From Candidatus Thiosymbion ectosymbiont of Catanema sp. Cochon2018 (GTDB lineage Bacteria; Pseudomonadota; Gammaproteobacteria; Chromatiales; Chromatiaceae): DNA of 64,000 nucleotides. The stretch lies in NCBI GenBank assembly GCA_011392765.1, contig WYCW01000004.1:884205-948204 (forward strand), given 5' to 3'. The stretch's first letter is position 1. Every line of letters starts with the position of its first letter. The translations under genes were made by a program, and so were the position numbers. The notes under the pieces were generated by a model. That model was not told where the DNA came from. It worked only from the letters and a program-made list of their open reading frames with translations, and ran no database searches. Positions 1-64,000 of the stretch are shown here, piece after piece.

Positions 1-132
1 CCTGTTTTGGTGTCTGAAACGGTTGGGGTATCAAAACGCCGCCGGGCAGGTTTCTGTGTGCTTTCCGTTTGGTAATACGTTTTAGATTGCACGTGCTGGT
101 TAGCTCCCCAATAAGCGGCGCAGGGACGCGCC

Positions 133-236
133 GCTTATCGTTTGGGCTCAGGCGCCCAATGCCGCGTGGCACTGAGCTTGGAAGTTGCAGAGGAGCCGGA
201 CCGCGGCATTGGGTCGCCTGCAGCCAAATGTTAGGC
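133..236 (+). repeat. attC-like palindromic recombination site (degenerate 5' end)
   Basis: Long imperfect stem (gggctcaggcgcccaatgccgcg ... cgcggcattgggtcgcctgcagcc) ending in core GTTAGGC. Confidence 0.5.
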
Positions 237-351
237 GAATGAGCTGTGAAAACGATCCACCAATTGAGCCTGGCCCCTTTCCTATGGATGGCTTGGGTTG
301 ACGACCTAAGCTGGCCTATACCGGCTTGGCCGGCGAGTTTGCGCGATACGG

Positions 352-597
352 CTAGGTCCTGCTGTCCAAAATGTTTTGCAGGATGTTTCCTATCCTTTCT
401 TCCGTCTTCGAATCGATATTCTTCCCGCAATTCATGAAGTAAAACGCAGCCATCTGAACCGAGGTTATACAATTCTGTTTGATAATTTCCCGTGTTTCTT
501 CCTCCAGTTGCGCGATTTCCGGGATATTCTCGTACTTCTCCTTTAATGCTTGTATCTTCTGAATCAAGATAAACTCTGGATTCTCTACCGCTTTCAT
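352..597 (-). CDS. small hypothetical protein
   Basis: 81-aa ORF with normal composition between attC-like sites. Confidence 0.45.
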   Translation of the reverse strand: MKAVENPEFILIQKIQALKEKYENIPEIAQLEEETREIIKQNCITSVQMAAFYFMNCGKNIDSKTEERIGNILQNILDSRT

Positions 598-934
598 CGT
601 TTTTTCTCCAACGCCCTGTTGAAGAAAGTTGCCAGACGCCGGGCGTTGAACGCCTAACAGGTAGTAGACGGCAAATCGCCGTGTTTAAATACGTCGAATC
701 GCCTTCTATACCACAATTCTTGCTTCTTTAATCAAATTCATGAATATCTGCATCAACGCACCTAATGCCTAGTTTCGATTGATACTGCTGGCTTTGACAC
801 TGGAGCGTGAGAGTCAACTAGAGGCTATGAATTTGCAATATCGGTCGAAACCAGGTACTAGAAACAATGAGTTAAGACCTGCCGACGACTTGTTGCCTCG
901 GTCTCCTGAGCGAACAACTACGGCGAACTTCCAT

Positions 935-1033
935 CTAGGATTCCTTGAGGGACCCGAATCTTTACAAATGAGTCAACTTTTTGCACTGCACAAGAAATTC
1001 ACCCCTCGTCGGTCCGAGGCGGAGCCTTGTTAG
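935..1033 (-). repeat. short CTAG-bounded repeat (minimal copy, no hairpin cargo)
   Basis: ctaggattccttgagggacccgaatctttacaaatgagtcaa...cctcgtcggtccgaggcggagccttgttag; both ends shared with many other copies. Confidence 0.7.
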
Positions 1034-1079
1034 TTCTTGATCCCTAAACCTAAAGTGGGTGTGCTTTTATAACCTTACC

Positions 1080-1571
1080 TCATCTTAATTCTCCTACCTC
1101 CAGCAATACACGTTTAACCAATGCATTACTTAAACGAAAACCTGCTCCCAATTGCAAACGTTCCAATAATGGTGCAAGTGTTTTAATATACCCTTTCGTT
1201 TTTGCTTCCACTAAAATACCAATGACACCTACTACTTTCAGGTTTAATCGCCGTGCTACCAGCCGCCCACGACGCTCATCGACCAATAATAAATCGGCAT
1301 CTTGTTCCAATGCTAACACAATAGCTTCAGCTTCTCCTCTATCGAGCTCGACCTCCAAAGCTTGTACCAAAATACGATTTGTAACTGATACCACTTTAAT
1401 CCAGTTGGAATTTTGGATTTCAATTTTCCCTGGCAGATCTGAATCAGGTGTGATTATTTCATTATACACATGTTGAGGGATAAGTATTCCTTCGTAAAGT
1501 TTTGACAATAATGATAATTGACCGATTGCGGATAATGCAATTATCGGAGATGCATCACTTGCGACAATCAT
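1080..1571 (-). CDS. DUF3368/PIN-like toxin
   Basis: MIVASDASPIIALSAIGQLSLL...DRGEAEAIVLALEQDADLLLVDERRGRLVARRL typical of DUF3368 PIN-domain proteins; overlaps upstream UPF0175 gene. Confidence 0.8.
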   Translation of the reverse strand: MIVASDASPIIALSAIGQLSLLSKLYEGILIPQHVYNEIITPDSDLPGKIEIQNSNWIKVVSVTNRILVQALEVELDRGEAEAIVLALEQDADLLLVDERRGRLVARRLNLKVVGVIGILVEAKTKGYIKTLAPLLERLQLGAGFRLSNALVKRVLLEVGELR

Positions 1572-1813
1572 AACCGACTCAGATCTTTTAATGTATCAAG
1601 GTCTTGTTCAAAGTCCTCCACATCATAATGTATTTTGATGTCTCTGCTTGCGAGTAGATGCTGAAACCGATAACGAGAAAAATCACACATATGGGCAGCC
1701 TGTGCTAATGTTAACCGTTCCTGTTGATAAAGTAATACGGCGATTTCTGCTCTCAAGCCGTTTTCTGAAATATGTGCTGCTTGTAAAATTTGATTATCTA
1801 TGACTAAACTCAT
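1568..1813 (-). CDS. UPF0175 family antitoxin
   Basis: RAEIAVLLYQQERLTLAQAAHMCDFSRYRFQHLLASRDI, UPF0175 signature; 4-bp overlap with DUF3368 partner. Confidence 0.78.
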   Translation of the reverse strand: MSLVIDNQILQAAHISENGLRAEIAVLLYQQERLTLAQAAHMCDFSRYRFQHLLASRDIKIHYDVEDFEQDLDTLKDLSRL

Positions 1814-2217
1814 AATTGTATTTCTCACTAGATAGTCGGTTGACCTAACTACAAGTAGACCTCAAAAGTGACGTAAGAAAATACGTCGAAAGTGATGTCT
1901 AATCTGCTTGCCTGTTCGCAAGTACCTGTATGTATTGCCAGTATAGAGGACAAACCCGTCAGGTACTGACAGGGGAAATACCCCCTCCGCCGGAACGCAG
2001 ACCAAGCCCCGCCTGCTCGACCAGGTGCGGGACGAAATCCGTTTTGGCTCTTTATGGATTCCGGACTGCTTTGCCTTGGCCGCGGAGTCATCTTGTTTCT
2101 CGCTGCCGGACCGTTTGCTGCCTTCACCCCCCCCTCGTTACACCGCGGTCTTGCCGGGCGTGTAGGATGCGGTGAGCGTGGTATACCGTAGCAGGATTAC
2201 ACCAATCCCGATCGCGA

Positions 2218-2338
2218 ACCGCATCAATGAGCGGGCAGCCGGCGACTGGTGACTGGAGGCCCGGTCGGTGAGCACAGCCCACCCTACGGTCGCGCCGGAG
2301 GTGGAGGACAGTAACAGTCCGGAATCCATAAAGAGCCT
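2218..2338. repeat. dispersed repeat, inverted copy at ~53329-53450
   Basis: gcgggcagccggcgactgg...ggtcggtgagcacagcccaccctacggtcgcgccggaggtggaggacagtaacagtccggaatccataaagagcc matches the reverse complement of 53.33-53.45 kb. Confidence 0.75.
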
Positions 2339-2603
2339 CCGTTTTAAGCACTACAGCATCCGCACCGAGCAAGCCTATCCGGATTGGATTCGCCGCTTTA
2401 TCTTGTTTCACGCCAAGCATCATCCCGCAGAGATGGGCGCACCGGAGGTGGAGGCTTTTCTCACACATCTCGCCACGGTCGGCAGGGTGGCCGCTTCGAC
2501 CCAAAACCGGGCCCTATCGGCATTGCTGTTCCTTTACCGGGAGGTCTTGGAGATCGAGCTTCCCGGGATGGAAAACATGCAGCGGGCCAAACGCTCGCAA
2601 AAG
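2322..2603 (+). pseudogene. truncated integron-type tyrosine recombinase (IntI-like N-terminal part)
   Basis: KSLRFKHYSIRTEQAYPDWIRRFILFHAKHHPAEMGAPEVEAFLTHLATVGRVAASTQNRALSALLFLYREVLEIELPGMENMQRAKRSQK, then interrupted by repeat element; no catalytic domain. Confidence 0.8.
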
Positions 2604-2852
2604 GGTGGTGTTCTAACTTTGTTGTTTCGGTTTATGGGATGCCTTGAAAACCCCATGACAGGGAGTTTTCAAGTTCCCTATACTCCAATGCCATTAAGTT
2701 AAGCGCTACCGGTCGGCAAAGTAAGAGAAGAAACTACGAATCACGCGAATCCTCGCGAAGCGATTCGCGGAAATTCGCGTGATTCGTAGTTTTCTCTAAG
2801 TGGCCAACAGCTAACTTAATGGCATTGCCCTATACTCGGTAGCAACAAATTA
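2604..2852. mobile_element. MITE with ~20-bp TIRs ('type B'), interrupted by a second MITE
   Basis: ggtggtgttctaactttgttg ... caacaaattagaataccacc; uninterrupted homologue at 15029-15136. Confidence 0.8.
2686..2827. mobile_element. 142-bp MITE with 18-19-bp TIRs and 10-bp TSD
   Basis: caatgccattaagttaagc...gctaacttaatggcattg flanked by ccctatactc (2676-2685 and 2828-2837). Confidence 0.92.
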
Positions 2853-2874
2853 GAATACCACCCAAATTTGCTTT

Positions 2875-3171
2875 TCACGCTCTCGCAGCGACTTCCATCT
2901 CGATCTCTTTTTCATGTTCACGGCTAGCCATCTTCAAGTCGTAACTGGTTTGCAGATTCATCCAGCTTTGTGCATCGGTACCGAAATAACGGGCCAATCG
3001 CAGCGCGGTGTCCGGGGTGATGCCTCGCCGCTCGCGCAGGATATCGCCTATTCGCGTGGCCGGAACGCGCAGCTTAAGCGCCAGTGCGTTGGCGGACAAT
3101 CCCAGCGGTTTCAGGTATTCCTCGCGCAGGATTTCGCCAGGGTGAATGGGGCGCATGTTATTCGTCGTCAT
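2875..3171 (-). CDS. higA: HigA family addiction module antitoxin
   Basis: MRPIHPGEILREEYLKPLGLSANALALKLRVPATRIGDILRERRGITPDTALRLARYFGTDAQSWMNLQ, HigA/VapI HTH signature. Confidence 0.9.
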   Translation of the reverse strand: MTTNNMRPIHPGEILREEYLKPLGLSANALALKLRVPATRIGDILRERRGITPDTALRLARYFGTDAQSWMNLQTSYDLKMASREHEKEIEMEVAARA

Positions 3172-3184
3172 CGTCGTTGCCTTA

Positions 3185-3315
3185 GAGGCTGTCTAAAAAC
3201 TAACACATTGATTTTAAAGCGGTAGGCTGGGGGGCAGGGAACGAACCCCAGTTATTGCTGGGTTTTGGCCGTCCCTGGCCGCAACCCAGCCTACGGTCCC
3301 TTTTTAGACAGTCTC
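3185..3315. mobile_element. 131-bp MITE with IS5-like TIRs and TTA target duplication
   Basis: TTA-gaggctgtctaaaaa...tttttagacagtctc-TTA; T-N-A target. Confidence 0.88.
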
Positions 3316-3594
3316 TTAGTGATAATCGGTGATCTCTACATCGAAGGCGCTCGTGTCGCGCCAGCGAAAACACAACCGCCATTGCCGGTTGATGCGCAGG
3401 CTATACTGACCCCTCCGGTCACCGGAGAGCACCTCCAGCCGGTTGCCCGGAGGACTACGTAGAAAATCCAGCATTGCGGCCGCATCGAGCAGTTGCAGCT
3501 TACGCTCAGCCTGGCGCTGAAACGCCCGAAAACGCCGGGGACTTTCGCCTTCAAACAGTTGTTGCGTTTCTTTGTCCGCAAAGCTCTTGATCAT
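3316..3594 (-). CDS. higB: HigB family toxin
   Basis: MIKSFADKETQQLFEGESPRRF...LEVLSGDRRGQYSLRINRQWRLCFRWRDTSAFDVEITDYH, HigB signature. Confidence 0.9.
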   Translation of the reverse strand: MIKSFADKETQQLFEGESPRRFRAFQRQAERKLQLLDAAAMLDFLRSPPGNRLEVLSGDRRGQYSLRINRQWRLCFRWRDTSAFDVEITDYH

Positions 3595-3654
3595 ACGGCG
3601 AGTATGGTGTCCACGCCGAGGGTCTGATAGGTGGCAATATGGACGCGGGCATTC

Positions 3655-3885
3655 CTAGCGAGGCTTTGCCTCAGACCGACGAGGCATGATGCCCCAAAAG
3701 CCCCTCTCCCGTAAGGCCCCATCTCCTCCGCCCAACCAGCCGTTGGAGAACCTGGGTAGGTCGAAATCGAAATCGAAATCGGGATCGCAATCGGAATTTC
3801 GATCCCGATCCCGATCCTGATCCCGATTTGTGCACTGCATAAACTTGACTCATTTGTAAAGCTACGGGTCCCTTAAGGATCCTAG
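3655..3885 (+). repeat. CTAG-bounded modular element with hexanucleotide (ATCGGG) hairpin cargo
   Basis: ctagcgaggctttgcctcagaccgacgaggcatga...gtcgaaatcg...cgatcccgatcc...ttgtgcactgcataaacttgactcatttgtaaag...gggtcccttaaggatcctag. Confidence 0.85.
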
Positions 3886-4062
3886 CAGCGCCCTTATATA
3901 CCCGTTGCGTGTGAATGGTTGGCAAAACGAGAAAGGCGCAACACGACAACGACACGGCACAAGCCAAGGCCGTACCGCCCTTCCCGGAGCCCGTGAAGAC
4001 CACGATGCAACAGGCATGGGGAGAGGTAACTTACTGAATAAAAAGGGATTTTATCCCATGAT

Positions 4063-4138
4063 TGGCGTCCCCAAGGGGAGTCGAACCCCTGTTGTCGCCG
4101 TGAAAGGGCGATGTCCTAGGCCTCTAGACGATGGGGAC
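4063..4138 (-). tRNA. tRNA-Glu (anticodon TTC)
   Basis: reverse complement gtccccatcgtctagaggcctaggacatcgccctttcacggcgacaacaggggttcgactccccttggggacgcca. Confidence 0.97.
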
Positions 4139-4197
4139 GAGTCTGGTTTCCGGAAAAACCCGGTCACCACATCCGATCGGACTTTCTTTAAAAGGAT

Positions 4198-4273
4198 TGG
4201 TGGAGCCAGGCGGGATCGAACCGCCGACCTCAACACTGCCAGTGTTGCGCTCTCCCGGCTGAGCTATGGCCCC
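4198..4273 (-). tRNA. tRNA-Ala (anticodon GGC)
   Basis: reverse complement ggggccatagctcagccgggagagcgcaacactggcagtgttgaggtcggcggttcgatcccgcctggctccacca. Confidence 0.97.
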
Positions 4274-4505
4274 TCGATTCAGAACTGAGAAGTATAACTT
4301 TTAACCTCATGGTCGTCCAGTCGTTTTTCCGCACCACAAGGCCGACCCGGTAACCGGTGAACTGCAGAGACCTGCCTGCGGCAGGCAGGTGCTGAGGACG
4401 CAGGGAAATCGACCGCAAGTAAAGTCTCTGCGATCGGCGTGCAGCGGATGATTTCACCTCTGTTGAATAGAAAACCGCGGTGCTGCCACCCGCCCTGCTG
4501 GAGAG

Positions 4506-4581
4506 TGTCGCAGAAGTAGCGCAGGCGTCCTCGCCTGCATCGAAAAATGCAGGCGGGGACGCCTGCGCTACTTTTGCGACA
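4506..4581. repeat. long palindromic repeat (GTCGCAGAAGTAGCGCAGGCGTC family)
   Basis: gtcgcagaagtagcgcaggcgtcctcgcctgcat...atgcaggcggggacgcctgcgctacttttgcgac. Confidence 0.8.
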
Positions 4582-4618
4582 TCCTCCTGAGATATGGGGG
4601 TTGAGGACGGCAAACGAC

Positions 4619-4873
4619 CTATCCCCCTGTAACCGGCGGGAAGAAGGCCACTTCGTCGCCGTCCTCGACCGGGGTCTCGGGACGGGCCATCTCCTGGTTT
4701 ACCGCCGCCAGGATGGTCTCGCCCTCCGCAAGGACCTCGGACCAGACACCACCGCGCCGATGCAGCAAGGCCGCGAGATCGGCAACCGTCGTCGGTTCGG
4801 CCGGGGAAGGGATCTCCTCGCCGGCGGTACCCAGCTGTTCACGCAGGCGGGCAAAGTAGAGGACTTTGATCAT
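4619..4873 (-). CDS. moaD: molybdopterin synthase small subunit
   Basis: MIKVLYFARLREQLG...DEVAFFPPVTGG, C-terminal Gly-Gly; adjacent to moeA. Confidence 0.93.
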   Translation of the reverse strand: MIKVLYFARLREQLGTAGEEIPSPAEPTTVADLAALLHRRGGVWSEVLAEGETILAAVNQEMARPETPVEDGDEVAFFPPVTGG

Positions 4874-6126
4874 CCGGTGAGCTCGCTGAAGGGAATGAAT
4901 TCGATGGGGTCTCCCTCCTGCAGTGCCCGATCCTCGGGGATAACGGCCAAGCCATTGGCCCAGGCCACGGAGGAGAGTACGGCGGAGGAACGGTTGGGGT
5001 AGAGATTCACCCGGGGCCGACTGCTGCCCTTACCCGGCTCCAGGCGCGCGCGTTGGAACTCGCGACGCTTGGCCGCCCGCGGCCAATCGAAGCCCGCCTC
5101 GGCGGTTACCGAGGCCGGACGAAGGGAACCCGTGATGCCCTGCATACGCCGGATGAAGGGCCGCGCGAAGAGACAGAAGGTGACGAACAGAGAGACAGGA
5201 TTACCGGGACTGCCGATAAACGGAGTCCGCACCGCACCGATGTGGCCGAAGGCCAGCGGCTTGCCGGGGCGGATGGCGATCTGCCACAAGTCCAGGCTGC
5301 CCAGGCGCTCTACCGCCGGCTTGACGTGGTCCTCCTCGCCCACGGAAACGCCGCCGCTGGCCAGAATCAGGTCCGAGCGCTCGGTTGCGTCGGCCAGGGC
5401 CTGCATGGTGGCATCCAAGGTGTCCTTGACGATCCCTGAATCCAGGATCTCACAGCCCAGCTCTTCCAACAGGCCGTTCAGGGTAAAGCGGTTGGAGTTG
5501 TAGATCTGTCCGGGCCCCAAGGGGGTACCGGGCATAACCAGTTCGTCGCCGCTGGAAAAGACGGCGACCCGCAGGCGGCGGCGGACGGTCAGCTCGGCGC
5601 TGCCCACTGAGGCGGCGAGCCCGAGGTGCTGGGCCTCGAGACGGATACCGGCACCGATAACCTGGGAACCGGCGGTGATATCCTCGCCGACGCGGCGGAT
5701 GTTGGCGCCGGTCTTGAGGTCCGGGGGTACTTGAACCCAATCGCCATCGGCAACGCACGACTCCTGGATGACCACGGTATCGGCGCCCGCGGGTACCGGG
5801 GCGCCGGTGAAGATGCGCGCCGCCGTGCCGGGCTTCAGCGGTGGTCCGGCAACGCCGGCCGGAATGCGCTGGGAGATGGGCAACCGACCGCCGCTCGCCG
5901 CCAGGTCGGCGATGCGAATCGCGTAACCGTCCATCGCGCTGTTGTCCCAGCCGGGGACGTCGATGGTGCTCATCACGGGCTCGGCCAATACCCGCCCGAG
6001 TCCGGATCCGGTGGGAATGCGCTCGCTGTCCGCGATGGGCCGGGATCGGGCCAACAAGAGTTCGAGGGCCTCCTCCATGGAGAGGGGGGACCGGGGTGTC
6101 TCGGAGCAGTCGCTACGGACGGTCAT
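4870..6126 (-). CDS. moeA: molybdopterin molybdenumtransferase
   Basis: 418 aa; DVPGWDNSAMDGYAIR, SSGDELVMPGTPLGPGQIYNSN, ASGGVSVGEEDHVK. Confidence 0.96.
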   Translation of the reverse strand: MTVRSDCSETPRSPLSMEEALELLLARSRPIADSERIPTGSGLGRVLAEPVMSTIDVPGWDNSAMDGYAIRIADLAASGGRLPISQRIPAGVAGPPLKPGTAARIFTGAPVPAGADTVVIQESCVADGDWVQVPPDLKTGANIRRVGEDITAGSQVIGAGIRLEAQHLGLAASVGSAELTVRRRLRVAVFSSGDELVMPGTPLGPGQIYNSNRFTLNGLLEELGCEILDSGIVKDTLDATMQALADATERSDLILASGGVSVGEEDHVKPAVERLGSLDLWQIAIRPGKPLAFGHIGAVRTPFIGSPGNPVSLFVTFCLFARPFIRRMQGITGSLRPASVTAEAGFDWPRAAKRREFQRARLEPGKGSSRPRVNLYPNRSSAVLSSVAWANGLAVIPEDRALQEGDPIEFIPFSELTG

Positions 6127-6558
6127 AAGGATTGTCCTGATCTATTACAGCATCATTGATGCGGTTCGCCGTGGCCAGGCGTCCATCGATGCGGTTCGCG
6201 GCCCGCTGCGCCTCCCTGCACAGCAGGCACTCACCACACCACTGATGCGGTTCGCGCCCGCCGGTAGTGCCATCCTGAACGACCAACCGCGCTCACCGCA
6301 TCCTACGTCCATCCTACGGGCTGCTTTTAGGGTAGCACGACAAGCCGGGCAGGTCGGGTCAGGCGCGGATTCCGGTGTTTTGTTTGGTTGTGCCGATGAA
6401 TCCGGGCGCGCCGTAACCCGATGGTAAAGACCAACCTGCAGTACGGTTTGTCGGTTACGGCGCGTTGGACTCACCGACACACGGCAACCTTGAAAAGCGC
6501 ACCTGATCCGACCTACCTTAGTCTGCGTAATCTGCGGATTCAAAATGCGAACACGAAC

Positions 6559-9384
6559 ATGGACACCATCCGCATCCGCGGCGCTCGTACCCACAACCTC
6601 AAGAATCTGGATCTGGACCTGCCGCGGGATCGGCTGATCGTGCTCACCGGGCTGTCCGGGTCCGGCAAATCCTCGCTGGCCTTCGATACCATCTACGCGG
6701 AGGGACAGCGTCGCTATGTGGAATCCCTGTCCGCCTACGCCCGCCAGTTCCTGTCGATGATGGACAAGCCGGATCTGGACCACATCGAGGGGCTGTCGCC
6801 GGCCATCTCCATCGAGCAGAAGACGACCTCCCACAACCCCCGCTCCACCGTCGGCACCATCACCGAGATCTACGATTACCTGCGCCTGCTCTTCGCTCGG
6901 GTCGGCACCCCTCATTGTCCTAAGCACGGCACCTCCCTTACGGCCCAGACCGTGAGCCAGATGGTGGACCAGGTCCTGGCCCTGCCCGGTGGTGAAAAAC
7001 TGATGCTGCTGGCCCCGGTGGTCTCCGAGCGCAAGGGGGAGTATCACCGCCTGCTCGGTGAGCTCCACGCCCAGGGCTTCATCCGTGCCCGTATCGACGG
7101 CGAGTTGTTCGAGCTCGACGCCCCCCCGGAGCTGGATCTCAGGCGCAAGCATACTATCGAAGTGGTGGTGGACCGCTTTCGGGTCCGACCGGACCTCGCA
7201 CTCCGGCTCGCCGAGTCCTTCGAGACCGCCCTGGGCCTTTCGGACGGGCTGGCGCGGGTGGCCCGGATCGACGCGCCGGACCAGGAGGAGTTGCTGTTTT
7301 CCGCCTCCTTCGCCTGCCCCGAGTGCGGCTACAGCGTTGCGGACCTGGAGCCGCGGCTGTTTTCCTTCAACAACCCGGCGGGCGCCTGCCCCACCTGCGA
7401 CGGCTTGGGCGTCGAGCAGTTCTTCGACCCGGCCAAGGTCGTAAGTCACCCCCAATCGAGTCTCGCCGGGGGGGCCATCCGCGGCTGGGACCGGCGCAAT
7501 GCCTACTATTTCCAGCTGATCCGCGCCCTCGGCGCCCACTATGGCTTCGACGTGGAGACCCCCTGGCAGGCGCTATCGGAGAAGGCACGCAAGCTGGTCC
7601 TCTATGGCTCCGGGCGGGAGAAGATCAAATTTACCCTGCCCCACGAACGCGGCTCCGGCAAGTTGCGACCCTTCGAGGGCATCCTCCCCAATATGGAGCG
7701 CCGCTACCGGGAAACGGACTCCAACACGGTGCGCGAGGAGCTCGCCCGCTACATCTCCCGGCAGTCCTGCCCCGACTGCGCTGGCTCCCGCCTCAACGAG
7801 GCGGCGCGTCACGTGCTGGTCGCCGACCACAACCTGCCGCGGCTGGCCGCCCTGCCCGTGGGCGAGTCCCTCCACTTCTTCGAGACCCTGAGCCTGCCCG
7901 GCCGGCACGGTGAGATCGGCGCCAAGATCATCAAGGAAATCGCCCTGCGATTGCGGTTCCTGGTAGACGTGGGCCTCGACTACCTGACCCTGGAGAGAAG
8001 CGCCGATTCCCTGTCCGGCGGCGAGGCCCAGAGAATCCGACTCGCCAGCCAGATTGGCGCCGGCCTGGTGGGCGTCATGTATATCCTGGACGAGCCTTCC
8101 ATCGGTCTGCACCAACGCGACAATGCCCGCCTGCTGCGCACCCTCACCCACCTGCGGGACCTGGGCAACACCGTCATCGTGGTCGAGCACGACGAGGAAG
8201 CCATCCGCACCGCCGACCTGGTGGTGGACCTGGGACCCGGCGCCGGCGTTCACGGCGGCAAGATCGTGTCTCAGGGCACGAGCGACGAGGTGGCCGCCGA
8301 TCCCGGTTCCCTTACCGGCCGTTATCTGTGCGGCGACCTGCGCATCGAGATCCCGGCCGCCCGCACCCCTGTGGACCCCGAACGCCAACTGTGGGTGCGA
8401 GGGGCCTGCGGCCATAACCTGAAGGGCATCGACACCGCCATCCCGGTGGGCACCTTCTGCTGCATCACCGGCGTCTCGGGCTCCGGCAAGTCCACCCTCA
8501 TCAACGACACCCTCTACCCGGCCATCGCCCGCCGACTCAACGGCGCGGTCTCGAGCCCGGCCCAACACGGATCGATCGAAGGGTTGGACCACTTCGACAA
8601 GGTAGTAGACATCGATCAGAGCCCCATCGGTCGCACCCCCCGCTCCAATCCCGCCACCTACACCGGCCTCTTCGGCCCGGTGCGGGAGCTGTTCGCCGCC
8701 GTGCCCGAGGCCCGCTCCCGCGGCTACACCCCCGGCCGGTTCAGCTTCAACGTCAAAGGGGGGCGCTGCGAAACCTGCCGCGGGGACGGCTTGATCCGGG
8801 TCGAAATGCATTTTCTACCGGACGTCTACGTCCAGTGCGATACCTGCCGGGGCCGGAGGTACAACCGCGAGACCCTGGAAATCCGCTACAAGGGCAAGAC
8901 CATCGACCAGGTCCTCGACCTCACGGTAGAAGACGCCGCGGACTTCTTCTCCGCCGTCCCGGTCATCAAACGCAAGCTCCAGACCCTGATCGACGTGGGA
9001 CTGGCCTACATCCGCCTCGGCCAGAGCGCCACCACCCTGTCCGGGGGAGAAGCCCAGCGGGTCAAGCTGTCACGGGAACTCAGCAAGCGGGATACCGGCC
9101 GCACCCTCTACATCCTGGACGAACCCACGACCGGCCTCCATTTCGAGGACGTCAAGCAACTCCTGCAAGTCCTTCACCGCTTGCGCGACCACGGCAACAC
9201 GGTGGTCGTCATCGAACACAACCTGGACGTCATCAAGACCGCAGATTGGATCCTCGACCTGGGACCGGAGGGTGGTGATAAAGGCGGCGAGATCGTCGCC
9301 ACGGGTACTCCCGAGCAGATTGCCGCCAATCCGGACTCCCATACCGGACGGTTCCTCAAGCCCCATCTGGAGCGGGGGTGGTGA
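6559..9384 (+). CDS. uvrA: excinuclease ABC subunit A
   Basis: [64 protein letters not shown]...; start trimmed from the 6421 ORF. Confidence 0.98.
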
Positions 9385-9532
9385 GCCCGTAGATACGGTA
9401 GGTCGCCGGGCTCGTCCCGACGCAGGGCGAGCGAAATCTCATGATGATTAACGAAGCGGTAGACTGGGTTGAGGAACGAAACCCAGCTTTCGCATACTGA
9501 ACACGACCGCGGGTTGACTACGACAAGTAACG

Positions 9533-9868
9533 ATGGCCGAGAACATGGGATTTAATACGGAACCGACCGGTTACGAGAAAACCATCCTGTCGGATCTACA
9601 AGGTGCTTGGCAGTGCCTGCGCGGGGAAGTGGCCGAGAATCCGGGGTTCAATAGTTGGGAGCGGGCGCTTTTTCACATCGACGAGGCCATGAGCTGGGAA
9701 TCCGTGCGCAACCTCCGACAGATGCAGCGCAGCCTGATACTTGTGCGCAATATTCTCCGACAGGCTGACGCACCGGATGGCGTGACCGAGTGCCTGGAGG
9801 TCGTGAGTGAACTCATGGACGAGACGCTGGAGGCGCTCTCAAACGGTGAAATTCGACCTGTTGTCTAG
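9533..9868 (+). CDS. hypothetical protein
   Basis: 111-aa ORF; stop TAG lies in a CTAG at an element boundary. Confidence 0.5.
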   Translation: MAENMGFNTEPTGYEKTILSDLQGAWQCLRGEVAENPGFNSWERALFHIDEAMSWESVRNLRQMQRSLILVRNILRQADAPDGVTECLEVVSELMDETLEALSNGEIRPVV

Positions 9869-9971
9869 GGGGCGTTCTCAATTGAGCCGAATCCTCGTGA
9901 AAATCAAGCACATCAGACCCCTGCAACAGCGGCTACGAGTTTCCGAGACACTCCGCGGCGCGGAGCTTGTG

Positions 9972-10169
9972 CGTTCCCACGCGGCGAGACTGTGAAAGTA
10001 TTGCTGAATTTTCAGAGGGCCAGGGACAGAGCGACACAATCTCCCCAGATTAAGCGTCATAGCTTTTCCCTAGCCCCACATGGTGCGGAATTTTGCATGG
10101 AACACGTCAATCTCATTCCACCGTCTCCGGGAAAACCGAATACTTTCACAGTCTCGGCGCGTGGGAACG
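9972..10169. mobile_element. ~198-bp MITE with ~30-bp TIRs
   Basis: cgttcccacgcggcgagactgtgaaagtattgc ... tactttcacagtctcggcgcgtgggaacg; similar left end at ~48065-48145. Confidence 0.75.
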
Positions 10170-10218
10170 AGAAAAATAAGCACGAAGTAATCCAATGCCG
10201 AAATACAGGTGAAAACTA

Positions 10219-12708
10219 ATGTATCGGATTTCTATTTTTTCCGGTCGAAGACAAAAGAAACTCATTGGTTTCCCGACCCTTCTGCTTGGTGTGGCTTTCT
10301 TCGTTTCCACCGAGATCTGCATCGCAGCACAATCTCAAGTACCCTGCTATGAAGAAGGAGCGACTTCCCCCAGTTCCTTACTGGCGTGCGTCGATCCCTT
10401 TATCGGTACGAAAGGAAAGGCCAATGGATTCCCCGGCCCACAACTACCATTCGGGATGGTCAGCCTGAGCCCGGACTGCGGCGATTTGACAACCAACTCC
10501 GGCTACCGTAGCGAAAAAAGCAGTGACAATACCATCAGAGGATTCAGTCATCTCCATGTAAGCGGCACCGGCGGAGGTCCGAAGTACGGTGTTATTCTGC
10601 TCTCTCCCGTTCAGGGTGATCTCGACCCATCCAATTACGGATCAAAAAACAGAAGCAGAGAACAGGCGAGGCCGGGATACTACAGCGTTCACCTGGATGA
10701 CTACGAGACAACTGCGGAATTGACCACTTCGCACAGCGTTGGTGTCCACCGATATACTTTTCCCTCATCGACCGATTCCGGAATTCTTTTGGACGTCCGG
10801 CATCACCTTACGCAAAGGGTGGATTTAGCAGAGATTTACAGGGAAGATCAGACATTCGAGGGTGGTGAAGTACGACTTCTCTCGAATCGTGAGATCGCCG
10901 GCTTCGGCAAATACAAGGGGGGATGGAACAAAGGGGAAACCTATACAGTATATTTTTATGCGGTTTTCGACACCGATGCGAAAAGCGGCGGTGTATGGGA
11001 CAAAGATGAAATACGCACAACGGATTTCGACACCGATGCAGAAAGCAACGATGTTTGGGATGGAAAATGTCCAAAGGATACAAAGGACAAATGTGCAGAT
11101 GCCACTCCGAAAGAACGGTTGGGGGCCTTCTTTTCATACGATACGACTCCTGACAAGCCTATCCTCGTGAAGGTAGGTATTTCGTTCAGGAGCGTCGACA
11201 AGGCGCGGCAGAATATCGAGAGAGAAGTACCGGATTGGGATTTCGATAAAGTCCTTCGGTCCGCGGAAAGCAAATGGGAATCGGTCCTGAGCAAAGTACA
11301 GGTCAAAGTGGACCCTGCAAATCGACATAATTCAGCCGATCTCGTCGGCCTTTACTCTGCATTGTACCGATCGCATCTGATGCCCCATGACAGAACCGGC
11401 GAACATCCTGATCCTGAATGGGAACCCGAAGCCGATTATTTCGACGATTATTATGCGATTTGGGATACCTACCGCACACTCCATCCGTTGTTGACAATCA
11501 TCCAACCGGAGATGCAGTCGCGGATGGTGCAGTCATTGCTGCATATCTACAAACATGACGGCTATCTGCCCGATGCGCGTAGCGGAAACTCCAACGGCAG
11601 GACCCAGGGGGGAAGCAACGCCGATATCCTTATAGCCGACGCATTTGCAAAGGGTCTTGCGGGCATCGATTACGAGCTGGCGTTGGAGGCCATGCGGAAG
11701 AACGCAGAAGTCATTCCGTATCCCGACGATGCGGAGAAACACGGCCGGGGTGGGTTACTCGACTTCATCAACAAGGGATACGTCTCGACCGATTACAATC
11801 GATCCGGTACCAGAACCGTAGAATACAGCTACAACGACTTCGCTATTGCATCGGTGGCGGCCGGTCTCGGAAAGAAACGGCTTGCAGCCAAGTATCTGGC
11901 GCGTTCCGGAAATTGGAAAAACCTGTGGAATCTGGGGTACTCGTCATTTGGTTTCACGGGCTTTATCCATCCAAGAGATCGGAAAGGGAAGTGGAGCCCC
12001 GGGTTTTCGGCTTTAGAAGGCAGAACCTGGCATGATGTCTTTTATGAGGACAATACTTGGTCCTACTCCCTGGCAATTCCGCATGACGTTGCCGGCCTGA
12101 TAAAAAAGATCGGTTCACCGAAGCTGCTGAGTAAAAGACTGGATTTCTTATTCGACGGGCACCGTCAGCACTCCATTCGACCCGAGCTCATGTTCAGGAT
12201 CGGCAACGAACCGGACTTCCTGACCCCTTACCTGTATCTTTGGGCCGGTGAACCCCACAAGGCGGCCCAGCGGGTCACAGAGACCTTGCGGACTTATTTC
12301 CGCAGTAAACCGGACGGAGAGCCCCGGCTGCCGGGAAACGACGACGCCGGCGCCCTTTCGAGCTGGTACATCTTCAGTTCCTCGGGCTTCTATCCATTAG
12401 CAGGAACGGATATCTACCTCGTTACCCGTCCGGGCTTTCCGGAAATCTCTTTTTCTCTGAGCAATGGAAAGCGGTTTACCGTGAAGGTAAGAAACTATGC
12501 TCCCGCTGATAAGATGCCTTACATAAAGAAGGCCCGTTTAAATGGAAAGGAGCTGACTCGCGCCTGGTTCAGGCACTCGGAAATCGCTCAGGGAGGCACC
12601 TTAGAGCTGGTCCTGGCAGAAACCCCTTCGGATTGGGCGACGGATCCGGAGAATGTACCGCCGTCAGGCGAGAAGCTGCTGCCTTCCGATATCGAATTAC
12701 AACCCTAA
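10219..12708 (+). CDS. GH92 family glycosyl hydrolase (alpha-mannosidase)
   Basis: 829 aa; CVDPFIGTKGKANGFPGPQLPFGMVSLSPDC, HLHVSGTGGG, YYAIWDTYRTLHPL, GNEPDFLTPYLYLWAGEPHKA, LPGNDDAGALSSWYIFSSSGFYP. Confidence 0.93.
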   Translation: MYRISIFSGRRQKKLIGFPTLLLGVAFFVSTEICIAAQSQVPCYEEGATSPSSLLACVDPFIGTKGKANGFPGPQLPFGMVSLSPDCGDLTTNSGYRSEKSSDNTIRGFSHLHVSGTGGGPKYGVILLSPVQGDLDPSNYGSKNRSREQARPGYYSVHLDDYETTAELTTSHSVGVHRYTFPSSTDSGILLDVRHHLTQRVDLAEIYREDQTFEGGEVRLLSNREIAGFGKYKGGWNKGETYTVYFYAVFDTDAKSGGVWDKDEIRTTDFDTDAESNDVWDGKCPKDTKDKCADATPKERLGAFFSYDTTPDKPILVKVGISFRSVDKARQNIEREVPDWDFDKVLRSAESKWESVLSKVQVKVDPANRHNSADLVGLYSALYRSHLMPHDRTGEHPDPEWEPEADYFDDYYAIWDTYRTLHPLLTIIQPEMQSRMVQSLLHIYKHDGYLPDARSGNSNGRTQGGSNADILIADAFAKGLAGIDYELALEAMRKNAEVIPYPDDAEKHGRGGLLDFINKGYVSTDYNRSGTRTVEYSYNDFAIASVAAGLGKKRLAAKYLARSGNWKNLWNLGYSSFGFTGFIHPRDRKGKWSPGFSALEGRTWHDVFYEDNTWSYSLAIPHDVAGLIKKIGSPKLLSKRLDFLFDGHRQHSIRPELMFRIGNEPDFLTPYLYLWAGEPHKAAQRVTETLRTYFRSKPDGEPRLPGNDDAGALSSWYIFSSSGFYPLAGTDIYLVTRPGFPEISFSLSNGKRFTVKVRNYAPADKMPYIKKARLNGKELTRAWFRHSEIAQGGTLELVLAETPSDWATDPENVPPSGEKLLPSDIELQP

Positions 12709-12924
12709 CGAGGCTTCGTCTCGGACCGACGAGGCGTGACCAACCGCACCGAAGAACCACGGAGGCAGACACGGATAAACACGGATTGTGATCCGTGTTT
12801 ATCTGTGTCTGCCTCCGTGGTTCAAAGGATTTGCAATTCCTGCCCAACAAGAGGCAGAACTATTTTTGTGCAGCGCACAAACTTGACTCAGTTGTAAAGA
12901 TCCGGGTCCCTCAAGGAACCCTAG
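12705..12924 (+). repeat. CTAG-family modular element with periodic CACGGATAAA hairpin cargo
   Basis: taacgaggcttcgtctcggaccgacgaggcgtgacc...ccacggaggcagacacggataaacacggattgtgatccgtg...gggtccctcaaggaaccctag. Confidence 0.8.
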
Positions 12925-13091
12925 GGGGCGTTCTCAATTGAGCCAAATTATCATAAAAATCAAGCCCGTAGGCTGGGTTACGGCCAGGGACGGCTAAACC
13001 CAGCACAGGGTATTGCGGATCGGAAAAGCTGGGTTTCGTTCCTCAACCCAGCCTACAATACTTAGATGATTTATTGATTGAGAACGCCCCC
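12924..13091. mobile_element. 168-bp MITE, TA target (IS630/Tc1-like ends)
   Basis: TA-gggggcgttctcaattgagc...gattgagaacgccccc-TA; interior gtaggctgggtt...aacccagcctac. Confidence 0.82.
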
Positions 13092-13547
13092 TAATATCAC
13101 GTTTCACCTTATTTTTCATTCTCAAATCCGTAGGGTGGGCTGTGCCCACCATCTAGCGAGGCTTCGCCTCAGACCGACGAGGCGTGAATTCTTTTTAACC
13201 ATAGAGGGCACGGAGCACACAGAGATGGAAATGCGATTAGCCCAAGTAGAATGCGGTTGATTGATCAATTTCAATGTTCGCCGTCCGGTCGAGGGTGTTA
13301 AACGCGATAGCGTCTGATTCTCTGTGCACTCTGTGTTCTCTGTGGTGAATAAAGAGAGGTCGCAACGACTCGTACCCTGCGAGTAAGGCTTCGCCTTCAG
13401 ACTGGTAAGGCATGAATTTTTTGTGCCGTGCAAAAACTTGACTCATTTGTAAAGTTACGGGTCCCTCAAGGATCCTAGGCACAGTATTGGTGGGCACAGC
13501 CCACCCTACGAGATATATGCAAAATATGAAGAAACGGCGTACTAGAG
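13092..13547. mobile_element. CTAGTAC-type MITE (same family as the intein insertion), interrupted by a CTAG element
   Basis: gtttcaccttatttttcattctcaaatccgtagggtgggctgtgcccaccatctag[insert]ctaggcacagtattggtgggcacagcccaccctacgagatatatgcaaaatatgaagaaacggcgtactag. Confidence 0.85.
13153..13478 (+). mobile_element. CTAG-bounded element nested in the MITE above
   Basis: Removing 13156-13477 gives accatctaggcacag, identical to the uninterrupted homologue in dnaB. Confidence 0.88.
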
Positions 13548-13628
13548 GGCATCTTGAAAGATTCAAGCTATCCGTGCGGGGCAGGGATACCCCGCCATTT
13601 CTGTTGTACCGAATAGAAGCTGATCGAA

Positions 13629-14831
13629 ATGCATAATAATATTGATAGGGCAAATGGTGGTTGGGTTACATCTCTCTTTCGGGTGGTACATGTGATTTTG
13701 GCCGTAATATTGTTAGGGTTTATTTACTGGCTTCCACCCATTGATATGAGAGAAGGTCTAAAGCTTGAGAATGCGCATATAAAGGATGCGAAGAGAAGAA
13801 TGTCGGATTGGATCAAGGGTGGTGATAATCGCGACCTGGAAGATCTTCCATTCGTAAGGCTGGCACTTGAGGAGCATGACAAGCTTGTCGCTGAAATAGC
13901 CAATAATGCAGAAAGTATGTATGAGTGGTTTCAGCTCAAGTTTATTTTTATCGGCGCAATCGTTGCCGCCGTGTTTTTCAATCTGTACTTCAGAAATCAT
14001 GAGCAACAACCCGGTCAACAGACTGATCAGAATCATGCGCAAGTAATAAAAGATTCGATAACCGGACCGATCGGTATTGGAGTGATTGCTGTTTCTTTGT
14101 TCGTATGCATAGCAGCTGATCTCCATATTGAAAACCGACGCAAGGGGTCCGTGGAAATAGGATTGTGGATACGTTATTTTGTTGAGCAAATCTTTATCCC
14201 CAAATTAAAAGAAGAGACTTCGGAAAAGGATGCTCAGCAGAAAGAACCCCCGCCAGATCCTCCGCAGAAACCCCTGGAAGAGCGATGGGTTGGGTGGGAG
14301 CAATTTTTACGTGATGCCGGAGCTGGGGAAGAGAAAAATCCCGGATTCCATTTTACAGTCGAGGTAACCTTGTTCAAGTGGATCCCACTTCACTCGTTGA
14401 CTTTTCTGATTTTTATTCTTTATGTTTATGTAACGCAAGAGTGGCAATTGAATAATGATAAGAAGGGGGCGGAGAGAAAGAAAAAAATGCTGGGTGAACC
14501 TAAGTTCTGGGCGGTGTTTTTTTTGATCCATTTCCTGATTCTCGCCCTTGCGGTACTGCTTCATACTCTTTCGGGTACTTTGGTCTTCAAGGAATTAGAG
14601 TTGTGGTCATTTTTAAAGTGGTTACCAGGTTTGTTTGGGCGACTAAACCTCCCTGGCAACTTTCCCAATATTTGGTATTTCGTGGGAGCAGCGGTACTGT
14701 TGGCAATCGTGAACCTCGTCTTTTTACAACTCTTGCGCCTATTTACCCCTCAACAGAGCAAGGGTATGCGCAACTATTCAGGTAACATAGTCATACTTGG
14801 CCGTGACTATGATTTGGACCGATGGCGATGA
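13629..14831 (+). CDS. hypothetical multi-spanning membrane protein
   Basis: 400 aa with several hydrophobic segments; no family recognised. Confidence 0.6.
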   Translation: MHNNIDRANGGWVTSLFRVVHVILAVILLGFIYWLPPIDMREGLKLENAHIKDAKRRMSDWIKGGDNRDLEDLPFVRLALEEHDKLVAEIANNAESMYEWFQLKFIFIGAIVAAVFFNLYFRNHEQQPGQQTDQNHAQVIKDSITGPIGIGVIAVSLFVCIAADLHIENRRKGSVEIGLWIRYFVEQIFIPKLKEETSEKDAQQKEPPPDPPQKPLEERWVGWEQFLRDAGAGEEKNPGFHFTVEVTLFKWIPLHSLTFLIFILYVYVTQEWQLNNDKKGAERKKKMLGEPKFWAVFFLIHFLILALAVLLHTLSGTLVFKELELWSFLKWLPGLFGRLNLPGNFPNIWYFVGAAVLLAIVNLVFLQLLRLFTPQQSKGMRNYSGNIVILGRDYDLDRWR

Positions 14832-14849
14832 GCATGTAGGTGCGGACGC

Positions 14850-15136
14850 AATGCCATTAAGTTAAGCGTTGCCAGTCGGCAAACCAGAGGAAAAACTACG
14901 AATCACGCGAATCCCCGCGAATCGGATTCGCGCAGGTTCGTGTGATTCGTAGTTTTCTCTTCCGCACCGGGGCGGTGTTATAACTCTGTTGTTTTCGGGG
15001 CGCAAGGTATTGATTAGCATGTCTATTTGGTGGCGTTCTAACTTTGTTGTTTCGGTTTATGGGATGCCTTGAAAACCCCATGACAGGGAGTTTTCAGGTT
15101 CCCTATACTCGGTAGCAACAAAATTAGAACACCACC
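14850..15136. mobile_element. cluster of three MITE fragments (truncated caatgccattaag type, half of type A, complete type B)
   Basis: caatgccattaagttaagcg...; ggtgttataactctgttg...gtctatttg; ggtggcgttctaac...gaacaccacc. Confidence 0.75.
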
Positions 15137-15199
15137 GACGCGGTGATTGGGTGTGTGCACAAATAACCGGTAATCCATATTCAGAGCGAGGAATTACAA

Positions 15200-16609
15200 A
15201 TGGAAGAGAGAAGCGTCGATGTCGCCGTCATCGGGTCGGGCACTGCCGGCCTCAATGCCCTCGGCCAGATCCGTCGTGCCGGCAAGTCCTTCGTACTCAT
15301 CAACGGCGGCGAACCCGGAACCACCTGCGCCCGGGTCGGCTGCATGCCGTCCAAGGCCATGATCCAGGTGGCAGAGGACTATCACCGCCGGCTGCGCCTG
15401 GGCAAGTACGGCGTCGCCGGATATCGGGAGCCGACCCTCGACGGCAGGCAGGCCATGGAGCACATCCAGGACCTGCGGGACACCTTCGTCGAGCGGGTAC
15501 TCGGCAAGTCCACCGACAAGATGCCCCCGGACCGATTTATCCGGGACTACGCCAGATTCGTCGAGCCCACTCTGCTGGAGGTCGGGGGGCAGCGCATCCG
15601 CGCCCGGAGCGTGGTCGTCGCCACCGGCTCGCGGCCCCTGGTGCCGCCGGCCTGGCAGGCCTTCGGCGAGCGGATCCTCACGACCGATGAGCTCTTCGAG
15701 CTGGAGGATCTGCCGACCTCGGTAGCGGTCATCGGGCTCGGGACTATCGGCCCGGAGCTGGGCCAGAGTCTGCACCGCCTGGGCGTCGAGGTCACGGGCT
15801 TCGATCAGCTCACGACCATTGCCGGCACCCAGGACCCGGAGGTGACGACCTGCGCCATCGACCTGATGGGCAAGGAGTTTCCCATCCACTTGGGACAGGC
15901 CGCCCAAATCGCCGAGGAAGGCGACAAGCTGCGCGTGACGGCCGACGAGAACAGTGTGCTGGTGGAACGGGTCCTGTGCAGTATCGGCCGCGTCCCGAAC
16001 GTCGAGAGGCTCGGCCTGGAGAACCTGGGCGTGGAGTTGGACGCCCGCGGTCTCCCGGCCTATGACCCCGACAGCATGCAGGTGGGGGACCTCCCGGTCT
16101 TTCTCGCCGGCGACATCACCGGCGAGCGCCTGATCCTCCACGAAGCGGCCGACGAGGGTAAGATCGCCGGTTACAACGCCGCCCGCGACCAGGTCACCGC
16201 CTTCCGCCGCAAGGTGCCCCTGTCCATCAACTTCTGCGACCCCAACATCTGCGCCGTGGGTAGGCGTTGGAACGACCTGGACCAGGCGACCACGGCCGTG
16301 GGCCAGATCCGCTTCGCACCCGTCGGACGGGCGCTGATCATGGGCAGCAACCGGGGCATGCTGCGCGTCTACGCCGATCAGCGCAGCGGCGTCATCCTGG
16401 GTGCGGAAATGATCGCGCCCAAAGGCGAGAACCTGGCCCATCTGCTGTGCTGGTGCATCGAGCAGGGGCTGACGGTCGGGCGGTTGCTGCGCATGCCCTT
16501 TTACCACCCGGTCATCGAGGAGGCCCTGCAGGCGGCCCTCTATGACCTCTACGACAAGGTCGAGGCCAAGAACGAGGGACTTACCGAGCTATTCCCCGAC
16601 ACTCACTAG
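15200..16609 (+). CDS. dihydrolipoyl dehydrogenase-like FAD/NAD disulfide oxidoreductase
   Basis: VAVIGSGTAGLNALGQIRRAGKSFVLINGGEPGTTCARVGCMPSKAMIQ; VFLAGDITGERLILHEAADEGKIAGYNA. Confidence 0.9.
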   Translation: MEERSVDVAVIGSGTAGLNALGQIRRAGKSFVLINGGEPGTTCARVGCMPSKAMIQVAEDYHRRLRLGKYGVAGYREPTLDGRQAMEHIQDLRDTFVERVLGKSTDKMPPDRFIRDYARFVEPTLLEVGGQRIRARSVVVATGSRPLVPPAWQAFGERILTTDELFELEDLPTSVAVIGLGTIGPELGQSLHRLGVEVTGFDQLTTIAGTQDPEVTTCAIDLMGKEFPIHLGQAAQIAEEGDKLRVTADENSVLVERVLCSIGRVPNVERLGLENLGVELDARGLPAYDPDSMQVGDLPVFLAGDITGERLILHEAADEGKIAGYNAARDQVTAFRRKVPLSINFCDPNICAVGRRWNDLDQATTAVGQIRFAPVGRALIMGSNRGMLRVYADQRSGVILGAEMIAPKGENLAHLLCWCIEQGLTVGRLLRMPFYHPVIEEALQAALYDLYDKVEAKNEGLTELFPDTH

Positions 16610-16825
16610 CGAGGCTTCGCCTCAGACCGACAAGGCGTGAGGCCCCAAAAGCCCCTCTCCCGTAAGGCCCCATCTCCTACGCCCAACCAGCCGTTGGAGA
16701 GCCGGGATAGGTCGAAATCGGGATCGGGATCGCAATCGGAATCTCGATCCCGATCCCGATCCCGATTTATGCACTGCACAAACTTGACTCATTTGTAAAG
16801 ATGCAGGTCCCTCAAGGAATCCTAG
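16606..16825 (+). repeat. CTAG-bounded modular element, ATCGGG hairpin cargo
   Basis: ctagcgaggcttcgcctcagaccgacaaggcgtgaggcc...aggtccctcaaggaatcctag. Confidence 0.88.
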
Positions 16826-16835
16826 TCGACCCGGG

Positions 16836-17925
16836 GTGGGCGCGTATGAATTGCTTTACAGCTGCCTCGTGCGATCCGAAGCGGACATGACGGTCGACCG
16901 CGACGAGCTCGAACGATGCCTTGATAAGCTGCGGGGGCAGGTGTCCGATCTCCGGGCAGGTCTCTTCGGGCCGGGCTCCATGGCGTGGGAGATCGAGCGC
17001 GAGATGATCCTCCTGGCCGGCGGCGGGAGGGCGACCCTGTTGCAACTCGCCCATCCCTTCGTCGCCTACGCGATCGAGCAACACTCGGTGACCAAGTCCG
17101 GGCAGTGTTATAACTCTGTTATTACAGGGGCGCAAGATATTGATTAGCATATCTATTTGAACCCTGAGAAACAAAGTTGGAACACCACCCAAGTCCGATC
17201 TCGCCGGGCGCTTCGAGCGGACGTTCGCCAACGTCTATGCGATGGCATTCGGTGACCTCGAGAGCGCCATCCGATCCGCGAGACGGGTCTGGAGCATCCA
17301 CTCGCGGGTCCATGGGGAGATCACCGACGATGCGGGACGGTTCCCGAAGGGCAGCCGCTACGAGGCGCTGGATGCCGATGCCCTCGTCTGGGTCTGGTCG
17401 ACGCTCGTCGATTCGGCGGTAGTGGTGTTCGAGCTGGCCGTACGGACCCTCGATCATCACGAAAAGAAGCGCTACTACGACGAATCTAAGCTGTTCGCGC
17501 TCCTGTTCGGGATTCGGGGCGAGGACCTGCCTGCCGACTGGTCGGAGTTCGGGCGCTATAACCGCGAGATGTGGGTCTCGGACACGCTCGCCGTGAACCG
17601 CCCGGCCGCCGAGGTGTCTCGTTTCCTGCTCACCCCGCGCCGGCCCTGGCTGCGCACGTTCGTCGACGAGTACGAGGTGCTGACCGCCGGCATGATGCCG
17701 CACAGTCTGAGGGAGGAATACGGGCTTGCGTACTCGCCTCGTCGGTTCCGCCAGGCAGCAAGGCGCTTGCGGATGCTCCATCGCATGACCCCGCACCGCC
17801 TTCGCTACACGCCGTCGTACATCGAGGCCCGGCGGCGCCTGAAGGGTGTGGACGCGCGCGATTACGTCGGGTGGTTCCTCTACCGGGGGATGATGAAGGT
17901 GCTTCTCCCACCGCCCGGTGGTTGA
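16836..17925 (+). pseudogene. DUF2236 / MpaB-like oxygenase gene disrupted by a MITE
   Basis: LFGPGSMAWEIEREMILLAGGGRATLLQLAHPFVAYAIEQHSVTKS | DLAGRFERTFANVYAMAFGDLESAIRSARRVWSIHSRVHGEI...; frames rejoin after MITE removal. Confidence 0.88.
17102..17188. mobile_element. 87-bp MITE ('type A') with 9-bp TSD
   Basis: ccaagtccg-ggcagtgttataactctgtt...aacaaagttggaacaccac-ccaagtccg. Confidence 0.9.
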
Positions 17926-17936
17926 GAGGCTGTCTA

Positions 17937-18037
17937 GGGGGCGTTCTCAATTAAGCCAAATCCATGTAGCGCAGGCGTCCCGCCTGCCGGAACGCGGGCG
18001 TTTCGCCCGCGGGTTGCAGGCGAGACGCCTGCGTTAC
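17937..18037. repeat. IS630-like MITE end plus GTAGCGCAGGCGTC hairpin
   Basis: ctagggggcgttctcaattaagcc...tgtagcgcaggcgtcccgcctgc...gcaggcgagacgcctgcgtta. Confidence 0.65.
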
Positions 18038-18093
18038 ACCCCGCTGTGTTTATTTGCGTCCATTTGCGTTGATTTGCGGCAAAAAAACAGGAC

Positions 18094-18738
18094 CTAGACC
18101 CAATAAACACTGCGGGTCATGACCTTCGATGCCAGGCGCATGGCGAGCTTGACCGGTCCCGGCAGGGTTGCGCCGCCGGCGGCCTTGGCCACCTCCGCAT
18201 GGTGCATCTCGTCCGTCTTCATCTCATCGAGAACGGCGCGGGTCTTGCGATCGGTAACGGGAATCTCGGCCAGGTGCCCATCGAGGTGATTCTCCACCTG
18301 GCGCTCGGTCTCGACCACGAAGCCCAGGCTCCATTTGTCGCCCACCAGTCCGGCGAGGGCACCGATCGTAAAAGAGCCTGCGTACCACAAGGGATTGAGG
18401 AGGCTCTTGCGGTCGCCGAGCTCACCGATGCGGGTCTCACACCAGTGGAGGTGGTCGTTCTCTTCCCGGGCCGAGCGTTCCATACTCTGTTGCACCTCGG
18501 GTCGACGGGCGGTAAGGGCCTGGCCCTGATACAGGGCTTGGGCGCATACCTCCCCGGTGTGGTTGATCCGCATCAGGCGTGCGATGTGTTTGCGTTCCTG
18601 CTCGGAGAACTCGGCCTCGGCGATGCCTTTGGCCGGATTGGGCCGGCCGGTAGTCGGTGGCCTGCCGAAGACGGTGCGTACGGCCTGGTCGAGATTGACC
18701 AGGACCCGGTCGATGGGGCTGAAGTTGCGTGTAGTCAT
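18094..18738 (-). CDS. coq7: 2-polyprenyl-3-methyl-6-methoxy-1,4-benzoquinone monooxygenase
   Basis: [69 protein letters not shown]. Confidence 0.95.
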
Positions 18739-18755
18739 GGCTGCTGAAGGTAGAA

Positions 18756-18973
18756 TGCCTTGAGAGACCCGAATCTTTACAAATGAGTCAGGTTTGTGCA
18801 GTGCACAAATCGGGATCGGGATCGGGATCGAAATCGAGATTCCGATTGCGATCCCGATCCCGATTTCGACCTACCCCGGCTCTCCAACGGCTGGTTGGGC
18901 GTAGGAGATGGGGCCTCACGGGAGAGGGGCTTTTGGGGCATCATGCCTCGTCGGTCTGAGGCGAAGCCTCGCT
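18756..18973 (-). repeat. CTAG-family modular element (degenerate CTAG ends), ATCGGG hairpin cargo
   Basis: ccttgagagacccgaatctttacaaatgagtcaggtttgtgcagtgcacaaatcgggatcggg...ctcgtcggtctgaggcgaagcctcgctgg. Confidence 0.83.
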
Positions 18974-19052
18974 GGATTGTGCGCCGGCAGTGCGGCAGGT
19001 TCAAGGAAACATGATAACCTGCGCTCCTATTCCCAAGTCGGGTCTGTCGCTC

Positions 19053-19370
19053 ATGTCTTACTACCGCTACCATGTGTTTTTCTGCACCAACCGGCGCGAC
19101 GACGGCAGCCAGTGTTGCGCTCGGTGCAATGCGTCGGGTCTGCGCGACCACCTCAAGCAACGTTCCAAGGAGCTCGGTCTCACAGGTCCGGGGGGCGTTC
19201 GCATCAATACGGCAGGGTGCCTGGACCGGTGCGCCGCCGGTCCGGTGATCGTGGTCTATCCCGAGGCTACCTGGTACACCTATGTCGATCGGGAAGACCT
19301 CGAAGAGATCCTGGCCGAGCACCTGATCGGGGGCCGCATCGTGGAACGCCTGCGGTTAAATGCTGAATGA
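19053..19370 (+). CDS. (2Fe-2S) ferredoxin domain protein
   Basis: MSYYRYHVFFCTNRRDDGSQCC...VRINTAGCLDRCAAGPVIVVYPEATWYTYVDREDLEEILAEHLIGG. Confidence 0.9.
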   Translation: MSYYRYHVFFCTNRRDDGSQCCARCNASGLRDHLKQRSKELGLTGPGGVRINTAGCLDRCAAGPVIVVYPEATWYTYVDREDLEEILAEHLIGGRIVERLRLNAE

Positions 19371-19965
19371 TGAGTGATGAGTGATGAGTGATGAATGCGG
19401 AGGCGGTCGGGTCGGACTAGGATCCTTGAGGGACCCAGGGCGAGCGCGCATGAATCCTCCCGAAAACATGATCTTGTAGGATGTGGTGAGCCGTGGCCCC
19501 AGGGACCTGCCTGCGGCAGGCAGGTTCCTAGCCTCACCGCATTCTACCCTGTCCATGTTGTCCACTCAGTCCATGTGGTCCATGGTGGGAACCGCAAGCT
19601 TCGAGGTAACCACTATGGACAACATGGACTCAGTGGACAGATGTCGGACACACCACCGTCCAAAGACGCGGTTCGGTCGCCTGCCTGCGGCAGGCAGGTT
19701 CCTGACCTCACCCCCTCCTACTTGCTTGCAGTACCCGCCTGATAATGCCGACAGCTCCTAGGCTCCCGGCAGCCGGCGCCTGGAAGCCGGCAACCCGCAC
19801 CCATCCCGTCGGCCCCCACGGGCACCTTGACGAAATCCTCTCCATGGGCAAGGATTAGGCGCTTGAAGGGAGCACGTTCCCTGCAACCGGCGAAAAACAA
19901 ACCGGACCCGCGGGCCTTCATGGGCCTACCACCACCCGTCCCCAAAACGTGAGGAGTGTTCTGCC

Positions 19966-20955
19966 GTGGCAAAAACCCCCGTTCGAGTCGCAGTTACCGG
20001 CGCCGCCGGCCAGATCGGTTACGCAACCCTGTTTCGCATCGCCTCCGGCGAGATGTTGGGTAAGGACCAGCCCGTCATCCTGCAGCTGTTGGAATTGCCG
20101 ATGGAGAAACCGCAAAGCGCCCTCAAGGGCGTGATGATGGAGCTCGACGATTGTGCGTTCCCCCTGTTGACCAACATGATCGGCACCGGCGATCCCAAGG
20201 TGGCGTTCAAAGACGTCGACTACGCCCTGCTGATCGGCGCCAAGCCCCGCGGGCCGGGGATGGAGCGTAAAGATCTCTTGATGGACAACGCCAAGATCTT
20301 CATCGAGCAAGGGAAAGCCCTCAATGAGGTTGCCGCGCGCGAGGTGCGGGTCATCGTGGTCGGTAATCCGGCCAACACCAATGCCTACATCGCCAAGAGC
20401 TCCGCCCCGGACCTGCCCGCCGCCAACTTCACCTCCATGATGCGGCTCGACCACAATCGGGCGGTCTCGCAGTTGGCCACCCGGACCAAAAAGGCGGTCT
20501 CGGACATCGAAAAGATGGTGGTCTGGGGCAACCACTCGCCCACCATGTACCCGGACCTGCGTTTTACGACCGTGGCCGGTCAGGAAGCCAAGAAACTGGT
20601 GAACGACGAGACCTGGTACCGCGAGACCTACATCCCCACCGTCGGCAAGCGGGGCGCGGCCATCATCCAGGCCCGCGGCGCCTCCTCGGCGGCCAGCGCG
20701 GGCAATGCGGCCATCGACCACATGCGCGACTGGATGCTGGGCAGCAACGGCCGCTGGGTGACCATGGGCGTGGTTTCGGACGGCGCCTACGGGATTCCCG
20801 AGGGCCTGATCTACGGCTTCCCCTGCACCTGTACCGCCGGTAAGTACGAGGTCATCAAGGGCCTCGATATCGACGACTTCTCCCGCGAGAAGATGAACTT
20901 CACCCTCAAGGAGCTCGAAGAAGAACGCGAAGGTGTCAAGGGCCTTCTCGGCTGA
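19966..20955 (+). CDS. mdh: malate dehydrogenase
   Basis: [28 protein letters not shown]...[16 protein letters not shown]...[18 protein letters not shown]. Confidence 0.97.
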
Positions 20956-20965
20956 CCCCCTCGTC

Positions 20966-21001
20966 GCGCCCGTGTCTTCGCGCTCGAAGACACGGGCGCG
21001 A
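20966..21001 (+). terminator. strong hairpin downstream of mdh
   Basis: cgcgcccgtgtcttcgcgctcgaagacacgggcgcg. Confidence 0.6.
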
Positions 21002-21048
21002 AAACCGGCCGGCCAGTCCGTATTGGTGGGCGCAGCCCACCCTACGAC

Positions 21049-21380
21049 CAGCGAGGCTTCGCCTCGGACCGACGAGGCATGAAGACCCCAAAAGCCCCTC
21101 TCCCGTAAGGCCCTATCTCCTCCGCCCAACCAGCCGTTGAAGAGCCAAGGTAGGTCGAAGTCGAAATCGAAATCGGAATCTCGATCCCGATTTGTGCACT
21201 GCACCAAAAACTCACACTCGGGTGGGCTGTGCCCATTGCTTTTTTTGTCCGCAGATTACGCAGATTCTCACAGATTAAAAACAGAAGTAATCTGTGAAAA
21301 TCTGCGTAATCTGTGGATAACAAGCTCGTGCGCTGCACAAAAAATTCATGGCTCGTCGGTCTGAGGCGAAGCCTCGCTAG
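21049..21380. repeat. composite CTAG-family repeat with ATCGGG and CGCAGATTA hairpins
   Basis: cagcgaggcttcgcctcggaccgacgaggc... and terminal ...cgtcggtctgaggcgaagcctcgctag. Confidence 0.75.
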
Positions 21381-21663
21381 GGAAATGGTCGAGCGCAGGC
21401 AAAAGCCATACCTCTATTCTCGGCGCTGATTCGACATCGGCTCCCGGATCCATCGGATATCGCGTGTCCTGTCCTTTTCCTGACAGCAGGACCGCCCGCC
21501 AATTATCGCAGACCTGATAGGTAAGACCCTATCGGTCAGCTCAACTCCTTCGAAAACCTTGAAAATCGATCCGAGATGCGGGCGTTTCGGATTAGGCACG
21601 GTATTTGCTTAAAATTCTTTATGGATTCCGGGCCGCTCACGATCATGGCAGGACACCCCGGAC

Positions 21664-21850
21664 ATTTTGGAGTGCGGCGGCAACCCTTACCCCAGTCCCT
21701 ACCGGAATCCGCGGTGCCTGACTTGGCCACCGGGTTGGCCAGGGTGCGCCGGCCCGCCGCCGCTTTGGATTCGGCGACCCATCCGTCCCCGGCAAAGATG
21801 TTGCAGTTACGGGAAAGCGCCGTCGCCGCGGCGGGTGGAGAACCCGGCGT
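21664..21850. repeat. dispersed repeat, second copy at 29921-30105
   Basis: tttggagtgcggcggcaa...ggaatccgcggtg...cgccgccgctttggattcggc...gggaaagcgccgtcgccgcggcg. Confidence 0.8.
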
Positions 21851-21922
21851 CCAGTCCACAACGTGAATATATTCACGTTAAATATAGCATGAGAATTGCG
21901 CAGTCAGGTAATTTTTTAGAAT

Positions 21923-22282
21923 ATGAGCACATTCGGCGAACGGGTTGCTACTACGAGGGAACGCCTACGGTTACGGCAGACCGACCTTGCCGCGCGGGTC
22001 GGGGTGACGCCGGGCTCGATCAACAAGATCGAGTCCGGCGAAACCAAGGGGGCGAAACCCAGTACCCTGGCGGCCTTGGCGCGCGCACTCGGGGTCAGCA
22101 TGGAATGGTTGGCAACCGGCAAGGAGGGATATGTATTGGAGGCGGCGGGCGACTATGCTTCGGAGCAGATGGCCCGCCTGCTGGCAGCCTGGGAGGGCCT
22201 GCCGCTCAATCTGCGGGTGCCCCTGTTGGCACTCATCGAGGCCATGGCGGGGATAGAGGATTCGAGCGTCGAATCGGATTGA
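21923..22282 (+). CDS. XRE-family transcriptional regulator
   Basis: MSTFGERVATTRERLRLRQTDLAARVGVTPGSINKIESGETKGAKPSTLAALARALGVSMEWLATG. Confidence 0.9.
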   Translation: MSTFGERVATTRERLRLRQTDLAARVGVTPGSINKIESGETKGAKPSTLAALARALGVSMEWLATGKEGYVLEAAGDYASEQMARLLAAWEGLPLNLRVPLLALIEAMAGIEDSSVESD

Positions 22283-22350
22283 TACCTGCCACTACCCGTA
22301 ACCTTCTACATCCGCTGCCATAACAGGCAGTAGACGGGGCGTGAGGGGAT

Positions 22351-22436
22351 AGTGTTATAACTCTGTTGTTTCCGAGCACACAAGGTCTTGATTAGCATCG
22401 CTGTTTGAACCCTGAAAACAAAGTTGGAACACTACC
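22351..22436. mobile_element. type A MITE copy
   Basis: agtgttataactctgttgtttccg...aacaaagttggaacactacc. Confidence 0.75.
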
Positions 22437-22461
22437 TTATCGGCACTTGGGTACTGCTGCA

Positions 22462-22681
22462 CTAGGATTCCTTGAGGGACCCGAATCTTTACCAATGAGT
22501 CAAGTTTGTGCAGTGCACAAATCGGGATCGGGATCGAAATCGAGATTCCGATTGCGATACCGATACCGATTTCGACCTACCCTGGCTCTCCAACGGCTGG
22601 TTGGGCGTAGGAGATGGGGCCTTACGGAAGAGGAGCTTTGGGGGCCTCGTGCCTCGTCGGTCTGAGGCGAAGCCTCGCTAG
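22462..22681 (-). repeat. CTAG-bounded modular element, ATCGGG cargo
   Basis: ctaggattccttgagggacccgaatctttaccaatgagtcaagtttgtgcagtgcacaaatcgggatcgg...gcctcgctag. Confidence 0.88.
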
Positions 22682-22890
22682 GGTCCCTTGAGGGACCCAC
22701 ATCTTTACAAATGAGTCAAATTTGTGCATTGCATAACAAAGAGGCCTCTTTTTTTATCCACAGATTACGCAGATTTCCACAGATTATTTTGTCTTTCATC
22801 TGTGGAAATCTGCGTAATCTGCGGATAAAAGATGGCGCCGGAACGAGCCGGAAATTCACCCCTCGTCGGTCTGAGGCGAAGCCTCGCTAG
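22678..22890 (-). repeat. CTAG-bounded modular element, CGCAGATTA hairpin cargo; shares its CTAG with the preceding copy
   Basis: ctagggtcccttgagggacccacatc...atccacagattacgcagatttccacagatt...aatctgcgtaatctgcggat...cctcgtcggtctgaggcgaagcctcgctag. Confidence 0.88.
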
Positions 22891-24950
22891 GCAGTCAGCC
22901 GCTCCAGTGCTTCGAGGTCCTCCAGGGGCGCCTCGCATCTGGTCCCGAAACAGGGATAGGCCCGAGTCCCGGCGCCCGGCGTCATAGCCCCCAGACTGCC
23001 CGGCAGCCCCTCCTCGGTGGCCGGGATGGCGAGCACCAGGCGCCGGGGGGCATAGGTACGCTGGGCGATTTCGGCCCAGTGCGTCAGGTCGTCGCCCGTG
23101 CCGCGGATAACGAGGGTCTGCGGGGGCTCCAGGTGCTCTTCCAGGGCGGCGAGTAGGCTGGCGTGAGCGTAAGGCAGGCGATGCATCTGCTCGGCGGCCA
23201 GGGCGAGGGTCCCCTGGGCAGCGGTGAGGTAACGGGTCTCGCTCAGCAGGTAGCCGAGGCGCTGCAGCGCCCGCGCAGCCACCCCGTTGCCGGCGGGCAC
23301 CGACTCGTCCCCCAGCGGCTTGGGTCGATGGATGAGTCGCTCATGGTCGTCCGAGGTAAAGAAAAAGCCCCCTTGTTGCGGGTCTGCGAAGCGGTCGAGC
23401 AGAACCTCAGCGAGTGCCGATGCCAACTCCAGATCCGCGCGTCGCCACCGGGCCTGCAGGAGCTCCAGCAAGGCGTCGATCAGGTAGGCATAGTCGTCCA
23501 GATAGGCGTTGAGGCGGGCCTTGCCGTCCTGGTAGGTGGCGAGCAGGCGCCCGTTCCGCCACAGCTCGGCACGGATGAAGTCGAGGGCACCTTGGGCGGA
23601 CGCCAGGTAGTCGGCGCGCTTCAGCACCCGCGCGGCTCGGGCCATACCCTTGATAGCCAAACCGTTCCAGGCTGTGAGCACCTTTTCGTCACGGCCCGGA
23701 CGGACCCGCCCCTCCCGGACGGTGAGGAGCTTGTGCCGCGCCGTTTCCAGCAGGGCGGCGACTGACGCTCGGGTTGTCCCCAGGTCGCGGGCCACCTGGT
23801 TGGCGGTGCGGTGGCCGTGCAGGTGCCACTTGCCCTCGAAGTTCGGTTCCCGGTCCAGGCCGTAGACGGCGGCGAACGGGGCGTACTCCTCGGCCGTGAG
23901 CAGGCGCGCGATCTCTTTGCGGTCCCAGACGTAGAATTTGCCTTCTTCACCCTCGCTGTCCGCATCGAGGGTCGAGTAGTAACCGCCCGCAGGCGACTGC
24001 ATCTCACGTATCACCCAATCGGCGGTGGCGACGGCGGCATCCCGGAACAGGGGATCACCCGTGATCTGCCAGGCATCGCAGCACAGGGCGAGCAGGGGCC
24101 CGTTGTCGTAGAGCATTTTTTCGAAGTGGGGGATCATCCACTGGTCGTCCACCGAGTAGCGGCAGAAGCCCCCGCCGAGCTGGTCGTTGAGTCCGCCGCG
24201 GATCATGCGCTCCAGAGTGAAGGTCGCCGGGTGCAGGGTCTCCCGGTCCGGCGTTCCGTCCGCTTGGGTTGCCGCGAAGCGGCGCAGCAGGAGTTCCAGG
24301 TCCGTGACATGGGGGAACTTCGGGGCCTGTCCGAACCCGCCGTGGCGGGCATCGAAGCTGTCGCCGAGCTGGCGCCGGGCCGCTGCCAGGGGCGTTGCGT
24401 CCGGAATCTCGCCGGCCCCGTCGGGGGCGAGCCGGGCCAAGGCATCCAGCACGGTGCGGTTTTGCTCCCAGATGGCGTCCCTTTGCTCGCGATAGGCGGT
24501 CGCGACGCCCTCGAGCAGCTGGGAAAATGCGGGCAGCCCGTGCCTGGACTCCGGTGGGAAGTAGGTCCCGGTAAAGAAGGGGCACTGGTCGTCCGGGGTC
24601 AAGAATACGGTCAGGGGCCAGCCGCCCGGACGCTTGGCCAGAAGCTGGTGGGCGCTCTGGTAGATCTTGTCCAGGTCCGGGCGTTCCTCCCGGTCCACCT
24701 TGATGTTGACGAAGAGCCGATTCATGACCTGGGCCGTGTGCGGATCTTCGAAGGATTCGTGGGCCATCACATGGCACCAATGGCACGCGGAGTAGCCGAT
24801 GGAGAGCAGGATAGGCCGATCCTGGTCGCGGGCGAGCGCCAGGGCTTCTGCGCACCAGGGCCACCAATCGACGGGATTGGCCGCGTGTTGCCGGAGATAG
24901 GGGCTGGTGGCGTCCGCGAGGCGGTTGCCGGAAGCGGTCGAGTCCGACAT
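22887..24950 (-). CDS. thioredoxin domain-containing protein (YyaL/SSP411-like)
   Basis: [89 protein letters not shown]. Confidence 0.94.
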
Positions 24951-25343
24951 ATCGGCTCTCCTGTGGTGGTGAGGGTAACTGGGACATGGGTGGGCGGCCC
25001 CGAGGTTTCCATGGCCCAAATCCCGCCCAACCGTGTCGGGTCAGTGTTTTGAATTCGCAGATTACGCCGACTTCCACAGATAAAGAAACGAAATAATCCA
25101 TGAAAATCTGCTTAATATACGGATAAGGGCGACTTTGTAGTACTATGCCGCGCCACAGGGCCACTTTCAGTTCGGACTGCTGACAAAATGCCTCCAATTC
25201 CTCCACTTCCGATCCGCCCCCGCTTCCAGGCTCGAATCCAAGCCCAAGGGGAACGCGCAATAGAGTGTGACAAGTCGACTCTGCCGACGGGTACGGCGCC
25301 CGTTGCGGCCGTTTGCCGAGGATCCGCCGCCGCTCGCTATCGG

Positions 25344-25847
25344 ATGTATCTGGTCTGTTTCCTCGCCATGGTAGCGGTCGTCACGCTCACCGGCTGCGCC
25401 AGTAAGCCTGAGCGGATCTGGGCCGACCAGGTCGTAGTCTGGAAATCGAAGCGCAAGATGGCGCTCATTCGGGACGGCAAGGTGATGCACGAATACCGCA
25501 TCGCGCTCGGTGAGCGGCCGTGGGGTCACAAGAGGCAGGAAGGTGACGAGCGGACGCCGGAAGGCGATTACATCCTCGATTGGCGCAATCCCAACAGCCG
25601 TTTTTACAAGTCCATCCATATCTCATACCCCAACCCGCGGGACATTCGATTCGCCCGTGCCATGGGTAGGGACCCCGGCGGTATGATTATGATCCACGGC
25701 CAGCCTGATCACGCCCGATCCCCCAGGTTCAGGGAGAGATACCTGAGCCGGGATTGGACCAACGGTTGCATCGCCGTCCGGAACCCCGAGATGGACGAGA
25801 TCTGGCGCCTGGTTCGTTACGGCACGCCGATCAGGATTCTACCCTGA
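25344..25847 (+). CDS. L,D-transpeptidase (YkuD) family lipoprotein
   Basis: MYLVCFLAMVAVVTLTGCASKPERIW lipobox; MIMIHGQPDHARSPRFRERYLSRDWTNGCIAVRNPEMDEIWRLV catalytic HG..GCIAV. Confidence 0.88.
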   Translation: MYLVCFLAMVAVVTLTGCASKPERIWADQVVVWKSKRKMALIRDGKVMHEYRIALGERPWGHKRQEGDERTPEGDYILDWRNPNSRFYKSIHISYPNPRDIRFARAMGRDPGGMIMIHGQPDHARSPRFRERYLSRDWTNGCIAVRNPEMDEIWRLVRYGTPIRILP

Positions 25848-25925
25848 GTCCCGAAAGGGTCGGGGGAGGGGCCGTGAATCGAGGCCGTTTCCGCAAGATC
25901 CGGCGGCGAGGGGTATAAGGTCCAC

Positions 25926-26762
25926 ATGTTGAGCTATCCGCAACTCGATCCGGTCGCCCTGTCCCTCGGGCCGCTCAAGGTCCACTGGTACGGACTCATG
26001 TACCTGCTGGGCTTCGCTTGCGTGTGGCTGCTCGGCCGTTACCGCGCCGCGAATCCCGGCTCCGGGTGGGATGCCCGGATGGTGGACGATGCGGTCTTCT
26101 ACAGTGTTATCGGGACCATCCTGGGCGGCCGCCTGGGCTACATGTTCTTCTACGGCTTCGATCAGCTCCTCGCCGATCCTTTGCGCGTGCTGAAGATCTG
26201 GGAAGGCGGCATGTCCTTCCACGGCGGTTTGATCGGAGTAGTGACGGCGCTGTGGCTCTTCGGCCGCCACCGTGGCATGGGCTTCTGGCAGGTCACGGAT
26301 TTCGCCGCCCCTTTGGTGCCGCCGGCGCTATTCGCCGGGCGTATCGGCAACTTCATCAACGGCGAGCTGTGGGGACACCCTACCGACCTCCCCTGGGGCA
26401 TGCGGGTTCCCTGCGAGAGGTTCGGCGAGTACTGTAGGGGATTGGCACCGGGCGCCGAGTGGAGCCCGCCGTTGCATGCCTCCCAGCTCTACGAGGCCGC
26501 GCTGGAGGGCCTGGCCCTGTTCCTGATCCTATGGCTCTTCTCCGCCAAGCCACGGCCGAAGATGGCCATGTCGGGCCTGTTTCTGCTCGGTTACGGTGTC
26601 TTTCGCCTGCTCGTCGAGTCGGTCCGCCTACCGGATGCCCATATCGGCTATCTCGCCTTCGACTGGCTCACCATGGGCCAGATCCTGACCCTGCCGATGG
26701 TCCTGCTCGGGGTATTGTTGCTGGTGCTGGCCTATCGGGGATCCGGCCGGCAGGGGTCGTGA
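25926..26762 (+). CDS. lgt: prolipoprotein diacylglyceryl transferase
   Basis: LKVHWYGLMYLLGFA...GGRLGYMFFYG...WEGGMSFHGGLIGV...AGRIGNFINGELWG. Confidence 0.96.
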   Translation: MLSYPQLDPVALSLGPLKVHWYGLMYLLGFACVWLLGRYRAANPGSGWDARMVDDAVFYSVIGTILGGRLGYMFFYGFDQLLADPLRVLKIWEGGMSFHGGLIGVVTALWLFGRHRGMGFWQVTDFAAPLVPPALFAGRIGNFINGELWGHPTDLPWGMRVPCERFGEYCRGLAPGAEWSPPLHASQLYEAALEGLALFLILWLFSAKPRPKMAMSGLFLLGYGVFRLLVESVRLPDAHIGYLAFDWLTMGQILTLPMVLLGVLLLVLAYRGSGRQGS

Positions 26763-26781
26763 AACAGGGCGAGCGCGTATA

Positions 26782-26884
26782 TACTGCCACACGGCACAAT
26801 CTGCGCATTTCACTCCCTCTCCCTCCGGGAGAGGGCGGGGGCGAGGGGGAAATTCAAAAGCTCAGATTGTGCCGTGTGGCAGTA
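26782..26884. mobile_element. ~103-bp MITE with TA target duplication
   Basis: TA-tactgccacacggcacaatctg...cagattgtgccgtgtggcagta-TA; inserted in a gcgtataaatcctcccgaaaacatgatctt repeat also seen at 19437. Confidence 0.8.
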
Positions 26885-27286
26885 TAAATCCTCCCGAAAA
26901 CATGATCTTATGTTGGGCAAAGCGATAGGATGTCGGTGAGCGCGGTGGTTCTGAGCTCGCTGGTCGGTATTCCTTCTCCCTGCACGAACCGTATCAATGG
27001 ATGGCCCGTGCCCAACACCCGTATCGGGCACGCTTTCCGGATGTTGGGCACACCGCTGCCGTGGACCATACCGACGACATGAGAGTAGCCCAATGGACGA
27101 CATGGACGGTATGGACTGCATGGACCGGGGGGCATACAGCAACCCCTGGTCCACGTGGTCCACTTGGTCCATGTCGTCCACGGCGGCTGCCGCCGTCCCT
27201 GGTGGCTTTGCCCATCCTACGGCCTGGCAGCAATTTGTTGATCGAAAAGGAATTTATAAGCGCCCACCCTGCCCTGGGCCGTGAAA

Positions 27287-27312
27287 AAGCCCGGCAGGTG
27301 CCGGGCTGAATC
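27287..27312 (-). terminator. intrinsic terminator (minus strand) of the phasin gene
   Basis: reverse complement agcccggcacctgccgggctttttcac. Confidence 0.75.
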
Positions 27313-27396
27313 CTTTCTCGTCGCGGGAGAAACGGAGAGGACTTCCGATCCGGAAACCTCAACCGGCTCCCGGACGTAAGCCCGAATTTCTTCCCG

Positions 27397-27831
27397 TCAC
27401 ATGGTCGGAGTAGCCTTGCGGAACTGGTCGGAGAGCTTGTCCACTTCGCCTTTGATAAAGGAAGTATAGGCGTCCCGAATCTCGGTGAGCATCTCCATGC
27501 CCGTCTTGGACTCTTCCACCACGCGATCGCCGGTTTCCTTCGCCAGCTTGGTCTGTTCCTTGACGAACTCGTCGAAGCCCTTGACCTTGGTGGCCAGCTC
27601 CATCTGCTGCTTGGTCTGCTCCATCATGAAATCCATAGTCTTCATCTGACGGGAAGTCACCTTATCGAAGGTCTTCATGTTGAGCTCGGCGAGCTCCTTC
27701 AGCTTTTCCATGGTCTTGCTGCCCATCTCTTTCATCGTTTCAAGATTGTTTTCCGTGGTCATGATATATCCCCATCGGGTGAAAAATGTGTGTAACCCCC
27801 AGCAATTGCTGCGGTGCAACAATTGCTGCAC
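27397..27831 (-). CDS. phasin family protein
   Basis: MTTENNLETMKEMGSKTMEKLKELAELNMKTFDKVTSRQMKTMDFMMEQTKQQMELATKVKGFDEFVKEQ; real start ~27762. Confidence 0.85.
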   Translation of the reverse strand: MQQLLHRSNCWGLHTFFTRWGYIMTTENNLETMKEMGSKTMEKLKELAELNMKTFDKVTSRQMKTMDFMMEQTKQQMELATKVKGFDEFVKEQTKLAKETGDRVVEESKTGMEMLTEIRDAYTSFIKGEVDKLSDQFRKATPTM

Positions 27832-27838
27832 TGCACAA
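27798..27838. promoter_or_regulatory. candidate PhaR operator (TGC-rich repeats upstream of phasin)
   Basis: agcaattgctgcggtgcaacaattgctgcactgcacaat in the phasin-phaR intergenic region. Confidence 0.5.
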
Positions 27839-27873
27839 TAATAGTATCGGGCGGTCTTGTCAAGGGATTGTAT

Positions 27874-28338
27874 CTACTCCGACCGGTCGGACTTGCTGCC
27901 GGTCTTGAGGCCGGCGGCGCGCAGGAATTCCTTCTGGAAATCGGCCCACATCTCGACACTGCGTTGGGTCATGCGGGTGACGGTCTCCAGCGGGTCCTTG
28001 GCCAAGGTCTCGCGGAGCTGGTGCTGCTGCTTGGCGAAAACGTTCAGGGACTGCTCCAGGTAGCGGGCGAACAGGCCCTGCAGGGTTCCCCCGTAGAAAC
28101 GGATGATCTGGGCCAGCATATTGGCCGTGAACAGCGGCTTACCCGCGCTCTCCTCCTCCAGCATGATCTGCAGCAGGATAGAACGGGTGATGTCTTCCTC
28201 GTTGGTGGTATCCACCACCCGGAACTTGGTGCCCTTCATGACCAAGGCGCGCACATCGGCCACCGTGATGTACTTGCTGACCTCGGTGTCGTAAAGCCGG
28301 CGGTTCGGGTACTTCTTGATGATGCGGTCGTCAGACAT
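27874..28338 (-). CDS. phaR: polyhydroxyalkanoate synthesis repressor
   Basis: MSDDRIIKKYPNRRLYDTEVSKYITVADVRALVMKGTKFRVVDTTNEEDITRSILLQIMLEEE. Confidence 0.95.
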   Translation of the reverse strand: MSDDRIIKKYPNRRLYDTEVSKYITVADVRALVMKGTKFRVVDTTNEEDITRSILLQIMLEEESAGKPLFTANMLAQIIRFYGGTLQGLFARYLEQSLNVFAKQQHQLRETLAKDPLETVTRMTQRSVEMWADFQKEFLRAAGLKTGSKSDRSE

Positions 28339-28693
28339 AGGACTGTGGTTCAAACTATTCCGCTGCCGGCAGAATGTTCCGAAACGGGGTACTAGTCGCA
28401 GCGTCAATCCTCGGGGACCTTGAAAAAACCCTTCCCTGCTGCCATGGGATTCTGCAACGCGCGAAGTCGAACCTGCGCTTTCGACCTGGCTCCAGGTTCG
28501 ATCAATCATTCGATCGGACAGAGTGGGCTGTCCCGGCCCCCCCCCCCCCACGGGCACCCTGAAATTTTCAAGGTGTCTGCCGAGCAATCAGTATAACCCA
28601 GGTGCATCGGGCATCGGTCGATACAAGCCGAATAACTTACCGCGTGTGAGGTCTCACCGTACCCGCTGCAAGCGTTCCGGAGCATCCCACGAC

Positions 28694-29863
28694 ATGACCC
28701 AGGACCCCATCGTCGATACCATCTTTCTCGTGTTTACCGGCGCCGCGGTGCTTGCCACCCTGGCACTGGCCGCCCGCCAATCCCTGCTGCTGGCCTACAT
28801 CGCACTGGGCGTCCTGTTCGGTCCCTCCGGGATCGGCCTGATGGAAGACGCCGCGATCGCCTCGGACATCGCCCATATCGGGATCATGTTCCTGCTGTTC
28901 CTGCTCGGCCTGGACCTCAACCCCAAAGAACTGGTGCAGAGCGTGCGCCGCACCACCCTGGTGACCCTGGGCAGCTCGTTCACCCTGGCCGCCGTCGGTC
29001 TGGGTATCGGGCTGGCCGTCGGCTTCTCGCTGTTGGAATCCCTGGTGCTCGGAGGCGCCATGAGCTTCTCCAGCACCATCATCGGGCTCAAGCTGTTGCC
29101 CACCACCGTGCTGCACCACCAACGGATGGGGGAGATCATCATCAGCATCCTGTTGCTGCAGGACCTGATCGCCATCGCCATGCTGTTATTGTTGCGCGGG
29201 GCGGCTACCGGCGACGCACCCTGGACCGGCATCGCCCTGATGTTGCCGATGTTACCGGCCCTGGCACTGTTCGCCGGCCTGTGCGCCCGCTTCCTGTTGA
29301 TCCCCCTGATCAGGCGGTTCGATACCATCCGGGAGTACATCTTCCTGGTTGCCATCGGCTGGTGCATGGGCATGGCCGAGTTGGGAGGAGTTCTGGGTCT
29401 GTCCCACGAGATCGGGGCCTTCATCGCCGGCGTGGCCCTGGCCTCCAGCCCCATCGCCATCTATATCGCCGACAGCCTGCGGCCGTTACGGGACTTCTTC
29501 CTGGTGCTCTTCTTCTTCAGCATCGGCGTCCGGTTCGAGCTCGGAATGCTCACCGACGTCCTATTCCCCGCCGCCCTGGTCGCTGGTGCCACCCTGGCTC
29601 TCAAGCCGGTGGTCTTCCGTTGGCTATTGACCCGCATCGGCGATCCGATGCAACGTTCTACGGAGATCGGCTACCGCCTGGGACAGATGAGCGAATTCTC
29701 CATGCTCATCGGTGCCCTGGCGCTGCAGCTATCCGTCATCGGGGCCCGGGTGTCCTATACGATTCAACTCGCCACCATCCTCACCTTCGTGGTCTCCTCC
29801 TACCTGGTAGTAAAGCGCTTCCCGACACCGATTGCGCTCTCCGACGACCTCCGGCAGGATTGA
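28694..29863 (+). CDS. cation:proton antiporter (CPA2/KefB-like membrane domain)
   Basis: LLAYIALGVLFGPSGIGLM...IGIMFLLFLLGLDLNPKEL...GGAMSFSSTIIGLKLL...SHEIGAFIAGVALASSP. Confidence 0.9.
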   Translation: MTQDPIVDTIFLVFTGAAVLATLALAARQSLLLAYIALGVLFGPSGIGLMEDAAIASDIAHIGIMFLLFLLGLDLNPKELVQSVRRTTLVTLGSSFTLAAVGLGIGLAVGFSLLESLVLGGAMSFSSTIIGLKLLPTTVLHHQRMGEIIISILLLQDLIAIAMLLLLRGAATGDAPWTGIALMLPMLPALALFAGLCARFLLIPLIRRFDTIREYIFLVAIGWCMGMAELGGVLGLSHEIGAFIAGVALASSPIAIYIADSLRPLRDFFLVLFFFSIGVRFELGMLTDVLFPAALVAGATLALKPVVFRWLLTRIGDPMQRSTEIGYRLGQMSEFSMLIGALALQLSVIGARVSYTIQLATILTFVVSSYLVVKRFPTPIALSDDLRQD

Positions 29864-29920
29864 GCCTGGATCTGTGCCGGTGCGTATAAACCTTTTCAAT
29901 CCGCAGATTACACAGATTGT

Positions 29921-30208
29921 TTGGAGTGCGGCGGCAATCCGACTCCAGTTCTTATCGGAATCCGCAGTGTTTGACGTAACCACCGGGTTGGCCGTGGCGT
30001 ACCTGCCCGCCGCCGCTTTGGATTCGGCAACGCATCCGTTCCCTGCCAAGGTGTTGCGGTCAGGGGAAAGCGCCGTCGCCGCGGCGCGTGTGGAATCCGG
30101 TGCTCAGGTTCCCGACAAACACCGCCGGTATCCTCCATCGCTGAGGTTCGATTTACCGCGCCATTTTGCCGGCGCACTCCAAAGCGGTCCGGAATCCATA
30201 AAGAGCCA
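29921..30208. repeat. dispersed repeat (copy of 21664-21850) inserted in a CGCAGATTA hairpin
   Basis: tttggagtgcggcggcaatccg...ggtccggaatccataaagagcc; flanks ccgcagattacacagatt and aataatctgcgagaatctgcgcaatctgtgg. Confidence 0.7.
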
Positions 30209-30280
30209 ACATGCAATAATCTGCGAGAATCTGCGCAATCTGTGGATAAAATCTACGGATAAAAGAATATCGTTCGCGGT

Positions 30281-30490
30281 CATAGGTGTTCGGGATTTCG
30301 TAACCGTTCAGCCCCCCTCTAAATCCTGATCCTGAAAACGAGAAATCAAAGGGTTACGTCCGAACTGGGCCGAAATCCAGAGGGGGGGCTGAACGGTTAC
30401 CATATTATGAAGTTAACAAGCGTTTTGCCGCCTCTAAAACAACAAGCATAACTCCATGAAATTTAAGCGAAAAAAACCCGAACACCTATG
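30281..30490. mobile_element. MITE with 10-bp TSD, containing a second nested MITE (30300-30400)
   Basis: cgttcgcggt-cataggtgttcggg...cccgaacacctatg-cgttcgcggt; inner gtaaccgttcagccccc...gggggctgaacggttac. Confidence 0.85.
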
Positions 30491-30547
30491 CGTTCGCGGT
30501 AATGACTCATCTGTGCCAGGTACATCAACAACATCAGGAGAAACCCT

Positions 30548-31174
30548 ATGAAACTCCACTCCGACTCCATCACCGACGGCCGACCCATCCCGAGTGAATT
30601 CGCCTTTTGTGTGCCCGATCCGGAAAGTCATGTCCGCCTGGGGGCGAATCGCAATCCGCACCTGGCCTGGTCCGACCTCCCCGCAGGCACCCAGTCACTG
30701 GTGTTCATCTGTCACGACTCGGACGTACCCAGTCGCCCCGACGACGTGAATCAGGAGGGGAGGGAAGTACCGGCGGATCTGCCGCGGGTGGATTTCACCC
30801 ACTGGGTACTGGTGGATCTGAAGCCGGACCGCGACGGCATCGCCGCAGGCGAATTCTGTTCGGAGGTAACCGCCCGCGGCAAGCCGGGGCCGGAGGGGCG
30901 CGACGGCACCCGGCACGGCATCAACAGTTACACCGACTGGTTCGCCGGCGATGACCAGATGGCCGGCGACTATTACGGCTACGACGGCCCCTGCCCGCCC
31001 TGGAACGACTCCATCGTCCACCACTACCACTTTACACTGTATGCCCTGGACCTCCCGCGCTGTCCGGTCGAGGGGCGTTTCGGCCGTGAGCAGGTGTTGT
31101 CTGCGATTCAGGGCCACATACTGGCCCAGGCAAGCATTGTGGGGACCTACAAAACCAATCCCAACGCCAAATGA
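30548..31174 (+). CDS. YbhB/YbcL family Raf kinase inhibitor-like protein
   Basis: NPHLAWSDLPAGTQSLVFICHDSDVP...DFTHWVLVDL...YGYDGPCPPWNDSIVHHYHFTLYALD. Confidence 0.93.
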   Translation: MKLHSDSITDGRPIPSEFAFCVPDPESHVRLGANRNPHLAWSDLPAGTQSLVFICHDSDVPSRPDDVNQEGREVPADLPRVDFTHWVLVDLKPDRDGIAAGEFCSEVTARGKPGPEGRDGTRHGINSYTDWFAGDDQMAGDYYGYDGPCPPWNDSIVHHYHFTLYALDLPRCPVEGRFGREQVLSAIQGHILAQASIVGTYKTNPNAK

Positions 31175-31442
31175 CACAGGAGGGGCCTTCTGGGGCGTGT
31201 TGACATTTAATAAGGAGTAAATCCCAACCTCCGCGCTCGTCTTCTAATGGTACAGGATTTCCAGGATTAACAGGGTGTTATAATTGTTACTTAAGAAAAT
31301 AACCCTGTGAATCCTGTATCATTAGGAGACAGACCCGGAGGTCAGGACGTGTTGCGGGACTTGGCGGCGCAGATTGGGACGGCAATCCCCGGTAAGATGT
31401 GCGGACAAGTGGCATTGTGAAACCGAAGATAATCGATTAACG

Positions 31443-32309
31443 ATGGAATACCGCAAAATCAATCCACCACAAGCACTTCCCCTTGATGATTCGATAATTA
31501 TCGAAGGAGATGCGCTATATGCTCTTAGGACGCTTCCTGAACGATCGATACGGTGTGCAGTAACCTCACCTCCTTACTGGGGGCTACGGGACTATGGGAT
31601 TGATTGTCAAATAGGTTTGGAAACCAGCTTACCCCGATTCTTAAACCACCTTGTTGCAATTTTCAATGAACTGAAACGGGTCTTGCGTGATGATGGAACC
31701 CTGTGGTTGAATATTGGTGATGGTTACACCAGTGGTAACCGTGGTTATCGCGCAAGCGACAGGAAGAACCCTGCAAGGGCAATGTCGGTAAGACCTGATA
31801 CCCCTGAAGGCTTGAAACCCAAAGATCTTCAAGGTATCCCCTGGAGACTGGCTTTTGCTCTTCAGGATAATGGTTGGTATCTGAGAAGTGATATTGTTTG
31901 GCATAAGCCTAATGCCATGCCGGAAAGCGTTAAGGATAGACCCACGAGGTCGCATGAATATTTGTTCATGCTTACCAAGTCCGAACGGTATTACTACGAT
32001 TATGAATCGGTTAAAGAAGTGGGCTTAAATGGAAAGCTTCGCAATCGTAGAAGCGTATGGAGTATTAATACACAAGGTTTTCCCGGCGCACACTTTGCTA
32101 CCTTTCCGACCCGATTAATTGAACCCTGTATTCTGGCATCCACTCGTCCTGGTGATTATGTGCTTGACCCGTTTTTCGGTTCAGGAACCGTAGGTGTTAC
32201 ATGCCTGGAGCTACATAGAAAATATATAGAACTTAATCCTAAATATATCGCATTGGCAATAGATAGACTAAGTGCTGCGGAAGACAGCGTTATAAAGATT
32301 GCTGTTTGA
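31443..32309 (+). CDS. site-specific DNA methyltransferase, beta-type (motif IV TSPPYWG, motif I DPFFGSGTV)
   Basis: GDALYALRTLPERSIRCAVTSPPYWGLRDYG...DIVWHKPNAMPESVKDRPTRSHEYLFMLTKSERYYYD...DYVLDPFFGSGTVGV. Confidence 0.93.
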   Translation: MEYRKINPPQALPLDDSIIIEGDALYALRTLPERSIRCAVTSPPYWGLRDYGIDCQIGLETSLPRFLNHLVAIFNELKRVLRDDGTLWLNIGDGYTSGNRGYRASDRKNPARAMSVRPDTPEGLKPKDLQGIPWRLAFALQDNGWYLRSDIVWHKPNAMPESVKDRPTRSHEYLFMLTKSERYYYDYESVKEVGLNGKLRNRRSVWSINTQGFPGAHFATFPTRLIEPCILASTRPGDYVLDPFFGSGTVGVTCLELHRKYIELNPKYIALAIDRLSAAEDSVIKIAV

Positions 32310-32318
32310 CGTTTGACA

Positions 32319-32803
32319 TGAATATTCCGATACCAGAACTACAGATAGACTTTTCTTTTGCCCTTGGGCAAATTAGAAGCGTGTATCTTCAAGACGCACT
32401 GAGCAAAACCTTAGATAGTATAGATCTTCCTGTCCTTGATAATCAGCTTTCTCGGTATGTGCCCCAGGATAATCTGAAGACACTTGCTAAGCGGGGACTA
32501 CGTGGCGAATTGGTTTTCCCCGTGCCATGTATGTTGGAAGCAAATCCCTTTCTGTTGGGTTATTACCGGTTGTTGATGGGGTTCAGCCAGAAAGAGTTTT
32601 ATACGACGAAGTTTGGTGTTTCCAGCTTCAAGTCAATGGAAGTAAAAGGAACGTTAACTGATAGCAACAAGGATAGATTACCTCAACTATGTGAAGGTAT
32701 GGTTGGCAGTGCATGTGCCCTACTTGATGGAATCGGGATTGATGATGAGTATGAAGACTTCAAAAACCGGGTGATTGCCCTTACCGGCATCAAGACCGAA
32801 TGA
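32319..32803 (+). CDS. putative type II restriction endonuclease, possibly truncated (XcyI/XamI-like suspicion)
   Basis: Directly follows and overlaps the MTase; FPVPCMLEANPFLLGYYRLLMGFSQKEFYTTKFGVSSFKSMEVKGTL; only ~161 aa. Confidence 0.5.
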
Positions 32804-32808
32804 GATAA

Positions 32809-33567
32809 TTGTCCGATTGGATAGCTGGGCCTATCGTTAAGAAATACAAGAAACCAACCATGGACATAAAGGCAATCGTCGAGAGAAACGATACCATACC
32901 AGGTCGCATATTCGATCTGGTGGTACAAATGCTGATTGTGCTCTCTATCGTCACGTTTTCCGTGGAAACCTTGCCCGACCTCGATACCGGTACCAGAGAG
33001 CTGCTTGAGATTACGGAAGTAATCATAGTAATAATATTCACGCTCGAGTATTTGCTCAGGCTGTACGTGGCGGAGAAAAAGCTGAGTTATGTCCTGAGCT
33101 TTTACGGGGTTGTGGATTTGATCGCGATCCTTCCGTTTTACATTTCATCCGGCGTTGACCTGCAATCGGTAAGGATATTTCGGATGTTACGCTTTTTTCG
33201 CGCGATCAAGCTGTTCCGATACAACAAGGCCATGGGGAGGTTTTTACGGGCGTTTGCGATCATAAAGGAGGAGATTATTCTATTCACCGTGGTAACGGCA
33301 ATGCTTTTGTACCTATCGGCCGTCGGGATTTATTTTTTCGAAAACGAGGCCCAACCGGAGGCATTCAAAAGTATTTTCCATAGCTTATGGTGGGCCGTCG
33401 CCACTCTGACAACAGTGGGGTACGGCGATATTTATCCCGTAACGATAGGCGGCAGAATATTTACCTTTGTCATTTTAATGATCGGTTTGGGTATAATCGC
33501 CGTGCCGGCAGGGTTGCTGGCGTCCGCGCTGTCGAGGGTCAGCATGGAAGATCATGAGGAAAAATAA
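32809..33567 (+). CDS. voltage-gated-type potassium channel / ion transporter
   Basis: TLEYLLRLYVAEKKLSYVLSFYGVVDLIAILPFY...RIFRMLRFFRAIKLFRYN...LWWAVATLTTVGYGDIYPVTIGGR. Confidence 0.92.
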   Translation: MSDWIAGPIVKKYKKPTMDIKAIVERNDTIPGRIFDLVVQMLIVLSIVTFSVETLPDLDTGTRELLEITEVIIVIIFTLEYLLRLYVAEKKLSYVLSFYGVVDLIAILPFYISSGVDLQSVRIFRMLRFFRAIKLFRYNKAMGRFLRAFAIIKEEIILFTVVTAMLLYLSAVGIYFFENEAQPEAFKSIFHSLWWAVATLTTVGYGDIYPVTIGGRIFTFVILMIGLGIIAVPAGLLASALSRVSMEDHEEK

Positions 33568-33702
33568 GGACGCTTACCCGGTTTTGACCTCTTTCCCATC
33601 CTGAATTAAGCTCTACTTTCCCGCTTCCGAAATCGGTGGCCGAGCGGCAGCAAAATTTGTTGCCTGTGGGAAATTTTTCAACGACATAGCGTTGCTTTCA
33701 TC

Positions 33703-34425
33703 ATGGAAACCGCATTGAATTTCGAGAAAGTCTGGCAGTTGTTCCAGGAAACGGACCGTAAATTCCAGAAAACGGACCGTGAGTTCCAGGAGATGCAGCA
33801 GGCCTGGGAGCGTAGAGCCCAAGAGACGGACCGCATGTTCCGGGAAACGGACCGCAAATTCCAGGAAACGGATCGCAAGTTCCAGGAGACACAACGAGCC
33901 TTGGATCGCAAGTTCCAAGAGACGGACCGTAAGTTTCAGGAGTCGCAACGGGCCTTGAACCGCAGATTCCAGGAAACGGACAAGAAGATGAAGGCCCTGC
34001 AGGAGCTATTCGAAGGCCAGTGGGGCAAGTTGGTGGAGAGCCTGGTCGAAGGGGATCTGGTTCGCTTGTTGGAGAGGCGTGACATCCGGATCAACGATAC
34101 CTCGACTCGGCGTAAGGGCTGTCGGGATGGGGAGAACTACGAGTTCGACATCATCGCCCACAATGGAGAGGAGATCGTCATCGTGGAGGTGAAGACGACC
34201 CTGCGGGGCGGACTGGTCGAGAAATTCATCGAGCGCCTCCAGCGCGCCAAGCATTACCTGCCCGAGTACAGAAACCATACGGTATTCGGCGCGGTGGCCT
34301 ATTTGCGCGCGGAGCAGGGGAGCGACCGCCAGGCGCAGAACCAGGGGTTGTTCGTGATTCGGGCTACGGGCGACAGCGCTGCCATTGTCAATCCCGTGGG
34401 CTTTGAGCCCCGGGAGTTCGGTTAG
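33703..34425 (+). CDS. heptad-repeat coiled coil fused to PD-(D/E)XK nuclease-like domain (DUF3782-like)
   Basis: Tandem F(Q/R)ETDRK heptads; ENYEFDIIAHNGEEIVIVEVKTTLRGG = D...ExK. Confidence 0.75.
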   Translation: METALNFEKVWQLFQETDRKFQKTDREFQEMQQAWERRAQETDRMFRETDRKFQETDRKFQETQRALDRKFQETDRKFQESQRALNRRFQETDKKMKALQELFEGQWGKLVESLVEGDLVRLLERRDIRINDTSTRRKGCRDGENYEFDIIAHNGEEIVIVEVKTTLRGGLVEKFIERLQRAKHYLPEYRNHTVFGAVAYLRAEQGSDRQAQNQGLFVIRATGDSAAIVNPVGFEPREFG

Positions 34426-34519
34426 ACATGGCATTAAGATCCTTAGAGTGACCCGAATCTTTTTGCGATCAGGTTCCGGAGGGGACTGACATGGTTAGGC
34501 AGGGGACAAGAACCCGCTG

Positions 34520-35254
34520 ATGAAATCCTTGGTGCCTGAACTGCTGAAATCCCTGACCGGCAGCGTCAAGGATCTCCTGCCGATCATCGGGGTGATCGCT
34601 TTCTTCCAACTCCTGGTGCTTAGTCGGCCCATCCCCAATCTCCTGGAGCTGCTCTGGGGCACCCTGCTGGTGGTGCTGGGACTGACCCTGTTCATCCAGG
34701 GACTCAAACTCAGCCTGTTCCCGATCGGCGAGAGTATGGCGTGGGACTTTGCCGCCAAGGGCAGTCTGCTATGGCTGTTGCTGTTCGCCTTCGCCCTGGG
34801 CTTTGGGACCGCGATCGCCGAGCCGGCCCTGATTACCGTGGCCCAGAAGGCCGCTGAAGTGGCGGCCCTCGGGGGGATGATTGCCGATACGCCGGATGCC
34901 CGCGGGGCCTACGCCGAGGGGTTGCGCTATACCGTCGCCCTGTCGGTGGGGCTGGCCATCGTCATCGGTGTCCTGCGCATCCTGCGGGGGTGGCCGATTC
35001 AGTATCTGATCATCGGCGGTTATCTCGGGGTAGTGGTCATGACGATGTTCGCCCCCCGGGAAATCATCGGTATCGCCTATGACTCCGGCGGCGTCACCAC
35101 CTCCACCATCACCGTACCCCTGGTGACGGCCCTGGGCGTGGGGCTCGCCACCAGCATCAAGGGACGCAATCCCATGATCGACGGCTTCGGGCTCGTCGCC
35201 TTCGCCGCCCTGATGCCCATCATCTTCGTCATGGGTTACGGGATCCTGCTGTGA
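34520..35254 (+). CDS. DUF1538 family membrane protein (first copy)
   Basis: [33 protein letters not shown]...[18 protein letters not shown]...[24 protein letters not shown]. Confidence 0.85.
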
Positions 35255-36033
35255 CCGAGCGCCTGCTCTCCCTCGGGGTCTCGATCCTGTCGACCATCGG
35301 CGACGTGTTGCCGATCGTCGGCATCCTGCTGGGCTTCCAGCTCCTGGTGCTGCGTCGTTCCATTCCCAATCTCAAGGGGGTATTGCTGGGCTTCCTGCTG
35401 GTGCTCCTGGGGCTGGCCTTCTTCCTCGAAGGGCTGGAGCGTGCCCTGTTCCCCCTGGGTCGGCTCATGGCCGAGCAGCTCACCGCTCCGGAGTTCCTCG
35501 GCACGGCGGACGGCGGCATCGGCGGCGAATCCTGGATGACCTATGGCTGGGTCTATCTGTTCGCCTTCACGATCGGATTCTCGACCACCATCGCGGAGCC
35601 TTCCCTCATCGCCGTGGCCATCAAGGCCCACCAGGTATCGGCCGGGGCCATCAGTACGTGGGGACTGCGGATCACGGTGGCCATCGGCGTCGCCGTCGGG
35701 ATCACCCTCGGCGCCTACCGCATCGTGACCGGGACGCCTCTGCACTACTACATCATCCCCGGCTACATCCTGGTCCTGCTTCAGACCTGGCACGCGCCGC
35801 GGACCATCATCGCCCTGGCCTACGACTCCGGGGGGGTGACCACCTCCACCGTCACGGTCCCCTTGGTGGTGGCCTTGGGGCTGGGGCTTTCGAGCAACAT
35901 CCCGGGGCGCAATCCGCTCCTCGACGGCTTCGGGCTCATCGCCTTCGCCAGTCTGTTCCCGATCATGACCGTCATCGCCTACGCCCAGCTCAGCACGTTC
36001 TTTACCCGACGCAAATCCGGCCCGGCCTCTTAA
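35251..36033 (+). CDS. DUF1538 family membrane protein (second copy)
   Basis: [31 protein letters not shown]...[18 protein letters not shown]...[25 protein letters not shown]; 4-bp overlap with first copy. Confidence 0.85.
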
Positions 36034-36053
36034 AATCGCGGGAGATCCAACCC

Positions 36054-36410
36054 ATGCATTTCAAGCTCATTCTGGCATTCGTCGAAGACAAGGAAACGAG
36101 CAACGTGCTCGAAGCGGCCCGCAAGGCCGGGGCGACCGGCTCGACCGTTATCAACCAGGCCCGGGGAGAAGGGGTCGAGAAGTCCAGGACCTTCTTCGGC
36201 TTGACGCTGGAGACCCAACGCGACGTCATTTTGTTGCTGGTGGAGGAGCATTTGAGTCGCAGTATCCTGGAGACCATCGCCAAGGCCGGACACTTCGACG
36301 AGAAGCCCGGTCACGGCATCGCCTTTCAGGTGGACGTGGAGGACGCCGTGGGCGTCGACCATCAGGTTCGAAAGCTCTTCGAGACCGTGCAGGAGGAGAT
36401 CCTGAAATGA
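36054..36410 (+). CDS. PII-like small regulator
   Basis: MHFKLILAFVEDKETSNVLEAARKAGATGSTVINQARGEGVEKSRTFFGLTLETQRDVILLLVEE. Confidence 0.78.
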   Translation: MHFKLILAFVEDKETSNVLEAARKAGATGSTVINQARGEGVEKSRTFFGLTLETQRDVILLLVEEHLSRSILETIAKAGHFDEKPGHGIAFQVDVEDAVGVDHQVRKLFETVQEEILK

Positions 36411-36820
36411 ACAATAAGAACAACAAAAAACTTGTGTGCATCCGCGATGTCATGAAGACCAAGTTCGACGTCGTGGATGGTATGGCCACGGTGGCACAGG
36501 CCCTGGACACCATGGCCCATGTGGATACCAAAACGCTGGTCGTCAGAAAGCGCCATGCGGACGACGCCATCGGCATGGTCGTGATCTCGGACATTTCCCG
36601 CCAAGTGCTGGCCGAGGACCGCGCCCCGGACCGGGTCAACATCTATGAGATCATGTCCAAACCCGTGCTGTCGGTAGATCCCGGAATGGATATCCGCTAC
36701 TGTGCACGTCTGTTCGCCCGTTTCGACCTGACCCGGGCACCTGTGGTGGAGAACGGCGAGGTGATCGGGGTCGTGAGTCTTACCGATCTGGTCGTAAAGG
36801 GCATGATGCCCTATCTGTAG
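36407..36820 (+). CDS. CBS domain protein
   Basis: IRDVMKTKFDVVDGMATVAQALDTM...YEIMSKPVLSVDPGMDIRYCARLFARFDLTRAPVVENGEVIGVVSLTDLV. Confidence 0.92.
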   Translation: MNNKNNKKLVCIRDVMKTKFDVVDGMATVAQALDTMAHVDTKTLVVRKRHADDAIGMVVISDISRQVLAEDRAPDRVNIYEIMSKPVLSVDPGMDIRYCARLFARFDLTRAPVVENGEVIGVVSLTDLVVKGMMPYL

Positions 36821-36870
36821 CGAGGCCGCGGTTGTCGGCAGCGGATGGATTGAACCGCAAGGGATTGAAC

Positions 36871-37416
36871 ATGCCCGACGGTTGGCTGCCCCAAGCCCGG
36901 CGCGCGCCCTCTCCCAACTGGGACGAACGCCCACCGAATACGGCCGTAGACCTGCTGGTGATTCACGGCATCAGCCTGCCGCCCGGGGAATTCGGCGGCC
37001 CCTGGATCGATGATCTGTTCCGAAACCGCCTCGACCCGCAGGCCCATCCCTGTTTCCAAGCGATTGCCCAACTGCGTGTCTCCTCTCACCTTCTCATCCG
37101 CCGCGACGGCGAGCTGATTCAGTACGTGGATCTCCACCACCGCGCCTGGCACGCGGGGGTCTCGATCTTCCAGGGCCGTGAGGCCTGCAACGACTTTGCC
37201 ATCGGGATCGAGCTGGAGGGGGCGGACCTGATTCCCTACGAGGAGGTTCAGTATCGGGTCCTGGCCCGAACCACGCAGGATATTCAGTCCCGCTTCCCGG
37301 CTATCGGTCGGGGGCACATCGTCGGTCACAGTGACATCGCACCCGGCCGCAAGACCGATCCGGGACCCGCCTTCGACTGGGAGTACTTCCGCAGGCTCGT
37401 CGAGGCCGAGGGTTGA
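36871..37416 (+). CDS. ampD: 1,6-anhydro-N-acetylmuramyl-L-alanine amidase
   Basis: RPPNTAVDLLVIHGISLPPGEFGGPWIDDLF...RAWHAGVSIFQGREACNDFAIGIELEG...HIVGHSDIAPGRKTDPGPAFDW. Confidence 0.96.
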   Translation: MPDGWLPQARRAPSPNWDERPPNTAVDLLVIHGISLPPGEFGGPWIDDLFRNRLDPQAHPCFQAIAQLRVSSHLLIRRDGELIQYVDLHHRAWHAGVSIFQGREACNDFAIGIELEGADLIPYEEVQYRVLARTTQDIQSRFPAIGRGHIVGHSDIAPGRKTDPGPAFDWEYFRRLVEAEG

Positions 37417-37463
37417 GGGCGGTGGCCACACAGCCGCTATCCTCTGGCACAGCAGTAGTACGA

Positions 37464-37694
37464 ATGATGAATGATGTCTTAGCGCAGGCGCCTGTGGTGC
37501 TTTCGGAAAGCGGCAGGGCGGAACTCGCATACGATCTTTTGGCTGGCCTCGACGTAACTCCCGACTCCGGTGTTACACAGGCATGGGAAACGCAGATCCT
37601 GCGGCGTCTGGACCAAGTAGACGATGGGATGGCCAAGCTAATCGACCGGGAGGAGCTTCGCCGTCGGATGCGCATCCGCATGACCGGTGCTTGA
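37464..37694 (+). CDS. addiction module antitoxin (RelE/ParE-associated)
   Basis: VLSESGRAELAYDLLAGLDVTPDSGVTQAWETQILRRLDQVDDG; adjacent to ParE-like ORF. Confidence 0.75.
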   Translation: MMNDVLAQAPVVLSESGRAELAYDLLAGLDVTPDSGVTQAWETQILRRLDQVDDGMAKLIDREELRRRMRIRMTGA

Positions 37695-38171
37695 TGCGAT
37701 CGGTCAGGGTTCTCGAGGCCACCGCCGATGAAGCAGCCGAGGCTGCATCCTGGTACGAACGCCGACGTCTTGGACTCGGCGTAGAGTTCCAACAGGCAGT
37801 TGATGCAGTGCTCGATCTTCTGGAAGACGAGATCGTTCCCCTTGCATCTGTTCCGGGTACCGCTGGAAAATGGGGCGCGAAACGTCTCCTACTCAGAGCC
37901 TGTCTGGCTTACGACTGTTCTACTGCGGAATCGGGGAGACCGGTCAGATTTCCCCCTCGATTTCGTTAAATAGATCCACTATTCGCCTCAATCGAGCGCA
38001 AAATTTGCCTCGGCCCCTCGATCCCTCGCTACGAACGCGTAAACTAGACAGACTCTCAAACGATTTCCCTTCTCTGTAATCGTTCGTGAACAGGGCTCTG
38101 AGTTTCTCGTGATCGCCTTCGCTCACCATTCGAGACGTCCAGGATACTGGCGTGACCGGCTTATCACATAA
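37694..38171 (+). pseudogene. ParE/RelE-family toxin disrupted by a MITE
   Basis: MRSVRVLEATADEAAEAASWYERRRLGLGVEFQQAVD...GAKRLLL + (after the element) KRFPFSVIVREQGSEFLVIAFAHHSRRPGYWRDRLIT*. Confidence 0.9.
37896..38055. mobile_element. 160-bp MITE with TCA (T-N-A) duplication
   Basis: TCA-gagcctgtctggcttacg...cgtaaactagacagactc-TCA. Confidence 0.87.
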
Positions 38172-38380
38172 GCAGGCGCCGCTATGTTTGCACAGCGCTG
38201 AGATAGACCGCAGGCTCGATACGCAGTAGGCGGTCTGTTTGCCCCCCGTGCTGGACGACTTCTTTACCGAAGTATCCAAAGTTAACTGAGCCCGGCACCT
38301 TTTCCCACCGGACCGTCCAGCATGAAACCTTCGAGTAGGTAGATTATATTTCCTGAACACCATCGACATAGAGAAACGAA

Positions 38381-40906
38381 ATGTCACAGGTTGAGTATCC
38401 CTCAGAAGCATTGTATGAGGTTGGCCAGGAACTCGAAACGATTCCGGTTCGCATCAGCTACGAGATCATTCGGCTTTTTTCAGAGGGGCTCTATCAGAGC
38501 CCCCACAAAGCCATTGAGGAACTCGTAAGCAACGGATACGACGCCAAAGCACGTCGTGTTCATGTTTTGCTTCCGGAGACACCCGAGGAAGATAACGTTC
38601 CACTACCGTCATTGTGGGTCATCGACGATGGTCGTGGAATGGATGCAGAGGGATTTCGTCAACTCTGGCGCGTCGCGTATTCCGCTAAAGCAGATGTACC
38701 TCAGCAGGACGATGACCGGCTACCGATTGGCCAGTTCGGTATCGGAAAACTCGCGGCCTACGTCTTGGCATGGCGGCTTACTCACATCAGCTGCATCGAC
38801 GACAAGATCCTGTTGACCTCGATGAATTTCCGAGAGGTCTCCGGGAAGCATCAGTTCAACCCGATCGAGCCCCTCCAGCTCGTTTTGCGTGAGATCGACG
38901 AGCAATCGGCCAAGCACTACCTCGGGGATATCGAGCAACGAGACCCTAAAGCCTGGGAGTTCATGTTTGGTAAACACAGGGCAAAGACATGGACGGCGGC
39001 TGGACTGTCTGATTTCAAGGACCTTTACAACAAACTCTTGGTCGGTCGACTAAGATGGGTGCTGGGTACTGGCCTGCCCCTCCACTCGGACTTTCGGATC
39101 TGGCTCAATGGTGATCGATTGGCCTCCAGCAAGGAACGGCTCGAACCGATTCTCGAGGTAGATATTGGTGGAAACGAGGACACCGCGGCATCTCGTCTCG
39201 ATCTTGAGCGACACGAGGCCGGGGGCATTGTCATTCCGGGAATCGAGGGCCCGGTGCAGGGTACCGCGAGGATTGTCGAGAGGCCCTTGACAACGGGCAA
39301 GTCCGAGCAATATGGGCGCAGTCACGGCTTCTTCGTCCGCGTCCGTGGCCGGGTCATCAATCTCGAAGATGAATTGTTCGGGCTCGACGCCCAGAACCAC
39401 GCCGCCTGGTCCCGCTTTTCGATGGAGATCGAGGCCGATGGGTTGCGGGACCATCTCCTCTCGTCGAGAGAAGGGGTCAGGGAATCCGAACCCATTCGAC
39501 TATTCCGAAAGTATCTTCATCAAGTCTTCAATATCTGCCGCAATGCCTATAACGAATGGAATGAGCGTCAGCTTACCGGTCTGGACATCGAACAGCTTCT
39601 GTCGGATGCGCCGAGCATCTTTGTGACCGACCCCCTGTTGCAGGGCGTTCGGCATACGGTAGAGACCGGCTCGGAATCCTTTTATCTCTCTGTCCCACGA
39701 CTGCCTGCTGAAGCAGTGCCCACGGAATGGCTCGACAGCTACGAGCAAGAGATCGCCCACAGTCCAATCCAGCAAGTGCTCTTCGAGTCGACCGGTCGGT
39801 ACGACCGTGCGCTTCGCTATCTGCCGGAGACACGCACATTGATTGTGAACCAGGAGCATCCGTTCGTGGACAAGTTGCTCGCCGGTAGCCCAAATCGGAG
39901 GTCCGCAATGCTCTTCGGGTCTTCGGAAGTCCTCATGGATGGCCTTCTCCATAACCACGGCGTCTCCCGGTCGGTCATCATGGACTTCTTGGGTGATCGT
40001 GATCGCGTCCTGCGCCTACTCGCCGGCGATTATCCGTCGACAGCCGCGGAGGTCTTGCGCCTGCTCGAAGTGGCGAATCAGAGTGAAAGCGCGTTGGAGC
40101 GGGCGGTTGGAGAAACTTTCCGCGTCCTCGGGTTCGAGTACGAGCGAAGAGGAGGCAACGAACCTGGTCCAGACGGTATTCTCTATGCGCGCTTGGGCAG
40201 AGACAGCGATTCTCTGGCCGACTATAAGCTCGTTTACGATACCAAGCAGACAAACCGGCCGTCGGTTCCGGCGGACAAGATCAATCTACAAAGTCTGGAA
40301 GACTTCCGAAGCAAGGAAGGCGCCCATTTCGGTTTCTTCGTTGCCGATGCTTATATGGGGGAAAACGATCCGGATGGAAAGCTGAATCGCCTCGCCACCC
40401 AAGCCACGACCGATAGATATCCACCACAGCCTGTGACATTGCTCAAGCTAGAGCATCTGCGGCGGATCGTGGAGTTGCACTACCGGTATGGGGTCACCCT
40501 CACACGACTCCGGTCTCTGTTCACTGATGCCCATACCGTCACCGATGCCAAGGTATGGGTCGGCGACCTCGAAAGAGAGTTGTCCGAGCTGGAACCCATG
40601 GTCCCGCTGGGATTGTTACTCACCGGCATCGAGAAGTCGAAGACCGATGAGAAGGCGCGGCCGAACGTTTACAGTGTTCGAATGGTTGACGAGCGTCTGA
40701 GGGCGTTCACACCGGAGCGACTCATCGCTGCCCTGCAGGCGGTCGAGACGATTGTCGGTGAGAGGTGGTTGGAGGTGGAGAAGAGCGGCAACGTCCGACT
40801 ACACCACAGCACCGAGCAGGTCCTGGCCGAGGTCCAGCGTAATCTTCACGACCTCTTCGGGCCTGATACCGGCATTGATGCGCTCAATCATCCTATTGCA
40901 AGCTAA
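38381..40906 (+). CDS. GHKL-type ATPase fused to a PD-(D/E)XK nuclease-like domain
   Basis: N-box AIEELVSNGYDAKA, G1 WVIDDGRGMDAEGF, G2 IGQFGIGKLAAYVLA; C-terminal LGFEYERRGGNEPGPDGILYARL...LVYDTKQTNRPSVPADKINLQSLEDF. Confidence 0.82.
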   Translation: MSQVEYPSEALYEVGQELETIPVRISYEIIRLFSEGLYQSPHKAIEELVSNGYDAKARRVHVLLPETPEEDNVPLPSLWVIDDGRGMDAEGFRQLWRVAYSAKADVPQQDDDRLPIGQFGIGKLAAYVLAWRLTHISCIDDKILLTSMNFREVSGKHQFNPIEPLQLVLREIDEQSAKHYLGDIEQRDPKAWEFMFGKHRAKTWTAAGLSDFKDLYNKLLVGRLRWVLGTGLPLHSDFRIWLNGDRLASSKERLEPILEVDIGGNEDTAASRLDLERHEAGGIVIPGIEGPVQGTARIVERPLTTGKSEQYGRSHGFFVRVRGRVINLEDELFGLDAQNHAAWSRFSMEIEADGLRDHLLSSREGVRESEPIRLFRKYLHQVFNICRNAYNEWNERQLTGLDIEQLLSDAPSIFVTDPLLQGVRHTVETGSESFYLSVPRLPAEAVPTEWLDSYEQEIAHSPIQQVLFESTGRYDRALRYLPETRTLIVNQEHPFVDKLLAGSPNRRSAMLFGSSEVLMDGLLHNHGVSRSVIMDFLGDRDRVLRLLAGDYPSTAAEVLRLLEVANQSESALERAVGETFRVLGFEYERRGGNEPGPDGILYARLGRDSDSLADYKLVYDTKQTNRPSVPADKINLQSLEDFRSKEGAHFGFFVADAYMGENDPDGKLNRLATQATTDRYPPQPVTLLKLEHLRRIVELHYRYGVTLTRLRSLFTDAHTVTDAKVWVGDLERELSELEPMVPLGLLLTGIEKSKTDEKARPNVYSVRMVDERLRAFTPERLIAALQAVETIVGERWLEVEKSGNVRLHHSTEQVLAEVQRNLHDLFGPDTGIDALNHPIAS

Positions 40907-42072
40907 TGGCATCTACTCCGGTACATCCGTTCCCGGCCCGTATGGCTCCGGAGGTCGCTCGGCGATCTCTGGAACGCCTCCGTGGTCGGAAAAGGGTAAT
41001 CGATCCGATGTGTGGCTCAGGGACGGTCCTCAGGGCCGCAGTCGAACGAGGACTGAATTGCACAGGAATCGACATAGACCCATTGGCGGTCTTGATGTCT
41101 CGCGTGTGGACCACTGCGCTGCCATCGTTCCGCCTGCTCCATGATGCCCACAGGCTATTGCGCGAGGCGCAAGGGTTACCCGAACGCGATGTGGCGCGAG
41201 CGAACGACCTGGAGACGCGGGCCTTCATCGACTATTGGTTTGCCGAGCGCCAGGCGGAGCATTTGGCCCGGCTCGCGACAGTGCTGAAGAATATCGATTG
41301 GGACACCAGGGACGCCCTGGCAATCGCCTTCAGTCGGATCATTATCTCCAAGGAACGGATGGCCTCCCTCGCTCGCGATACCTCACACAGCCGACCTCAC
41401 AAGGTCGCCGACACAAATGACTTCGATGTCTACTCCGGCTTCCTCAACGCCGCACGTCTCGTAGCGAGACGGCTCGAACCACAGCGGATCCGGGGGAACG
41501 CTTCGGTTCGAGTCGGGGATGCGCGCATACTCGATGAGGTTCCGGATGAAAGCTTTGACTTCGCATTGACGTCACCTCCGTACCTGAACGCCATCGATTA
41601 TTTACGTGGTCACCGGATGACCCTCGTATGGCTGGGCTACGATATGGCGTCAATAAGGGAAATCCGAACAGCCAGCGTCGGATCGGAGAGGGTGCTCGGG
41701 GCGACGGGAATTACATTCAGCATCGATCCATACATCGTTGAGGCCAAGGGTTCCACGATCACTGATCGGCATCGCGGTTGGGTGCGCCGCTATGCAACCG
41801 ACATGCGCCGGGTGCTCGAGCAGCTTAGCCGCGTTGTCCGACCCGGGGGAAAGGTCGTGTTGGTGTTGGGCAACTCGTTCCTCCGTGGCGCGACCATTGA
41901 TAACGCTGGGATGACCAAAGCGTTGGCCGTAGAGGTAGGCCTCGAGCCCATTCGGCAAACGACTAGAGCCATCCCGGCTCGTCGACGTTACCTCCCGCCA
42001 CCGGGAGACAGCGGGAACACCCTGGATGCTCGTATGCGAACGGAGGTTGTTCTCTCGATGCGGGTAGCGTAG
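40906..42072 (+). CDS. DNA methyltransferase (motif I DPMCGSGT, motif IV TSPPYLNAIDYLRG)
   Basis: HPFPARMAPEVARRSLERLRGRKRVIDPMCGSGTVLRAAVERGLNCTGIDIDP...TSPPYLNAIDYLRGHRMTLVWLG; start overlaps the ATPase stop. Confidence 0.9.
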   Translation: MASTPVHPFPARMAPEVARRSLERLRGRKRVIDPMCGSGTVLRAAVERGLNCTGIDIDPLAVLMSRVWTTALPSFRLLHDAHRLLREAQGLPERDVARANDLETRAFIDYWFAERQAEHLARLATVLKNIDWDTRDALAIAFSRIIISKERMASLARDTSHSRPHKVADTNDFDVYSGFLNAARLVARRLEPQRIRGNASVRVGDARILDEVPDESFDFALTSPPYLNAIDYLRGHRMTLVWLGYDMASIREIRTASVGSERVLGATGITFSIDPYIVEAKGSTITDRHRGWVRRYATDMRRVLEQLSRVVRPGGKVVLVLGNSFLRGATIDNAGMTKALAVEVGLEPIRQTTRAIPARRRYLPPPGDSGNTLDARMRTEVVLSMRVA

Positions 42073-42103
42073 ATGGTAAACAGAGGGCAAGGAATCTAGG
42101 TAG

Positions 42104-42210
42104 TGTTGACATTTAGACCGAAAATGCTTCTGAAGCACCAAGTTAGCCTTTCCAGCCATGCCCCAAATCACTTGTAAAATCAATGCAGTAGCCGTAAATG
42201 TCAACAGGGC
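42104..42210. mobile_element. probable MITE
   Basis: tgttgacatttagaccgaaaatg...gccgtaaatgtcaaca; similar end at 31198-31215. Confidence 0.55.
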
Positions 42211-42438
42211 CTAACCTGCAAGATCGGCCGGGGCAGGCACGTATAGACCTTCCCGAAAATATGAGCTTGGCGAACCTGTTTGTTTGCCCGGCGGCGGACA
42301 GGGCAGAATCGGTAACTCGATAAAACTATTTTTAATCATAGTATTGTGTATATTTTCACAGGTGAAAAATGAAACAACTTGTGAGACTCTATAGTAATCT
42401 CAGAATACTTCAATATACCATCCAAGAGGTGATAGATC

Positions 42439-43773
42439 ATGAGGCTAACGGCGGCGTTCCATTGGATTCGGGTGGTCATCATCGGGGGGCTGGGTCTGCA
42501 ATTGGGATCGACCTTCGCGACGGCTGCGGGTTTTGCCGTCCCGGAGGTCTCCGCCCTGGGGACTGCCATGTCCAATGCGGTGGTCGCCAATCCCGAGGAG
42601 AAGGGGGCATTCGCCTACAACCCCGCCGCCATGGGGTTCCACGACCAATCGAGCGTCGCCCTCGGGGCCCTCTTCATCGGGCCGGACTTCGGCGTCGACA
42701 CGGCCACGGGAAGCCATGACAGCGGCGGGGCCGACTGGGTGACCGTCCCGATGTTCCAGGCCGCCTTCCGGGCCCACGACCAGTGGCGCGTCGGCCTCGG
42801 TATCAACGCCCCGCTCGGATTGGAGACACGCTGGAAAACCGGGACCTTTCCCAAGCTGAGCGGAGAGCAACCGGTTACGGTTGCGCCAGGTGTCACGCTG
42901 CCGATACCCTTCGGTGCTCACCCGACCAACAGCAAACTGGAAATCATCAGCCTGGTCCCGACCCTGGTCTACCAGGTAAACCCGGATCTCAGCATTGCAG
43001 CCGGTCTGGACTATTACAAAGCCGAGTCCGCGCGACTCGATTCCCAGCTGACCAGCGTGAAAGGGGACGGCGACGGTTGGGGCTGGAACGCAAGCGTCCT
43101 GTATCGCCATGGGCGCTTAAGTTTCGGTGCCGTCTATCATTCCACCGCTACCTCCGACCTGAAAGGCCGCTACAAGCCTCTGAATTCCGCGCTCGCCTCC
43201 CTGGGAACGCTGAACCCGGGTTCCGGTTTACCGCCGGCCCAAGCGGTGAAGCTGGACCTCGACCTGCCCTGGCGCCTGCAGCTCGGTGCCCGCTACGAGT
43301 TCACCCCGGACCTGGCGGTCGAGTTCGACTGGACACGCACCGGTTGGGGGGAATTCGACAAGCTCGAAATCAAGAGCAGAGCGACCGGGACGACCCTGTT
43401 CTCCGACGCCAACGAGTGGAAAGACACCGACGCCTATCGTTTGGGCCTGGCTTACGATGTCCTACCCCGCACCCAGCTGCGCTTCGGATATACCTTCGAT
43501 GAGACGGGGCAAGACAGAGACCACTTCAGCGCCCGCGTACCCGATAACGATCGTCATCTCTTCAGCCTCGGCCTGGGTCAGGACCTGGAGCAGGGTTGGG
43601 CGCTCGACTTCGGCTACATGTATGTGAAGTTCAAGAACCAAAACTACCGGGGCAGCAGCACCTATACCCCGGTGGCGGATCTCGGAAAGGACGTCAACGG
43701 CACCGATGCGATCGCCGGCAAATATAAGGCCAGCGCACACCTGTTTGTGTTCGAGGTAAGCAAGAGCTTCTGA
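42439..43773 (+). CDS. fadL: FadL-family outer membrane transporter
   Basis: AAGFAVPEVSALGTAMSNAVVANPEEKGAFAYNPAAMGF...C-terminal FEVSKSF; beta-barrel pattern. Confidence 0.9.
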   Translation: MRLTAAFHWIRVVIIGGLGLQLGSTFATAAGFAVPEVSALGTAMSNAVVANPEEKGAFAYNPAAMGFHDQSSVALGALFIGPDFGVDTATGSHDSGGADWVTVPMFQAAFRAHDQWRVGLGINAPLGLETRWKTGTFPKLSGEQPVTVAPGVTLPIPFGAHPTNSKLEIISLVPTLVYQVNPDLSIAAGLDYYKAESARLDSQLTSVKGDGDGWGWNASVLYRHGRLSFGAVYHSTATSDLKGRYKPLNSALASLGTLNPGSGLPPAQAVKLDLDLPWRLQLGARYEFTPDLAVEFDWTRTGWGEFDKLEIKSRATGTTLFSDANEWKDTDAYRLGLAYDVLPRTQLRFGYTFDETGQDRDHFSARVPDNDRHLFSLGLGQDLEQGWALDFGYMYVKFKNQNYRGSSTYTPVADLGKDVNGTDAIAGKYKASAHLFVFEVSKSF

Positions 43774-43813
43774 TGAATGATGAGTGATGAGTGGTGAGTG
43801 GTGAGTGACCATA

Positions 43814-43841
43814 CGGTTCATCCCCACAGGTGTGGGGAACA
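43814..43841. CRISPR. single orphan type I-E-like CRISPR repeat (no array)
   Basis: cggttcatccccacaggtgtggggaaca; no second repeat within 100 bp. Confidence 0.5.
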
Positions 43842-44214
43842 TACTGGCGCCTTGGGTTTAGCGGGATTAGGGGCTGTGACATTCATCCGAACGAAGGCGA
43901 TCGCGAGAAATTTTTCGTGTCGACCAGGCGCAGGGAGGAAAAATCGTAGGTGTTAGGATAGGCTGTACCCACCCGGCTAGGCGCGGTATTGGTGGACACA
44001 GCCCACCCTACGGCTGAAGACCGTCGTTCCGGCTGGGACGCCGGGACCCAGACGCCATGGATGGCAGGCCTGTTGGCGCTTTCAGGCTTGTCTGGCTTAT
44101 GCGTTCGTAACGTCAATAGCCCCAGTGCCAGTAAACTGGCATCTACTAACGCATGTTAGCTGTACTAGAGAATAAGCACCACAGGAAGAACGTTATTACG
44201 GTAATATTTAGTTT

Positions 44215-45144
44215 ATGAAGACATTTCACAACATTAATGTGCCGCATCCGTTCCCCTATCAAGGTAGTAAACGGAGCATTGCGAAGTATATTCTCCCCTA
44301 TTTCCCTTTTAATGTCCGATGCCTGATTGAGCCATTTTGTGGTGCTGGAGCAGTCTCTATTGCTGCTGCTGCCCATGGTCTTGCAAAGCGATTCGCACTG
44401 AATGATCTTAACAAACCTCTAATGGAGTTGTGGATAGAAATTCTAGAACGGCCAGAATTATTGTGTGACGAATATGAAAGGCAATGGCTGGAACAATACC
44501 CAGATAGAAAATCGTATTTTTTCAAGGTACGGGATGAGTTCAATACAACTCATAACCCACATCAGTTGCTTTACCTGCTTGCTCGAATTGTAAAGGGGTC
44601 TGTTAGGTATAGCTCCGATGGCCTATTCAACCAAAGTGCTGATAACCGTCGCTCAGGTATGCGGCCAAACACTATGAGGCAAAACATTTTTGGCGTATCC
44701 GCGCTGTTGGCCAGAAAAACGACTATTTCCGCAGTAGATTTTCGTAAAGCCGTAAAAAAAGCAGAAAATAATGATTTAGTTTATATGGATCCACCCTATC
44801 AAGGAACATCATTTACTAGAGATCATCGCTACTTCAATGGTCTGTCTTATGATGACTTCGTCGATGTCCTTGTGCTTTTGAATGAGAAAAACATCTCCTA
44901 CATAATCAGTTATGATGGTGTTACTGGTAATAAAAATCATGGCAAACTGCTTCCAAATAGTCTTTCCCTACGTCATCTACATATTCATGCCGGTAGGTCG
45001 AGCCAAGCCACGCTTCTTGGTAACAGCCACAAAACCATTGAATCGTTATATTTGTCTTCATCTTTAGTTCATCGTTTGGAAAGCGAGAAATCCGCTAGAA
45101 AGGGCTATGAAGAAAAAGTACAGCAAGAGCTTGTGCTTATATGA
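44215..45144 (+). CDS. D12-class (Dam-like) N6-adenine DNA methyltransferase
   Basis: HPFPYQGSKRSIAKYILPYFP...LIEPFCGAGAVSIAAAAHG...NDLVYMDPPYQGTSFTRDHRYF. Confidence 0.94.
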   Translation: MKTFHNINVPHPFPYQGSKRSIAKYILPYFPFNVRCLIEPFCGAGAVSIAAAAHGLAKRFALNDLNKPLMELWIEILERPELLCDEYERQWLEQYPDRKSYFFKVRDEFNTTHNPHQLLYLLARIVKGSVRYSSDGLFNQSADNRRSGMRPNTMRQNIFGVSALLARKTTISAVDFRKAVKKAENNDLVYMDPPYQGTSFTRDHRYFNGLSYDDFVDVLVLLNEKNISYIISYDGVTGNKNHGKLLPNSLSLRHLHIHAGRSSQATLLGNSHKTIESLYLSSSLVHRLESEKSARKGYEEKVQQELVLI

Positions 45145-45875
45145 CAAAGCAGAATTACCCCCCGGAGTTTCTGAAACTGCTCAAGAGCGTTGATGCTAAG
45201 CGCCCTAAAACGGTTATTGACCATATCCTGAAACATGGGCAAATAACAACAGAGGAACTGAAGGACACTTATGGGTATAACCATCCACCCCGCGCGATAA
45301 GGGATGTCCGTGAACAAGGCATTCCTATTAGAACCTTCCGTGTTACTGGGTCTGATGGCAGAAAAATAGCAGCCTATAGGTTCGGCGATCCTTCGGAAGT
45401 GCGTGCTACCCAACTATCTGGCCGCACAGCATTCTCATCAAATCTTAAGGATACTCTGATAGAGGAATACGGACCACGTTGCAATATTTATCTTGAGCCT
45501 TTCCCTGTTAGAGAGTTGCAGATTGATCACAGAGTCCCGTTCGAAATCATCGGGAACAATGGCAACCTTTCTGATGATGTTAGTGAATACATGCTGTTAT
45601 GTGCCTCTGCAAATAGAGCAAAATCATGGAGTTGCGAAAATTGCGCAAACTGGAAAGATAAGTATGTAAATATCTGTCGGTCGTGTTATTGGGCATATCC
45701 AGAATCGTACACGCATATTGCCATGCGAGATGTACGAAGGCTTGATCTCTTATGGTCGGGTGAAGAAGTGACCGAATATGACACGCTTATTGAAGAGGCG
45801 GCCAAGGTGCAGGAAGAAGCGCCAGAATACGTAAAAAATGTACTCCGTAACCATTTCAAACGAAAAAGCAGCTAA
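45141..45875 (+). CDS. HNH-type restriction endonuclease
   Basis: overlaps MTase by 4 bp; EEYGPRCNIYLEPFPVRELQIDHRVPFEIIGN...EYMLLCASANRAKSWSCENCANW. Confidence 0.85.
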   Translation: MTKQNYPPEFLKLLKSVDAKRPKTVIDHILKHGQITTEELKDTYGYNHPPRAIRDVREQGIPIRTFRVTGSDGRKIAAYRFGDPSEVRATQLSGRTAFSSNLKDTLIEEYGPRCNIYLEPFPVRELQIDHRVPFEIIGNNGNLSDDVSEYMLLCASANRAKSWSCENCANWKDKYVNICRSCYWAYPESYTHIAMRDVRRLDLLWSGEEVTEYDTLIEEAAKVQEEAPEYVKNVLRNHFKRKSS

Positions 45876-46034
45876 CAAATAAATGCAACGGGCTTAAGAA
45901 TCGCCGATGGTGGCGAACTGATTCGTGTCTATTCGTGTTCATTCGTGGTTCATACCATTCCGCCACGACTGGTAGCCGGTGACTGGTAGCCGGAAGCTGG
46001 AAACATCAATCAACCTTGAGACACCCGTAAAATC

Positions 46035-47420
46035 ATGCGTTACCTCAGTACCCGCGGTGGGGTCGAGCCGGTCGGTTTCGCCACGGCCGTGATGATGGGT
46101 CTCGGCACCGACGGCGGGTTGCTGCTGCCCGAGACGGTGCCGCGGGTCGGTCCCGACACGCTGCGCGACTGGTCCGGCATAAGCTTCCGGGACCTGGCCG
46201 TGGAGCTCATGACTCCCTTCGTTGCCGATGCCATCCCGCGCACCGATCTGGTCGAGCTGATCGGCCGCTCCTACGCGATCTTCTCCCACCAGGAAGTGAC
46301 GCCGCTGGTGCAAGTCGGAGAACAACGGGTCCTGGAGCTCTTTCATGGCCCTACAGCGGCCTTTAAGGACGTAGCCCTGCAATTCCTCGGAAATGTCTTC
46401 GAGTACCTGCTGGCGAGACATGGCGGCCGGCTGAACATCCTGGGGGCGACCTCCGGGGACACGGGCTCGGCGGCCATCGCCGGAGTGCGCGGCAAGGAGC
46501 GGATCCGGATCTTCATCCTGCACCCCGCGGGCCGGGTCTCGCCGGTCCAGGAGCGGCAGATGACCACGGTGCTGGATGCCAACGTCCACAACATCGCCAT
46601 CCGCGGCACCTTCGACGACGGCCAACGCATCGTCAAGGACCTGTTCAACGACCTGGACTTTAAGCAGCAATACCACCTGGGGGCGATCAACTCCATCAAC
46701 TGGGCCCGCATCCTGGCCCAGATCGTCTACTACTTCTACGCCTGGGGCAGAATGAGTCGGGGCGACCCCGGATTCCGGATCGACTTTGCGGTCCCCACCG
46801 GCAACTTCGGCGACATCTTCGCCGGCTATATGGCCAAGCGCATGGGGTTGCCGATCGACCGGCTCCTGATCGCCACCAACCGCAACGACATCCTGACCCG
46901 ATTCGTCGCCGGCGGTCCCTATGCGGCGGGTACGGTCCATCCGACCCTGAGTCCGGCCATGGACATCCAGATCGCCTCCAATTTCGAGCGCTACCTGTAT
47001 TTTCTGGTGGGTCAGGACCCGGAGACAGTACGCGCCCTGCTCTCGGACCTGGACCGTACCGGGCGTATGGAGGTGACGGCGGAGCAGCGGGCGGCTTTGG
47101 CCGAGGATTTCGATGCCGCGGCCGTGAGCGACGCCCAAACCCTGGACCAGATCCGAGAGACCTACCAGCGCCACGGCTATCTGCTGGATCCCCACACCGC
47201 CGTCGGCGTCCGCGCCGCCCGGCACCGCGCCGACATGGTCTGCCTGGCCACGGCGCACCCGGCCAAGTTCAACGATGCGGTGCACCGAGCCATCGGCATC
47301 CAGGCGCCCCTACCGACCTGCCTGCGCGGGCTGCTGGAAAAAGAGACCCGGTGCACTCTATTGGATGCCACCGAGGAAGCGGTGCGGGATCACATCCGCG
47401 CCACTCTGGCGGCGAGATAA
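46035..47420 (+). CDS. thrC: threonine synthase
   Basis: MRYLSTRGGVEPVGFATAVMMGLGTDGGLLLPETVP...LFHGPTAAFKDVALQFLGN...LGATSGDTGSAAI. Confidence 0.97.
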   Translation: MRYLSTRGGVEPVGFATAVMMGLGTDGGLLLPETVPRVGPDTLRDWSGISFRDLAVELMTPFVADAIPRTDLVELIGRSYAIFSHQEVTPLVQVGEQRVLELFHGPTAAFKDVALQFLGNVFEYLLARHGGRLNILGATSGDTGSAAIAGVRGKERIRIFILHPAGRVSPVQERQMTTVLDANVHNIAIRGTFDDGQRIVKDLFNDLDFKQQYHLGAINSINWARILAQIVYYFYAWGRMSRGDPGFRIDFAVPTGNFGDIFAGYMAKRMGLPIDRLLIATNRNDILTRFVAGGPYAAGTVHPTLSPAMDIQIASNFERYLYFLVGQDPETVRALLSDLDRTGRMEVTAEQRAALAEDFDAAAVSDAQTLDQIRETYQRHGYLLDPHTAVGVRAARHRADMVCLATAHPAKFNDAVHRAIGIQAPLPTCLRGLLEKETRCTLLDATEEAVRDHIRATLAAR

Positions 47421-47479
47421 ATCGACGCTTTGTGGGCCAAATATCGACACACCCTGGAAGTAATAAGGCGAGAGACTTC

Positions 47480-48052
47480 AGGATAGAAACGAAGCAATTC
47501 GCTGAGCAAGGCAACCTGCCGCAGCGCAATCTGAGCGCCGCGCTCTTCCGGCTCGAAGCCAGCCGCACGCCGGCAGAGGTACTGACCATCCTCCATGCCT
47601 TGGTCGAGTGGCTCGTGGCACCGGAGCAAACCGGCCTGCGGCGGGCCTTTACTGTCTGGCTCAACCGGGTTTTTCTCCCCAAGCGACTTCCGGGCGTAGA
47701 ATTCGAGTCACTGACCGATTTGCACGAGGTACATGACATGTTGAGCAATCGCGTAGAAAGCTGGACGGACCAGTGGAAACGCCAGGGACTGGAGCAGGGC
47801 CTGGAACGGGGCCTGGAGCAGGGCTTGGAACAAGGCCGCCAGGAAACACGCCACCTGCTTACCCGCCAAACCCGTCGCCGCTTCGGTCCGACGGTCGCCA
47901 CCCAGGCCGAACCGCTCTTGACGGCAATTTCCGACCCCCTGCGGCTGGAGGATCTCGGTGATGCACTTCTCTCCTGCCCTGATGGAACCGCTTGGCTGCG
48001 TGTCCTGCGTCAAGCACAGTCCCTACCCACCGCCCGCGACGAGCGCCCATAA
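47480..48052 (+). pseudogene. truncated Rpn-family recombination-promoting nuclease (C-terminal part)
   Basis: FRIETKQFAEQGNLPQRNLSAALFRLEASRTPAEVLTILHALVEWL...WTDQWKRQGLEQGLERGLEQGLEQGRQETRHLLTRQTRRRFG. Confidence 0.65.
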
Positions 48053-48174
48053 CCGACATCCGTTTGTTCCCACGCCCCGAAGACTGTGAAACTACCACTG
48101 GATTTTCAGAGCGCCAGGGACAGGGAAACATGATTTCCCCGATCCGGACCATAAATCTTTCTCTTTCAGTCCCT

Positions 48175-49737
48175 ATGTCAACAACCCCCAGCATCGAGAT
48201 CCTCGACACCACCCTGCGGGACGGCGAGCAGACCCACGGGGTATCCTTCTCCCCGGCGGAGAAGACCAACATCGGCAAGATGCTCTTGGAGCTGGTGCGG
48301 GTGGACCGGATCGAAGTGGCCTCCGCCCGGGTGTCCAGGGGCGAGATCGAGGCCGTAGCCGGCATCGTCGACTGGGCGCAGGAAGCAGGACTGGCCGACC
48401 GGGTAGAAGTGCTCGGATTCATCGATCATGGAAAGAGCGTGGACTGGATCCTCGAGGCCGGTGGGCAGGTAATCAACCTGCTGGCCAAAGGCAGCGAGAA
48501 GCACTGCCGGCACCAGCTCGGCAAGACCCTGGACGAGCACCTGCACGACCTGCGCGTGAATATCGAGCTCGCCCGCGAGAAGGGCCTGGCCGTCAACCTC
48601 TACCTGGAGGACTGGTCGAACGGCTACCGCGACAATCCAGACTATGTCTACCAGTTGGTGGACCGGCTCGCCGACACGGGCGTCGGCCACTTCATGCTCC
48701 CGGACACCTTGGGCGTCATGACCCCGGACCGGGTTTCCAGCGCCCTGACGGACATGATCCGGCGCTTTCCCCACCTCGAGTTCGACTTCCATCCCCACAA
48801 CGACTATGGATTGGCCACGGCCAACGTGATCGCGGCCACCCAGGCAGGTGCGGCGGCGGTCCATTGCACCGTCAATTGCCTGGGGGAACGGGCCGGGAAC
48901 GCCTCCCTGGCGGAGGTCGTGGTCAATCTGCGTGACCAGCTCGGGTTGGACTTGAGGATCGACGAGACCCACCTGGTTCGGGTCAGCGAACTGATCGAAC
49001 ACTTCTCGGGCAAGCGCACCGCCAACAACACCCCCATCGTGGGCGAGGACGTCTTCACCCAGACCGCAGGCATTCATGCCGACGGCGACCACAAGGCCAG
49101 CCTCTACCATACCCGGCTGAGCCCGGAGCGCTTTGAACGCAGGCGTCGCTACGCCCTGGGCAAGCTCGCGGGCAAGGCCTCCCTGCTCAAGAACCTGGAA
49201 CGCCTCGATATCAGCCTCTCGGAGGAAGACCAGCGCAAGGTGCTCCAGAGGGTCATAGAGCTCGGGGACTCCAAGAAGAGCATCACCAGCGATGACCTGC
49301 CCTTCATCATCGCCGAGGTCCTCGAAGGCAAGGACTACAACCATGTGGAGCTGCTCTCATGCACCGTCACCAGCAGCCTGGGCCAGCAATCTATCGCCAA
49401 TATTCGTCTCCGGCTGCAGGGCGAGGACTTGACCGCCGACGGCAGCGGCAATGGCGGTTTCGATGCCTTCGCTGTGGCGATTGCCAAGATCTGGAAGAAA
49501 AAGGGATTTACCCCACCCAAACTGTTGGATTATGAGGTGCGGATCCCCAAGGGCGGCTCCTCCGACGCCCTGACCGAGTGCATCATCACTTGGCGGATTG
49601 GCGAGACCGGCGAGGTCCGCACCCGTGGTGTGCACGGCGATCAAGTGTTCGCGGCCATCAATGCCACCCTGCGGGTGCTGAACCTGCAGATACAACGGTC
49701 CCTGCAGCAGTCACGGTCCACCGACCCCGTTGCCTGA
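48175..49737 (+). CDS. 2-isopropylmalate synthase/homocitrate/citramalate synthase family protein
   Basis: IEILDTTLRDGEQTHGVSFSPAEKTNI...DFHPHNDYGLATANVIAATQAGA...TVNCLGERAGNASL; C-terminal LeuA-type regulatory domain. Confidence 0.93.
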   Translation: MSTTPSIEILDTTLRDGEQTHGVSFSPAEKTNIGKMLLELVRVDRIEVASARVSRGEIEAVAGIVDWAQEAGLADRVEVLGFIDHGKSVDWILEAGGQVINLLAKGSEKHCRHQLGKTLDEHLHDLRVNIELAREKGLAVNLYLEDWSNGYRDNPDYVYQLVDRLADTGVGHFMLPDTLGVMTPDRVSSALTDMIRRFPHLEFDFHPHNDYGLATANVIAATQAGAAAVHCTVNCLGERAGNASLAEVVVNLRDQLGLDLRIDETHLVRVSELIEHFSGKRTANNTPIVGEDVFTQTAGIHADGDHKASLYHTRLSPERFERRRRYALGKLAGKASLLKNLERLDISLSEEDQRKVLQRVIELGDSKKSITSDDLPFIIAEVLEGKDYNHVELLSCTVTSSLGQQSIANIRLRLQGEDLTADGSGNGGFDAFAVAIAKIWKKKGFTPPKLLDYEVRIPKGGSSDALTECIITWRIGETGEVRTRGVHGDQVFAAINATLRVLNLQIQRSLQQSRSTDPVA

Positions 49738-49857
49738 TGCGGCGCCTTGTCTGCGCTTGTGTTTTGCACGTCCCAGCAGGGCGAGCGCGTATAAATTTCT
49801 TTTCGATCAAGAAATTGCTTCCGGTTTCCAGTCGCCGGCACGAGGTTGGGCAAAGGT

Positions 49858-50035
49858 GTAGGATGTGGTGAGCGCGGTTGATCGTTCAGGATGGCATCAC
49901 GAGGAGGCGCGAACCGCATCTTTGGACGGTGGTGTGTCCGACATCTGTCCACTGAGTCCATGTTGCCCATAGTGGTTGCCTCGAAGCTTGCGGTTCCCAC
50001 CATGGACCACATGGACTGAGTGGACAACATGGACG
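49858..50035. repeat. dispersed repeats (inverted copies at ~6242-6306 and 19540-19680)
   Basis: gtaggatgtggtgagcgcggttgatcgttcaggatggca...; tggacggtggtgtgtccgacatctgtccactgagtccatgttg... Confidence 0.75.
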
Positions 50036-50306
50036 CGGAGCCTCGCTGGTTTTGATCGCCTCCGAATCTTCTGTATACTTATTCGTTCAGCTGAAAGGGG
50101 GCTTGAAAAGCCCCGCCGTGGGATTTTTCGATGCTCGAAGCCGAAAGCGTACTTCTGACTTGTTTCATCCCAATCAGTGACCGATTGAAGAGGGGGACAT
50201 CTCTACCCTACGCGGGTATCTCCGATTTTTCGAGGGTGCCCTGAAGTCAAATAACTCCTTGCCTTACCGCGGCGGCGGGAGGCTAATCGAGCCGAAAGGA
50301 GCTTTC

Positions 50307-50714
50307 ATGCGACACTACGAAGTGGTTTTTCTGGTGCATCCCGGCCAGAGCGAGCAAGTGCCCGCCATGATCGAGCGTTACCGGAGCAATCTCGAAGAAC
50401 GCGGCGGTATCATCCATCGCCTGGAGGACTGGGGGCGACGCCAGCTCGCCTATCCGATCAACAAAGTCCACAAGGCCCATTACGTCCTGATGAACCTCGA
50501 GTGCGATCAGGAGGCGCTGGACGAGCTCGAGCGGGCGTTCCGTTTCAACGATGCAGTGCTGCGCAACCTGATCGTGCGCCGGGAGCGAGCCGTTACCGAG
50601 GCATCACCCCTGGCCAAGTCGGCGGAGGAGCGGGAGCAGTCCGAGGGTTCTTCCGGCAAGGAGCCGAAGGCGCGCGAGCGCGAGGCTAGGGTGCAGGATA
50701 GGGTAGAGGACTAA
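50307..50714 (+). CDS. rpsF: 30S ribosomal protein S6
   Basis: [63 protein letters not shown]. Confidence 0.97.
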
Positions 50715-50729
50715 GGGTCGGAGGTTTTC

Positions 50730-50954
50730 ATGTCGCGTTTTTTTCGCCGCAAGCGTTATTGCCAATTTACCGCCGAGGGTATTACCGAAATCGACTACAA
50801 GGACCTGAACATGCTCAAGTCCTACATCAGCGAGTCCGGTAAGATCGTGCCCAGTCGCATAACCGGCACCTCGGCCAAGTATCAGCGCCAACTGACCCAG
50901 GCCATCAAGCGGGCACGTTACCTGGCCCTGCTGCCTTATACTGACGGTCACTGA
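50730..50954 (+). CDS. rpsR: 30S ribosomal protein S18
   Basis: [74 protein letters not shown]. Confidence 0.98.
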
Positions 50955-51088
50955 TTTTCAGGTCCGCACATGAATGCAAATAAACACAAATAAGGCAAAT
51001 TGTTTTGTTTTTAATTTGCGTCCATTCGCGTTCATTTGCGGACTGAAATCGTGTTTCCGTTACCGAATTCTTAACAAGGCGGTATTCG

Positions 51089-52000
51089 GTGCAGTCGCTG
51101 GCGAGCTTTGCCATGCGTGGCCGCTCCCAGGCCGCGTTGGTTGTGGCGGCGTCCGCCGTGTTGTCGCTTCTCTTGCCCCTGGTCGGATTGATCAGCTCGG
51201 CGACCGTTGCGCTGGTGACGCTGCGCAAGGGTGCCGGCGAAGGCCTGTTCGTGACCGCCTTTGCCGGGCTCGCCGGCGGATTGCTGACCTTTGCCGTCCT
51301 GGGAAGACCACTGCTGGCCATCGGTTTCGTACTGATCCTGTGGCTGCCGCTCTGGGTATTGGGGGTGGTGCTGCGCCGGACTCGGTCGCTGGCGCTGACG
51401 GTTCAGTTGGCCGCCTTGTCCGGCTTGCTGATCCTGGTGGGAATTCGCCTGCTGACGGCGGACCCGACTGTCTCTTGGATGGAACTGCTGGAGCCGCTAC
51501 GCCGGGGTCTGGTCGAGGGCAACGTTATTGAGGCCACTGAAAGCGAGCAGATGATGGCCCAGATCGCTCGCTGGATGACAGGCGCGTTCGCCACGGCTTT
51601 CTACTTCCAGCTCCTGCTGGCCCTGTTCATCGGGCGTTGGTGGCAGGCGTTGCTCTACAACCCGGGCGGTTTCGGTGCCGAGTTTCGCGCCTTTCGGGTA
51701 CGCTCCGAGGTGGGTTACGCGGCCCTGGGGCTGGCAATCGTGGTCCTGCTGCTGGACGAGGCCATGTGGGCGGCCGAGCTCTTGCTGCTGGCGGTGCCCC
51801 TGTTCTTTCTGCAGGGCGTGGCGATTGTGCATAGCCTGGTTCATGCCTATTCCCTGCATCGTGGATGGCTGATCGGATTCTACGTGTTGCTGTTGCTGAT
51901 CGCGCCCCACGCCGAGATCTTGGTTGCCGGGGTCGGCTTCCTGGATAGCTGGGTCGATCTGCGGGCACGGGTCGCTGCCCGAAAAGGGGGCCAAGACTAG
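51089..52000 (+). CDS. DUF2232 family membrane protein
   Basis: located between rpsR and rplI; hydrophobic 303 aa. Confidence 0.8.
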   Translation: MQSLASFAMRGRSQAALVVAASAVLSLLLPLVGLISSATVALVTLRKGAGEGLFVTAFAGLAGGLLTFAVLGRPLLAIGFVLILWLPLWVLGVVLRRTRSLALTVQLAALSGLLILVGIRLLTADPTVSWMELLEPLRRGLVEGNVIEATESEQMMAQIARWMTGAFATAFYFQLLLALFIGRWWQALLYNPGGFGAEFRAFRVRSEVGYAALGLAIVVLLLDEAMWAAELLLLAVPLFFLQGVAIVHSLVHAYSLHRGWLIGFYVLLLLIAPHAEILVAGVGFLDSWVDLRARVAARKGGQD

Positions 52001-52214
52001 CGAGGCTTCGCCTCAGACCGACGAGGCGTGACCAACCGCACCGAAGAACCACGGATGAACACGGATAAACACGGATTGTGATCCGTGTTTATCCGTGTCT
52101 GCCTCCGTGGTTCAAAGGATTTGCGATTCCTGCCCAACAAGAGGCAGAACTATTTTTATGCAGCGCACAAACTTGACTCATTTGTAAAGATGTGGGTCCC
52201 TCAAGGGACTCTAG
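51997..52214 (+). repeat. CTAG-bounded modular element, CACGGATAAA hairpin cargo
   Basis: ctagcgaggcttcgcctcagaccgacgaggcgtgaccaaccgcaccg...gtgggtccctcaagggactctag. Confidence 0.88.
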
Positions 52215-52380
52215 CGAGGCTGCGCCTCAGACCGACGAGTCGCTATGGACAAGAACCACGAATGCACACGAATCGACACGAATTGTGATTTGTGTTTATT
52301 CGTGTCCATTCGTGGTTTGTCGATCGTGCACACAAAACTCGACTCATTTGCAAAAGTTCGAGGCAGTCTAGGAATCCTAG
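52211..52380 (+). repeat. CTAG-bounded modular element, CACGAATNNA hairpin cargo; shares CTAG with the previous copy
   Basis: ctagcgaggctgcgcctcagaccgacgagtcgc...gcagtctaggaatcctag. Confidence 0.82.
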
Positions 52381-52528
52381 GGAGCGTTCTCAATCGAGCC
52401 AAATCCACGTAGCGCAGGCGTCCCGCCTGCCGGAACGCGGGGCCTCACCCGCGGGTGCAGGCGAGACGCCTGCGCTATGTACCTGTCGTTGATTTTTGCG
52501 ATGACCCAGATCAATTGAGAACGTCCTC
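52380..52528. mobile_element. 149-bp IS630-like MITE (TA target) with GTAGCGCAGGCGTC hairpin
   Basis: TA-gggagcgttctcaatcgagcc...tcaattgagaacgtcctc-TA. Confidence 0.8.
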
Positions 52529-52680
52529 TAGTACACCTGCGTATAAAATCTGGAAACAACATTTAAGAACCACGAATGAACATGAATCCTCATTCGTGTA
52601 AATTCGTGTCCATTCGTGGTTCAAGATGAGAGTTGCTTGCATTGATGTTTCCGTGCTGCAATCGCTATGGGGGTACCCAA

Positions 52681-53130
52681 GTGGAAGTGATTCTGTTGAA
52701 AAAGGTTGGCCACCTGGGCAACCTGGGAGAAAAGGTCTCGGTGCGCGCCGGTTACGGTCGTAACTATCTGATCCCATCGGGCTTTGCGGTGCCGGCGACC
52801 GCGGCCAATCTGGAGTCGTTCGAAGCCCGGCGTGCCGAGTTGGAACGGGCGGCTATGGAAAGCCTGGCCGCGGCCGTGTCCCGCCAAGAGCGGCTCGAGA
52901 GTCTGACCGTAAAGGTAGCGCGTAAGGCCGGCGACGAGGGCAAGCTGTTCGGCTCCGTCGGTACCCAGGACATCGCCGTCGCGGTGCAGGAGATGGGGAT
53001 AGCACTGGAGCGGCAAGAGGTTCGCCTCCCCGAAGGCCCATTCCGCGCCACTGGCGAGTACGAAGTAACACTCCACCTCCATGCGGATATAGACGCCACC
53101 ATCAGACTCCAGGTCATCCCCGAGAAGTGA
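52681..53130 (+). CDS. rplI: 50S ribosomal protein L9
   Basis: VEVILLKKVGHLGNLGEKVSVRAGYGRNYLIPSGFAVPATAANLESFEARRAELE. Confidence 0.97.
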   Translation: MEVILLKKVGHLGNLGEKVSVRAGYGRNYLIPSGFAVPATAANLESFEARRAELERAAMESLAAAVSRQERLESLTVKVARKAGDEGKLFGSVGTQDIAVAVQEMGIALERQEVRLPEGPFRATGEYEVTLHLHADIDATIRLQVIPEK

Positions 53131-53667
53131 CCCTATAATCGTTTAGCCCCCTTTTTTAGCCGCAAATAAACGCAAATCGGAGCCGATCCAATTTGCGTCC
53201 ATTTGCGTTTAGGGCACTTTGAAAAATGCGATTTCCGTCAACGGCACGCATGAATAATCAATGGCTTAGAGTCGCTTAATTGGTGAAAACGCCTATTTTT
53301 CAAGGTGCCCTTTATTTGCGGCAAAAAACAAAGGCTCTTTCTGGATTCCGGACTGTTACTGTCCTCCACCTCCGGTGCGACCGTAGGGTGGGCTGTGCCC
53401 ACCGACCGGGCCTCCAGTCGCCGGCTGCCCCGTTCATTGATGCGGTTCACCGCCTACCTGCCCCGCCTGCCTGTCCCGTCCATGGAACGGCAGACAGGTC
53501 CCTGGGGCGGTACCTGCCTGCCGGCAGGCAGGGGCAGGCGCTCACCGCACCATAACAAAAAGACTACGAATCACACGAATCGATGCGAATATTCCCATGG
53601 GCACAAAGAACTCTATTCGCGCGGATTCGCGTGATTCGTAGTTTTCCTTAGCATCATTGAAGGGGCT

Positions 53668-56600
53668 ATGTGGGCCATGTCAGAACCGGACATCCCCCCC
53701 TTTCCCGAAGATAGCGTCCCTGGGGCCGAGTCGGCGCCGGCCGTTCCCGCCTATCCCGAGGAGGCCGCCTACGGGACCGAGAACCTGCGGGTTCCCCCCC
53801 ATTCCATCCAGGCGGAACAGTCCCTGCTTGGCGGCCTGATGCTCGATAACGAGACCTGGGACAAGATCGCGGACAAGGTAGCGGCGGGTGATTTCTACCG
53901 CCGTGAGCACCGCCTGATTTTCGAGGCGATCATACGACTGGTGGATGGCGACCAGCCCTTCGACGTCGTCACCCTGGCGGAGACCCTGGAGCGAACCGGA
54001 AATCTCGAGGATGCGGGCGGTCTCCCATACCTGGGTTCCATTGCCAAGGATACCCCGAGCGCAGCCAATGCGGTGGCCTATGCCAAGATCGTGCGCTTCA
54101 ACTCGGTGCTGCGGCAGCTCATTCACGCGGGCACGGAGATTGCCGATCTGGCCTACAATCCGGGGGATCGACCGGACAATGAGATCCTCGACGAGGCGGA
54201 GCGGCGGGTATTCGAGATCGCCGAGCAATTGGCGCGCGGTGGCGGTTTTAAGGAAATCAAATCGCTCCTGGTCACGGCCATCGATCGTATCGATCGGCTC
54301 TACAACAGCGATCAGCAGATTACCGGGCTAGCGACGGGGTTCCCGGATTTCGATGAGAAGACCTCGGGGCTCCAGAACTCGGACCTGATTATCGTCGCGG
54401 GCCGGCCTTCGATGGGGAAGTGTGTTCAGGCCGACACCGAAATCCTGCTGGAAGACGGCAGCCTGGAGACGATAGAAACCATCTGCCGCCGCAAGCGCGC
54501 ACGTCTCCTGTCGTTGGATCGGCACTGGAAGCTCGGACTGACTTCCCCTGTGGCCTATGTCGACGATGGAAAAAAACCGGTCTTTCGCATAACGACGCGC
54601 TTGGGGCGATCCATCGAGACCACCGCTACTCACCCCTATTGCACACCTTCCGGATGGCGGCCACTGGCGGAGTTGGCGGTCGGGCAACCCATTGCAGTCC
54701 CGCGGAGATTGCCCGTATTCGGCACCGAGAGCATGGAGGAATGCCGGATAAAGCTGTTGGCGTACCTGCTGGGTGACGGCGCCTTGACCCGATCCGCACC
54801 GAGGTTCACCAATCGGAACCCACGCATTCAGGCAGATTTTACCGCTGCCGTCGAGTCTTTTGGTGGGGTACGCGCTACCTTGCGAGAAAGACATGACCGG
54901 ACGCCGGATATCCTCATCGCGGCAGACGGGTCCCGGATCCAGGAAAACCGTCGCCGGTTTGCGGCCCGCCTGCGCAGAACGCTCGACGCATCACCCTACT
55001 CCGATCGCCGATTCGCTTACGCCATCGGCGCGTCCGCGGCGAGTGTCTGCAACTGGACTAGTACTTCGTTTCTTCATATTTTGCATATATCCCGTAGGGT
55101 GGGCTGTGCCCACCATCTGGGCTGTGCCCACCATCTGGGCTGTGCCCACCATCTAGGCACAGTATCGGTGGGCGTAGCCCACCCTACGGATTTGAGCATG
55201 AAAAATAAGGTGAAACGGGGTACTAGGGGCAACACGATTCCGGGAGAAACCCTGTATCGTAAGATCTGTGCCTTTTTCGACACTGAGGATGGTACTTGGC
55301 TGCCCGCGGGGCGCGACAGTGCAGCCAAGAACACACCGAACCCCCTCACCCGTTGGCTCGGCGAACTGGGCGTCTGGGGCAGAGATGCGCACACCAAGTC
55401 CATCCCGGATTGTGTGTTCCGTCTGCCCCGGACCCGGCTCGCACTCTTCATCAATCGTCTCTTTGCCACCGACGGTTGGGCGAGCCTGCTCGCAAACGGT
55501 CAAGCGCAGCTGGGCTATGCGTCGGTCAGCGAACGCCTGATACATCAGCTACAACACCTCCTGTTGCGGTTCGGAATCATCGCCAAGCTGCGTAACCGGA
55601 CAGTTACGAACGGCGGAAAAGAGTTCATCGCATTCCAACTCGATATTACGGATGCCGAATCCATCCGAGCCTTCGTATCGGAGATCGGAATCTTCGGTAA
55701 GGAAGATGCGCTATCTCGGGTAACGGACGCAATCACCAAAAAACGCTATCAGACGAACTGCGATCTGATTCCCCTCGAATTCTGGGACCAAATCGCCGGT
55801 ACTAAAGGAGATGAGCCCTGGAGCCGCCTCGCAAAACGCGCAGGTTTGGCTGGTACGAGCAATATCCATGTGGGCCGACGTTCACTCAGCCGGTCGCGGC
55901 TCGGGCGTCCGGCGATGGCCTTGGGGGATCGAGACCTGGCAGATCCGGCGACCAGCGATGTCTATTGGGACGAAATCAGGGCCATCCGGTATGTGGGACA
56001 TAAACAGGTCTATGACCTCACGATCCCCGACACGCATAACTTCGTTGCCAATGACATCTGCGTACACAACACCGCCTTTGCGATGAACATCGCGGAGAAC
56101 GTGTCGGTAGAGACGCAGCGCCCGGTGGCCGTATTCAGCATGGAGATGCCGGGGGAGGCCTTGGCCATGCGCATGATGTCGTCGCTGGGTCGGATCGATC
56201 AGCACCGGGTACGCACGGGCAAGCTGGAAGAAGACGAATGGCCGCGCCTGACCTCGTCCGTGAACATCCTGTCCAAGACCAAGCTATTCATCGACGATAC
56301 ACCGGCCCTGTCGCCGACCGAGGTGCGCGCCCGCGCGCGCCGCTTGAAACGCGAGCACGACGACCTGGCGATGATCGTCATCGACTACCTGCAACTGATG
56401 CAGGCCCCCGAGGCACGCGAGAATCGGGTGGCGGAGATCTCGGCTATTTCACGGTCCTTAAAAGCACTGGCCAAGGAACTCGACATTCCCGTCGTCGCCC
56501 TGTCCCAGCTCAACCGCAGCCTGGAGCAGCGACCCAACAAGCGGCCCATCATGTCGGATCTGAGGGAATCGGGCGCCATCGAGCAGGACGCAGACCTGAT

Positions 56601-56778
56601 CGCGTTCATCTACCGGGATGAGGTCTATAACGAAGACAGCCCCGACAAGGGCATCGCCGAAATCATCATCGCCAAGCAGCGCAACGGCCCCATCGGGACC
56701 ATCCGGCTCACCTTCCTCGGCAAATACACCAAGTTCGAGAACTACATCGCCGATGTCTATCAGGAACAGGGTTATTGA
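53668..56778 (+). CDS. dnaB: replicative DNA helicase DnaB with intein
   Basis: PHSIQAEQSLLGGLMLDNETWDKIADKV...IIVAGRPSMGK|...|TAFAMNIAENVSVETQRPVAVFSMEMPGEALAMRM... Confidence 0.98.
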   Translation: MWAMSEPDIPPFPEDSVPGAESAPAVPAYPEEAAYGTENLRVPPHSIQAEQSLLGGLMLDNETWDKIADKVAAGDFYRREHRLIFEAIIRLVDGDQPFDVVTLAETLERTGNLEDAGGLPYLGSIAKDTPSAANAVAYAKIVRFNSVLRQLIHAGTEIADLAYNPGDRPDNEILDEAERRVFEIAEQLARGGGFKEIKSLLVTAIDRIDRLYNSDQQITGLATGFPDFDEKTSGLQNSDLIIVAGRPSMGKCVQADTEILLEDGSLETIETICRRKRARLLSLDRHWKLGLTSPVAYVDDGKKPVFRITTRLGRSIETTATHPYCTPSGWRPLAELAVGQPIAVPRRLPVFGTESMEECRIKLLAYLLGDGALTRSAPRFTNRNPRIQADFTAAVESFGGVRATLRERHDRTPDILIAADGSRIQENRRRFAARLRRTLDASPYSDRRFAYAIGASAASVCNWTSTSFLHILHISRRVGCAHHLGCAHHLGCAHHLGTVSVGVAHPTDLSMKNKVKRGTRGNTIPGETLYRKICAFFDTEDGTWLPAGRDSAAKNTPNPLTRWLGELGVWGRDAHTKSIPDCVFRLPRTRLALFINRLFATDGWASLLANGQAQLGYASVSERLIHQLQHLLLRFGIIAKLRNRTVTNGGKEFIAFQLDITDAESIRAFVSEIGIFGKEDALSRVTDAITKKRYQTNCDLIPLEFWDQIAGTKGDEPWSRLAKRAGLAGTSNIHVGRRSLSRSRLGRPAMALGDRDLADPATSDVYWDEIRAIRYVGHKQVYDLTIPDTHNFVANDICVHNTAFAMNIAENVSVETQRPVAVFSMEMPGEALAMRMMSSLGRIDQHRVRTGKLEEDEWPRLTSSVNILSKTKLFIDDTPALSPTEVRARARRLKREHDDLAMIVIDYLQLMQAPEARENRVAEISAISRSLKALAKELDIPVVALSQLNRSLEQRPNKRPIMSDLRESGAIEQDADLIAFIYRDEVYNEDSPDKGIAEIIIAKQRNGPIGTIRLTFLGKYTKFENYIADVYQEQGY
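54421..56070 (+). other. intein in DnaB Walker A (~550 aa, LAGLIDADG-type)
   Basis: N-terminal CVQADTEILLEDGS, block B TTATHPYCTPSGW, motifs KLLAYLLGDGAL and LFINRLFATDGWA, C-terminal VYDLTIPDTHNFVANDICVHN|T. Confidence 0.96.
55061..55223. mobile_element. 163-bp MITE inserted in frame inside the intein, TA duplication
   Basis: C-TA-gtacttcgtttcttcatattttgcat...atgaaaaataaggtgaaacggggtac-TA-G; same family as 13092-13547. Confidence 0.9.
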
Positions 56779-57159
56779 TCCGAGTGCGGATACCCTCGGC
56801 TACCGATGACATTGAGAGGCGGTCTAAAAAATCAAGGTGCCTTGGTCTTGACTGCTTGCCGAAGAATTCAGCCGCGAATGAACGCAAATGGAGATCACTT
56901 CTTAAATTTGCGTCTATGTGGTATATAAAGCGTTTTGGCGTACTTAAACACGGCGACTCGCCGTCTACTACCTGTTAGGCCTGCTAGTGGATGCACGTTT
57001 GTGAATGAGCATTGAGGGAAGGCTTGTGAAGAATTCTATCGACAGAGCACTTACTTCGCTTGTGGTGGTTCCGCCAGAATATTTTAGGTTTAAGACAGTT
57101 GACAACAACAGCGTATGCGCACGACCGTATACTCTGCAACAGCTTCGTGGAGGTAGACT

Positions 57160-58236
57160 ATGAATAGATTAATGGATTATCCGAGGGTTGTGCTCGCAGC
57201 TTGGCAGCGCGCTTTTGTATATTTCATTTCGCTGACATGGCTGCGGGGCATCATCGAGCTGATACGGCATCTGGTTGAAATCTACAGGCGCTTTGAAAGG
57301 CTGAAGGAACGCCGGAGAGGCCGAGAACCGGGGTGTCCACCAAAATGCGGCCGGGTGCCAGCGGACGTATACCGGCGCGCCGACCCGATGATCTATTCGC
57401 AACGCCATTTGATGGAGCAGGGCCTTGCTGTCACCTGGAACAATCCGGACATACAGCTTTTCGAGAACGGCCAGCCGGTCAGTTCGTCGCAGCTCAAGCC
57501 CAACACCGATTACGAGGTCCGTGCAACCATCTGGAACAACTCAACGCGAGCCCCCGCGGTGGGAGTGGGGATTGAATTCTACTACCACGATTTTGGTATC
57601 GGCCCGGTGCCGATCGCTATTGGCAGCGATACGGTAACGCTGCCTGTCAAGGGCGCGCCGGGCCATCCGGCTATGGCGACGACGGTCTGGCGCACGCCCG
57701 ATGCGCCCGGGCATTACTGTCTGAAGGTGCAGCTGCACTGGGCCGACGATGTGAATCCCAAGAACAACCTTGGGCAGGAGAACACCAATGTGAGTGCTGC
57801 GCAATCACCGGCGAAGTTTACCTTCCCGGTGCGCAACGAAGATGTAGTGCGTCGGCTCCTGCGTCTGATTGCCGATGCCTACGAGATCCCACGACCGATC
57901 GACTGCAAGGACCGGCCCACGCAAGCCCACAGCAACAAGCAACACCCGCAATTTGCCAAGCTCCCTACGTTCCGACTGGCCACCGAGGAAGAGGCCGACT
58001 GGGCATTTGCGCGCGCGCGCCACGGACCGGCGGCACATCCGGTTCCGGTGGGTTGGACGGTCGCGATCGAACCCGACACGCTTGATCTGGATGCTGGCGA
58101 GACCCGCGAAGTCAAAATCTCGGTCACTCCGCCGGAAGGCTGGGAAGGCTGTCAGGCGATAAACGTGAATGCGTTGAAGGGCGACGATCCGGTTGGCGGG
58201 GTAACCCTTTATATAACTAGAACCGGAGGATCTTGA
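57160..58236 (+). CDS. hypothetical protein with CARDB/Ig-like segments
   Basis: PDIQLFENGQPVSSSQLKPNTDYEVRATIWNNSTRAPAVGVGIEFYYHDFGIGP...GHYCLKVQLHWADDVNPKNNLGQENTNV. Confidence 0.65.
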   Translation: MNRLMDYPRVVLAAWQRAFVYFISLTWLRGIIELIRHLVEIYRRFERLKERRRGREPGCPPKCGRVPADVYRRADPMIYSQRHLMEQGLAVTWNNPDIQLFENGQPVSSSQLKPNTDYEVRATIWNNSTRAPAVGVGIEFYYHDFGIGPVPIAIGSDTVTLPVKGAPGHPAMATTVWRTPDAPGHYCLKVQLHWADDVNPKNNLGQENTNVSAAQSPAKFTFPVRNEDVVRRLLRLIADAYEIPRPIDCKDRPTQAHSNKQHPQFAKLPTFRLATEEEADWAFARARHGPAAHPVPVGWTVAIEPDTLDLDAGETREVKISVTPPEGWEGCQAINVNALKGDDPVGGVTLYITRTGGS

Positions 58237-58237
58237 G

Positions 58238-59284
58238 ATGGCCGACTGTCAGAAGCACTTTTTTTGCGTCCCTGCAAGTGACTACAAACCGGTCAAGGCC
58301 GCGACACTCGCGCTGGCCAGCCTGATCTTCATGGTCGCGTCCGGTGCTGTAGGCTTCACGCTGGGCGGGATCGTGGGAGGGGCGCTGTGGATCGCGGCGG
58401 TGTTCGATCTGTGCCACTACTTACATGGAGGCAAGCTGATCTGCCACAAGAAGAAGGTCTGCGCCATCGGGAGCGTGGCCAAGGAGCATCCCGTAGGCAG
58501 CGACAAATCTGGTCTGGAGAAGATGGACGACGATTTTACTTTCGACCTGATCATCTCGCCGCACGCGGCGGTGGAGACCAAATCGGACATGATCTCGACC
58601 GATCCCAACCAAGGTAAGTTGATTGAGGACCGGCCCGGGCCGCTGGGGATCGGGCTGGAATATGATGGGGTGAGCGTGACATTTCCCGGGATCAATGACG
58701 AGAACTATGTCGAAACTGAGGTGTTGCATTGCGAGATCAAGGGCTGCCGGGTACATGACGTGTGCATCGTGCTCAAAGTGATGTCGTTTCCCACCGCGGC
58801 GGCGGCGGTCTGGTGCTCGATCCCAATAATCGGCTGGATAAGCTGCTCAGTCGCTCTTCTGGTCGCGGCCATCATCACGCTTGTCGTGGGTGGCATCGTC
58901 TGGGCTGCGACCCACAACGGCGCGCTGTCGGATGTGATGGACCCGAATGCTGGCGATCTTGTGCCTGCCGATAACAAAGGACAGGGTGGTGACATTGTTC
59001 TGGTGCGCGGGGATTGGGTCTATGACGCCGGCCATGCGGGGTGGAATGAGATTCAGCCGGTCCGTTACGCGCAGAAACTGACGATTCCGGACAAGTTCCA
59101 CGGCGCCGCTAAGGCGAGTGCAGCGCTGGTGGCCGACTTCAAGAGAGAGGTGCTCGATCCCTGGTGTTACGAGTCCGGCAAGACCGAGGATCCGTTGGTC
59201 ATTGAGAACCAAAAAAGGCCGGAAAACCGGTGGCACATCCATCCGTCGATCGATGGGTGCAGAGAGCAACCCGTAATCAAGTAA
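58238..59284 (+). CDS. hypothetical membrane protein
   Basis: 348 aa with two hydrophobic segments; starts 2 bp after upstream stop. Confidence 0.65.
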   Translation: MADCQKHFFCVPASDYKPVKAATLALASLIFMVASGAVGFTLGGIVGGALWIAAVFDLCHYLHGGKLICHKKKVCAIGSVAKEHPVGSDKSGLEKMDDDFTFDLIISPHAAVETKSDMISTDPNQGKLIEDRPGPLGIGLEYDGVSVTFPGINDENYVETEVLHCEIKGCRVHDVCIVLKVMSFPTAAAAVWCSIPIIGWISCSVALLVAAIITLVVGGIVWAATHNGALSDVMDPNAGDLVPADNKGQGGDIVLVRGDWVYDAGHAGWNEIQPVRYAQKLTIPDKFHGAAKASAALVADFKREVLDPWCYESGKTEDPLVIENQKRPENRWHIHPSIDGCREQPVIK

Positions 59285-59290
59285 TCAGGC

Positions 59291-60016
59291 ATGGAGTCGC
59301 TGGCGCTTCTGGAAGTGGTGGTCGTAGCGGTGGCGGCGGGGATGTCCTTTGTCGTCTCTGCCTCGGTGGGGCTCGGTGGCTCACTGTTGCTGGTTCCGGT
59401 TTTGGTCCTCATCCTGGGACCCAAAGAGGGGGTTGGCCTGGCTGCCCTGCTGCTGGGCAGCAACAACGTGTTCAAGGTAATCGCATATCGGCGGACGATT
59501 CCCTTTCGCGCAGCGGCGATGATCATCCTGCTGATTGCGGCAGGGGCGGCGCTGGGCGCGACCGCGATGGTTCACTCTCCGCCCGAGATCGTGGCTTCCG
59601 GGGTATTTGTTGCCTTTCTCGGAACGTTCGTGATGGAGCGGACGAGGTTCGATCTCGGCCGCACCATGTTCGCGCCGGTTCTTGCCTTCGCCTCGGGCGC
59701 GACCTCGGGCTTTTCTGGCACCTCCGGTCCGCTCAAGGGCGCTGCGATTCGCAATCTCGATGTCGACCGCGCGCATTTCGCTGGGGCGGCTTCGGTGGCC
59801 TCGTTGGTGGGCGATCTAACGAAAACGACGGTGTTTGCCCATGCGCAGCTTCTAGACGGTTGGGCGCTGACGATTCTAGTGATAGTGCTGCCATTGATGC
59901 TCCTGGGCACCTTGTCCGGGTTTCGCCTGAATCGACAACTGGGCGAGCGTGCATTCACCGTGTTTTTCTGGATTGTCATGGTTGGCTACGGCATGCGGCT
60001 TCTGACCAGCGTTTGA
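59291..60016 (+). CDS. sulfite exporter TauE/SafE family protein
   Basis: MSFVVSASVGLGGSLLLVPVLVLILGPKEGVGLAALLLGSNNVFKVIAYRRTIPFR...GFSGTSGPLKGAAIRN. Confidence 0.85.
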   Translation: MESLALLEVVVVAVAAGMSFVVSASVGLGGSLLLVPVLVLILGPKEGVGLAALLLGSNNVFKVIAYRRTIPFRAAAMIILLIAAGAALGATAMVHSPPEIVASGVFVAFLGTFVMERTRFDLGRTMFAPVLAFASGATSGFSGTSGPLKGAAIRNLDVDRAHFAGAASVASLVGDLTKTTVFAHAQLLDGWALTILVIVLPLMLLGTLSGFRLNRQLGERAFTVFFWIVMVGYGMRLLTSV

Positions 60017-60352
60017 CTTACGCATTCGAGCCTACAATTGAAATCGCGGGAAATAAGGGACAGACCACGTTTATAATCGGAATCAATGCAACTTTCGACT
60101 AACATGTCAAATCAACCCGACGAGCGGATTATTTGCGACGTTAGCCCTCTATAAAAGGCCCCACAATAAGTCAAATTAAGCAAGCAACAGAAAGTCACCG
60201 TAAACAGTGCAGAAGACATCTATCCGATCATGCGCCAAATTCTCCGGAGAGAGAATCAACCACTATGGACTGAAAGTCCATAGTATGGAGTGCGACTGAA
60301 AGTCGCTATTTCGGCTAAAGCCGACTGAATGTCAGCCCAAAATGACTCAAGG

Positions 60353-60523
60353 TTACCCTATCTCGATGATTTCGATCCCTTTAGCATCACAGATTTGTTG
60401 AATTAACGTCCGCACTCGCTTCCCAACATCCTTTGTCAATACCTTATATCTGTACTTGGTGATCCAGACAAGGTGAACCCTTAAGTCATGTACCGTATGC
60501 GATGATCTTCTGTAAGACCTCAT
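60353..60523 (-). pseudogene. IS200/IS605 TnpA (Y1 transposase) fragment
   Basis: reverse strand MRSYRRSSHTVHDLRVHLVWITKYRYKVLTKDVGKRVRTLIQQICDAKGIEIIEIG*. Confidence 0.85.
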
Positions 60524-60657
60524 GAATGAGAGTAGACTAAAAGTCTTGCACTAAAGTGCATAGTTTTTACTAACGTATTGGGACAATAAAATTGGGCATT
60601 GGCCTTCTGGCAGCTTGCCTCATCGACTAGTGCCTGATAGAGGAGGGTATCATAAAT

Positions 60658-61188
60658 ATGCACCTTAAAAGCGTTTTCTTCGTATGCGCCCTAGTGGCTC
60701 TACCCTTGGGATGTGTTTTTTCGTCTGACGATAATTGTGCTCGTTTTGAACATTTGGATAAACAATGCGAAGAAGCCAAGCACGGAACATTGAGTCTTCA
60801 TATAGGAAACTACAGCGATCCTTTGACGAACTCTTACTTGTTCGGTTGTGCGGCTTCAGTAGTCATACCCGATGTAAGCATGATTAGCGGGGAAAGTAAG
60901 AGCAAGAAAGAAAGGCTAGCAGAAAAAGTGGAAAAGGCTAAAGTTGCTGACTTTTTGTTATCAAGGGGTATAGATCCAAATTATAAGAATGAATATGGAG
61001 ATAATTTGTTGATGTTAGTTGTTTCTTCCTTTTTGCCTGATGAGTGGAAGGAGGATACTGTTAGAGTGTTAATAAAGAAGGGAGTAAATATTCGTGAGAA
61101 AAATTCCAATGGGGATACAGTTATGGATTCAGCAGAGCACCGGGGAGCTCCCGGAGTGATTAAGATATTGTCAGAGTATAAAAATTAA
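60658..61188 (+). CDS. ankyrin-repeat-like lipoprotein (cassette ORF)
   Basis: MHLKSVFFVCALVALPLGCVFSS lipobox; GIDPNYKNEYGDNLLMLVVSS / GVNIREKNSNGDTVMDSAEHRGAPGVIKIL. Confidence 0.7.
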   Translation: MHLKSVFFVCALVALPLGCVFSSDDNCARFEHLDKQCEEAKHGTLSLHIGNYSDPLTNSYLFGCAASVVIPDVSMISGESKSKKERLAEKVEKAKVADFLLSRGIDPNYKNEYGDNLLMLVVSSFLPDEWKEDTVRVLIKKGVNIREKNSNGDTVMDSAEHRGAPGVIKILSEYKN

Positions 61189-61189
61189 G

Positions 61190-61264
61190 GCATAACACTA
61201 CGCTCAACCCGACCGACCAAAAGCGCTGCCGCGCTTTGGTCGGCGGGTTAGCTTGGCGTTATGC
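61190..61264 (+). repeat. attC-like site
   Basis: gcataacactacgctcaacccgaccgacc...ggtcggcgggttagcttggcgttatgc. Confidence 0.8.
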
Positions 61265-61328
61265 GATACAAAATTTCCGGGTAACCAGATAAAATAATGC
61301 ATGTTTTCAGATGGCGAGGTGTATTGGC

Positions 61329-61532
61329 ATGGGCTTGGAAAAGGAAAGAAATAATGAAAAAAAGACTGCGCTTTCGTTAGAAGAAAAAAAGAAGATTTTC
61401 GATGGGTCTAAATATGAAAGTTTTGTGAAAAGCTCCAGATTGGAAGGAGTAAAAATTATTCCTGTAAATAATACCCTTGATGAGATAGTAAAGAAATATG
61501 AAATAATTGGGGCTAACGTGGATGGAAGGTAA
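61329..61532 (+). CDS. YhfG-like antitoxin
   Basis: LSLEEKKKIFDGSKYESFVKSSRLEGVKIIPVNNTLDEIVKKY; SRLEGV motif; overlaps Fic start. Confidence 0.65.
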   Translation: MGLEKERNNEKKTALSLEEKKKIFDGSKYESFVKSSRLEGVKIIPVNNTLDEIVKKYEIIGANVDGR

Positions 61533-62115
61533 ATATGGGGCTGGGCAAGATCCATACTGTTACCCAGGCACAAAAATATTAATAAATAAATTTAATATAA
61601 AAGATGAAAGCACCCTTCAAGAGGCAGAAAGAGAAATTACCACTATTGCTTTAAGAGGGATATCATTCTCCCCACCACCATATGACTTAAACTACCTAAA
61701 AGAAATACATCGTTTGCTATTCTCGCATATTTATGATTGGGCAGGTGAAGTGAGGAGCATTGATATTTCAAAAGAAGAAACAAGATTCTGCACAAGCTCA
61801 AGAATCGAGCCCGAAGCAGATAAGATTCTCAATTCTCTTAGAGATAAAGAATATTTAGTAAATACTTCCAAAGCTGAGCTAATTACGCAAATGGCTGAAT
61901 TATATGCAGACCTTAATATGATTCATCCGTTTAGGGAAGGGAATGGCGGAACTCAGAGAATATTATTTGAGCATATAGCATTAAATTGTGGTTACACTAT
62001 TGATTGGGGAGTCGTTTCAACAGAAGAATGGACTACAGCAAATGCTCATGGAGCTAACTGTAATTTTGGGTTGCTTGAAGCAATATTCCAATCAGCTTTG
62101 AATGAAATCGCATAA
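61522..62115 (+). CDS. Fic/DOC family protein
   Basis: LKEIHRLLFSHIYDWAGEVRSIDISKEETRFCTS...NMIHPFREGNGGTQRILFEHIALNCGYTIDW. Confidence 0.92.
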   Translation: MEGKYGAGQDPYCYPGTKILINKFNIKDESTLQEAEREITTIALRGISFSPPPYDLNYLKEIHRLLFSHIYDWAGEVRSIDISKEETRFCTSSRIEPEADKILNSLRDKEYLVNTSKAELITQMAELYADLNMIHPFREGNGGTQRILFEHIALNCGYTIDWGVVSTEEWTTANAHGANCNFGLLEAIFQSALNEIA

Positions 62116-62181
62116 CATTATGCTGCACCCGACCCTACGGTCGCTACCGCTCCCTTCGGGCGGGTGAGCTTAACGTTAGGC
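62110..62181 (+). repeat. attC-like site
   Basis: gcataacattatgctgcacccgacc...cgggtgagcttaacgttaggc. Confidence 0.85.
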
Positions 62182-62200
62182 GTAAAAGTTAGGAAGCAAC

Positions 62201-62500
62201 ATGGTAGAGATTATCAACATTGATAGTTTTAGGTGTACCAATCATAGTGCGAGTCGGCCGACATTAGCCTCTGGTCGGTTTGATGCCTACAATCCTTGCT
62301 CATGGTGTGAAAACAGAAAAATCAAGGGTAAATCTGGCTCAATCTTCCACTACGTTGAATATGGGCATTGGGAGTTCCCGTTTATAGCAGAAGCAAACTG
62401 TCAGAATTTTTCGTTATTCAACTTACAAGCACACAGAAACCTGCACGGCGGCGTTTTGCTATCCCGACCGTTTCAGACACCAAAACAGGCAATCGCCTAA
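62201..62500 (+). CDS. small hypothetical cassette protein
   Basis: 99-aa ORF between attC-like sites; its 3' end is also present inverted at 1-75. Confidence 0.5.
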   Translation: MVEIINIDSFRCTNHSASRPTLASGRFDAYNPCSWCENRKIKGKSGSIFHYVEYGHWEFPFIAEANCQNFSLFNLQAHRNLHGGVLLSRPFQTPKQAIA

Positions 62501-62616
62501 CAACAACGTCAGTGCAACAGGAGACGCGCCGCCTATCGAGACGCTGAACGCAGATAAACCTCCATTGCCCCCATCCATGGGGGCAATGGATGTTGCTGGT
62601 TAGCTCCCCGTTAGCG
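62495..62616 (+). repeat. attC-like site
   Basis: gcctaacaacaacgtcagtgcaacagg...gttgctggttagctccccgttagcg. Confidence 0.7.
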
Positions 62617-62664
62617 GCAAATGTGCAACGAACCAAAATATGATAAAAACACAGAATCAGAGTC

Positions 62665-62892
62665 ATGTCACAACTAGATATCGTCAAAGAAACAATCGCT
62701 TATCTGAAGTTCTGGCTGGGGGTCTTGGTCGTTTCAGATATCTCTCTTGTTGGTTGGCTCTTGACAAATGCTGGGACGAAATCTGACCTGAAAACAGGAG
62801 GTGCTATACTTGGAACTATCATAATTACCGTTGCGGTACTTTTCGTGCACAAGAAAATCGAGCATTTAATATCAACCCTTGAGGACTTATAA
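62665..62892 (+). CDS. small two-TM hypothetical cassette protein
   Basis: AYLKFWLGVLVVSDISLVGWLLTN...GGAILGTIIITVAVLFVHKKIEHL. Confidence 0.6.
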   Translation: MSQLDIVKETIAYLKFWLGVLVVSDISLVGWLLTNAGTKSDLKTGGAILGTIIITVAVLFVHKKIEHLISTLEDL

Positions 62893-62987
62893 ATGGATAT
62901 TCTGTCAACGATTGTCTTGGTTGTTGTTATAAGTGTTTTCGCTTTCATTGCATATGATGCAGCCCATGGCAAATAGCCGCTAACAAT

Positions 62988-63071
62988 AGCGTTAACCTGA
63001 CCGCGTACTGGCTAGACGGAAGCGTAGCGACGGTCAGCCAGTACGCGGTCAGGTTACGCTTGTCGTTATGT
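62988..63071 (+). repeat. attC-like site
   Basis: cgctaacaatagcgttaacctgaccgcgtactgg...ccagtacgcggtcaggttacgcttgtcgttatgt. Confidence 0.85.
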
Positions 63072-63368
63072 GTCTGAAAACTGAGATTCAGCATCCATGT
63101 TTTTATGAAGTATGCGAATAATTATAATCTTACTTTTCGTGCCATCGCGATAAAAAATAATATGACTTCCTTGAGGGAATTTTTTGAAACCAAGTTTTAT
63201 GTAATCACATTTCTTTCCAACAGATGGGGTGTCGGCTAAAAAATGAAAAGCATCGTCAAATTGCTTCATATACAAATACCGCTGGTTTCGGCCCCAACGT
63301 TTTTCAGTGAATTTAGCAATTCCTCTCAGGTCTTGCTTTGCTTCCCGAGTTAATTCAAATTCTTTCAT
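63066..63368 (-). CDS. parE: ParE/RelE-family toxin
   Basis: MKEFELTREAKQDLRGIAKFTEKRWGRNQRYLYMKQFDDAFHFLADTPSVGKKCDYIKLGFKKFPQGSHIIFYR. Confidence 0.92.
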   Translation of the reverse strand: MKEFELTREAKQDLRGIAKFTEKRWGRNQRYLYMKQFDDAFHFLADTPSVGKKCDYIKLGFKKFPQGSHIIFYRDGTKSKIIIIRILHKNMDAESQFSDT

Positions 63369-63607
63369 TCATCAATTTCGCTATCAAGTTCGGCCATAAA
63401 TTCATCGTAGTTATAATCCGCAATACCACTTTGCTCACCTTCATCCAGGGCTTTTCTCAAAGTTTGCAATTTTGTTTCTGTATTTTCAAGCAGCCTAAGT
63501 GCTACTCTTACTACTTCACTGGCCGAGCCAAACCGGCCGCTTTCAATCTGGCTAGCAATAAAACCATCAAAATGTTCACCCAATGTAACACGAGTATTTT
63601 TAGCCAT
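63365..63607 (-). CDS. parD: ParD-family antitoxin
   Basis: MAKNTRVTLGEHFDGFIASQIESGRFGSASEVVRVALRLLENTETKLQTLRKALDEGEQSG. Confidence 0.93.
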   Translation of the reverse strand: MAKNTRVTLGEHFDGFIASQIESGRFGSASEVVRVALRLLENTETKLQTLRKALDEGEQSGIADYNYDEFMAELDSEIDE

Positions 63608-63686
63608 AACGCACCTCTCGAATACCAATATATACTCAATTATGGTACAAAGCACATAACAAGGCAAATCCAGTCGACTTGCAAGA

Positions 63687-63856
63687 CAATGCCATTAAGT
63701 TAAGCGCTACCGGTCGGCAAAGTAAGAGAAGAAACTACGAATCACGCGAATCCTCGCGAATAAGATCCCTCCCTTCGGTTCGGGATGGCAATTTCGCGGA
63801 AATTCGCGTGATTCGTAGTTTTCTCTAAGTGGCCAACAGCTAACTTAATGGCATTG
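63687..63856. mobile_element. 170-bp MITE (same family as 2686-2827) with 10-bp TSD
   Basis: acttgcaaga-caatgccattaagttaagc...gctaacttaatggcattg-acttgcaaga. Confidence 0.92.
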
Positions 63857-64000
63857 ACTTGCAAGATATATCTCACACATCCTGAAAGTGCAGTAGATGT
63901 GTATTTGGTAGTGGTAAATACCAGAGTGATGTAGTAAAATATCAATTCTTAGTCATTCAAGGCAATGCGATTTTTAGCATCTATTTGGTACTAAATTTCA

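Follow-up and report, generated by a model that had tools for sequence, protein, structure and literature searches.

Results

A GHKL-nuclease gene overlaps a methyltransferase gene

We analysed a window of 64,000 nucleotides from Candidatus Thiosymbion ectosymbiont of Catanema sp. (contig WYCW01000004.1), in which two consecutive genes encode a GHKL ATPase fused to a nuclease (gene 1) and a SPPY methyltransferase (gene 2) (Table 1). The junction of the two genes reads AGCTAATGGCA, where the last A of the TAA stop codon of gene 1 is also the A of the ATG of gene 2 (TAATG, a one-base overlap). An earlier note on this DNA had described both reading frames, their motifs and the overlap of stop and start codons, and we recovered all of them at exact coordinates; these include the SPPY motif and the three boxes of its GHKL assignment (with the N-box read there as EELVSNGYDA, residues 46-55), which holds. 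By Pfam, no helicase domain was detected in either protein, and hence not the SF2 motor of type I and type III restriction-modification (R-M) systems. Beyond its ATPase domain, gene 1 is covered by no model of Pfam, PADLOC, NCBIfam or PHROGs. Promoter and terminator scans gave sites no commoner than in shuffled sequences.

Table 1. Features of the gene pair (positions in the window)
Feature	Residues	Positions	Strand	Support
Gene 1, GHKL ATPase-S5-linker-PD-(D/E)XK nuclease-C-terminal helical domain, putative restriction subunit	841 aa	38381..40906	+	ORF, Pfam, AF2 pLDDT 86, relatives
GHKL N-box IEELVSNGYDA	45-55	38513..38545	+	E46, E47, N51, D54 invariant in 52 sequences
GHKL G1 box DDGRGM	82-87	38624..38641	+	D82, G84 invariant (52-sequence alignment)
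GHKL G2 box GQFGIGK	117-123	38729..38749	+	G117, F119, G120, G122, K123 invariant (52-sequence alignment)
S5/middle (transducer) region, boundary approximate	approx. 200-400	38978..39580	+	Foldseek, hhalign, alignment
PD-(D/E)XK nuclease domain (E573, D598, D620, K622)	568-704	40082..40492	+	conservation, AlphaFold, Foldseek, profiles
C-terminal helical domain	705-841	40493..40903	+	AlphaFold secondary structure
Gene 2, SPPY amino-methyltransferase, putative modification subunit	388 aa	40906..42072	+	ORF, Pfam, PADLOC, motifs
Methyltransferase motif I DPMCGSGT	33-40	41002..41025	+	D33, P34, M35, G37, S38, G39 invariant in 30 sequences
Methyltransferase motif IV SPPY	223-226	41572..41583	+	invariant in 30 sequences

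Domains and active sites of the two proteins

The N-terminus of the gene 1 protein was recognised by Pfam as HATPase_c_3, with 57.7 bits for a cut-off of 25, and the protein has the N, G1 and G2 boxes and the Bergerat fold of a GHKL ATPase. In the S5/middle region, R363 is invariant and K307 is found in 48/52 sequences. When the full-length AlphaFold model was submitted to Foldseek, its ATPase-middle fold matched the ATPase and middle structures of TRAP1/Hsp90, MORC2 and MORC3. This monomer model has a pLDDT of 86 and a pTM of just 0.49, which makes the placement of its domains relative to each other uncertain. The invariance of the key residues of the three boxes suggests that ATP binding is under strong selection.

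The C-terminal half of the protein belongs to the PD-(D/E)XK superfamily by its active site as well as by its fold. The AlphaFold model of residues 550-841 (pLDDT 92.5, pTM 0.89) contains a canonical PD-(D/E)XK core, in the order helix-strand-strand-strand-helix-strand. GPDG (residues 596-599) holds D598, and YDTKQ (residues 619-623) holds D620 and K622. In an alignment of 71 sequences, we observed E573 in 97%, D598 in 97%, D or E at position 620 in 100% and K622 in 99% of them; position 620 is D in 36 and E in 35, and this near-equal exchange with K622 kept is the signature expected of PD-(D/E)XK enzymes. A second alignment gave 52/52 for E573, 51/52 for D598, 52/52 for D/E620 and 51/52 for K622. 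HindIII (E 3.5e-4, prob 1.00) and Nt.BspD6I (prob 1.00) occupied the top ranks of the Foldseek search, with EndoMS, Hjc and other PD-(D/E)XK enzymes below them at weaker E-values. HindIII was also recovered by a sequence profile, independently of structure (E 6.6e-4), and Mrr_cat is matched by 17/52 family members (best 1.2e-5). The nuclease that the earlier note had read from GPDG...YDTKQ is thus backed by a fold found in the AlphaFold model, by Foldseek and by profiles. In the last ~140 residues helices predominate; three of them, together with a two-strand hairpin, could as modelled resemble a winged helix, which would make this domain a candidate DNA-binding part and possibly the reader of the target site.

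Gene 2 encodes a SAM-dependent methyltransferase according to Pfam, and PADLOC models of type II methyltransferases match it over almost its full length (2e-32). It was not matched by any C5 methylase model; instead, amino-methyltransferase models of both Pfam and PADLOC matched. The domain make-up of the two proteins as computed comes with conserved active sites, which are intact in both. We tried to approach the methylation type through M.DraR1 of D. radiodurans, but the methyltransferase match on plasmid CP1 was not tied to M.DraR1; we therefore infer the mark of gene 2 from the type of its SPPY motif alone, by which N4-methylcytosine is most likely.

Relatives are rare, widespread and mostly paired with a methyltransferase

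A single-sequence search of genome contigs with the gene 1 protein found nothing. Relatives were then gathered with a three-sequence profile of gene 1, using one genome per species, and the best 80 of 185 were kept. Among these best 80, bacterial carriers belong to Gammaproteobacteria, Actinomycetes, Thermoanaerobaculia, Spirochaetia, Bacteroidota, Gemmatimonadota, Verrucomicrobia, Chloroflexi, Planctomycetota, Clostridia, Nitrospirales, Armatimonadetes, Omnitrophota and others, and archaeal carriers to Methanophagales, Methanoperedens, Halobacteria, Woesearchaeota and Micrarchaeota. The protein of the window sits in a close clade of 47-59% identity, and a long relative was present in one other genome among 274 of the class of the window; the family is rare within any single lineage. 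Phyla are mixed in the gene 1 tree, which points to horizontal transfer. Cultured carriers include Nitrospira moscoviensis (L083) and Actinomadura nitritigenes (L113). A single relative (L119) came from viral contigs.

Since the profile scan used gene 1 alone, the presence of gene 2 provides an independent test. A homologue of the methyltransferase of the window lies within 200 bp of 58/70 full-length GHKL genes, a count obtained with looser cut-offs than the earlier 54/71, which had missed at least L119. In these 58 pairs the methyltransferase is on the same strand, downstream (39) or upstream (15), or on the opposite strand (4). The two genes are commonly spaced by -4, -1 or a few bases, and overlaps of 1-4 bases are frequent. 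By gene clustering, the methyltransferase was found in 68/83 loci; leaving aside the GHKL protein, no other family was present in more than 10. In downstream-type pairs, the trees of GHKL and methyltransferase agree (r = 0.86, 0/2000 permutations, n = 37); the upstream-type methyltransferases are more distant, with 20-29% identity to that of the window. The two genes are thus co-inherited, and the nuclease gene is paired with a modification methyltransferase as in type II R-M systems. The earlier note had called for a survey of the pair, and this is its outcome. The 12/70 genes without the pair include one at a contig edge (L082), one with a truncated methyltransferase (L114), one with a 5mC methyltransferase just upstream (L117), two with a small ORF of the methyltransferase cluster on the other strand (L078, L094), and about seven full-length relatives with no adjacent methyltransferase of the gene 2 family (L048, L062, L088, L099, L106, L116, L118).

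Broken copies and neighbouring genes

In the decaying copy L007/L103, the DxK part of the nuclease core is gone and the methyltransferase is still open; in L114, the truncated methyltransferase is accompanied by replacement of the catalytic lysine by R. Broken copies are very few and partly come from MAGs, but their pattern of decay fits what may be expected of restriction-modification. L108 (8001-8931) is a remnant in which an internal deletion across both genes has fused GHKL residue 209 to methyltransferase residue 245.

Type I R-M genes are found beside the pair in six relatives (L039, L060, L061, L066, L073, L081). An hsdM-hsdS set lies directly upstream of the pair in L060, L061, L066 and L073, and its ends touch the pair in L060 and L066; a merged system is possible. 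In Flavobacterium (L065, 6718-13922; L105, 6717-13930), an upstream-type methyltransferase, the GHKL-nuclease, a second GHKL protein with a histidine-kinase-like C-terminus and a 407-aa protein are adjacent, and these four-gene arrays link the family with the HEF_HK/Response_reg_2 elements (PMC8011034). A close relative of the methyltransferase (43% identity) also lies next to, and divergent from, a methyltransferase/GHKL-histidine-kinase operon without GHKL-nuclease in L035 (2189-9191) and L151 (3298-9700).

The window itself contains a second complete-looking type II R-M pair (44215-45875, +), 2.1 kb downstream of the gene pair, made of a D12 adenine methyltransferase (44215-45144) that overlaps a 244-aa protein matching PADLOC REase_II PDLC03566 (1.9e-55); its local GC content of ~44%, for ~60% around, indicates that it was probably acquired. 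At 6.1 kb upstream of the gene pair, an N6_N4_Mtase gene (31374-32309, 158.6 bits) is followed by an ion-channel gene, in a stretch (31374-33567, +) that is also low in GC. The D12 and N6_N4_Mtase genes are the two further methyltransferase genes that the earlier note had placed nearby. It had also seen a broken toxin-antitoxin module: an antitoxin (PF09720, 37413-37694) is indeed present, and the overlapping ORF that follows (37413-37969 for both, +) has no domain recognised by Pfam, so that a decayed toxin is plausible and not proven. Further downstream, a LAGLIDADG-containing intein splits the gene of the DnaB replicative helicase (53668-56778, +).

Discussion

Interpretation of the gene pair

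We propose, with a probability of about 0.72, that the two genes together form a type II-like restriction-modification system gated by ATP. The R-M-like reading already given in the earlier note is the best one. That note had named two refuting outcomes, a missing nuclease fold at GPDG...YDTKQ or a pair that is not kept together in other genomes, and we observed neither: the nuclease fold is present and the pair is kept in 58/70 relatives. The pair is most probably a defence module of this kind, presumably directed against phages or plasmids. In such a system, the methyltransferase would mark the host chromosome at a specific site. The gene 1 protein would dimerise through its GHKL-S5 module, which, on binding ATP, would close as a clamp on DNA and bring the two PD-(D/E)XK domains together; DNA lacking the mark of gene 2 would then be cut by gene 1. 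ATP gating of gene 1 is a well-founded prediction.

The leading rival is a type II R-M system of the ordinary kind, independent of ATP: the GHKL module would serve as a scaffold for dimerisation, and cutting would need no ATP hydrolysis. The two-gene layout, the HindIII-like nuclease and the methyltransferase partner would suit it, and the HgiDII family, with the same ATPase module, is called a restriction enzyme family by NCBIfam. However, the key residues of the ATP-binding motifs are all invariant in 52 diverse members, which is unexpected for a scaffold, and in VcSduA mutation of the ATPase leads to loss of defence (PMC12137116), so that we regard an ATP-independent enzyme as unlikely.

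A stand-alone nuclease, of the Shedu/VcSduA kind or acting by abortive infection, would be triggered by a phage cue, and the methyltransferase would only protect host DNA from accidental cuts or be a separate orphan. VcSduA, which combines GHKL and PD-(D/E)XK, does work alone (PMC12137116), some relatives lack the methyltransferase, and related methyltransferases (43%) occur without the GHKL-nuclease beside a GHKL-histidine-kinase operon. Strong co-inheritance with the methyltransferase and the absence of DUF4263 among the families listed for the 52 members nevertheless make this explanation improbable. We give still less credit to a MutL/MORC-like protein of DNA repair or DNA structure, for which methylation would be a strand or self mark unrelated to defence: the ATPase-middle fold would agree with it, and such roles of MORC/paraMORC proteins were discussed by Iyer et al. 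(PMC2292703), but the sporadic horizontal spread, the dedicated methyltransferase, the restriction-enzyme-like nuclease and the R-M neighbours all speak against it.

Beyond the two-gene R-M reading of this locus, a tentative and rather doubtful extension is that the family may represent a widespread restriction class, in which a GHKL clamp, and not a helicase motor, surveys or slides on DNA and a HindIII-like nuclease fires only where the mark is missing. If true, GHKL-clamp restriction would be an ATP-dependent two-gene mechanism outside types I-III, and a module occurring from actinobacteria to archaea would tell self DNA with the kind of ATPase found in MutL, Hsp90 and eukaryotic MORC. It would also offer a small two-protein model of how GHKL clamps govern a nuclease and react to methylated DNA, and a fresh source of restriction enzymes and methyltransferases. 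In the literature searched, we found no experiments on any member of the gene 1 family, and PADLOC-DB 2.0.0 holds no full-length model for it.

Comparison with known systems

The HindIII, Nt.BspD6I and Mrr nucleases share the fold and the E-D-(D/E)xK site with the nuclease domain of gene 1; to our knowledge, none of them has been reported to carry a GHKL ATPase on the same chain.

A similar layout is that of HgiDII/BbrUII (NCBIfam NF050001; PADLOC REase_II PDLC03419), in which the nuclease is likewise on the ATPase chain and the methyltransferase gene is adjacent. Homology extends over the GHKL+S5 module (residues 17-398, hhalign P 99.7), whereas the two nucleases have no detectable kinship (hhalign P 0.1) and the HgiDII/BbrUII partner is a 5mC methyltransferase, as known for M.HgiDII and M.BbrUII (PMC5867850), in place of the SPPY amino-methyltransferase of the window. 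The gene 1 protein scores only 41.3 bits against NF050001 (cut-off 550), over residues 36-153 only; a Campylobacter protein of HgiDII/BbrUII type reaches 336 bits. On these grounds, we rejected membership for nuclease and methyltransferase and kept it for the ATPase module. Identity with PADLOC REase_II PDLC03419/PDLC03485 was also rejected, members of our family matching by the N-terminal ATPase only; in genuine proteins of the HgiDII type, the match covers most of PDLC03419.

VcSduA (Shedu type I-D, formerly paraMORC3) is a GHKL-DUF4263 fusion that protects against phages, and its ATPase mutant E27A and nuclease mutant K557A each abolish defence (PMC12137116). Like gene 1, it carries a GHKL ATPase and a C-terminal PD-(D/E)XK nuclease on one chain, but its nuclease is DUF4263 and it has no methyltransferase partner. 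At E 0.1, DUF4263 was not matched among 52 members (25/32 families listed), 17 of which match Mrr_cat instead; on the families listed, we rejected membership of Shedu/VcSduA. Iyer et al. reported in 2008 that prokaryotic MORC/paraMORC GHKL+S5 ATPases accompany methylases and nucleases (PMC2292703); most of these operons also bring in an SF2 helicase as well as separate nucleases, whereas the system of the window has two genes. In the HEF_HK/Response_reg_2 elements (PMC8011034), a protein with an N-terminal HATPase_c_3 GHKL domain also stands beside methyltransferases, but its C-terminus is a histidine-kinase-like ATPase and that of gene 1 a nuclease.

A two-gene GHKL-nuclease R-M system is therefore not new in itself, given HgiDII/BbrUII, and a GHKL-nuclease fusion exists in the single-gene VcSduA. 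The earlier note had singled out the compact two-gene form with both activities on one chain as worth testing; in that respect it is preceded by these systems, and what stands is the difference in nuclease lineage and methyltransferase class. New here are the HindIII/Mrr-like nuclease lineage, the amino-methyltransferase class and a family with no full-length model in PADLOC, NCBIfam or Pfam. With so strong a general precedent, what is novel is how these parts are combined and how widely the combination occurs.
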